DNA from: Balneolaceae bacterium
GTDB lineage: Bacteria > Bacteroidota > Rhodothermia > Balneolales > Balneolaceae
DNA: 44,497 nt
Direction of reading: 5' to 3'
Assembly: GCA_007131725.1 (NCBI GenBank)
Contig: SLPZ01000042.1
Location: forward strand, 1 to 44,497
Shown one piece after another: positions 1 to 44,497 of this stretch; within the stretch, counting starts at the first letter, position 1, and the number at the start of each line of letters is the position of its first letter. The notes below the pieces were generated by a model. It was given only the letters and a program-made list of their open reading frames with translations. It ran no database searches and was not told where the DNA came from. A program made the translations under genes and the position numbers.

Positions 1-37
1 AGCGTTCGTCCTGAGCCAGGATCAAACTCTCCGTTGT
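1..37 (-). rRNA. rrs: 16S ribosomal RNA, 5' end only (truncated by window edge)
   Basis: Reverse complement reads acaacggagagtttgatcctggctcaggacgaacgct, the canonical 16S 5' end (27F site). Confidence 0.95.
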
Positions 38-172
38 ATATATAAAAATTACATACACTCTGGAGCCTAAACCCCAACCCACTCAAACAATCTGGTTATA
101 TCTCCATTATTTTAAAGAACAATTATCATTGCCTCAGAATTTTTTCATACCTCAATTCCAAAGCAGATTTTT

Positions 173-202
173 AATATAAGAAATGTTTAAAGGACTTGTC
201 AA
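173..202 (-). promoter_or_regulatory. Candidate rRNA operon promoter
   Basis: Minus strand TTGACA (202-197) - 17/18 nt - TTATAT/TATATT (about 179-173), upstream of the 16S 5' end and downstream of rplQ. Confidence 0.55.
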
Positions 203-228
203 CTGTGTTGACAAACTTTTTTAGAAAA

Positions 229-939
229 TTATTTAGAGTCTTCTTTTTTCTCTTCAGACTTTTTTTCTTCTGCAGTATCCTTTTTCTCAGCAGAAGCCTC
301 AGCCTGCTGATCGGAAGCGGCTTTTACTTCATCTTCCTTTTCTTCGGAAGGAGTATCTTCGGTTTCTTTCTTTTCCTCGGAAACTGGCTCCTCTGTAGTG
401 GCCTGTTCTTTTTCATCAGGCTTTTCAGTTTCTGTATCAGGCTTTGCAGCTGCCTCTTTCTCCTTTACTTCATCTTTTTCTTTCGTATCAGTATCTACAG
501 TTGCTGCTGTATCTGGTTTACTGGATTTACCTGCACGACGGGTTCGTCTCTTCTTAGCGCTTTTCTTTTCAGGTTTTACGTCATTAAAATCAACAAGCTC
601 AATTACAGCCAATTCTGCTGAATCTCCCTGCCTAAATCCAAGCTTTAAAACACGGGTATATCCGCCAGGCCTGTCGGCTGCTGCAGGTCCAACTACATCA
701 AATAATTCATGAACAGCATATTTGTCCTGCAATGCAGAAAACACTTTTTTCCTATTCAGTGAATTATCCACTTTTGCTCTTGTAATCAAAGGCTCAATGA
801 ATGTTCGTAATTCTTTGGCTTTTGGCACAGTTGTTACAATTCTGTGTTCTTTAATAAGAGCAGCGCTCAGCGCACGCATGGTTGCTTTTCTGTGTGCTAC
901 TGTTCTGCTTAATTTTCTACCTTTTACTTGGTGACGCAT
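229..939 (-). CDS. rplQ: 50S ribosomal protein L17 with long acidic/Lys-rich C-terminal extension
   Basis: N-terminus MRHQVKGRKLSRTVAHRKATMRALSAALIKEHRIVTT is a typical L17 core; position after rpoA. Confidence 0.96.
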   Translation of the reverse strand: MRHQVKGRKLSRTVAHRKATMRALSAALIKEHRIVTTVPKAKELRTFIEPLITRAKVDNSLNRKKVFSALQDKYAVHELFDVVGPAAADRPGGYTRVLKLGFRQGDSAELAVIELVDFNDVKPEKKSAKKRRTRRAGKSSKPDTAATVDTDTKEKDEVKEKEAAAKPDTETEKPDEKEQATTEEPVSEEKKETEDTPSEEKEDEVKAASDQQAEASAEKKDTAEEKKSEEKKEDSK

Positions 940-952
940 TTGTTAATCCCTG

Positions 953-1930
953 TTATTTATCGATGTATTTGGAAACATCCATTCCAAATTCAAGATTTTT
1001 TTCTTCAATGACTTCTACCAGTTCAGAAAGTGACTTTTTACCGAAATTTCTGAATTTCAGTAAATCCTGCTCATCTCTGGAAACAAGCTCTGCAATGGTA
1101 TTGATGTTTGCTGATTTTAAACAGTTATAAGCTCTTACACTCAGGTTCAGATCTTCGATGCTGGTTTTCAGTAGATTTGAAATTCTCTGCTTTTCAGCAT
1201 CAACTTCCTCTTCTTCCTGAGTGAACGGCTCTTCAATTTTTTCGGTGATGAACTTCTCAATATGTTCTTTCAGTATTTTTCCTGAAATAGTTAATGCTTC
1301 TTTTGCATTCAGCGAACCGTCGGTGGTAACATTCATTACCAGCTTTTCGTAATCGGTTCTCTGCCCAACACGAACATTTTCTACTTCGAACTGTACCGAT
1401 TTGATCGGGGTAAAAATTGCATCAATCGGAAGAAGGTTAATTTCATCTTCATAGTCAGGTGCCATCTCTTCAGAAGGCACATAACCTCGTCCCCGGCCTA
1501 CCCGAAATTCCATCTCAAGAGTTACATCTTCAGAGAGAGTAGCAATTACCAGCTCGGGATTTAATATTTCGAAGTCGGCTGTAGCTTCACCAATATCTTC
1601 AGCAGTAAGATGTCCCGGGCCGTTTTTAGTCAAATTGATTACGCCCCCGCTCTGTTCTACCTGCTTAAATCTGACCTGCTTAAGGTTCAGAATAATTTCG
1701 TAGACATCTTCTTTTACACCATCAATGCTTGAATATTCGTGTTCAACTCCATTGATGCGTACTGCTGTGATGGCCAGCCCCGGAAGTGAAGAAAGTAATA
1801 CTCTTCTGAAAGAGTTGCCGATGGTTACGCCAAATCCTCTTTCAAGCGGCTGCAGAACAAACGTTCCAAAATTTTCTGAATCTTCTGCAACATCTAATGC
1901 TTCCGGCATCTGTAAACTATAATTGTTCAT
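953..1930 (-). CDS. rpoA: DNA-directed RNA polymerase subunit alpha
   Basis: 325 aa; alpha-NTD (GNSFRRVLLSSLPG) and CTD (LSVRAYNCLKSANINTIAELV) motifs. Confidence 0.98.
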   Translation of the reverse strand: MNNYSLQMPEALDVAEDSENFGTFVLQPLERGFGVTIGNSFRRVLLSSLPGLAITAVRINGVEHEYSSIDGVKEDVYEIILNLKQVRFKQVEQSGGVINLTKNGPGHLTAEDIGEATADFEILNPELVIATLSEDVTLEMEFRVGRGRGYVPSEEMAPDYEDEINLLPIDAIFTPIKSVQFEVENVRVGQRTDYEKLVMNVTTDGSLNAKEALTISGKILKEHIEKFITEKIEEPFTQEEEEVDAEKQRISNLLKTSIEDLNLSVRAYNCLKSANINTIAELVSRDEQDLLKFRNFGKKSLSELVEVIEEKNLEFGMDVSKYIDK

Positions 1931-1960
1931 AGTTCGTACTTTTATATAAACTGTTATGAA

Positions 1961-2566
1961 TTATTTTGAATAAAGCTCAATGATCAACTGAACGTTGATA
2001 TTTTCAGGAATTTCTTCCATCACAGGATAGTTTAAAAATTTTCCTGTTTTTGATTTTTTATCTGTTTCGAGCCACTTGTATTTACTGGTTGAGTATGACT
2101 CCAATGTTTCATTAACCAAATCCAGATTCCTTGATTTTGGCCTGATACTGATCACATCACCCGGCTTCACATGATATGACGGAATATTTACTACCTGACC
2201 ATTTACCACTACATGGCGATGGGAGGTTAGCTGCCTTGCCTGCCTTCTGGTTCTTGCAAAACCCATGCGGTAAACAACATTATCCAGCCTTGATTCAAGA
2301 AGCTGCAATAACACTTCGCCTGTAACACCTTTCTGGCGGGTCGCTTTTTCATAAAGATTCCTGAACTGCCTCTCAAGCAGGCCGTAAGTATATTTTGCTT
2401 TCTGTTTTTCATCAAGCTGAATTGCATATTCAGATTTTCTGGTAAATCTGCTGCGTCCGTGCTCACCTGGCCCATAAGGTTTTCTTTCCAGTGCACTGCT
2501 CGGCCCAAAAATTGGTTCTTTGAAACGCCTTGCAATTTTTTGTTTTGGTCCTCTATATCGTGCCAT
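1961..2566 (-). CDS. rpsD: 30S ribosomal protein S4
   Basis: MARYRGPKQKIARRF...ESRLDNVVYRMGFARTRRQARQL S4 signature. Confidence 0.98.
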   Translation of the reverse strand: MARYRGPKQKIARRFKEPIFGPSSALERKPYGPGEHGRSRFTRKSEYAIQLDEKQKAKYTYGLLERQFRNLYEKATRQKGVTGEVLLQLLESRLDNVVYRMGFARTRRQARQLTSHRHVVVNGQVVNIPSYHVKPGDVISIRPKSRNLDLVNETLESYSTSKYKWLETDKKSKTGKFLNYPVMEEIPENINVQLIIELYSK

Positions 2567-2586
2567 TTATTATCAACAATTATTAG

Positions 2587-2997
2587 TTAAACTCGTCTTC
2601 TTTTGGGAGGGCGACAGCCATTGTGCGGAATTGGAGTTCTATCTTTGATAGATGCAACTTCCAAGCCACTTGTTGCCAATGCCCGTACGGCAGCTTCACG
2701 TCCGGAACCAGGCCCTTTTACAAATACTTCAACTTTTCGAAGACCCATATCATAGGCAGCTTTTGCGGCAGTTTCTGCACTTAACTGTGCTGCATAAGGT
2801 GTGTTTTTTCGGGAGCCTCTAAAGCCTTCCCTGCCTGATGAAGACCAGGCAAGCACATTTCCGTTAGCATCCGTAACACTTACCAGAACATTGTTGAACG
2901 TAGCTTTAATAAATGCCATACCGTTCGGGTCAGCTACCTGCTTTTTTCTTTTTTTTCTGGAAGTTTTATCACTTCCTTTTCGTTGTTTCTTTGCCAT
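2587..2997 (-). CDS. rpsK: 30S ribosomal protein S11
   Basis: [26 protein letters not shown]...[13 protein letters not shown]. Confidence 0.98.
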
Positions 2998-3021
2998 TTA
3001 AAATCAGATATTTAGCATTTA

Positions 3022-3399
3022 TTATTTAGTTACTTTCTTTTTACCGGCAACAGTTCGTCTCTTACCCTTTCTTGTGCGGGCATTGGTTTGAGTGCGCTGA
3101 CCCCGAACAGGCAGTCCTTTTCGGTGTCTAACTCCCCGGTAACTTCCAATTTCAATTAAGCGCCGAATATTAGAGTTGATCTCAGTGCGAAGGGCACCCT
3201 CCACTTTCAGTTCGTTATCTATAACTTTCCGGAGTTCAACCACTTCATCTTCTTTCCAATCAATAACTTTGGTATTAGGATCAATACCGATGTCTTCCAA
3301 AATCTGACGGGCGGATGTTTTGCCGATTCCAAAGATATAGGTTAGAGCAATTACACCACGTTTTTGTTTTGGTAAATCTACACCTGCAATTCTTGCCAT
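3022..3399 (-). CDS. rpsM: 30S ribosomal protein S13
   Basis: [10 protein letters not shown]...[28 protein letters not shown]. Confidence 0.98.
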
Positions 3400-3417
3400 A
3401 TAACAAATCCTGTCTTT

Positions 3418-3534
3418 TTAACCTTGCCGCTGCTTATGTCGCGGATTTTTTTTATTAATAACATAAACACGCCCTTTTCGGCGTACTATCTTATCATCTG
3501 AACTTCTTTTTTTAACTGATGATCGTGTCTTCAT
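3418..3534 (-). CDS. rpmJ: 50S ribosomal protein L36 (38 aa)
   Basis: Not in the ORF track; hand-translated as [38 protein letters not shown], located between infA and rpsM as expected. Confidence 0.92.
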
Positions 3535-3542
3535 AATAATCT

Positions 3543-3761
3543 TTACTTATATCTGTAAGTTATTCTTCCTTTTGTCAGATCGTATGGAGACATTTCAACC
3601 GAAACACGGTCTCCGGGTAAAATTTTGATATAGTACATTCTCATTTTACCGGATACATGAGCCAGTATTTCATGTCCGTTGTCCAATTCAACTCTGAATT
3701 GTGCGTTAGGTAATGCTTCCAGAATTTTTCCGTCTTGTTTAATAGGCTCTTGTTTAGCCAT
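3543..3761 (-). CDS. infA: Translation initiation factor IF-1
   Basis: 72 aa, [65 protein letters not shown]. Confidence 0.98.
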
Positions 3762-4563
3762 AACTACATTCTAAAATTTCATTTTTAGTGATCTCAGTAA
3801 TATAATCAAAAGTACTGAGAATATCAGCTTTACCTTCTCTTACTACAACATCATGCTCAAAATGTGCTGCATTTGACCCATCTGCGGTTACGATTGTCCA
3901 CTTATCGGAAAGTGATTTCACTTTCCAGGTTCCCCTTGTAATCATCGGTTCGATGGCAAGTGTCATTCCTGTTCGTAACCGCTCGCCCCTTCCGGGCTTC
4001 CCGTAATTCGGCACGGATGGATCTTCATGCATCTGCTTTCCGATACCATGGCCTACCAAATCACGTACAACTCCGTATCCGTATGCACTGCAATGTTTTT
4101 CTACAGCCGAGCCAATATCACCGGTTTTATTTCCGTGTATGGCTTTCTCAATACCTTTGTACAGCGATTCGAGTGTAACTTTCAGTAATTTCAAATCTTC
4201 CGGATCACACTCTCCTACGGTAAACGTATAGGCGTGGTCACCGAAATAACCATTCTTTTCAACCCCACAATCAACGGAAACAATGTCGCCTTCTTTCAGT
4301 TTCCTTTTTCCGGGTATTCCATGAACAACCTCTTCGTTGATGGAGATACACAATGTTGCCGGAAACGGATTTGGTTTAGGGCCGTAACCTTTAAATGCCG
4401 GCCTGGCATTGTTTTTAACAATAAAATCTTCTGCAATTCTGTCGAGCCTTCCTGTCTCAACACCGGGCTTAATTTCTTTTGCAACTTCAGCCAGCGTTCT
4501 TGAGACCAATTGAGCTGCTTCACGCATTTTCTCAATTTCAGATTCACTCTTCAGAAAAATCAT
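3754..4563 (-). CDS. map: Type I methionyl aminopeptidase
   Basis: [47 protein letters not shown] motifs. Confidence 0.97.
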
Positions 4564-5870
4564 CAGGCCCGTCGTCTACCTTTAATTTTGCCTGATTTCA
4601 TGAAGCCATCATAATGCCTCATCATAAGGTGGCTTTCAATCTGTTGCAGTGTGTCTAAAGCCACACCCACAATAATCAACAGGCTTGTCCCACCATAAAA
4701 GAGTGCAAAACCGGGAGTTACCCCCATTCTTGCCACAATAGCAGGCATAATTGCTACAAACGATAGAAACAGTGAACCGGGCAGTGTAATTTTTGTTAGG
4801 ATATTATCAATAAACTCAACAGTTTGTTTACCTGGCCGCACACCGGGAATAAAGCCTCCCTGGCGCTTCATGGTATCTGCCATTTCTCTTGGATTAACCG
4901 CAATGGCTGTATAGAAAAATGTGAAAAATACACAGATAATAAAGAATACGATGGAGTACACCACTCCTGTAAAATCAGCCGACCAAGCAGTTAACCACTG
5001 TACCGTTTCATTTTCAGGGAAAAAGGTTCCGATGGTACTCGGAATAAACATGATTGACTGCGCAAAGATAATGGGCATCACACCTGCAGCATTAACCCTT
5101 AGCGGCAGGTATTGTGTAGTGCCACCGTAAACTTTTCGCCCTACCACTCTTTTTGCATACTGCACGGGAATTTTTCTGGTTCCCTGGGTTAAAAGCACAC
5201 ACGATGCAATTACAAGAGCAAGGCCTGCCAATTCAACAATAATAATAATTGCATTGTTGGTTGTGGTTACCTCATTGATAAAATTGGTAGGCAGTACTGC
5301 GATAATACCAATCATAATCAACAAAGAAATACCATTACCAATGCCTCTGTCGGTAATTCTTTCACCGAGCCACATCACAAATGTAGTACCCGCAGTAAGA
5401 ACAATGATAGAGGTTAAAATAAAAGCCGTGTTGCTCACCACAATAGCATCGGGTGATGTTGCAAGAAGATTAATCCCAAAACCAATTGCCTGTACAGCAG
5501 TAATACCTACCGTTCCATAACGTGTGAGACGATTAATCTTTCTGCGGCCCTCTTCACCTTCGCGCTGAAGCTTCTGGAAATAGGGAACTGCCGCACCCAT
5601 CAACTGGATGATAATGGCAGCAGTAATGTAGGGCATAATTCCAAGTGCAAATACACCAGCACGAGAAAAGGCACCACCCACAAACATGTCGAATAAACCA
5701 AGAAGGCTGGAAGCATCACCTGCCTGTGCGGTAAGCATACTTGCATCTACACCCGGCATGGTAACGTAGCTACCAATTCTATAAACCAAAAGAACCCCAA
5801 CCACATACAGTATACGGTCTCTGAGATCCTCAATTTTAAAAATATTTCTAAAGTTTTCTATTATACTCAT
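4563..5870 (-). CDS. secY: Preprotein translocase subunit SecY
   Basis: GIMPYITAAIIIQLM, ISLLIMIGI, multi-TM; spc operon position. Confidence 0.98.
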   Translation of the reverse strand: MSIIENFRNIFKIEDLRDRILYVVGVLLVYRIGSYVTMPGVDASMLTAQAGDASSLLGLFDMFVGGAFSRAGVFALGIMPYITAAIIIQLMGAAVPYFQKLQREGEEGRRKINRLTRYGTVGITAVQAIGFGINLLATSPDAIVVSNTAFILTSIIVLTAGTTFVMWLGERITDRGIGNGISLLIMIGIIAVLPTNFINEVTTTNNAIIIIVELAGLALVIASCVLLTQGTRKIPVQYAKRVVGRKVYGGTTQYLPLRVNAAGVMPIIFAQSIMFIPSTIGTFFPENETVQWLTAWSADFTGVVYSIVFFIICVFFTFFYTAIAVNPREMADTMKRQGGFIPGVRPGKQTVEFIDNILTKITLPGSLFLSFVAIMPAIVARMGVTPGFALFYGGTSLLIIVGVALDTLQQIESHLMMRHYDGFMKSGKIKGRRRA

Positions 5871-5898
5871 TTAAATAGTACAGCTAAAATCTTTAAAA

Positions 5899-6351
5899 TT
5901 AGGACACTATGGTAACCGAACCACCCGCTGATTCAATTTTCTCTTTGGCAGTTGCACTACAAGCATGAACTTCAATATTGACCTTTTTGTCAATCTCGCC
6001 GGTGCCTAATAATTTAACCAATCTATTTTTTTGGATGATACCGGCTTCAACTAATCCGCCAATTGTAACATCTTCGGTTAACCGTCCGGCTTCGATCAGG
6101 TCTGATAATTTTTGTACATTAAATGCCTGATATTCTTTTCTGAAACGGTTCTTGAATCCGAATTTTGGCAGGCGTCGCTGCAGCGGCATTTGTCCGCCTT
6201 CGAACCAGGCTTTAACCTTGCTTCCGCTTCTTGAGAGCTGACCGTTATGTCCCCGGCCGGATTGCTCACCCCTGCCGGATCCCTGGCCGCGGCCTACCCT
6301 TTTTCGGGGGCGTTTATTCTCTGCCGGTGCTTTTAAATTGTGTAATTTCAT
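5899..6351 (-). CDS. rplO: 50S ribosomal protein L15
   Basis: MKLHNLKAPAENKRPRKRVGRGQGSGRGEQSGRGHNGQ. Confidence 0.98.
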   Translation of the reverse strand: MKLHNLKAPAENKRPRKRVGRGQGSGRGEQSGRGHNGQLSRSGSKVKAWFEGGQMPLQRRLPKFGFKNRFRKEYQAFNVQKLSDLIEAGRLTEDVTIGGLVEAGIIQKNRLVKLLGTGEIDKKVNIEVHACSATAKEKIESAGGSVTIVS

Positions 6352-6383
6352 AATGGATCTAAATTTTATACCTGCTAACTGTT

Positions 6384-6908
6384 TTATCCTTCGAATACCT
6401 TTTTAACACTCACACCCCTGCGCTGAGCCACCTCAACAGGATCGGTTAATTCCTTTAAAGCCTGGTAAGCTGCCTTCACCATGTTATGCGGATTAGACGA
6501 TCCCAGCGACTTTGATAAAATATTTTGGATACCGGCAACGTCTAATATAGCCTTAACCGCACCACCGGCAATTACCCCGGTACCTTCGGCGGCCGGCTTT
6601 AACAACACTTTTCCGGCTCCGGCTTTTCCAACAACCGGGTGATGAATACTTCCGGTTGAAGTGACCGGTATTTTTATCAGGTTTTTCTTGGCGTTATCAA
6701 AGCCTTTCTGGATTGCATCCGATACTTCATTCGCCTTGCCTAATCCATGGCCAACAACACCTTCACCGTTGCCTACAACTACAATAGCATTAAAACTGAA
6801 CCGGCGTCCGCCTTTTACTACTTTGGCTACCCGGTTTATATGAACCAGTTTTTCTTCGAGGTTTAAGTTTGCTGCTGGAATGTTATGTTTTCTTCTGATT
6901 TTTGGCAT
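6384..6908 (-). CDS. rpsE: 30S ribosomal protein S5
   Basis: [37 protein letters not shown]. Confidence 0.98.
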
Positions 6909-6920
6909 GATTCAATAATA

Positions 6921-7289
6921 TTATAAGTCCAGGCCGCCTTCTCGTGCTCCATCGGCAGCGGCTTTTACAATTCCATGGTATTTATATCCACTTCGGTCGA
7001 AAACCACCTTTTTGATTTCCTTATCTGTTGCTGACTCAGCCAGTGCTTTTCCGATAATTTCCGCAGCTTCGAGCGGGGCTTTATCTTTCAATTCTTTCTG
7101 CAGGTCTGCTGATTTGGTAGAGACAGACATAATGGTCAGGTTGTCAAGGTCATTTATCAACTGCAGATAAACATGCTTATTGCTTTTGTATATTGCCATA
7201 CGCGGCCTTTCTGCAGTTCCGCGAATTGTGGAACGAATTCTTCGCCTTATTTTATTTCTTCGCTGCTTCTTTAAATCGGTTTTTCTCAT
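6921..7289 (-). CDS. rplR: 50S ribosomal protein L18
   Basis: Family motifs (AERPRMAIYKSNKHVYLQLIND; FDRSGYKYHGIVKAAADGAREGGL). Confidence 0.97.
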   Translation of the reverse strand: MRKTDLKKQRRNKIRRRIRSTIRGTAERPRMAIYKSNKHVYLQLINDLDNLTIMSVSTKSADLQKELKDKAPLEAAEIIGKALAESATDKEIKKVVFDRSGYKYHGIVKAAADGAREGGLDL

Positions 7290-7307
7290 TTTCTTAAATC
7301 TTAAAGA

Positions 7308-7862
7308 TTATTTAGCTGCAGATTTTCCGGCTTTTCTTCTGATCTGTTCACCGAGATACCGGATTCCTTTTCCTTTGTAAGGTTCAGGTTTTCTCAATGA
7401 CCGGATCTTTGCCGCCACCTGGCCTACCAGTTCCTTGTTAATTCCGGATATAGATACCACCGGATTTTTTCTTGATTTTGTATCCACTTCAATTTCAATG
7501 CCATCCGGCGGCACAAAATATATTGGATGAGAATAACCAAGGCTCAGTTCAAGTACACCATTCGTAAATGTAGCCCGGTAACCAACTCCGATAATTTCAA
7601 GTTGTTTTTTATATCCTTTGGATACGCCCTCAACCATATTATTCAGCAAAGACCGGTAGAGGCCGTGCAAAGATTTATGCTCTTTTGAGTCGCCTGAGCG
7701 GGTTACAACGATTTCACCTTCTTTCATCTCAACAGAGATGTCTGGATGAATCCGAAGCGATCCGGTTCCTTTTTCACCTTTTATCGTTACAACATTATCA
7801 GCGCCAATGTTAAACTCAACATTGTCAGTTAATGGAACGGGTTGTTTGCCTATTCTCGACAT
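7308..7862 (-). CDS. rplF: 50S ribosomal protein L6
   Basis: MSRIGKQPV...PEPYKGKGIRYLGEQIRRKAGKSA. Confidence 0.98.
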   Translation of the reverse strand: MSRIGKQPVPLTDNVEFNIGADNVVTIKGEKGTGSLRIHPDISVEMKEGEIVVTRSGDSKEHKSLHGLYRSLLNNMVEGVSKGYKKQLEIIGVGYRATFTNGVLELSLGYSHPIYFVPPDGIEIEVDTKSRKNPVVSISGINKELVGQVAAKIRSLRKPEPYKGKGIRYLGEQIRRKAGKSAAK

Positions 7863-7880
7863 AGCTTTAAAAATCTTTGA

Positions 7881-8276
7881 TTAATAAACTGAGCAGAGTA
7901 CTTCTCCGCCGATGTTCAATTTGCGTGCTTCTTTATCGGTCATCAAGCCTTGAGAAGTAGAAATAATCACGATTCCCAAACCGCCATAATAGCGGGGTAA
8001 ATCATCACTTGAGCTGTATTTTCTTAATCCGGGCTTGGATATACGAGACAACTTTTTGATGACGGGCTGGCCATATGCATCATACTTAAGATAAAGCCGG
8101 AGTACGCCCTGTTTTCCGTCTTCAATATCAATAAATCGGTTGATGTAACCTTTATCTACAAGAATTTTTGCCATTGCACGCTTGAGTTTAGAGGCCGGCA
8201 CATCAACCCGCCGGTGTCCGGCTTGCTGGGCATTTCTGATGCGTGTTATAAAATCTGATACGGTGTCGCTATTCAT
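7881..8276 (-). CDS. rpsH: 30S ribosomal protein S8
   Basis: DFITRIRNAQQAGHRRVDVPASK...GEVLCSVY. Confidence 0.98.
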   Translation of the reverse strand: MNSDTVSDFITRIRNAQQAGHRRVDVPASKLKRAMAKILVDKGYINRFIDIEDGKQGVLRLYLKYDAYGQPVIKKLSRISKPGLRKYSSSDDLPRYYGGLGIVIISTSQGLMTDKEARKLNIGGEVLCSVY

Positions 8277-8295
8277 AATTAATTATCGTCTGGTT

Positions 8296-8565
8296 TTACC
8301 AACTTGCTTTTCGTACTCCGGGTATTTTGCCTTCAAGTGCAAGCTCCCGGAATTTAATCCTTGAAACTCCAAATTTGCTGATGTAACCGCGGGATCGCCC
8401 GGTTATTCCGCACCGGTTTCTAACCCGGGTAGGGCTTGCGTCTCTCGGCAGCTTTTGCAAAGCTTCATAATCGCCGGCTTCTTTTAGCTGCCTGCGTTTT
8501 TCAGCATATTTTTCTACCGTTCGTTTTCTTTTTTCGTTTCGAGCTATCCAGGATTTTTTAGCCAT
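8296..8565 (-). CDS. rpsN: 30S ribosomal protein S14 (zinc-free type)
   Basis: 89 aa, [43 protein letters not shown]. Confidence 0.97.
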
Positions 8566-8589
8566 TTTTTGTTTGTTTGTTTATTGAAA

Positions 8590-9144
8590 TTATTTCTTGA
8601 ATGGCATACCAAAGTGTTTCAGAAGCGAATAAGCTTCAGCGTCTGTTTCGGCACTTGTAACAAATGTGATGTCCATTCCATGAACAAAGCTGGCATTATC
8701 CACATTAATTTCAGGGAATACAGTATGTTCTTTAATTCCCATGGTATAATTACCTCTTCCGTCAAAACTTTTATTGGGTACTCCCTGAAAGTCTCTGGTT
8801 CTTGGCAGCGAGAGATTGATGAGCCTGTCTAAAAACTCATACATAATTTTTTTGCGCAGGGTAACTTTGCACCCAATCGGCATACCTTCGCGAAGTTTGA
8901 AGTTAGAAACTGATTTTTTGGCTTTTGTTTTTACAGGTCGCTGACCAGTAATAAGCCCGATATTATCCGCCACCGTGTCGAGGTACTTCGCATCGTTAAT
9001 CGCCTCGCCTGCTCCAACATTAATTACAATCTTTTGGAGCTTGGGTACCGCCATTAGGTTTTCATAGTTAAACTCTTCAACGAGTTTAGGTATTATTTCT
9101 TTTTTGTAGAATGTATAAAGTCTTGCTTCAGCCATTTTTTTCAA
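8590..9144 (-). CDS. rplE: 50S ribosomal protein L5
   Basis: [15 protein letters not shown]...[29 protein letters not shown]. Confidence 0.98.
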
Positions 9145-9147
9145 TTC

Positions 9148-9501
9148 TTACTTGTCTATTATTTCTCCGCTAACCTTGGCATATCTTACCCACCGGCCGC
9201 CGCCTTCTTCTTCAATTCTTTTGCGTCCAATTCTGGAAGGCTCGTCGGTTGTAGGGTCAATTACCATCAAATTTGATATGTGAACCGGTGCTTCTCGTTT
9301 CAGACGGCCGCCCTGCGGGTTTTCCTGTGATGGTTTTTCGTGATGTGTTCTCATATTAATTCCTTCCACGAGAACACGTTCCCGCTTAGGATATACCATG
9401 AGCACACGGCCTCGCTGGCCTTTATCGTTACCGGCAATAACCAGAACCTGGTCGCCTTTTTTAACGTGTAATTTTTTCTGAGTGTTATACTTTCTGGGCA
9501 T
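9148..9501 (-). CDS. rplX: 50S ribosomal protein L24
   Basis: [41 protein letters not shown]. Confidence 0.97.
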
Positions 9502-9513
9502 AACGAATATGAT

Positions 9514-9882
9514 TTAAAGTACTTCCGGTGCCAATGAAACAATTCGCATAAAATTTTTCTCGCGAAGTTCTCTGGCAACAGGGCCAAAGATACGTGTTCC
9601 GATCGGCTCGTTTTCTTTGTTAATGATTACCGCCGCGTTTTCATCAAATCGAATATAACTGCCATCGCGGCGCCGAATTTCTTTTTTTGTTCTTACAACA
9701 ACAGCCTGCACAACTTCCCCTTTTTTTACGTTTCCGCCGGGAATTGCCGTTTTAACAGAGCAAGAGATCAGATCGCCGATCCTGGCATATCTTTTTTTAG
9801 AATCTCCAAGAACCTTAATACACATCACCTTTCTGGCTCCGCTGTTGTCTGCAACATTTAGTATTGATGTTGTTTGAATCAT
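9514..9882 (-). CDS. rplN: 50S ribosomal protein L14
   Basis: [26 protein letters not shown]. Confidence 0.98.
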
Positions 9883-9905
9883 GATCTTAACCTACAAATT
9901 GATCG

Positions 9906-10184
9906 TTATTTTGCTCGTTCAAGAACTTCTACCAACCGCCAGGATTTACGCTTAGACAGTGGCCTTGTTGACATTATCAGAACCTTATCACCATTATTGG
10001 CATCGTTGGTTTCATCATGTGCCATGTATTTGGTGGTTTTGGTTATATATTTGCCGTAGATAGCGTGTTTAACCTGCCGTTCTACTGCAACAGTTATGGT
10101 TTTGTCCATACGGTCGCTTACAACCGTACCGGTTCTTGTTCTTCTTTGAGATCGTTGTACTTGAGCCATACTCTTATTCCGCAC
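9906..10184 (-). CDS. rpsQ: 30S ribosomal protein S17
   Basis: [40 protein letters not shown]. Confidence 0.96.
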
Positions 10185-10371
10185 TCAATTTTTCATTAAT
10201 AATCGTTTTCAGCCGGGCAATTTCCCGCCGTGTATTTTTAATCCTTGCCGGATTTTCAATTTGTCCTGCAATAGCTTTGTTAAAGTGAAAATCCATCAGG
10301 GCTTCTTCTTCATCGTTCAGCCGTGCTTTCAATTCCGTAAGTGATAAATCGCGCAATTCGTGTGCTTTCAT
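10174..10371 (-). CDS. rpmC: 50S ribosomal protein L29
   Basis: [58 protein letters not shown]. Confidence 0.96.
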
Positions 10372-10389
10372 TTCTCTGCTCCTTTACCT

Positions 10390-10815
10390 TTATACACCGT
10401 CTTCCAAATCGCGGCGTTTCACAAATTTGGTTTTAATCGGGAGTTTATGCGATGCTCTTCTCAGCGCTTCTTTAGCCTTATCTTCGGTAACTCCCGCAAT
10501 TTCAAACAGGATTCTTCCGGGCTTCACAACTGCTATAAAATGATCCAGAGCACCTTTTCCTTTACCCATCCGGGTTTCGGCCGGTTTTTTGGTCATCGGG
10601 CGATCCGGAAAAATTCTGATAAATGTTTTCCCTTCCCTTTGAAGCGAACGGGCTATCGCCACACGGCACGCCTCGATTTGCCGGGAAGTGATAAATTTCG
10701 GCTCAAGAGCTTTTAAACCAAAGCCGCCAAATGCAAGTGTGTGTCCACGATGGGCATTGCCTTTGAGCTTATCCCGGTGAACGCGACGTCGTTTAATTCT
10801 TTTTGGTTCTAACAT
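10390..10815 (-). CDS. rplP: 50S ribosomal protein L16
   Basis: [37 protein letters not shown]...[23 protein letters not shown]. Confidence 0.98.
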
Positions 10816-10832
10816 CGTTTATTACCTTCTGA

Positions 10833-11567
10833 TTAGTTACTTGTACGTCTTCTTCGTCGTGATTTTCTATCTCCACGGCCTGGACGCGATCTGCTCGGCT
10901 CACTTTCCTGCTTGGCCTGAGCGCCCGGTGAAAGATCCACATCACCAATTATTTCTCCTTTAAAAATCCAAACAGAAACACCGATCGATCCATAAATTGT
11001 ATTGGCCGTAGTTTTCGCATAATCGATATCGGCACGTAATGTATGCAAAGGCACACGCCCTTCTTTGTACTGTTCTGTACGTGCCATTTCAGCGCCGCCC
11101 AGTCTACCGGAACATTTGATTTTGATACCTTTAGCTCCCATCCTCATGGCTGAGGAGATAGCTGTTTTCATAGCACGCCTGAAAGAAACTCTGGCCTCGA
11201 GCTGCTGAGCGATATTCTGACCTACAAGGCTTGCATCCAGTTCAGGGCGTTTAATTTCGCTGACATTGATCTGAACTTCTTTGTTTGTGATTTTTTTCAA
11301 CTCTTCGCGCAGAAGTTCGATCTGCTCTCCGCCTTTACCGATAATAACGCCCGGCCTTGAAGTATTCAGCGTTAACAGAATTCTCTTTGGAGTTCTTTCG
11401 ATTAATACATTCGAGAGTCCGCCATTTCGGAGCCTTGCCTGCAGGTATTCCCGCAGCCTGGTATCCTCCAATAAAATTTCCGGTCTGTTCTCTTCAGAAT
11501 ACCAGTTGGAGTCCCATCCTCGAATGATTCCAAGTCTAAGTCCGGTTGGATTGGTTTTTTGTCCCAA
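10833..11567 (-). CDS. rpsC: 30S ribosomal protein S3
   Basis: [25 protein letters not shown]-domain [11 protein letters not shown]. Confidence 0.98.
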
Positions 11568-11581
11568 ATTAACCTCGTTTA

Positions 11582-11962
11582 TTATTCAATTATAGTTTCT
11601 TCCTGTTGTTTGGCAACCACAACGGTAATATGGCAGCTTCGCTTGTTGATGCGGTGTGCCCGCCCCATTGGCGCTGGTTGAATTCTCTTCAGGGTTACCC
11701 CTTCATCAACATAAATTTCTTTGATGTAGAGCAGATCATCATCGAGGCGCTCTTCTTCAAATTTATCTCTGATATTAGCAGCCGCAGATCTTATAACCTT
11801 TGATACATCAAAAGCAGATGCCTTCTTTAAAAAAGAAAGTTTAGTTAAGGCACGATCCACTCTTTCACCCCGCACATAATCAGCTACAAGACGAACTTTT
11901 CGTGCAGGTTTTCTTAAATGTCTTTGTATTGCTTTCGCTTCAAAAACTTGCGTTTCCATCAA
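11582..11962 (-). CDS. rplV: 50S ribosomal protein L22
   Basis: [17 protein letters not shown]...[24 protein letters not shown]. Confidence 0.97.
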
Positions 11963-11972
11963 TCAATCTGTT

Positions 11973-12242
11973 TTATTTAGCCTTTTTAACTGGATGGCCG
12001 CGGAATGTTCGGGTTGGTGCAAATTCACCCAGTTTGTGGCCTACCATATTTTCAGTGATGTATACAGGTATAAATTGTTTCCCATTGTGCACAGCTATTG
12101 TCAATCCAATAAAATCAGGTGTAACCATTGAACTTCTGGACCAGGTTTTTATCACCTTCTTTTTACCGCTTTCATTGGTTGCATCAATTTTTCGCTGCAA
12201 CTTGTAATGAACGTAAGGTCCTTTTTTTAGTGATCTTGGCAT
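11973..12242 (-). CDS. rpsS: 30S ribosomal protein S19
   Basis: [15 protein letters not shown]...[17 protein letters not shown]. Confidence 0.98.
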
Positions 12243-12248
12243 ATTTAA

Positions 12249-13082
12249 TTACCCTTTTTTGGTTTTACGACGTCGCACAATGTACTTAGACGACAATTTT
12301 TTCCGTTTTCTTGTCTTCTTTCCTTTTGCAGACTGCCCCCAGGGAGATCTTGGATGCCCGCCGGATGCTTTTCCTTCACCACCGCCCATTGGGTGATCAA
12401 CCGGGTTCTTTACAACACCTCGAACTTTTGGTCTTCTGCCAAGCCAACGGCTTCGTCCCGCTTTTCCTTTTGTTGTATTGAAATGGTCGGGGTTGCTCGT
12501 AGTTCCTACGGTAGCGTAGCAATTGCCTAAAATTAACCGTACTTCTCCGGACGGAAGTTTTACCGTTACATATTTGTCGGTTTTCGCAACCATCTGGGCT
12601 GCAGTTCCGGCTCCTCTGCAAAGCTGCCCGCCTTTTCCGGGCTGCAATTCAATATTGTGAATGATTGTACCGGCCGGCATGTTTTTCATCGGCATTGCAT
12701 TGCCAACATCGGGCTGTGCCGTTTCAGAACTGATTACCGTATCTCCAACGTTAAGTTTGTTTGGAGCGATAATATATCTTTTCTCACCGTCAGCATAAGC
12801 AAGCAGAGCAATTCTCGCGGTACGATTGGGATCATACTCAATTGTCTGCACTTTTGCAGGGATATCGCGCTTATTTCTTTTAAAATCGATTACACGATAT
12901 TTTCTCTTGTGCCCGCCGCCCCGGTGACGCATGGTCATCCGGCCTCGATTATTGCGGCCGCCAGATTTAAACAAACCTTTCGTTAAAGATTTTAAAGGCT
13001 TGTCTACAGTAACTTCTTCAAAGACAGGTGCAATTCTGTGACGTTGGCCTGGAGTAGTTGGTTTTAATTGCTTCGTAGACAT
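12249..13082 (-). CDS. rplB: 50S ribosomal protein L2
   Basis: [22 protein letters not shown]...[17 protein letters not shown]. Confidence 0.99.
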
Positions 13083-13095
13083 TATTCAAATCTTT

Positions 13096-13386
13096 TTAAA
13101 TTTCACTGAAGAAATCGATTTCGCCTTCTTTCAGTGTAATAATTGCTTTTTTCCAAATTCTGCTTCTGCCGCTTACAAAACCACTTTTTGTGAACCGTCC
13201 TTTCGGTTTGGATGGTACAATCATGGTATTAACTCTGGCAACTTTCACATCAGGATACCTTTTCTCAATGGCTTTCCTTATCTCAGGTTTTGTAGCATTT
13301 CGTGCAACTTCAAAAGCATATTGCTGATGCTCTTCCTGAAGCCTTGTCAATTTTTCGGTAATAAGTGGCTGAATTAAAATACTCAT
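13096..13386 (-). CDS. rplW: 50S ribosomal protein L23
   Basis: LIQPLITEKLTRL...YAFEVARNATKPEIRKAIEKRYPDVKVARVNTM. Confidence 0.97.
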   Translation of the reverse strand: MSILIQPLITEKLTRLQEEHQQYAFEVARNATKPEIRKAIEKRYPDVKVARVNTMIVPSKPKGRFTKSGFVSGRSRIWKKAIITLKEGEIDFFSEI

Positions 13387-14033
13387 GCTGCTTCCTCCTC
13401 AACATTTGAAATAAATGTACTTTCAAGAACCGTAATTGAGTCTTCCAGAAACAATAATACATCAGCGTTCATGATCTCATAAGTTGATGGTTTGTTGGCC
13501 TCAACTACGGAGAGTCCCGGTATATTTCTGGCTGACAGATACAAATTCTTATCAGTCTCCGGCACAATAATCATTACTTTTTTACCATTTAACTCCAGAG
13601 CATCTAACAAGTCTGATACCTGTTTGGTTTTAGGAGCATCAAAAGTAAAGTTTTCAACAACTTTTATCGCTTCCTCAGCCGCTTTAAGAGAAAGTGCTGA
13701 TTTTCTGGCAAGTCTTTTAGCTTTCTTCGTCAGGCGAACGGTATAGGTACGGGGTTTCGGTCCAAATACGGTTCCACCACCTTTTAATAATGGAGATCGG
13801 ATAGAACCACGCCTTGCCATTCCGGTGCCTTTCTGCTTGTAGGCTTTCCGGCCGCCACCTCGAACTTCTCCTCTTTCTTTGGTGCTTGCAGTGCCCTGGC
13901 GTCTGTTAGCCAAAATCCGACGAACATCTTCATATAAAACCGTTTCATTCGGTTCAATTCCGAAAATGGCTTCGTTCAGTTCAGCCTTCTTCTTGCTGCT
14001 TGTTCCGTCTGTTTTATAGATCGTAAGCTTCAT
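13383..14033 (-). CDS. rplD: 50S ribosomal protein L4
   Basis: ANRRQGTASTKERGEVRGGGRKAYKQKGTGMARRGSIRSPLLKGGGTVFGPKPR. Confidence 0.98.
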   Translation of the reverse strand: MKLTIYKTDGTSSKKKAELNEAIFGIEPNETVLYEDVRRILANRRQGTASTKERGEVRGGGRKAYKQKGTGMARRGSIRSPLLKGGGTVFGPKPRTYTVRLTKKAKRLARKSALSLKAAEEAIKVVENFTFDAPKTKQVSDLLDALELNGKKVMIIVPETDKNLYLSARNIPGLSVVEANKPSTYEIMNADVLLFLEDSITVLESTFISNVEEEAA

Positions 14034-14674
14034 GAGGCTACTTCTTGTGATTTGTTATAAATTTCAAGATAACCTCCCTTGGCGCCGGGCACAGAACCTG
14101 TAATAAGTATCATATTCGATTCCGGCAAAATCTTTGCCACAGAAAGGTTTTTAATTTTTGTTCTGCTGTTACCCGAACGGCCAGCCATTCTCATTCCTTT
14201 AAATACACGAGACGGATCAGAAGCCTGCCCGATAGCACCGGGTGCCCTCTCTCTGTTATGCTGGCCATGGGTGCGGTCGCCAACTCCACTGAAGTTGTGT
14301 CTTTTCATAACTCCGGTAAAACCTTTTCCTTTGGTTATGCCAGACACATCAACAAGGTCGCCAACATTAAATACGTCTTCAATGGCAATCTCATCGCCAA
14401 TTTCAAGGCCTTCCGGAATAAAATCCCGGATTTCCTTCACGTGTTTTTTTGGCCCCGTTCCGGCTTTAGAGAAATGGCCCTGCAATGCCTTCGACACGCT
14501 TTTTTCCTTCTTGTCAAAAGCAGCTATCTGAACAGCATTGTAGCCATCGGTCTCTTTGGTTTTAATTTGAGTGATAACACATGGCTCTAACTCGATTACT
14601 GTAACAGGAATACTTCTCCCCAGTTCATCGAAGATGCTGGTCATACCCAATTTTTTTCCAATTAATCCACTCAT
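14030..14674 (-). CDS. rplC: 50S ribosomal protein L3
   Basis: SGLIGKKLGMTSIF...VDVSGITKGKGFTGVMKRHNFSGVGDRTHGQHN. Confidence 0.98.
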   Translation of the reverse strand: MSGLIGKKLGMTSIFDELGRSIPVTVIELEPCVITQIKTKETDGYNAVQIAAFDKKEKSVSKALQGHFSKAGTGPKKHVKEIRDFIPEGLEIGDEIAIEDVFNVGDLVDVSGITKGKGFTGVMKRHNFSGVGDRTHGQHNRERAPGAIGQASDPSRVFKGMRMAGRSGNSRTKIKNLSVAKILPESNMILITGSVPGAKGGYLEIYNKSQEVAS

Positions 14675-14697
14675 CGTACTAACTCTGTAAAATTTTC

Positions 14698-15009
14698 TTA
14701 AACTTTAATTTCTACATCCACACCGGATGGCAGCTCTAATTTCATCAACGCATCAACTGTTTGAGAGCCGGTTGATAAAATATCAATCAGTCTTTTATGT
14801 GATCTGTATTCAAACTGTTCACGTGATTTTTTATCAACATGAACAGACCTGTTCACAGTGATAATATTCTTATTCGTTGGCAACGGTATCGGTCCAGAAA
14901 CAACTGCCCCCGTTGACTTTACAGTTTGAATGATCTTTTCCGCTGATTTATCAATCAGGTTGTGATCGTAGGACTTCAGTTTGATTCTTATTTTTTGTTG
15001 TGTAGCCAC
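14698..15009 (-). CDS. rpsJ: 30S ribosomal protein S10
   Basis: [41 protein letters not shown]. Confidence 0.98.
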
Positions 15010-15021
15010 TTATAAAATCGT

Positions 15022-16209
<1,188 letters not shown>

Positions 16210-16228
16210 GGTTGTTAGTGTTTAAAAA

Positions 16229-18373
16229 TTATCCTTGTTGTTCTATGATTTCTTTTGCTTTTGCATCTGGCACAGGTGTGTACTCCGCAAACTCCATAGA
16301 GTAGGATGCTCGCCCCTGTGTTATTGACCGAAGGTCGGTAGAATAACCGAACATTTCGGAAAGCGGAACTTTTGCCTTCACAACAGAACCTTCCGCACTA
16401 TTTTCCATTTTTTGCATGATTCCTCTTCGGCCGTTGATATCACCAATCACATCTCCCATATATTCTTCGGGAGTAATAACTTCAACAGTCATAACCGGTT
16501 CCAGGATCTGAGGGCTTGCTTTGCTTGCCGAATTTCTGAATGCCAGTTTGGCACAGAGCTCAAAACTGAAGGCATCAGAGTCAACATCGTGATAAGAACC
16601 ATCAAACAATCGTACACCAATATTTTGTGCAGGGTAGCTTGCCTGTATTCCATTCATCATTGCTTCCCGGAAGCCTTTCTCTACAGAGGGTACATATTCT
16701 CTCGGAATATTCCCTCCTACAATTTCATTAATAAATTTAAAGCCTTCGCTGACGGTTACCTTTTTGTCTTCGTCGTCATATTGAGCGAAATGATCAATTG
16801 GAGCAATTTCAAATGAAATATCTGCAAATTTACCGCGGCCACCGGTTTGTTTTTTGTAAACTTCACGGTGCTCATAGGGTATGGTGATAGTTTCCCTGTA
16901 CGATACCTGGGGCTGACCAACATTGGCTTCAACTTTAAACTCCCGCTTGAGCCGGTCTACAATAATTTCAAGGTGAAGTTCACCCATCCCCGCAATTGTA
17001 GTCTGGCCGGTCTCCTGGTCTGTCTGCACTTTAAAAGTTGGATCTTCTTCCGCCAGTTTCACCAGGCCGGTTGTCAGTTTCTCGGCATCAGCCTTTGATT
17101 TTGGTTCCACGGCCAGTTTTATTACTGGCTCAGGGAACGTAATGTTTTCCAGAAGTATAGGACTTTCAACATCACAGAAAGTATCACCGGTGCTTACATT
17201 TTTTACACCAACGGCTGCGGCAATATCGCCCGCTCGTACAATGTCGATATCTTTCTTGTCGTTTGCATGCATTTCGAGCAAACGGCCAATTCGTTCTTTT
17301 GTGCCTGTGGCAGAGTTCAATATATATGAACCTTTTTCAAGTGTGCCTGAATAAACCCTGAAAAATGTGAGTTTTCCGACATACGGATCAGTCATAATCT
17401 TAAATGCCAATGCGGCAAATGGTGCATTTACATCGGCGCCACGAGTCATCTTCTTATCGGGATCGCTTGGATGAACTCCGTGAACATCAGCTACTTCCAA
17501 CGGACTTGGCAGATATTCAATTACTTTGTCGAGCAAAATCTGAACACCTTTGTTTTTCAGGGCTGTACCGCAAAGAACAGGTGTAATATCTCTTGCAAGA
17601 GTTGCCTTTCGAATAGCAAGATTGACTTCCTCTTCGGTAATTTCCTCTTCCATGAGGTACTTTTCCATCAATTCATCATCATGGTCGGCAATTGCCTCGA
17701 GCATTATTTTTCTATAATCATCGGCCTTCTCCTTCAAATCATCAGGAATTTCAATCTCTTCATACTTGGCACCGAGAGACTCATCATCCCAAACAATTCC
17801 TTTCATGTTGATCAGGTCAACAATGCCTTTGAAGTTTTCCTCTGCTCCGATGGGAATCTGAATCGGAATGGGATTGGCTTTGAGCTTTTCAGCCATCTGC
17901 TCAATCACATTAAAGAAATCCGCTCCGGTTCTGTCCATCTTGTTGACAAAAGCCATTCGCGGAACCATATATTTATTGGCCTGCCTCCACACAGTTTCTG
18001 ACTGAGGCTGAACCGCACCTACCGAGCAAAAAACGCCGATAGCGCCATCGAGAACCCGGAGAGAACGCTCTACTTCTACAGTAAAATCTACGTGGCCCGG
18101 TGTGTCGATTATATTAATTCTGTGATTTTTCCAGATACAGTGTGTAGCAGCAGATTGGATAGTAATTCCGCGCTCTTGCTCCTGCTCCATCCAGTCCATG
18201 GTAGCTGCACCGTCGTGCACTTCGCCCATTCTATGGCTGCGGCCGGTATAAAAAAGAATTCGCTCCGACACGGTGGTCTTACCGGCATCAATATGCGCCA
18301 TAATCCCGATGTTGCGCGTGCGGCGCATTTTATCGAGAATTTTCGGATCTGTTTTTGTCGTTACTTCAGACAT
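16229..18373 (-). CDS. fusA: Elongation factor G
   Basis: [58 protein letters not shown]. Confidence 0.99.
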
Positions 18374-18420
18374 TGATTTATTACGTATTAACTAAATTTC
18401 TTTGTTGATTAAATGCTGAA

Positions 18421-18888
18421 TTAGAACCTGAAATGGGCAAATGCTTTGTTGGCTTCTGCCATTCTGTGAGTTTCATCTTTTTTACGGACAGCACCACCTT
18501 CATTTTTTGATGCGTCAATCAATTCGCGGCCAAGTCTTGTTGCCATCGACTTGTCATTTCGTTGCCTGGATGCACGGATAACCCAGCGGATTCCCAGTGC
18601 TGTTCCTCTGTCCGGCCTCACTTCAACGGGCACTTGGTAAGTTGCACCGCCAACACGCCTGCTTCTTACTTCAACCACCGGTGTTGCGTTGCCAAGTGCA
18701 GTTCTGAAAACTTCCAAAGGCGGTTCGCCGGTTTTTTCTTCAATCATGGCAAATGCCTGATATAAAATCTTTCTTGCCGCTCCTTTTTTTCCATCTCTCA
18801 TCAGATTGTTCACAAATCTTGTAACAAGCTTGTCGTTGAAAATCGGATCCGGCTGTAAATCTCTTTTTACTGCTTTTCGTCTACGCAT
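18421..18888 (-). CDS. rpsG: 30S ribosomal protein S7
   Basis: MRRRKAVKRDLQPDPIFND...RRVGGATYQVPVEVRPDR. Confidence 0.98.
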   Translation of the reverse strand: MRRRKAVKRDLQPDPIFNDKLVTRFVNNLMRDGKKGAARKILYQAFAMIEEKTGEPPLEVFRTALGNATPVVEVRSRRVGGATYQVPVEVRPDRGTALGIRWVIRASRQRNDKSMATRLGRELIDASKNEGGAVRKKDETHRMAEANKAFAHFRF

Positions 18889-18912
18889 AATTTATGAAGT
18901 TAAAAATCCAGT

Positions 18913-19287
18913 TTACCTTTTTGGTTTCTTAGTACCGTAGAGGCTTCTGCCCTGCTTTCTGTCGTCAACCCCGGCCGTATCAAGTGTACCGCGAACTATG
19001 TGATACCGCACACCGGGAAGGTCTTTCACACGCCCGCCCCTGATCAGAACAATACTGTGTTCCTGCAAATTATGCCCCTCTCCGGGAATGTAGGCAGTAA
19101 CTTCAATTCCGTTGGTTAACCGGACTCTCGCAACTTTTCTGAGCGCCGAGTTCGGCTTTTTTGGTGTGGTAGTGTATACACGTGTGCAAACCCCTCGTTT
19201 TTGAGGGCAGTTCTGCAAAGCAGGAGCAGTTGTTTTACTGGTCTTGCTTTTTCTACCTTTTCGAATAAGCTGTTGTATTGTTGGCAC
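18913..19287 (-). CDS. rpsL: 30S ribosomal protein S12
   Basis: [12 protein letters not shown]...[34 protein letters not shown]. Confidence 0.99.
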
Positions 19288-19477
19288 GGATTTATCTTGT
19301 TTGAATTGTTAAAATCAATAGCTCTCAAAGATACATGATTTCTGATTTAGAATGCAAAAATTTTTCCCTTAATTTTTTCAAATATCTGCCATAATTCTGA
19401 ATTTCTCCTTTTAATTCAAATTTAAGCAGTTTTTATATTGCTTTAATTTATACACTGATACAGTACAGTATATCAAT

Positions 19478-21544
19478 ATGAAACTAATTGACCTACACAA
19501 TCTGAGCCAGAAACGGTTAAAAGCGTTACAGGCCTCAGGCATTCATCATCCACAGGATCTGCTATACTTTTTTCCAAGAAGATATATCGACAAATCTAAC
19601 ATTCAGCCCATCCGCTATCTTGCAGGTATCACAGACCCCGTCACGGTGGTTGGCAAAGTGGTGGCCAAAGATATAACCGGATACGGAAATAAAAAACGGC
19701 TCGAAGTCATCATTCAGGATAAAACTGCATCTCTTAAAGCCGTTTATTTTAAAGGATGGAAATATTTCATCAATCAGTTTCAAAAAGGATCATGGGTGGC
19801 GTTGTACGGAACTGCCAAAAAATACGGGCGCTACATGAGCATGGCTCATCCCGAAATTGATCAGCTTGGAAAGCCTGAAGAAGCCGGTAAACTGGACTCC
19901 CTCATTCCGATCTATCCATCAAACAAAAACTTTTCAAAAGCCTACATATCAAACAAATTGATTGAAGAGTGGGTCAGCCAAATTCTATCTGCTGAAAAGA
20001 TTGAGGAATTTTTGCCTGAACAAATCTTAAAAAAACACAAATTCCCCGATCGTGAAACGGCCTTTCGGCTGATTCACAATCCGCCCGACAGAAAAAAGGC
20101 AAATGCTGCACTGGAGCGTTTTAAATTTGAGGAGTTTTTTCTATTTGAACTGAGCATGGCCAAAGTGAAACAGGAACGGTTTGAACGCTCGGCGGGCATA
20201 ATGATGGAACCGGGAAATTTCACCAAATCTTTCTTTAATGATGTACTGCCGTTTAAGCTGACCCACGGGCAAAAAACTTCGCTAAGTGATATAAAAACCG
20301 ACCTGAAATCCGGCTACCAGATGAACCGGCTGATACAGGGTGATGTGGGCGCCGGGAAAACCGTGGTGGCTATCGGGGCAATGCTGATGGCTTTAGACAG
20401 CGGGCACCAGGCTGCACTGATGGCGCCGACTGAAATTCTGGCTGAACAGCACTATCAAACCATCAAAGAGTACCTTGAGCCGCTGGGCATCCGGTACCGG
20501 CTGATTACGGGCGGACAATCCGCGAAACTGCGCCAGGACATCCTCACCGATATTGAGGGCGGAAACTGCCAGATTGCCGTTGGCACCCATGCTATTTTTC
20601 AGGAAACCGTAAAATTCAATAAACTCGGGCTTGTAGTGATCGACGAGCAGCACCGATTTGGAGTGAAGCAGAGAAATGAGATTCTGCTGAAAGGAGATCA
20701 TCCGCACCTGCTGGTAATGTCGGCAACACCAATTCCCCGCTCCCTGGCCATGACTATTTACAGCGACCTGGATATTTCGGTGGTAAAAGATCTGCCTGCC
20801 GGACGTGTGCCGGTAAAAACCGCAGTCCGGTCCGACAAGGAGCGGGAAAACGTCTACAAATTCATTGAGGAGAGTGTTAAGAACGGCGACCAGGTTTACG
20901 TGATATTTCCGCTGATTGAAGAATCTGAAGTGATGGACCTGAAAGATGCCACGATGGGATTTGAAAAATTAAAACGGCGTTTTCCAGAAATTTCCATCGA
21001 GCTGTTGCACGGCTGGATGAAATCGGAAGAAAAGGAGGCCGTGATGAAACGTTTTGTTGAGGACAAAACCAAGATCCTGGTTTCTACCACTGTGATTGAA
21101 GTGGGAGTTGATGTGCCCAATGCGTCCATCATGATTATTGAACATGCCGAACGGTTTGGGCTTTCTCAGCTCCATCAGCTTCGGGGGCGAATCGGGCGTG
21201 GGAATAAACAGAGCTACTGCATTTTAATGCCCGGACAAAAGTTGAGCAGAACCGGGCGTTACCGGCTTAAAAAACTGGTGGAAACATCAGACGGTTTTGA
21301 AATTGCCGAAGCTGACCTGAAACTTCGCGGGCCGGGTGATTTTCTCGGAACCAAACAAAGCGGCCTTCCGGACTTTAATTATGCCGATATTATAGAAGAC
21401 AGAATGCTGCTTGAACAGGCAAAAAACGATGCCTGGCAAATCATCAAAACCGACCCGGAACTATCATCGGCTGAGCATGAAAACCTGAAAAATACCTTTG
21501 AACCCTATTTCAAAGAAAAGGCAGAATTTTTTGGGGTTGGATGA
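19478..21544 (+). CDS. recG: ATP-dependent DNA helicase RecG
   Basis: 688 aa; wedge/OB N-terminus, GDVGAGKTVVA, DEQHRFGVKQR, MSATPIPRSLAMT, QLRGRIGRG motifs. Confidence 0.97.
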   Translation: MKLIDLHNLSQKRLKALQASGIHHPQDLLYFFPRRYIDKSNIQPIRYLAGITDPVTVVGKVVAKDITGYGNKKRLEVIIQDKTASLKAVYFKGWKYFINQFQKGSWVALYGTAKKYGRYMSMAHPEIDQLGKPEEAGKLDSLIPIYPSNKNFSKAYISNKLIEEWVSQILSAEKIEEFLPEQILKKHKFPDRETAFRLIHNPPDRKKANAALERFKFEEFFLFELSMAKVKQERFERSAGIMMEPGNFTKSFFNDVLPFKLTHGQKTSLSDIKTDLKSGYQMNRLIQGDVGAGKTVVAIGAMLMALDSGHQAALMAPTEILAEQHYQTIKEYLEPLGIRYRLITGGQSAKLRQDILTDIEGGNCQIAVGTHAIFQETVKFNKLGLVVIDEQHRFGVKQRNEILLKGDHPHLLVMSATPIPRSLAMTIYSDLDISVVKDLPAGRVPVKTAVRSDKERENVYKFIEESVKNGDQVYVIFPLIEESEVMDLKDATMGFEKLKRRFPEISIELLHGWMKSEEKEAVMKRFVEDKTKILVSTTVIEVGVDVPNASIMIIEHAERFGLSQLHQLRGRIGRGNKQSYCILMPGQKLSRTGRYRLKKLVETSDGFEIAEADLKLRGPGDFLGTKQSGLPDFNYADIIEDRMLLEQAKNDAWQIIKTDPELSSAEHENLKNTFEPYFKEKAEFFGVG

Positions 21545-21573
21545 CGCTGATCTGAATTCTGACATCAGTACAT

Positions 21574-22041
21574 TTAAGATTCAGCCCCTGCCAGTTCCAG
21601 GATTTTCTGATACTCTGATTCGGTCACCTCAGTTATTGACAGGCGGTTCCTTCTGAACAGGTGCATATCACTTAACCCGGCTTCTTTCAGCATATCACGG
21701 GTGACGGGAGTGTCGAATTTTTGAATGAACTTAACATCCACCAGGTGCCACCGCGGATCACTTTCACTGCTTTTTTCATCAAAGTATTTGCTGTCGGGGT
21801 TGAATTGCAGCGGATCTGGATAGGACTCTGTACAAACTTCCATTTCACCGACTATACAGGGTGGTTTAACGTTTGAATGATAGAAAAAGGCACGGTCGCC
21901 GACATTCATTTTGTCTCTCATAAAATTGCGTGCTTCATAATTTCGCACACCGCTCCAGCGTATCTGACCATCTCGTTTCAGGTCATCAATACTATATGCG
22001 TAGGGTTCGGATTTCATCAGCCAATATTGTCGTTTACTCAT
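21574..22041 (-). CDS. EVE domain-containing protein
   Basis: YWLMKSEPYAYSIDDL...WSGVRNYEARNFMRDKMNVGDRAFFYHSN is the EVE (former DUF55) signature. Confidence 0.92.
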   Translation of the reverse strand: MSKRQYWLMKSEPYAYSIDDLKRDGQIRWSGVRNYEARNFMRDKMNVGDRAFFYHSNVKPPCIVGEMEVCTESYPDPLQFNPDSKYFDEKSSESDPRWHLVDVKFIQKFDTPVTRDMLKEAGLSDMHLFRRNRLSITEVTESEYQKILELAGAES

Positions 22042-22138
22042 GATAATTTTTTGGTTTTTGATTCACGTATGCAGATGATTTGAATTTCTAAACATAAAAA
22101 AACTTTGATTGATCCCGACATTGTTATCTGTCCGGCTA

Positions 22139-23143
22139 TCATTTATTCTCAAATTTATTCACAAACCAGAGAACGGTTTCCCGGAGTTTTTCCTCAAAGT
22201 TTTTGGTGGGTTGCCAATTAAGCTCATTTTTGATTTTTGATGCATCTACCGCGTATCTGAAATCGTGGCCGGGCCGGTCGGTTACAAAACTGATGAGGTT
22301 TTTATAATCGCCATCAGGTCCTTCTCCCTTCTCTTCATTCAGAATCTCACAAATCAGGTTCACCAACTCAATATTTTTCCATTCATTATCGCCGCCGATG
22401 TTATACTGTTCACCGGCACTGCCTTCGTAAAAAACAGTGGCAAGTGCACGGCAGTGGTCTTCCACAAAAAGCCAGTCCCGGACATTTTCGCCTTTGCCGT
22501 AAACCGGAATCGGCTCTCCGGCAAGGGCTTTTCTGATGACGGTGGGAATCAGTTTCTCTTCGTGCTGATGCGGCCCATAGTTGTTGGAACAGTTGGTGAT
22601 GACTGTATTCATCCCAAAGGTATGATGGTAGGAACGAACCAAAAAATCACTCCCTGCTTTCGATGCCGAATAGGGTGAGTTGGGAGCGTAAGGTGTTGTT
22701 TCCGAAAAATAACCCGTTTCACCAAGCGTGCCATACACTTCATCGGTAGATATGTGCAAAAACCGCTGTGCAACACCTACAAAATTTTTATCCTGCCACA
22801 ACAACCGGCATTCATCCAGCAGGTTAAACGTGCCCACCACATTGGAATGGATGAACGGTTCCGGACCTTTTATCGAATTATCCACATGAGATTCGGCAGC
22901 GAGATGTATAATTCCATCGGGCCGGAAATTTTGAATAATATCCTGCACAGCCCTGCGGTCAACAATATCCAGGCGCTTGAAATGGTAGCGTTTAGAATCT
23001 TTGATCGGTTTCAGATAGCTCGGGTCAGATGCGTAGGTAAGTTTGTCGATATTCAAAATTTCAACTTCAGGATAGTTCTCATACAGATAGAGAATCAGGT
23101 TAGACCCGATAAATCCCGCACCACCTGTTACAATAATTTTCAT
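22139..23143 (-). CDS. rfbB: dTDP-glucose 4,6-dehydratase
   Basis: GGAGFIGSN, STDEVYG, YSASKAGSD motifs; in a dTDP-rhamnose cluster. Confidence 0.96.
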   Translation of the reverse strand: MKIIVTGGAGFIGSNLILYLYENYPEVEILNIDKLTYASDPSYLKPIKDSKRYHFKRLDIVDRRAVQDIIQNFRPDGIIHLAAESHVDNSIKGPEPFIHSNVVGTFNLLDECRLLWQDKNFVGVAQRFLHISTDEVYGTLGETGYFSETTPYAPNSPYSASKAGSDFLVRSYHHTFGMNTVITNCSNNYGPHQHEEKLIPTVIRKALAGEPIPVYGKGENVRDWLFVEDHCRALATVFYEGSAGEQYNIGGDNEWKNIELVNLICEILNEEKGEGPDGDYKNLISFVTDRPGHDFRYAVDASKIKNELNWQPTKNFEEKLRETVLWFVNKFENK

Positions 23144-23180
23144 AGCTTTTTTGATTTTATTCTTGAGAATAATTTAAACA

Positions 23181-23729
23181 TTAAAAAAGGTTTTCCTGCT
23201 GAATATCCTTCAGCAGAGGCAATGACTGATCTTTTTCTGACAAAATCGGCTCCTCAATTTGCCAGTCAATATCGATGGAAGGATCGTTCCATCGCAAGCC
23301 TCTTTCCGAGGCTTTATGATAATACTGATTGCACTTGTAAAATACAGTTGCATTTTCTGAGAGCACAGAAAAACCATGAGCAAACCCGGCAGGCACCAAA
23401 ATCATCTTGCGGTTTTTATAATTCAATGTAGCAGAATAATACCGCCCGAATGTGGGAGATTCTTTACGAAGGTCAACGGCTACATCCAGAATTTCTCCTT
23501 CTATCGCCATCACCAGTTTTGCCTGAGACCACGGTGGTATTTGATAATGCAGCCCTCTCAAAGTGCCTTTCACCGAAGTCGAAATATTATCCTGTACAAA
23601 GTTAAACTCAAGTCCCTTTTGACGGAATATTTCCTGCCTGAATGCTTCCAGAAAGTGGCCGCGGCCATCTTCAAAAATTCTGGGTTCTATCAGCCAGACA
23701 CCTTCAAGCGAGGTTTCTTTAAAATTCAT
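23181..23729 (-). CDS. rfbC: dTDP-4-dehydrorhamnose 3,5-epimerase
   Basis: TSLEGVWLIEPRIFEDGRGHFLEAFRQE...GTLRGLHYQIPPWSQAKLV...PAGFAHGFSVLSE. Confidence 0.96.
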   Translation of the reverse strand: MNFKETSLEGVWLIEPRIFEDGRGHFLEAFRQEIFRQKGLEFNFVQDNISTSVKGTLRGLHYQIPPWSQAKLVMAIEGEILDVAVDLRKESPTFGRYYSATLNYKNRKMILVPAGFAHGFSVLSENATVFYKCNQYYHKASERGLRWNDPSIDIDWQIEEPILSEKDQSLPLLKDIQQENLF

Positions 23730-23760
23730 AGATATTCTTTTAAGTATTTACAAAGTGCGT

Positions 23761-24624
23761 TTAAGATAATTTTATTTGTTGTAACAATCTTTTTAAAGCT
23801 TCCCTCCTGTCTGCCGGTTTCAATCCGGCTGATATAATTTTTTGATTTGAAAGCAGAGAAAAAGACGGGCGTTTTGCCGCTACGGGAAATTCGGAAGATG
23901 AAATATTTTGCACATCTGTAGTTTTACCTGAGAGTTCAAAAATTTCCCGTGCAAAATCTGCCCAGCTAATTTCTCCCCGGCTGCTGACATGAAAAATACC
24001 GGTGAGTTCTTTTTGCATAAGCTGAATTGTTTTTTCAACCACATCAAAAGTAAAAGAGGGGCTGCCGGTCTGATCAGAAACAACATCGATCCGATCTCTT
24101 GCTTCAGACAGCATCAGCATAGTTTTTACAAAGTTGCTGCCCGATGCCCCGCAAAGCCAGGACACGCGGATTAACAGCCAGTTTGCAGAGCTGTTTTCCA
24201 GCACAATTTCTCCGGCTCGTTTCGATTTTCCATAAATATTTATCGGATCACTCGGTGCATCTTCCGGGTAGCCGTCAGGGTATCTTTCCCGATCTTTTTT
24301 CGCCCCCGAAAAAACATAATCAGTGCTGTAATGAATCAAATTAATTCCTCTTTTGCTGCAAGCCTCAGCAAGATTTTTCACGCCTGTTTCATTCACCAGA
24401 AAGGCCTTATCCGGCTCGCTTTCTGCCTGGTCAACTTTCGTGTATGCAGCACAATTAATTACAACGTCCGGCTTGTCTTCATCTATAATCTGTTCTGCCG
24501 AATATTTGTCAGTGATGTCAAACTGAGCCGAATTGTACCCGGTAAACGGAATCTGGTTTTCCCTGAAATATCTGAGCCACTCACTGCCGAGCTGACCCGA
24601 GGCCCCGGTTACCAAATATTTCAT
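23761..24624 (-). CDS. rfbD: dTDP-4-dehydrorhamnose reductase
   Basis: VTGASGQLGSEW, INCAAYTKVDQAE, YSTDYVFSGAK, YGKSKRAGE. Confidence 0.95.
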   Translation of the reverse strand: MKYLVTGASGQLGSEWLRYFRENQIPFTGYNSAQFDITDKYSAEQIIDEDKPDVVINCAAYTKVDQAESEPDKAFLVNETGVKNLAEACSKRGINLIHYSTDYVFSGAKKDRERYPDGYPEDAPSDPINIYGKSKRAGEIVLENSSANWLLIRVSWLCGASGSNFVKTMLMLSEARDRIDVVSDQTGSPSFTFDVVEKTIQLMQKELTGIFHVSSRGEISWADFAREIFELSGKTTDVQNISSSEFPVAAKRPSFSLLSNQKIISAGLKPADRREALKRLLQQIKLS

Positions 24625-24630
24625 GCCCGA

Positions 24631-25338
24631 TTACAGTTTGTGTGCAAGGTTGTTGGCCACAATATACGAATCGGGTGTTCCGGCATCGGTCCACCACCCT
24701 TCCAGGATAGAATAGCGCATAGCTCCCTGTTTGATGTAATAATTATTCACATCCGTAATTTCCAGTTCTCCCCGGCTTGAGGGTTCCAGGTTTTTGATCA
24801 AATCAAATACGGTGGAATCGTACATGTAGATTCCCGTAACAGCATAATCGGATTTGGGTTTTTCAGGCTTTTCTTGAATCCCGATAATTTTATCACCCTC
24901 CAGCTCGGCAACGCCAAAACGCTCGGGATCTTCCACTTTTTTTATCATAATCTGTGCGCCGGTTCCGGGAAAATTTTCGATTGCTTTCGACAGGCCGGCC
25001 TCAAAAATATTATCACCCAAAATAACGGTCATCGGCTCATCGCCTGCAAAGTTTTCAGCCAGGCCAAGTGCCTGTGCAATTCCTCCTGCTTCGTCCTGAA
25101 CTTTGTAGGTAAACCGGCATCCAAAATCTTTACCGGAACCCAGCAGGTTTACTACATCTCCCATGTGTTCGGTGCCGGTTACAATCAAAATTTCTTCTAT
25201 CCCCACTTCGGTCAGTTTTTCAATCGGGTAATAGATCATCGGCTTGCTGCCTACGGGAAGAAGGTGTTTATTGGTAACTTTTGTTAGTGGATATAACCTG
25301 GATCCGGTGCCACCGGCCAATACAATTCCTTTCATCAC
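24631..25338 (-). CDS. rfbA: Glucose-1-phosphate thymidylyltransferase, short (235 aa) form
   Basis: MKGIVLAGGTGSRLYPLTKVTNKHLLPVGSKPMIYYPIEKL; first gene of the rfb cluster. Confidence 0.92.
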   Translation of the reverse strand: MMKGIVLAGGTGSRLYPLTKVTNKHLLPVGSKPMIYYPIEKLTEVGIEEILIVTGTEHMGDVVNLLGSGKDFGCRFTYKVQDEAGGIAQALGLAENFAGDEPMTVILGDNIFEAGLSKAIENFPGTGAQIMIKKVEDPERFGVAELEGDKIIGIQEKPEKPKSDYAVTGIYMYDSTVFDLIKNLEPSSRGELEITDVNNYYIKQGAMRYSILEGWWTDAGTPDSYIVANNLAHKL

Positions 25339-25500
25339 TTATAGTTAGATTCTTTTTTTAATGAATGAGTACAGCATCAAGAATAAGGAAATTTTTCTGA
25401 ATACTGAATTCAATCTCCTCTGTTCAGAGATTTTTCAAAAAAAATCAAAAAACTTCGATTCCAAGAAATTAAGTTCAAATTTTCAAACAGAGATATTTGT

Positions 25501-25517
25501 CTTTTCGGACCCACCCC
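25501..25517 (+). repeat. Dispersed intergenic module cttttcggacccacccc, copy 1
   Basis: Same core at 40599-40615 and, inverted and near-identical, at about 39028-39043. Confidence 0.6.
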
Positions 25518-25639
25518 TGACATTACCCATGTAAAACAGATTTTTGAATGTTTTTTAATTTAGCACAATACTTAAAAACGAAAGGCTATGTGTTGTTCAT
25601 TTTGGCTTGATCCAAAACGAACCAAAAAATCAAGGCTGT

Positions 25640-25779
25640 GAATAAATTGGCGCGCTCATTGTAGCTGCGCTGAACATTTCGAATGGTCCATCACGGTTTG
25701 TCGCTGTAATCAAAAGACCTGGCCGGTAACGAATTGTTCTTTCGCGCATCTACAGATTCACTGTATCGCCAATTTATTC
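25640..25779. repeat. Intergenic inverted repeat, 13-bp perfect arms
   Basis: gaataaattggcg (25640-25652) and cgccaatttattc (25767-25779). Confidence 0.75.
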
Positions 25780-25974
25780 AAGGCCGGATTGTTTGCATAG
25801 TAAACATCATAGCCAGTACATAATTTTTTATGGGTAATGTCAGCACCAGCCCAACTCTATCTCACCAAAAAGCGGTGTGTCAAGGAGGGGGAATTCTCAA
25901 ATAACCAATTAATAACTAAATTAAATATCACCAATATTAACTACGGAATTATATAACTAACTCTTAATTCTGGC

Positions 25975-26895
25975 TTAATTTTGCAGCCTTTCATACTCTG
26001 ATGAGTGGGCGGGATCGACATCTCTGAGCAGATTGTAAGCTTCCAGCCGGGTTTCAACATCGGCATCACGGAACAGAGCCACAATTTCGGTGTATTTGGT
26101 GCTGAAAAAGATGTCGAAAAGGTAATTGTTGCTGGTTACTCTCTTATTTTCTCTCAGTAAATCCAGTGCGCTGAGCACCTGGTTCCGGGCAATTTCAGGA
26201 TCGATGGTGAACTGGTCTAAACCAAGCCTGTGGTACCGGTAAATGGCTTTTCGGAGATCTTCATAAGCCGGATTCCGGAGGTCTGTGATAAGACCGTACC
26301 GATTTCTCTGCGCACCTATGGAGCGCCCCCAGCCCTGAACACCCGAATTTTGTCCCAATTCAAAAACATTTTCTGCGCTTCTGAAATGCTGGGATCCCCC
26401 AAGCTCCGCAAAGCTGTCGTAATCAAACCCGAGCATGATGTAAGCGTAAAAATCAAGGAAACTGGCCAGGTCATCGAACTGAAGATCATCATGGATCAGG
26501 TTTTTGTTTCTCGGGTAATGAAACCGCCAGTTGTTATCACTCAGCACAATTGTTAAAGACTGCTGATTGGTGTTATAGATGGGCCGCCTCATGGTAATCA
26601 CCACTTCCGAGGTGTAATTAAAATTACTATCCACATTCGTCAGCACAATCTGCATATTGCATAAAATCCGTTCGTGGTCTTCATAGCGGTCATTTGTCCA
26701 GCGATAGTCATTTAGGTAATTCTCGATATCGCCTGAGAGCTCGGAAACATAATCGTACGACGATCCGCTGATTTGCCTGTCGTTAACATTAACCGAGCAA
26801 TTAAACTCCTGTGCAGTTACTTTTCCTGCCATAAAGAATATCAAATAGCTAAAAAGTAAACTTTTTAACCAAATTATTTGAAGTTTAAATTTCAT
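25975..26895 (-). CDS. DUF4835 family protein (PorD-like, type IX secretion associated)
   Basis: 306 aa with signal peptide; QEFNCSVNVNDRQISGSSYDYVSELSGDIENYLNDYRWTND...ERILCNMQI pattern of the DUF4835/PorD family. Confidence 0.85.
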   Translation of the reverse strand: MKFKLQIIWLKSLLFSYLIFFMAGKVTAQEFNCSVNVNDRQISGSSYDYVSELSGDIENYLNDYRWTNDRYEDHERILCNMQIVLTNVDSNFNYTSEVVITMRRPIYNTNQQSLTIVLSDNNWRFHYPRNKNLIHDDLQFDDLASFLDFYAYIMLGFDYDSFAELGGSQHFRSAENVFELGQNSGVQGWGRSIGAQRNRYGLITDLRNPAYEDLRKAIYRYHRLGLDQFTIDPEIARNQVLSALDLLRENKRVTSNNYLFDIFFSTKYTEIVALFRDADVETRLEAYNLLRDVDPAHSSEYERLQN

Positions 26896-26935
26896 CTTCT
26901 GATACTGTAAGAAATTTTTTCCTGAATTTGTTTAT

Positions 26936-27760
26936 ATGATACAAAGGTTACAACTAATTTGCCTGCTGTCCATATTTATTGCTGCTGCCTATTTCCTGCC
27001 TGCCGGTGTCGTATTCGGCCAAAGCGTCATGGGTGCAAAATCCATTTCCATGGGCCAAACCGGGGTTGCCCTGCCATCCAGCTCCTGGTCTGCGTTCAGC
27101 AACGTGGCTATGATGCCAACGGATAGGAACAGCGTTTCATTTTATGGATTCCGATATGTTGGCATTGCCGAGATTACAGACATGGCGGCAACAGTTAACT
27201 ATCAAACCGGCTGGGGAACACTTGGCGCAGGAGTTCACCGCTACGGATTTAACCTTTTCAACGAAAACCGCTTTCTGCTTGCTTACAAAAACAGCCTGGG
27301 TAATTTTCATTATGGCGGGTCTGTGTCCTACATACATGTGTTTCAGGGGGGAAATTATGGATCTGCAGGAGCTGTCGGGGTGGATATCGGCCTGGCCACA
27401 GAAGTTGCCGAAGGCCTCTGGTTCGGTGCACGGGCAACCAATCTCAATCAACCCTCGTACGGAGATACCGATGAAGATTTGCCGCGTGAACTTGCTGCGG
27501 GAATCAGCTATCAGCTAACCGGAGATGCCCTCATTACCACCGAAGTGGTGAAAGATGTGATGTTCCCCATATCGTTCCGGGCAGGCCTTCAGTTCGAAGT
27601 CATCAGCTCGCTTTTTGCACGGGCAGGCATCACCACAAAACCGGAAACCTACTCCTTCGGCTTTGGATACCTGGCGGAATCCTGGCAGATTAATTTTGGC
27701 TTGCAGCAACACAATCCGCTGGGGCTTAGTCCTGCACTCGATCTTGGTGTCCGATTCTAA
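26936..27760 (+). CDS. PorV/PorQ-like outer-membrane beta-barrel protein
   Basis: Signal peptide, GAKSISMGQTGVALPSSSWSAFSNVA N-terminus typical of PorV/PorQ-type barrels, C-terminal aromatic residue. Confidence 0.65.
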   Translation: MIQRLQLICLLSIFIAAAYFLPAGVVFGQSVMGAKSISMGQTGVALPSSSWSAFSNVAMMPTDRNSVSFYGFRYVGIAEITDMAATVNYQTGWGTLGAGVHRYGFNLFNENRFLLAYKNSLGNFHYGGSVSYIHVFQGGNYGSAGAVGVDIGLATEVAEGLWFGARATNLNQPSYGDTDEDLPRELAAGISYQLTGDALITTEVVKDVMFPISFRAGLQFEVISSLFARAGITTKPETYSFGFGYLAESWQINFGLQQHNPLGLSPALDLGVRF

Positions 27761-27763
27761 AAT

Positions 27764-29863
27764 ATGCATCTGATTTACTCCTGTACATATCGAGACAAAA
27801 CCGGAACTGTTTTTTTTCTGATCTTTTTTTTCGCTTTTTTGATTTTTCCGGCCGTTCAGCTTTTTGCCCAGGATCAGGATACGGTGCGTGTGCAGGTTGA
27901 ACGCGACCTTGAACGCGCAATTGAAGAAATTGACCCTGAAGAATCGGAATTGGACCTCGAAGAACTCATCGAATTCCTGGAAAACCTGGCAGCCAATCCC
28001 ATGAATATTAACAGAGCCGGGGTTGACGATCTTCTCCAGATTCCGGGGCTGAATTTCCGGCTTGCTCAAAATATAGTAGATCACAGAAGGCGTGAGGCGC
28101 CTTTTTCAAGTGTTGATGACCTTGTGAATGTGAGCGGAATCGGTCCGGTTACTTTGAGCCGCATCCGCCCCTACATTACCGTGGGCACTGGCAGGGAATT
28201 AAGCCGCGACTTGTACCTTAATCCGCGTTTCTGGACCAACAATGGCCGGTTCGAAGGTTTCTCAAGATTTCAACAAGTGCTGGAAGAGCAGGAAGGCTAC
28301 ACCCGGCCCGATACACTCGGCGGTTACATTGGAAGTCCTATTAAATATTATCAGCGTTTCCGGTTCACCAGCAACCATCTTTCCCTGAACCTTACCCAGG
28401 ATAAAGATCCGGGTGAACCGCTCAGCGGCCCCACAGATTTTGATTTCAACTCGTGGCATATTGCCCTGCAGGATTTGGGCAGGCTGCGCACCCTTGTGGT
28501 GGGTGATTACAGTGTTGCCTTTGGCCAGGGACTGCTGCTCTGGAGCGGTGGGGCTTTTGGAAAAGGACGCGATGTGATCCGCAGCGTTTCAAAAAATGAG
28601 AGAGGTGTCCGGCCTTTTACATCCGCACAGGAAGCGATTGGTTTTCGCGGAGTGGCTGCCACCTATGGAAACCGGCTTCAGGTTACCGGTTTCTACTCAA
28701 ACCGCCAAAGAACAGCCACAGTAATTGACGAAGAAACCGTGAACTTTCCCACCGAAAGCGGATTGCACCGCACACTGGCCGAACGCGACCGGAGAAACAA
28801 CCTCGGACAGGAAACATTCGGCGGACGCATCCGTGCCGAACTTCCCTACGGATTTTTGGGAGTGAGTGCCTTCCACAACCGGTTCGACAAAACCATAGCT
28901 CGCGGCAGCCAGCCCTACCAGGCTCACAATTTTGCCGGACGAGAACTCTCAGGTTACGCTGCAGATTATCGCCTGTTGATTGGCACAACCATGCTTTTTG
29001 GTGAAGCTGCCTACACCGATAACGGTGGGTACGGTTTGCTGACGGGAGCAAACTTTGAAATCGGGCTTCAAACCGACCTGGTAATGGCATATAGAAATTA
29101 CGACAAGGCACTGCAATCTATTTTTGGTTCAGGTTTTGGCGAACAATCCGGCCGGCCCAGAAACGAGCAGGGTTTTTACATCGGCCTGCAGCATGATCTG
29201 ACTGAAGAAATTCGCCTGAGCACCTATTTTGACCAGTTCCATTTTCCGGCGCCAAGATTTCAAACCCGCCAGCCAACATCCGGTTTTGATTGGCTGGGAT
29301 TAATCGAATACCGTCCCCGGCCTACACTCAATCTCTACGCTCTGTTCAGGTCAAAAATCAGGGATCAGGAGTACTCCTCAACCGACGAAATGGGCAGGGA
29401 TATACGCCTGCTGGATGATAATATCAGGTCCAATGCCCGTTTCCAGGCCGAGTACCAGGTGCATCCAAGAGTAAGGCTGAGAACACGCTTCGATCTGGTT
29501 CGCGCCCGGGCAGCCAACAGCGATGAGAGCTGGGGATATCTCGTATTTCAGGATATCCGGTTTTTCCCGCATCACCGCCTCCGGGTAGACGCCCGTGTTA
29601 CCATGTTTGATACCGATGATTTTGATTCCAGGGTTTTTCAATTCGAAAACGACCTGCTCTACGTTCTCTCCAACACCATGCTTTTCGACCAGGGCCAGAG
29701 AATGTATGTGGTGCTGAATTATCAGGCATCCGACTGGCTCGACTTCTGGTTTAAAGCAGGAACCACCGTTTACGAAAACCGGAATGTAATCGGGAGCGGT
29801 CTTGCTCAGATCAATGGAAATCGAAGAAGTGACATTGGTTTGCAGGCAAGAGTGAGGTTTTAG
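27764..29863 (+). CDS. Helix-hairpin-helix (ComEA-type) domain protein with C-terminal beta-barrel-like region
   Basis: NINRAGVDDLLQIPGLNFRLAQNIVDHRRREAPFSSVDDLVNVSGIGPVTLSRIRPYI is a tandem HhH; remaining ~550 aa are amphipathic strand-rich and end ...RRSDIGLQARVRF. Confidence 0.8.
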   Translation: MHLIYSCTYRDKTGTVFFLIFFFAFLIFPAVQLFAQDQDTVRVQVERDLERAIEEIDPEESELDLEELIEFLENLAANPMNINRAGVDDLLQIPGLNFRLAQNIVDHRRREAPFSSVDDLVNVSGIGPVTLSRIRPYITVGTGRELSRDLYLNPRFWTNNGRFEGFSRFQQVLEEQEGYTRPDTLGGYIGSPIKYYQRFRFTSNHLSLNLTQDKDPGEPLSGPTDFDFNSWHIALQDLGRLRTLVVGDYSVAFGQGLLLWSGGAFGKGRDVIRSVSKNERGVRPFTSAQEAIGFRGVAATYGNRLQVTGFYSNRQRTATVIDEETVNFPTESGLHRTLAERDRRNNLGQETFGGRIRAELPYGFLGVSAFHNRFDKTIARGSQPYQAHNFAGRELSGYAADYRLLIGTTMLFGEAAYTDNGGYGLLTGANFEIGLQTDLVMAYRNYDKALQSIFGSGFGEQSGRPRNEQGFYIGLQHDLTEEIRLSTYFDQFHFPAPRFQTRQPTSGFDWLGLIEYRPRPTLNLYALFRSKIRDQEYSSTDEMGRDIRLLDDNIRSNARFQAEYQVHPRVRLRTRFDLVRARAANSDESWGYLVFQDIRFFPHHRLRVDARVTMFDTDDFDSRVFQFENDLLYVLSNTMLFDQGQRMYVVLNYQASDWLDFWFKAGTTVYENRNVIGSGLAQINGNRRSDIGLQARVRF

Positions 29864-30064
29864 AAAACTGACAAGTCATTTTGTAATGATTTAAATTAGA
29901 ATGCCAGCCCTTTTATATTTAAATTAATTATACAAAATTTCTTTTCTGATTAAATAAATTACTTAAAAGCGCTTCCAGAAAAAAATTAATTGCATTCAGA
30001 GCAATTTATGCCATTATTTATAGGCGTAAATCTCTTTTCCCAACAGCTCGAATTCTTCTTCAAT

Positions 30065-33000
30065 ATGAATAAACCAAATCAATTTACAGAAAAGTCATCC
30101 TGCGGGGTTGGCTTTATTGCCAGCAGAAAAAATCATTATTCCAACGAAACGCTTCAGTCGGCTATACATGCACTAAGCTGTGTAGAGCATCGTGGCGCAT
30201 GCAATGCCGATCTTGTTTCCAGTGATGGCGCCGGCATTAAGACCGATATTCCGTTCGAGTTATTCGGGTATGAGAAAGGTGAAGTTGCTGTTGCCACGAT
30301 TTTTGCACCTCACGACAGCCAGCGCCGGAGAAAAGCACTCAGGATTTTTGAAAACACATTCCAGTTTTATGGATTAAAAGTTCTTGAGTACCGAACAGTT
30401 CCTATCGACCCTACTGTATTGGGCGAAATTGCGAGAGAAAGCATGCCTTTTATTTTGCACGCCATCATTGAGAGACCCGATTATTGCCGGACAGACAGCT
30501 CTTTCGATAAGCTACTTTTTAACGCCAAGCAGATGACCCGAACAAAAGAAAAAGAAGAAGGTATTATACGTGAATTTTTCTTTACTTCGCTCTCTGCAAG
30601 AACCATTATTTATAAAGCACTTACCAAATCTGCTTCATTAAAAGATTTTTATCTCGACCTCCAAAATCCCGAATATAAAACGCGTTTCGCACTTTTCCAC
30701 AGGCGTTTTTCAACCAACACCAAAACATCGTGGGATAAAATCCAGCCATTCCGCATCATTGCGCACAATGGCGAAATCAATACCATCACAGGAAACCGGT
30801 CATGGGCCATTTCGCGTGAGAAATATCTTGGAGTCCGTAAAGATGAACTTCTTACACGCGAGCAGATCAGTGATTCAGGAAGTTTGAATGAAATGGTTGA
30901 ATCGCTGGTATATCGCAGCAGTATCCCGTTTGTTGAGGATATTCTCGCCATCATGATCCCGCCTGCAACGCATGGCAACAGTTTCTACAAATTTTGGAGC
31001 AGGGCGATGGAACCCTGGGACGGTCCAGCATTTATCTCTTATTCAAACGGCTCATCCATCGGGGGGCGTCTCGATCGAAACGGTTTTCGTCCCTGCCGAT
31101 GGATGATAACCGGCGACCACCTATACCTGAGCTCTGAAGCAGGCTCATTTGTGGTTGATGAGAGCAAGGTTGAAGCCAAAGGAACCCTCCAGGCAGGAAA
31201 CGGAATTAAACTGGATATGAACACGGGACGAGTGCATTTCAGGGATCCGAGCTACTCCCGCGAAAATTACGATGCTAAATTTGAACACCGGCTTGAAAAG
31301 CTTCTGCCCGAAGTTCTTGAGGAAACCGACCAGAGTTTTGCAAACCTGCATCTCTTCAAATATACCCGAGAGGATATCGAGAACCTGCTCGTACCGATGG
31401 TCGCCGAAGGCAAAGAGCCGATTGGTTCGATGGGTGATACGGCACGTCCCGCAATTTTTTCAGATCAGCCGAGGTCGTTTTTCGACTATTTTTATCAAAA
31501 TTTTGCCCAGGTCACAAATCCACCACTCGACTACATCCGGGAAAAAATGGTGACCGACCTGAGCATGTACCTGGGCAAGCGTCCCAATATTTTTGCGCCC
31601 AAAGAACTGATACCCCAGTTCCCCGGTTTTGAAATTGAAAGCCCGATGCTTTCACTCGGCCAGATGAAAACTCTCAGAGGAATTAACGAATCTCCGTCGC
31701 GAATCAAAACAGCGGAGTTTGACATGATTTTTAACCGCGACCATGGTGATGTCGGGTTCAGATCCAGTATCCGCAACATCACACAAAAAGCCATTCAAGC
31801 GGTACAAAAAGGTGCAACCATTCTGATTATCAGCGACAGAAAAGCTACGTTCAGACAGCCACCTATCCCAAGCCTCCTGATGCTCCGCGCTCTTGTGAAT
31901 GCACTGAATGATTCGGGGCTGAGGCTGAATGCATCCATCGTGGTGGATACTGCCGAGGTAAAAAATACCCACCATTTTGCCGCACTTATCGGTTTTGGCG
32001 CAACAGCCGTTTGTCCATACCGGGCACTCGAATTTGCGCGATATGATGAACACAGAAAAACCAAAAAGCTTTCACCCGACGTACGGGAAGAAAACCTGAT
32101 TAAATCTTACAATTCTGGCCTGCTGAAAATTATGTCTAAGTCCGGGATTTCGGTGGCAAGAAGTTATCAAAGCTCTAAATTATTTACCGCTCTGGGCATT
32201 GGTCAGGAACTGCAGGATCTCTTTTTCCCCGGGGTTTTTTCACCGGTTGGCGGTATCGACATCAAAGAAGTGGTTCGGCAAATCATTGAGCATTCACGTG
32301 TTGCCGAAGAGATGAAGGCCGATGACAAACCGATTCACACCTATCAGTACAAGGAACACAATCGTGGCAAGGCTGGTGAAAAACACTCCATGACCAACAC
32401 CCGCTCAAAAATTATTCATAAACTGGTTCGTAATAGTGAGTTCAACCTAAACGATCTCGAGTTGTACAGCGAGTATCTGAAATTGGGTGAAGAAAACGAC
32501 CCCGTAAACCTGCGTCATCTTTTTACTTACAAGCCTGCCGGTGATGAGATCGACATAAATGAGGTTGAAGACAGGCGTGCTGTTACAAAACGATTCGGCT
32601 CGGGAGCTATGAGCTTCGGGGCTATCAGCGATGAATCGCAGCGGGATATTTTTCTGGCCATGAAAGAGATCGGGGGGCGAAGCAACAGCGGAGAGGGTGG
32701 CGAAAACCCGTTCTACTACACGCTTGGAATTACAGGATCGGTAAAGCAGGTGGCCAGCGGGCGTTTTGGAGTAACCGCAGAATATTTAGTGGCCGGGCAA
32801 GAAATACAGATCAAAATTGCACAGGGCGCCAAGCCGGGTGAAGGCGGTCAGCTAATGGGCGTAAAAGTAAACGAAGATATTGCTTTTGCACGCCACAGCG
32901 AACCGGGCTTCGACCTGATTTCACCACCGCCGCTTCACGATATTTACAGTATCGAAGATCTGAAACAGCTTATCTATGAACTTAAGCAGATCAAACCGGA

Positions 33001-34510
33001 TGCCAAAGTTAACGTGAAACTCGTATCCGGTGCTAATATCGGAACCATTGCTGTTGGCGTTGCCAAGGCGGGCGCCGATGTAATCCACGTTTCTGGTGGA
33101 GACGGCGGTACCGGCGCGGCCACACTGACTTCCATGAAACATGCCGGCCTGCCGTGGGAAATCGGCCTGCTTGAGGTGCACCGAACACTTTGCGAACACG
33201 GTCTGCGTGAATTTGTTGAACTCCGTACCGACGGTGGCCTGCACACCGGTGAAGACATCATTAACGCGGCTCTTCTTGGAGCCGAAGGCTACGATTTCGG
33301 CAAATTGCTGCTGGTAGCCGAGGGCTGCGTAATGGCACGTATTTGTGAGAAAAACACCTGTCCGACCGGAATTGCAACGCACAATCCTAAATTTAAAGCC
33401 AAATATAAAGGCGAAAAAGAGCATGTCATCAGAATGATGGATATGCTTGCCGAAGATGTGAGAAGGTACCTTGCAAAACTGGGAGCTAAATCACTGAAGG
33501 ATATTATCGGAAGAATTGATCTTTTAAAACTGAAAGATGCACACTATGATCTTGTTGACTCCCGCAAGATAGACCTGGCCTACTTTTCCGGTGAACCTCT
33601 GGATACCTACAATACCTCTCCCAACCTCTTCAATGAAGGTGTGAACGAGTTTAATCAGAAGCTGGTGGACCTGTCTGAAGAAGCTGTAGAAAAAGAAGGT
33701 AAATTCCAGTATTCAGATAAAATTACCACAAACGACCGCGCTGCACTGGCAACACTGAGCGGCAAAATTGCCCAGAAAATTTCCGGCAAACGCATGGCGG
33801 AGATCAAAGAAAAGGGCATTGCCGAATCCGATCATCACTTCTACGGAGATATTGACCTCTCGTTTGAAGGAAGCGCCGGACAGGGATTCTGTGTATTTCT
33901 GACTGAAGGCGTAAAAGTGAGCCTTCGGGGCGAAGCCAACGATTCTGTCTGCAAAACTATGTCGGGCGGATTTGTTGTGATCAATCCTCCGAAAAACTCA
34001 ACATACAATCCCGCAGAAAATGCCATAATCGGCAACTGTGCGCTGTATGGAGCCACCGGAGGAAAACTTTATGTTCACGGAATGGCGGGCGATCGTTTCG
34101 CCGTACGTAACAGCGGCGCAGTGGCCGTGGTTGAAGGGACAGGGCTGCATCCCTGCGAATACATGACCAACGGAACCGTAGCCATTTTAGGGCCTGTTTC
34201 CAGAAATGTGGGCGCGGGTATGACGGGCGGTGTACTCTATCTGAGGGAAGATCAGATCCACCAGATTAACGAAGAGTATGTAACACCGCTCGAAATGGAT
34301 GAAGAATCGGCAAATGAGCTGAAAGAAATGCTGACCGATTATCACAAATTCACCCAAAGCAAAACGGCAGAGCAATTTTTGGCAGACTGGGAAAATGAAA
34401 AACGACAATTCAGAAAACTGATGCCCAACGGCGTTTTAGACAAACAGCGGGAATTGGCTGCGGTTGAAAATGAGGCTAAACCAGAAAAGCCCAAAAAAGT
34501 TAGAAGCTAA
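30065..34510 (+). CDS. gltB: Glutamate synthase large subunit
   Basis: ORF 29990-34510; the internal start MNKPNQFTEKSSCGVGFIA places the class II amidotransferase Cys near the N-terminus; FMN/3Fe-4S motifs (CVMARICEKNTCPTGIATHNP). Confidence 0.95.
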   Translation: MNKPNQFTEKSSCGVGFIASRKNHYSNETLQSAIHALSCVEHRGACNADLVSSDGAGIKTDIPFELFGYEKGEVAVATIFAPHDSQRRRKALRIFENTFQFYGLKVLEYRTVPIDPTVLGEIARESMPFILHAIIERPDYCRTDSSFDKLLFNAKQMTRTKEKEEGIIREFFFTSLSARTIIYKALTKSASLKDFYLDLQNPEYKTRFALFHRRFSTNTKTSWDKIQPFRIIAHNGEINTITGNRSWAISREKYLGVRKDELLTREQISDSGSLNEMVESLVYRSSIPFVEDILAIMIPPATHGNSFYKFWSRAMEPWDGPAFISYSNGSSIGGRLDRNGFRPCRWMITGDHLYLSSEAGSFVVDESKVEAKGTLQAGNGIKLDMNTGRVHFRDPSYSRENYDAKFEHRLEKLLPEVLEETDQSFANLHLFKYTREDIENLLVPMVAEGKEPIGSMGDTARPAIFSDQPRSFFDYFYQNFAQVTNPPLDYIREKMVTDLSMYLGKRPNIFAPKELIPQFPGFEIESPMLSLGQMKTLRGINESPSRIKTAEFDMIFNRDHGDVGFRSSIRNITQKAIQAVQKGATILIISDRKATFRQPPIPSLLMLRALVNALNDSGLRLNASIVVDTAEVKNTHHFAALIGFGATAVCPYRALEFARYDEHRKTKKLSPDVREENLIKSYNSGLLKIMSKSGISVARSYQSSKLFTALGIGQELQDLFFPGVFSPVGGIDIKEVVRQIIEHSRVAEEMKADDKPIHTYQYKEHNRGKAGEKHSMTNTRSKIIHKLVRNSEFNLNDLELYSEYLKLGEENDPVNLRHLFTYKPAGDEIDINEVEDRRAVTKRFGSGAMSFGAISDESQRDIFLAMKEIGGRSNSGEGGENPFYYTLGITGSVKQVASGRFGVTAEYLVAGQEIQIKIAQGAKPGEGGQLMGVKVNEDIAFARHSEPGFDLISPPPLHDIYSIEDLKQLIYELKQIKPDAKVNVKLVSGANIGTIAVGVAKAGADVIHVSGGDGGTGAATLTSMKHAGLPWEIGLLEVHRTLCEHGLREFVELRTDGGLHTGEDIINAALLGAEGYDFGKLLLVAEGCVMARICEKNTCPTGIATHNPKFKAKYKGEKEHVIRMMDMLAEDVRRYLAKLGAKSLKDIIGRIDLLKLKDAHYDLVDSRKIDLAYFSGEPLDTYNTSPNLFNEGVNEFNQKLVDLSEEAVEKEGKFQYSDKITTNDRAALATLSGKIAQKISGKRMAEIKEKGIAESDHHFYGDIDLSFEGSAGQGFCVFLTEGVKVSLRGEANDSVCKTMSGGFVVINPPKNSTYNPAENAIIGNCALYGATGGKLYVHGMAGDRFAVRNSGAVAVVEGTGLHPCEYMTNGTVAILGPVSRNVGAGMTGGVLYLREDQIHQINEEYVTPLEMDEESANELKEMLTDYHKFTQSKTAEQFLADWENEKRQFRKLMPNGVLDKQRELAAVENEAKPEKPKKVRS

Positions 34511-34557
34511 GTATTTCCTCGGCGAAATAAGCCCTTTGGGAGAAGTTGACAAAAGGC

Positions 34558-34592
34558 AGTTGACAGTTGACAAATTTTGTCAACTGTCAACT
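34558..34592. terminator. Near-perfect 17-bp-arm palindrome between convergent gltB and pgk (candidate bidirectional terminator)
   Basis: agttgacagttgacaaa-t-tttgtcaactgtcaact. Confidence 0.6.
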
Positions 34593-34709
34593 CAATATCG
34601 ACAAAATGTTGGTATTAACGGCGCTTTAAGCGCCTAAATTTCAGCAACATGGTACTAACACAAGCGGACGCTTGCGCCAGTTATGAGACAGGCGGACGCT
34701 CCTGATTTG

Positions 34710-34749
34710 AGCGACTCTGCCAGGAGCTGTCGCACTCTGGCAGGTCGCT
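34710..34749. repeat. Imperfect inverted repeat downstream of pgk
   Basis: agcgactctgccag (34710-34723) vs ctggcaggtcgct (34737-34749); one-nt bulge. Confidence 0.6.
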
Positions 34750-34772
34750 AAATTTGTTATGATCTGAAGTGT

Positions 34773-35966
34773 TTACTTATCCGTAAGTGCAGCAACGCCT
34801 GGGAGCTCCTTGCCTTCCAGGTATTCAAGACTTGCCCCGCCACCTGTCGAGACGTGAGAAACTTTATCTTCAAGTCCGGCTTTCTTGATGGCCGATGACG
34901 AATCACCGCCTCCGATAATTGAGGTGGCTCCGTTTTCCGTTGCGGCTGCCAGTGCTTTGGCCACTTCAAACGTGCCTTCCGCAAAATTTGGCATTTCAAA
35001 CACGCCCATCGGGCCGTTCCAGACAATCGTCTGCGCATTTTTGATCTGGTTGCCAAACGCCACAACCGACTGCGGGCCAATATCCAGCGCCATCCATCCA
35101 TCTTCAATACCGTCTTCATCCACAACTTTGTGATCGGCATCGTTATTAAACTCTTTGGCCACAACCGAATCAATAGGCAGTAAAAAGCTTACTCCGGCCT
35201 CTTCAGCTTTTTTCATCAGTTCACCGGCAAGTTCAACTTTGTCTTCCTCAACCAGGGAATTTCCAATAGGCAGGCCTTTGGCTTTATAGAATGTGTAGGT
35301 CATGCCGCCTCCAATCAAAATGCTGTCTACTTTAGAAAGGAGATTGTCGATTACTCCAATTTTATCCGATACTTTCGCTCCGCCCAGAATGGCCACAAAC
35401 GGGCGCCTGGGATTATTTACACTCTCTTCGAGATATTGAATTTCTTTTTCGAGCAGGAAACCCGAAACTGAAGGCTGCAGGTATTCGGTTACGCCGGCCA
35501 CTGAAGAATGCGCACGATGGCTGCTGCCGAATGCATCATTCACAAAAAGATCGGCGCCTTTTGCCAGCTCTTTAGAAAATTCGGGATCATTTTTCTTCTC
35601 TCCGGGATGGAACCGCACATTTTCGAGCAGTACAATTTCACCTGCTTTTGCCTTGTTAACCACCGCATCACGCTTTTCTCCGATGCAGTCTTCGCCAAAG
35701 TGAACCGGCACATCCACCAGTGTTGCCAGGTGATCGGCCACCGGTTTTAGGCTGAATTGAGGGTCTGGTTCGTTTGCCGGCCTGCCGAGGTGGCTGGTCA
35801 AAATCAGTTTTGCCCCGGCATCAACCACAAATTTGATTGATTTCAGTGCCTGGACAATACGGTTATCGTCACTAATTACACCCTCTTTTATGGGAACATT
35901 AAAATCTACTCTCATTAAAACCGTTTTCCCTTCCAGTTCTATATCATTTAAAGTTAGTTTTGCCAT
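34773..35966 (-). CDS. pgk: Phosphoglycerate kinase
   Basis: [68 protein letters not shown]. Confidence 0.98.
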
Positions 35967-36162
35967 TTTTTTTGATCTTTATTTAAATGTTATCAATCCC
36001 TTAAAAATACGGCGAAAGCATGGGTATTGGAAGAAAAAAGAGCTAAAAAGCTGAATAAATTTCGGAGATGGTTTCTGGATAAACCCAATGAGTTTCGCTG
36101 CTGTTTTTATCCGGCATTTTAAATATTTTGCACGCACACAAATTCAAACAACACATCAGGTA

Positions 36163-37323
36163 ATGGATTCAGTTTATTTTGACAATGCAGCCACAACCGC
36201 CGTGGATGAACGGGTGATGGAAGAAATGCTTCCCTATTTTAACCGGCATTTTGGAAATGCAGATTCACCCCATCAGCTCGGGCGGGCTTCCAAAGTAGCC
36301 ATCGAAGACGCCCGGGAGTTGATAGCCGAATTAATCGGTGCAGAACCTTCTGAAGTCATATTTACAAGCGGCGGTACTGAAAGTGATAATACAGCTTTGA
36401 AAGGTGTGGTTGCTGCAACCCGGAAAACCGAAGTCATCACATCCCCCGTCGAACATCACGCAGTTATCCATCCTGCCGAATCGCTGAAAATGCAGGGTGT
36501 CAAGGTCATCTATCTGGAGCCTGGACGAGACGGCATCATCCATCCGGAGCAGGTTGCAGAAGCCATTACTGAAGACACAGCCATCGTTTCGCTGATGCAC
36601 GTAAACAACGAGCTTGGGTCCGTTAACCCGATCAAAGAAATCGCGGAAATTTGCCATGAGAGGCGTGTGCCCTTTCATTCCGATACGGTGCAGAGTGTGG
36701 GAAAAATCCCGGTAAATGTGAAAGAGCTGGGTATGGATGCACTGAGCATCAGCGGTCATAAAATTTACGGGCCGAAAGGTGTAGGTGTTTTATACGTGAA
36801 AAACGGCACTCCATGGATTCCCTGGCTGCAGGGCGGTTCCCAGGAACGCAGGCGGCGCGGCGGAACCTCAAATGTTACCGGAATAGTGGGCTTGGCCTCT
36901 GCACTCCGTTTTGCGGTGGATGAGATGAACGATCATCAAAAACATTTCGAAGTATTGCGCAAAGAAATGCTCGAAGGTTTAAGCCTGCATTTTGAAGGAC
37001 GTTATCAGATCAACGGACCGAAAACCGGCGGTGTCCCGCACATTTTAAATATCGGGTTCATCACCCCCGACCAAAAGGGCCTGGATGGTGAAATGCTGCT
37101 GCTTAATCTCGATATCGATGGTATTTGTGTCTCCAACGGGTCTGCCTGCACATCGGGCGCCACAGAACCCTCACATGTTTTGAAGGGAATTGGCGTGCCT
37201 GATGAGATTGCCAATTCAAGTATCCGCATCAGTTTTGGAAAGCAGAACACGGTTGAAGAAGTACGGCTATTCGTCGATAAGCTGGAAAAAATTCTTGATA
37301 GAATGATGGCTGCTGCGATTTGA
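36163..37323 (+). CDS. Cysteine desulfurase (NifS/IscS family)
   Basis: VYFDNAATTAVDERVMEEMLPYF, SISGHKIYGPKGVGVLYV, SNGSACTSGATEPSHVL; likely start is the internal Met at 36163 of ORF 36088-37323. Confidence 0.93.
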   Translation: MDSVYFDNAATTAVDERVMEEMLPYFNRHFGNADSPHQLGRASKVAIEDARELIAELIGAEPSEVIFTSGGTESDNTALKGVVAATRKTEVITSPVEHHAVIHPAESLKMQGVKVIYLEPGRDGIIHPEQVAEAITEDTAIVSLMHVNNELGSVNPIKEIAEICHERRVPFHSDTVQSVGKIPVNVKELGMDALSISGHKIYGPKGVGVLYVKNGTPWIPWLQGGSQERRRRGGTSNVTGIVGLASALRFAVDEMNDHQKHFEVLRKEMLEGLSLHFEGRYQINGPKTGGVPHILNIGFITPDQKGLDGEMLLLNLDIDGICVSNGSACTSGATEPSHVLKGIGVPDEIANSSIRISFGKQNTVEEVRLFVDKLEKILDRMMAAAI

Positions 37324-37481
37324 TTTATCAGCAATCATGTTGACAACTTAGGTTCATTTCACTGATAAGGCATTTGTTGATAGGTGTAATTTCATACCCC
37401 TAATCTTCTTTTATTTCACTTTAAAAATACTATCTTTCCGAAACGGCCTTTATAAAAACTCTCACTTAACAGAATACATTT

Positions 37482-38135
37482 ATGGGAAAGAAAATTGCTT
37501 TAGGATGCCTCGTAGCAGCCCTTGTAGTTGTTGTTGGCGGCGGATTTTTGGGATACACTTTTTTTGTAAAACCTTTGATGGGCGGCGTTTCTGCTCTTCA
37601 GGATATTCATGAAAAGAATGAACAAATCGTCAATCAGTCTTCATACACACCACCTGAGGAAGGCGAACTCAGTGAGGACCAGGTTGACCGATTTGTGAAT
37701 GTGCAGCGTGAAATTCGTGCAGGCCTGGAAAATATACTCACCGAATTCCAGGAGAAGTATGAGGAGCTTGGCACCGAACTGGAAGATCGCGACCCTACCA
37801 TCCGTGAGATGATGAATATTTACGGTGACCTCGTCGGCCTCTATTCCGATGCCAAACAGGTGCAGGTAGATGCCCTGAACAACCACGGATTTTCGCTCGA
37901 AGAGTACCGGTTTGTGCAGCAGTCGTTCTACCAGGCCCTGGGGGTTGAACTTTTCTCCTACAACATCGACATGATGGCCAAAGCCGCAAGCGAAGGAAAT
38001 TACAACATCAATATTGAGGATTTTGAAACCAAACAGGCGGAGATGGAGCGAGTGCCCGAACGCAACAGGGAGCTTGTTGCGCCCTATACCGACGATATCG
38101 AAGACTGGGTAGTCTTTGCCTGGTGGGGCCTCTGA
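37482..38135 (+). CDS. Hypothetical membrane-anchored protein
   Basis: 217 aa, N-terminal TM/signal anchor (IALGCLVAALVVVVGGGFLGYTFF), no family recognised. Confidence 0.7.
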   Translation: MGKKIALGCLVAALVVVVGGGFLGYTFFVKPLMGGVSALQDIHEKNEQIVNQSSYTPPEEGELSEDQVDRFVNVQREIRAGLENILTEFQEKYEELGTELEDRDPTIREMMNIYGDLVGLYSDAKQVQVDALNNHGFSLEEYRFVQQSFYQALGVELFSYNIDMMAKAASEGNYNINIEDFETKQAEMERVPERNRELVAPYTDDIEDWVVFAWWGL

Positions 38136-38149
38136 TTCATATTCTGAGA

Positions 38150-38216
38150 ATTCGTGGCACCACTTTTTAAAAGGTAACTTTTATTTTATATACATCTTCT
38201 TAGTGGTGCCACGAAT
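38150..38216. repeat. Long-armed inverted repeat, 15-bp perfect arms
   Basis: attcgtggcaccact (38150-38164) and agtggtgccacgaat (38202-38216). Confidence 0.8.
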
Positions 38217-38277
38217 AAGCAAACCTGCAAGAACCGCAATGCCGCTGTAAAAACTCTTCATCAAAAACTGAAAATTC

Positions 38278-38814
38278 ATGAATATTTGTGTCTATTGCGG
38301 CTCTTCTGCAGGAAATGATCCCTCCATTATAGAACAGGCTGAAGTGTTTGGCAGACAGCTTGGATCCCGGGGTCACAGGCTTATTTACGGCGGGGCATCC
38401 ATCGGAATTATGGGACGTCTGGCCGATGCAGTATTGTCAGCCGGCGGAGAGGTTATCGGTGTCATTCCAAAAGGCCTTTTCAGAAGAGAAGTGCCCCACC
38501 AGGGAATTACCGAGCTGATTGCCGTAAACGACATGCATCAGAGAAAATCGGAAATGGCCTCGCGGGCTGATGCTTTTGTTGCCCTGCCCGGCGGATTCGG
38601 CACCCTTGAAGAGCTACTCGAAATCATCACCTGGAACCAGATCGGCATACTAAAAAAACCGGTGGTAGTACTGAACCTGAACGGTTTTTTTGATCCACTT
38701 CTCTCCATGATCGATCACGCCATGGCAACCGGATTCATCAAACAAAAAAACGGAGATATCCTGAAAGTGGCCAATTCTGTTGATGAATGCCTGCAGCTCT
38801 GCGAAGGGCGGTGA
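38278..38814 (+). CDS. LOG family (TIGR00730-type) protein
   Basis: NICVYCGSSAGNDP, LIYGGASIGIMGRLADAVL, MHQRKSEMASRADAFVALPGGFGTLEELLEIITWNQIGI (PGGxGTxxE). Confidence 0.94.
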   Translation: MNICVYCGSSAGNDPSIIEQAEVFGRQLGSRGHRLIYGGASIGIMGRLADAVLSAGGEVIGVIPKGLFRREVPHQGITELIAVNDMHQRKSEMASRADAFVALPGGFGTLEELLEIITWNQIGILKKPVVVLNLNGFFDPLLSMIDHAMATGFIKQKNGDILKVANSVDECLQLCEGR

Positions 38815-38980
38815 TTTGTTGTGATAAAAACTCTTTTGGTATTTTACAAATGGCTTTACTGAAAACTTTGCAGGTATTCTGTTCAAAGTAAATTAAATCC
38901 TCTCTTGAGAGACTGTGAGAAAATTCCGGTTCAAATAGTGATGACATTAAATTTTTTATGTATTGAATGGTTTTCAAGAG

Positions 38981-39130
38981 CTCCCCTCCTTGTCACACCG
39001 TTTTTTGGTGTGATAGGGAGCGGCCGGGGGTAGGTCCGAAAAGGCAGACACCGTATCAGGGCTCAAAACTTAAATTTTTATGCCTTGACGCTTGAAGGAC
39101 TTCCGCTACGCTCCAGACGCTTCAAGGTCA
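38981..39130. repeat. Intergenic repeat cluster with two imperfect hairpins
   Basis: tcacacc-gttttttg-ggtgtga within ctcccct...agggag; tgacgcttgaag (39086-39097) vs cttcaaggtca (39120-39130). Confidence 0.55.
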
Positions 39131-39141
39131 TTTTTTAGTAT

Positions 39142-39177
39142 AAGACCTGACAGGTTTTGAGAAACCTGTCAGGTCTT
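39142..39177. terminator. Perfect 16-bp stem hairpin with tgag loop (Bacteroidota-style intergenic repeat / possible terminator)
   Basis: aagacctgacaggttt-tgag-aaacctgtcaggtctt. Confidence 0.7.
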
Positions 39178-39303
39178 TGTTCGACGAATGAAACATGACT
39201 GGTCACTCTCTCAACTCTTTTAAAACTTTTTCTTTCTTAATAGGTGCCCTCCATTTCCCGCGTGTAATATCAACAGTCATCAACTCAAACCAAGACTAAA
39301 AGA

Positions 39304-40560
39304 ATGTACCGATTTCACATTTACCTTCTTCCATTGTTGTTGATATTGTTCATATCAGGATGCGATCTGTTCAGCTCTGCGGGCGGAACAGATAAAACCG
39401 AACGGGAGCTGCCCCGCGAATTCTCCGCACAGGAAAAACTGGTTGCAGAAGCGTCCAACGATTTTTCTTTCCGCCTACTCAATTTGCTTCATGAAAAAGA
39501 GGGAAACCAGCCATTTTTCGTTTCACCCCTCAGCATTTCCACCGCATTTGCAATGGCACTGAACGGTGCAGACGGTGATACCTACGAGCAGATGCGCGAC
39601 TTTTTTGGCTACTCCGGCATGACCAACGAAGAGATCAACCGGGCGTATCGCGATCTGATTGAACTGCTGACCACACTCGATCCGAAAGTAGTGATGAACA
39701 TCGCCAACTCGATATGGGTAAGAGAAGATTTTCAGGTACTCGAGGATTTCCTGGAACGAAACAGAACTTATTTCGATGCCGAGGTATCACGGCTCGATTT
39801 CAGCAAGCCCGAAGCGCCCGACATCATCAACGCCTGGATTGAGCAAAAGACGAAAGGGCTGATTGAAGAGATGATTAATGAGATCGACCCACTTGTGGTG
39901 ATGTACCTGATTAACGCCATCTATTTTAACGGAGACTGGACTGTACAGTTTGATCCGGATGAGACTGAAGACCGCCGGTTTTACCGGGATGACGACACCA
40001 CCATAGAAGTACCCACGATGACCGGCCGCCACGAATTCCGTTATTATCTGGGAGATGACTGGACGGCGCTGGATATGTGGTACGGCGATGCCGGTTTTTC
40101 GTTCACAGCTTTGATGCCGGCTGAAGACGCCGCTCTGCAAGAGCTGATCCCGGATTTAACGATAGCACGCTTTCAATCCATCACCAGCCGGCTTGAGCAG
40201 GATACCATCAATGTTTTCATGCCAAAGTTTGAGCTGGATTATGAGATTGACGATTTTCCTTTCGACCTGATGGAAATGGGTTTAACGCTTCCTTTTGATT
40301 CGTTTGAAGCAGATTTTTCCAGGATTACCGATATCCAGCAAATTTATATTTCTGATGTGATGCACCGTGCGGTTATCAAGCTGGATGAGGAGGGAAGTGA
40401 AGCGGCTGCAGTTACCGTCATCGAATTCAGAGAACTCAGTGCCGGAGGCGGTGGCAAACATTATCTGACCATCCGCCTCGACCGGCCGTTCCTCTTCTTT
40501 ATCCGGGAAAACAGCTCCAATACCATTTTGTTTATGGGAGCTTATACGGGTTTTGAGTGA
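39304..40560 (+). CDS. Serpin family protein, predicted lipoprotein
   Basis: Lipobox LLLILFISGCDLF; NDFSFRLLNLLHEKEGNQPFFVSPLSISTAFAMALNGA; hinge EEGSEAAAVTVIEF; RPFLFFIRENSSNTILFMG. Confidence 0.93.
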   Translation: MYRFHIYLLPLLLILFISGCDLFSSAGGTDKTERELPREFSAQEKLVAEASNDFSFRLLNLLHEKEGNQPFFVSPLSISTAFAMALNGADGDTYEQMRDFFGYSGMTNEEINRAYRDLIELLTTLDPKVVMNIANSIWVREDFQVLEDFLERNRTYFDAEVSRLDFSKPEAPDIINAWIEQKTKGLIEEMINEIDPLVVMYLINAIYFNGDWTVQFDPDETEDRRFYRDDDTTIEVPTMTGRHEFRYYLGDDWTALDMWYGDAGFSFTALMPAEDAALQELIPDLTIARFQSITSRLEQDTINVFMPKFELDYEIDDFPFDLMEMGLTLPFDSFEADFSRITDIQQIYISDVMHRAVIKLDEEGSEAAAVTVIEFRELSAGGGGKHYLTIRLDRPFLFFIRENSSNTILFMGAYTGFE

Positions 40561-40598
40561 GGGGTGTTGTTAGGATTATTTTGCATCAATCCGTCTGA

Positions 40599-40752
40599 CT
40601 TTTCGGACCCACCCCAACCCCTCCCTCCGGCGGAAAGCACGCCGCAAGGAGGGGCTTTTTTGTATGGCTGAAATTTCTGGAAAAAGACACCCCTTCCTTG
40701 TGGCGGTGCGTTGTTTTGCACCGACATAGGGAAGGGGCCGGGGGATGGGTTA
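40599..40752. repeat. Dispersed intergenic repeat cluster (cttttcggacccacccc ... ccccttcc...gggaaggggccgggggatgggt)
   Basis: Shares core with 25501-25517 and 39023-39045; G/C-rich inverted blocks flanking a non-coding stretch. Confidence 0.55.
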
Positions 40753-40904
40753 GTTCCATCTCCTGTTTCAACAAAAAATTTTGCACTATCAAAGTTTAAT
40801 TTCGATCATAAAACTCTTTTCACGCACAACAAAATTAATGAAGCAAATTTCGTAAATAAGACAAGTCCGTCTATGCGTACCAAAAAACCATGTTTCTTAA
40901 AATT

Positions 40905-40936
40905 TGTGGATAACTCTGTGGGAAAGTTGTGGATAA
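40905..40936 (-). promoter_or_regulatory. DnaA-box array, copy A (2 perfect TTATCCACA plus 1 degenerate)
   Basis: TGTGGATAA at 40905-40913 and 40928-40936, TGTGGGAAA at 40917-40925; reverse complement of consensus DnaA box TTATCCACA. Confidence 0.65.
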
Positions 40937-40952
40937 ATCAGCGATTTTTTTA

Positions 40953-40982
40953 TTGACAACCATTTGGAATTTGTATTAATTA
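40953..40982 (+). promoter_or_regulatory. Promoter-like element, copy A
   Basis: TTGACA (40953-40958) - 18 nt - TAATTA (40977-40982). Confidence 0.6.
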
Positions 40983-41000
40983 CAAGTGAGTACAGTCGTC

Positions 41001-41078
41001 ATGAATGCTACGGCAGAATTGATGAAGAGCTGGAAATCCGCAGCTTATTTGTTCAATGATTCCTACAAGATGAACTGA
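41001..41078 (+). CDS. Candidate 25-aa microprotein / structured sRNA, copy A
   Basis: MNATAELMKSWKSAAYLFNDSYKMN*; frame, start and stop kept in all three copies. Confidence 0.5.
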   Translation: MNATAELMKSWKSAAYLFNDSYKMN

Positions 41079-41084
41079 ATGAAT

Positions 41085-41103
41085 GTACTCCGGTACTTTT
41101 TTT
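41085..41103 (+). terminator. Intrinsic terminator-like hairpin, copy A
   Basis: GTAC-TCCG-GTAC followed by T7; c(UNCG)g loop. Confidence 0.6.
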
Positions 41104-41191
41104 ATGTCCGCCTGTTTTGTCCGATCTGCTTCAATTAAACTCCTTTTCTGATTACCAGCATTCTCTTAAAGCCACCATTCTTTAGTCGAAT

Positions 41192-41533
41192 CTACGGAGC
41201 AAACATTTCTAGCAACACCTTGAGTACTTTCTCTTCGGCTGAACTGCTTATTGTACCAAGTTTTTTTATCAAACGGCTTTTATCTACTGTACGAATTTGA
41301 TCTAAAACAATCTGCCCTTTTTTTCCTTGAAATGTAGTGGTGACCCGCGTTGGATAATTTTTGATTGTAGAAGTCATCGGCGCGATAATTACGGTTCTGA
41401 TATACTTATTCATTTCATCAGGAGAAATGATTAAACAGGGACGTGTTTTCTTAATTTCAGACCCTTTTGTCGGATCAAGCGAAATCTGATGAACTTCAAA
41501 CCTTCGGACCTGCTTACTTTCTACCATGTCCAC
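41192..41533 (-). CDS. Type II toxin-antitoxin system PemK/MazF family toxin
   Basis: RRFEVHQISLDPTKGSEIKKTRPCLIISPDEMNKYIRTVIIAPMTSTIKNYPTRV...KKGQIVLDQIRTVDKSRLIKKLG. Confidence 0.93.
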   Translation of the reverse strand: MDMVESKQVRRFEVHQISLDPTKGSEIKKTRPCLIISPDEMNKYIRTVIIAPMTSTIKNYPTRVTTTFQGKKGQIVLDQIRTVDKSRLIKKLGTISSSAEEKVLKVLLEMFAP

Positions 41534-41808
41534 TCAGCTTCATCCCACGCGGATGGTTTTTCAATTTCTTTTTGATCTAATAAGGCATCATCACCTTGTT
41601 CTGCCATCTTTTCGAAAGACGCCTCCCAATCTTTTCGGGCAGTTTCGGCAGACCGAAGGACAATTTCATTATCTCTGAGAATCATCTCAATTTCTTCGGT
41701 TAATCCACTTTCCTCAATCAGGGGTTTTGGAATTCGTACCCCCTGGGAGTTTCCAATACGAATTAATTTAGTTTTCATGGCTTCGGCGTTGTTTGAAATG
41801 ATACTCAA
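41521..41808 (-). CDS. AbrB/MazE family antitoxin
   Basis: MKTKLIRIGNSQGVRIPKPLIEESGL SpoVT-AbrB motif; overlaps toxin start. True start is likely the Met before KTKLIRIGNSQG. Confidence 0.9.
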   Translation of the reverse strand: MSIISNNAEAMKTKLIRIGNSQGVRIPKPLIEESGLTEEIEMILRDNEIVLRSAETARKDWEASFEKMAEQGDDALLDQKEIEKPSAWDEAEWTW

Positions 41809-42042
41809 ATATAATTACAATGTACTTACAGTCCAACGAAAGGTGTAAAGTTTTATTGAACCACTTAACTTATTTCGAACTCACGTTAATTTGCAGAGTC
41901 CCCTAAACATATATTTGAGGCCTCTTGAAATCTGTTCAGATCAAAAAAAATCAGTCTCCACGCACAACAAATTTGAATGGATAAATTTTATGGAATGTAC
42001 AAATCCACCAATAGGCTTCAGAAAGCGGTATTTCTCAAAATT

Positions 42043-42085
42043 TGTGGATAATTCTGTGCAAAAGTTGTGGGAAAGTTGTGGATAA
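42043..42085 (-). promoter_or_regulatory. DnaA-box array, copy B (2 perfect plus 2 degenerate)
   Basis: TGTGGATAA 42043-42051 and 42077-42085; TGTGCAAAA 42055-42063; TGTGGGAAA 42066-42074. Confidence 0.65.
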
Positions 42086-42101
42086 GTCAGTGATTTTTTT
42101 A

Positions 42102-42131
42102 TTGACAACCATTTGGAAATTGTGCTTATTA
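42102..42131 (+). promoter_or_regulatory. Promoter-like element, copy B
   Basis: TTGACA (42102-42107) - 18 nt - TTATTA (42126-42131). Confidence 0.6.
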
Positions 42132-42149
42132 TAACTGAGTACAGTCGTC

Positions 42150-42227
42150 ATGAATGCTACGGCAGGATTGATGAAAAGCTGGAAATCCGCAGCTTATTTA
42201 TTCGATGAATCCCACAAGATGAACTGA
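42150..42227 (+). CDS. Candidate 25-aa microprotein / structured sRNA, copy B
   Basis: MNATAGLMKSWKSAAYLFDESHKMN*. Confidence 0.5.
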   Translation: MNATAGLMKSWKSAAYLFDESHKMN

Positions 42228-42233
42228 ATGAAT

Positions 42234-42252
42234 GTACTCCGGTACTTTTTTT
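42234..42252 (+). terminator. Intrinsic terminator-like hairpin, copy B
   Basis: GTAC-TCCG-GTAC-T7. Confidence 0.6.
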
Positions 42253-42699
42253 ATACTCGCCTGTTTTTTTAGTCCTGCCGCTTCTAATCTCCTTTACTGA
42301 TTAGCCTTCGTAATTAAAGTCTTATGCCTGGTTTAACGGGCCTTGTAAACTAAGATAACAGCAACAGCTATCTCAGTAAACTGTGTTAATATTAATAGTC
42401 AACCCCAATGCTGAAAATGAAAGCTCGTTTTATTGCCACGGATTTACAGAACGTCACAGAATATTCCGTGCATTTCTGTGTTTCAGTGGCAATATTTCAA
42501 TATCTCTTGTGGGGGGCTTTCCTTTTCTTCAGAATTATCAACCCACAAGAATTTCTGTATAACCACAAATAGTTTAGTGCCTCTTGATATCTGGTCAGGT
42601 CAAAAAATCAGCCTCCGCGCACAGCAAAATTGAAGGTTCAAATTATATGGAAAAGACAAATCCCTTAATATGCCCCACAGTGCGTGATTCTTCAAAAAT

Positions 42700-42742
42700 T
42701 GTGGATAACTATGTGTAAAAGTTGTGGGAAAGTTGTGGATAA
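42700..42742 (-). promoter_or_regulatory. DnaA-box array, copy C (2 perfect plus 2 degenerate)
   Basis: TGTGGATAA 42700-42708 and 42734-42742; TGTGTAAAA 42712-42720; TGTGGGAAA 42723-42731. Confidence 0.65.
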
Positions 42743-42758
42743 ATCGATGATTTTTTTA

Positions 42759-42788
42759 TTGACAACCATTTGGAATTTGTGCTAATTA
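42759..42788 (+). promoter_or_regulatory. Promoter-like element, copy C
   Basis: TTGACA (42759-42764) - 18 nt - TAATTA (42783-42788). Confidence 0.6.
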
Positions 42789-42806
42789 CAAGTGAGTACA
42801 GTTGTC

Positions 42807-42884
42807 ATGAATGCTACGGCAGGATTGATGAAAAGCTGGAAATCCGCAGCTTATTTGTTCAATGATTCCTACAAGATGAAATGA
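42807..42884 (+). CDS. Candidate 25-aa microprotein / structured sRNA, copy C
   Basis: MNATAGLMKSWKSAAYLFNDSYKMK*. Confidence 0.5.
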   Translation: MNATAGLMKSWKSAAYLFNDSYKMK

Positions 42885-42890
42885 GCAAAT

Positions 42891-42909
42891 GTACTCCGGT
42901 ACTTTTTTT
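42891..42909 (+). terminator. Intrinsic terminator-like hairpin, copy C
   Basis: GTAC-TCCG-GTAC-T7. Confidence 0.6.
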
Positions 42910-43136
42910 ATGCCCGCCTGTTTTTGTTTGTTATAAAATTCTTTAATTCTAACCAAGATAACCATCTTTTATTTCTCAACTTAACCTCGCGTCCCGGTCA
43001 TGCAGGTTCAGATATTTTACCACTCGTGAACCATTTCTGTTTTAAAAAAATCGCAGGATAATTTTATGAACAGCGGAATGGACAAAAGTTACAAACAGTT
43101 CTTACGGATAATTGTTAATTACTCGTTTTAAAACTC

Positions 43137-43565
43137 TTGGCAATCTTTTTTCTTACAATATTTATGGGGTCAACACCATCGGATTTTCCGGACTCATCCG
43201 GGGTTAAATCCCCTTTCAGTCCATGTCCGGATACTCCAAATTGTGTCATTCACGCCGTTGAGTATGATCTGCCTGCGGCTCAGCTTTTTAATGTCACAAG
43301 AAAGGCAGTCCGGAATATGAATCCACATGAACTGCAAGTAGGTTCAGAATCCTTTCAGATTGATGCCGTGTACCGTATTCCTCTGTTCGGGTTCAAAGAT
43401 GATGTCAAACTATTAGTTCAGCCGGATGGTGACGAACGGAGTATCCTGCATCTGAAAAGTGCCAGCCGTGTCGGGTACAGCGATCTTGGAGTGAACCGAA
43501 GAAGGGTAAACCGTATTTTGAAACGAATAAACACAGAAATTGAAAACCAGAAAAACTATAACTGA
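43137..43565 (+). CDS. DUF1499 domain-containing protein
   Basis: SPCPDTPNCVIH...ILHLKSASRVGYSDLGVNRRRVNRIL. Confidence 0.9.
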   Translation: MAIFFLTIFMGSTPSDFPDSSGVKSPFSPCPDTPNCVIHAVEYDLPAAQLFNVTRKAVRNMNPHELQVGSESFQIDAVYRIPLFGFKDDVKLLVQPDGDERSILHLKSASRVGYSDLGVNRRRVNRILKRINTEIENQKNYN

Positions 43566-43566
43566 T

Positions 43567-43944
43567 ATGCCCAAACTTTCTATCAACATCGGAATTATTC
43601 TCATCATACTTGGCATGATAGCCTATATTGCCACAGCGGGAGCCAGTGTTACAGCACTGATACCGGCTTTTTTCGGAGTGGCTTTTGGAGGCCTGGGAAT
43701 ACTGGCCAAACGAAGCGAAAAAATGCGCAAACACGCCATGCACGGGGCACTGTTGCTGGCTATTCTTGGCCTTGGGGGATCTTTTGGCGGACTTACGGCC
43801 ATGACAGGCTTTATTTTCGGCGGAGATGAGCCTGAAAGAATGTCTGCAGCAGTCAGCCAGTCCGTAATGGCTGTGCTCTGCATCTTTTTTCTGGCAGCGG
43901 GAATTAAATCGTTCATAGATGCCAGGAAGGCTGAGGCTGAATAA
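43567..43944 (+). CDS. Hypothetical small multi-TM membrane protein
   Basis: MPKLSINIGIILIILGMIAYIATAGASVTALIPAFFGVAFGGLGILAKRSEKMRKHAMHG...; several hydrophobic segments; start chosen after the DUF1499 stop. Confidence 0.8.
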   Translation: MPKLSINIGIILIILGMIAYIATAGASVTALIPAFFGVAFGGLGILAKRSEKMRKHAMHGALLLAILGLGGSFGGLTAMTGFIFGGDEPERMSAAVSQSVMAVLCIFFLAAGIKSFIDARKAEAE

Positions 43945-44164
43945 TCTTTTTAGCTGAAGCATCACACTACTGCCGTGCCAACGCTAATATGGCGGGTTGG
44001 TGCCAGGGCTTCCGAAGTCTGTCGGGTTTTATAAATACATTGCTCATTTTTTCTCCCAAACCTTATGGTAGCTTTGATGAAGGCTTCGGATGTTTCTCAT
44101 GCCTAACATTTTAAATGTGACATTACAATTCATCTATTTTATTGAATTGGGTAGTTTGATAAAC

Positions 44165-44497
44165 TTACTCCGGACGGAAATTCTCCCATTTGATTCCGAG
44201 TTTGCGCATTCGTGCACGCAATGTATTCGGGTTGATATTCAGCATTTTGGCAACACCAAATGGCCCCTCAACCCGGCCTTTACAGAGTTTCAACCCTTTT
44301 TCGATGTGATTTTTCACTACTGCCTCCAAATCGGGAAAAATTTCAGGTGTGCTGTTATTAGATGCCGGTAAAGGCCCCTGGCCGGTGTTTGGCTGAATAC
44401 CCAATGCTGTTTCAATATCCAACTCTGAACCTTTGCTGAGTATGGTAGCTCGTTCAATTACAGTAGCTAATTCCCTGACATTTCCGGGCCACTCGTA
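44165..44497 (-). CDS. Sigma-54-dependent transcriptional regulator, C-terminal part (runs off window)
   Basis: In-frame upstream extension reads YEWPGNVRELATVIERATILSKGSEL; C-terminal Fis-type HTH GPFGVAKMLNINPNTLRARMRKLGI. Confidence 0.9.
   Translation of the reverse strand, partial: YEWPGNVRELATVIERATILSKGSELDIETALGIQPNTGQGPLPASNNSTPEIFPDLEAVVKNHIEKGLKLCKGRVEGPFGVAKMLNINPNTLRARMRKLGIKWENFRPE

Follow-up and report, generated by a model that had tools for sequence, protein, structure and literature searches.

The window, the whole 44,497-nt stretch of Balneolaceae DNA analysed here, contains three repeat units (copies A, B and C), all on the + strand, with their parts at or near the positions first assigned to them (Table 1). 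Each unit comprises, in order along that strand, an array of DnaA boxes, the T-tract GATTTTTTTA, a TTGACA hexamer, a -10-like element rich in A and T, and a stretch of 116 bp that runs from GAGTACAG to a T7 run. The boxes within each array all have one orientation. Among the three copies, identity is 61-76% in the DNA 5' of the boxes, 88-93% across the boxes and the promoter, and 92-95% in the transcribed part, and this rise marks the core as the conserved part. A preliminary description of this DNA had proposed that the core, from boxes to terminator, is under selection and that every copy has the appearance of a complete transcription unit. Both proposals are borne out. The exact spacing claimed for the parts holds less strictly: an array is present in every copy, but that of copy A is one box short, a difference of 11 bp. 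A serpin gene and a toxin-antitoxin pair lie beside the units; serpins are unusual protease inhibitors in bacteria.

Table 1. Parts of the three repeat units and neighbouring genes in the window
Feature	Position	Strand	Details
Serpin gene	39304-40560	+	Pfam Serpin, 342.6 bits; directly 5' of copy A
DnaA-box array, copy A, 3 boxes	40905-40936	+	TGTGGATAA 40905-40913, TGTGGGAAA 40917-40925, TGTGGATAA 40928-40936; gaps 3, 2 bp
T-tract and putative promoter, copy A	40943-40987	+	GATTTTTTTA at 40943, TTGACA 40953-40958, TTAATTA 40976-40982; fixed distance to RNA kept in relatives
Predicted structured non-coding RNA, copy A (P1-P4, pseudoknot, U run)	40988-41103	+	Covariance model 121.6 bits; covariation
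MazE/PemK(MazF)-type toxin-antitoxin pair	41192-41808	-	Between copies A and B
DnaA-box array, copy B, 4 boxes	42043-42085	+	Starts 42043, 42055, 42066, 42077; gaps 3, 2, 2 bp
T-tract and putative promoter, copy B	42092-42136	+	GATTTTTTTA at 42092, TTGACA 42102-42107, GCTTATTA 42124-42131
Predicted structured non-coding RNA, copy B	42137-42252	+	Covariance model 126.5 bits
DnaA-box array, copy C, 4 boxes	42700-42742	+	Starts 42700, 42712, 42723, 42734; gaps 3, 2, 2 bp
T-tract and putative promoter, copy C	42749-42793	+	GATTTTTTTA at 42749, TTGACA 42759-42764, GCTAATTA 42781-42788
Predicted structured non-coding RNA, copy C	42794-42909	+	Covariance model 125.8 bits

Fold and covariation of the RNA

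Relatives of the unit, collected by DNA search and then with a covariance model, bring the number of copies to 71. These divide into 42 with a DnaA-box array (class 1, including the window copies), 27 that are clearly boxless (class 2) and two that are cut by contig ends; the counts do not derive from a strict automatic label (two boxes, each with at most one mismatch), which undercounts class 1. The common fold spans ~105 nt and consists of a terminal helix (P1), the arms P2, P3 and P4, and a pseudoknot. P2 is interrupted by an internal loop and carries a small hairpin capped by a nearly constant cUACGg loop. P1 occurs as GAGUAC/GUACUC, GAACAC/GUGUUC, GGAUAC/GUAUCC and other variants. In the pseudoknot, the CGG immediately after P1 has as its partner the CCG on the 3' side of the P3 loop. 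This pairing covaries, CCG/CGG being replaced by CUUG/CAAG in L098:6840 and by CCU/AGG in L114 and L116, and its outer pair is A-U in 15 copies, G-C in 14 and U-A in 13, which makes 42 copies with one of these three pairs.

A plain MAFFT alignment of 29 sequences has 91.6% of its pair cells paired, compared with 38-45% when the partners are slid, and compensatory (two-sided) change is seen in 25 of the 33 pairs. The alignment of all 71 copies, which was fitted to the covariance model and is thus biased towards structure, gives 91.4% against 33-44% in slid controls, with compensatory change in 34 of 36 pairs. Double-changed cells number 617 in the 71 copies versus 190 +/- 16 in shuffles. The case for structure is made by covariation and not by energy, since single-sequence folding energy only mildly beats shuffles (z about -1 to -2.6). 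Neither the window nor the RNA of the relatives scores above the gathering cut-off of any Rfam 15 family; the TPP-riboswitch matches near class 2 copies lie 3' of the RNA, outside the RNA itself. The RNA family is new relative to Rfam 15, in agreement with the earlier remark that no named family could be recognised.

The 3' end of the transcript is probably set by the fold itself. In 38 of the 42 class 1 copies, P1 is followed at a distance of 5-8 nt by a run of six or more T (6 nt in 27, 7 nt in 9). Since the bases in between belong to the pseudoknot, P1 and the pseudoknot would abut the U run directly, and the P1 helix with the pseudoknot set against the U run may end the transcript. The simple hairpin GUAC-UCCG-GUAC was rejected as a general terminator, as it is present in the window type and lost in other class 1 groups. 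At the window units, a standard terminator scan calls no terminator and a standard sigma-70 (E. coli-type) scan calls no promoter; promoters and terminators are proposed here because they are conserved at fixed positions, not from the E. coli consensus.

Promoter classes and DnaA boxes

Class 1 promoters carry 3-5 same-facing DnaA boxes, the last of which lies 16-17 bp 5' of the -35 element (35 of the 39 copies measured); the -35 element itself starts 35-38 bp 5' of the RNA. Boxes of the TTWTNCACA type occur 5' of the promoter in 42 of 42 copies, and the earlier view of a promoter organised around DnaA boxes holds. Box 1 is TTATCCACA, or TTATNCACA with N being C in 38, T in three and A in one of the 42 copies and with two other single deviations; all 42 were found with a search expression that required TGTG, which in part predetermines that those four bases appear invariant. 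When boxes with up to three mismatches are included, 98 of the 99 gaps between successive boxes measure 2 bp (56) or 3 bp (42), matching the preference of E. coli DnaA for pairs of boxes spaced 2 or 3 bp apart (PMC11317965). Some copies (L080, L084, L094) have an extra, inverted perfect box.

Pattern searches of 20 genomes locate the tight array 13 times, always at this RNA, with 0 occurrences for the reversed control. It is found at dnaA in none of the 20, and the reading of the array as oriC or as part of the dnaA locus was rejected. Where a class 1 copy and dnaA share a contig, 66 kb to 1.28 Mb separate them. The dnaA gene itself is present in all 20 genomes, with the usual, conserved DNA-binding helix (GGRDHSTV) and with TTATCCACA boxes in its own upstream region. 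A pattern for the promoter only, run against 84,980 species (GTDB collection), matched 8 stretches, all from Balneolaceae. Judged from this sequence evidence, class 1 genes are likely to be under DnaA control. The effect of DnaA is probably activating rather than repressing, because the boxes end at a fixed distance 5' of the -35 element and leave the promoter uncovered.

The second class differs in its promoter and in what follows the RNA. In a tree built from the RNA only, 28 of the 29 copies outside class 1 (the two copies cut by contig ends being labelled class 2) form one clade without class 1 members (support 0.82), a grouping that agrees with the promoter classes. Many class 2 promoters contain CYTACA-N17-CYTACA direct repeats, a putative activator site. 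These repeats have a 23-bp period and lie 77-120 bp 5' of the RNA, as in L105:6436-6464(+), L104:1292-1320(+) and L112:6649-6677(-). Most class 2 RNAs are followed on the same strand by a homologue of the TPP riboswitch, seen in 19 of 20 sources at 33.5-67.1 bits (gathering score 54.3), and four additional class 2 aptamers exceed the gathering score. Examples are L138:1375-1474(-), L136:1373-1475(-), L202:326-421(-), L203:339-432(-), L117:6327-6427(+) and L104:1586-1688(+), among others; some aptamers, such as those of L118 and L120, look degenerate. The window copies, which are class 1, have no TPP aptamer. In several class 2 loci that were inspected, a terminator-like hairpin then follows. 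The gene beyond the class 2 RNA usually runs convergently. No thiamine gene occurs among the class 2 neighbours examined, which encode a P-type ATPase, a universal stress protein, Hsp20, flavodoxin, a PEP-utilising enzyme, citrate synthase and a DsrE-like protein. Class 2 RNAs and their aptamers apparently form non-coding transcripts, and the comparison of the classes suggests that one RNA module answers different physiological inputs in the two.

Tandem repeats with a period of 11-12 bp just 5' of the -35 element are typical of OmpR/PhoB-type regulators. A real RNA could accordingly be driven by another activator, for example a response regulator of this type, whose 11-bp direct repeats merely resemble DnaA boxes. 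The period of the class 1 array fits such regulators too, and class 2 bears unrelated repeats, CYTACA-N17-CYTACA, at a similar place. However, box 1 is the full 9-bp TTATNCACA and varies almost solely at a position that DnaA tolerates, the 2- and 3-bp gaps fit the known preference of DnaA, the extra boxes of L080, L084 and L094 are inverted yet perfect, and the same 9-mer lies 5' of dnaA itself, which together make another activator an unlikely owner of these sites.

DnaA could also be bound at the array for a reason other than transcription. Clusters of several boxes outside oriC act as sinks or reactivating sites for DnaA in E. coli and B. subtilis, and the array could chiefly be such a site (comparable to datA, DARS or the B. 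subtilis clusters), with the transcript mattering only as transcription through or near it. The presence of 1-5 copies per genome would suit this role. However, the array stands at a fixed distance from a promoter and is joined to an RNA with a fold that covariation preserves, while class 2 retains the RNA without boxes, and a site that serves chiefly as a sink is improbable.

Distribution, neighbourhood and product of the gene

Among the genomes searched, the RNA family has so far been found solely in Balneolaceae, including Rhodohalobacter sulfatireducens, which has three copies, two of class 1 and one of class 2. The first model matched 47 of 128 genomes of the order and the second 27 of 395 genomes drawn from the phylum, in both cases all of family f1; when 40 family members that the first model had not matched were searched more loosely, one genome was added beyond the phylum draw. 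The hosts are marine and salt-loving bacteria of one family. The source MAG (3.84 Mb, 331 contigs) contains five copies, the three of the window and two on contig C16, with no others at E<=0.001, and copy number ranges from 1 to 5 per genome. The position of copies near contig ends suggests that draft assemblies undercount them. Many Balneolaceae genomes are without a detectable copy, and the RNA is therefore not essential.

The genes 3' of the RNA are often convergent in both classes, and gene neighbourhoods are common within clades, across species, and different between clades. Given these convergent genes and clade-shared neighbourhoods, the RNA gene most likely stands alone and is inherited mainly vertically. 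A compact, aptamer-like fold with a pseudoknot close to a U run would also be expected of a cis-acting riboswitch leader that regulates the next gene, and a true TPP-aptamer homologue is found 3' of class 2 RNAs. However, in class 1 and class 2 alike the gene that follows often lies on the opposite strand, and class 1 has no conserved co-directional downstream gene, so that a leader of this kind is very unlikely.

A mobile-element repeat (MITE/REP-like) or a plasmid or phage remnant is less credible again. Several near-identical copies per genome, often at the contig ends of draft genomes, would fit such an origin. The preliminary description had itself weighed the case of a simple repeat, present at hundreds of random sites and decaying uniformly; what is found instead is five copies here and 1-5 per relative, in neighbourhoods conserved within clades across species, with uneven conservation that peaks at the promoter and the RNA. 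The plasmid and phage collections searched gave no match to the unit, and an origin from either was rejected.

The 25-codon ORF, on which the idea of a small gene had been based, fares differently from the rest of the unit. Its 78-nt frame is indeed open and free of indels in the three window copies, but these are the only three of the 71 in which the frame at this start is open. It stops at codon 11 in both C16 copies of the same genome, and many relatives are missing a start codon at this position. Indels sit in RNA loops, and substitutions preserve pairs, through compensatory change, but not codons. The peptide reading is thus rejected, the frame being unconserved among the 71 copies, and the conserved product is almost certainly a folded non-coding RNA. 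A family of 25-codon small-protein genes under DnaA control, analogous to sda, has next to no remaining probability, as the intact frame of the window copies is missing from most relatives.

A proposed DnaA-controlled RNA and its precedents

The reading that we prefer, to which we assign a probability of about 0.7, is a structured RNA that stands alone, probably acts in trans and has class 1 genes under the control of ATP-DnaA, which probably activates them. Each unit would be its own gene for a structured non-coding RNA of ~105-116 nt, with a cooperative DnaA-binding array just 5' of the promoter. An oligomer of ATP-DnaA would probably nucleate on the perfect TTATCCACA box, extend over the weaker boxes towards the promoter and raise transcription of the compact RNA ending at the U run. 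The RNA may then act in trans, via a protein, a small molecule or base-pairing, and might, as a guess, tune growth or metabolism to the replication state; tandem copies would increase its dosage. The role of a trans-acting regulator is somewhat better than an even bet. The compact fold, rich in invariant positions, speaks for a protein or a ligand as binding partner rather than for simple antisense pairing. Pairing with the leader of dnaA is not supported, as the duplex energies predicted for the RNA and this leader are not consistently better than those of shuffled sequences. The RNA family can do without DnaA control, because class 2 is without boxes.

A broader reading, held tentatively and at slightly less than even odds, joins the two classes. 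It describes a replication-coupled riboregulator, in which a pseudoknotted four-way-junction RNA would be set directly by ATP-DnaA, while a sister class with another promoter, among genes for stress and redox functions, is joined to a TPP aptamer without a thiamine gene. Replication state and cofactor level would both lead to a common RNA output.

By analogy, the closest functional precedent appears to be the sda promoter of Bacillus subtilis. Like the present unit, sda is small, stands alone as a gene and has a promoter region with several DnaA boxes; DnaA acts there as a transcription factor, and its ATP form is preferred (PMC4447404, PMC8203912). DnaA activates sda, and ATP-DnaA recovers ~50-fold more of the promoter DNA than ADP-DnaA at 55 nM (PMC4447404). 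However, sda has a protein product, whereas the Balneolaceae unit is multicopy and specifies a structured RNA, and its control by DnaA is deduced from sequence. The double boxes of E. coli DnaA, such as those 5' of purH, are likewise same-facing and 2-3 bp apart, with one perfect and one weak box (PMC11317965); the Balneolaceae arrays differ in having 3-5 boxes, a fixed geometry and dedication to a single RNA family. Sinorhizobium EcpR1 and the B. subtilis antisense RNA to dnaA are also small RNAs tied to replication or the cell cycle (PMC4414408, PMC12112137). Those RNAs are described as acting on dnaA or the cell cycle; in Balneolaceae it is DnaA that would act on the RNA. The TPP riboswitch (RF00059) resembles the class 2 paralogues in that these have a homologue of its aptamer in the same transcript direction, but no thiamine gene is seen 3' of them and the class 1 copies of the window are without the aptamer.

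Protein genes switched by DnaA are known. The open-licence papers searched yielded no non-coding RNA under its control, which is weak evidence of absence, and a review of the transcriptional role of DnaA mentions no small RNA (PMC8203912). A dedicated non-coding output of DnaA, if true, would be a new route from the replication state to the rest of the cell. The array, with its fixed gaps of 3 and then 2 bp in 42 copies, also provides a clean, naturally replicated test of the rules of cooperative DnaA binding. Class 2 is strange in a separate way, with a TPP aptamer within a seemingly non-coding transcript. A third promoter type may be represented in L091, where three tandem RNA copies (6403-6519, 6799-6928 and 7211-7329, all +) follow one another at a spacing of ~400 bp and have no DnaA boxes, no CYTACA pair and no TPP aptamer; the P2 hairpin of the middle copy contains an expanded GGTACTAT repeat.
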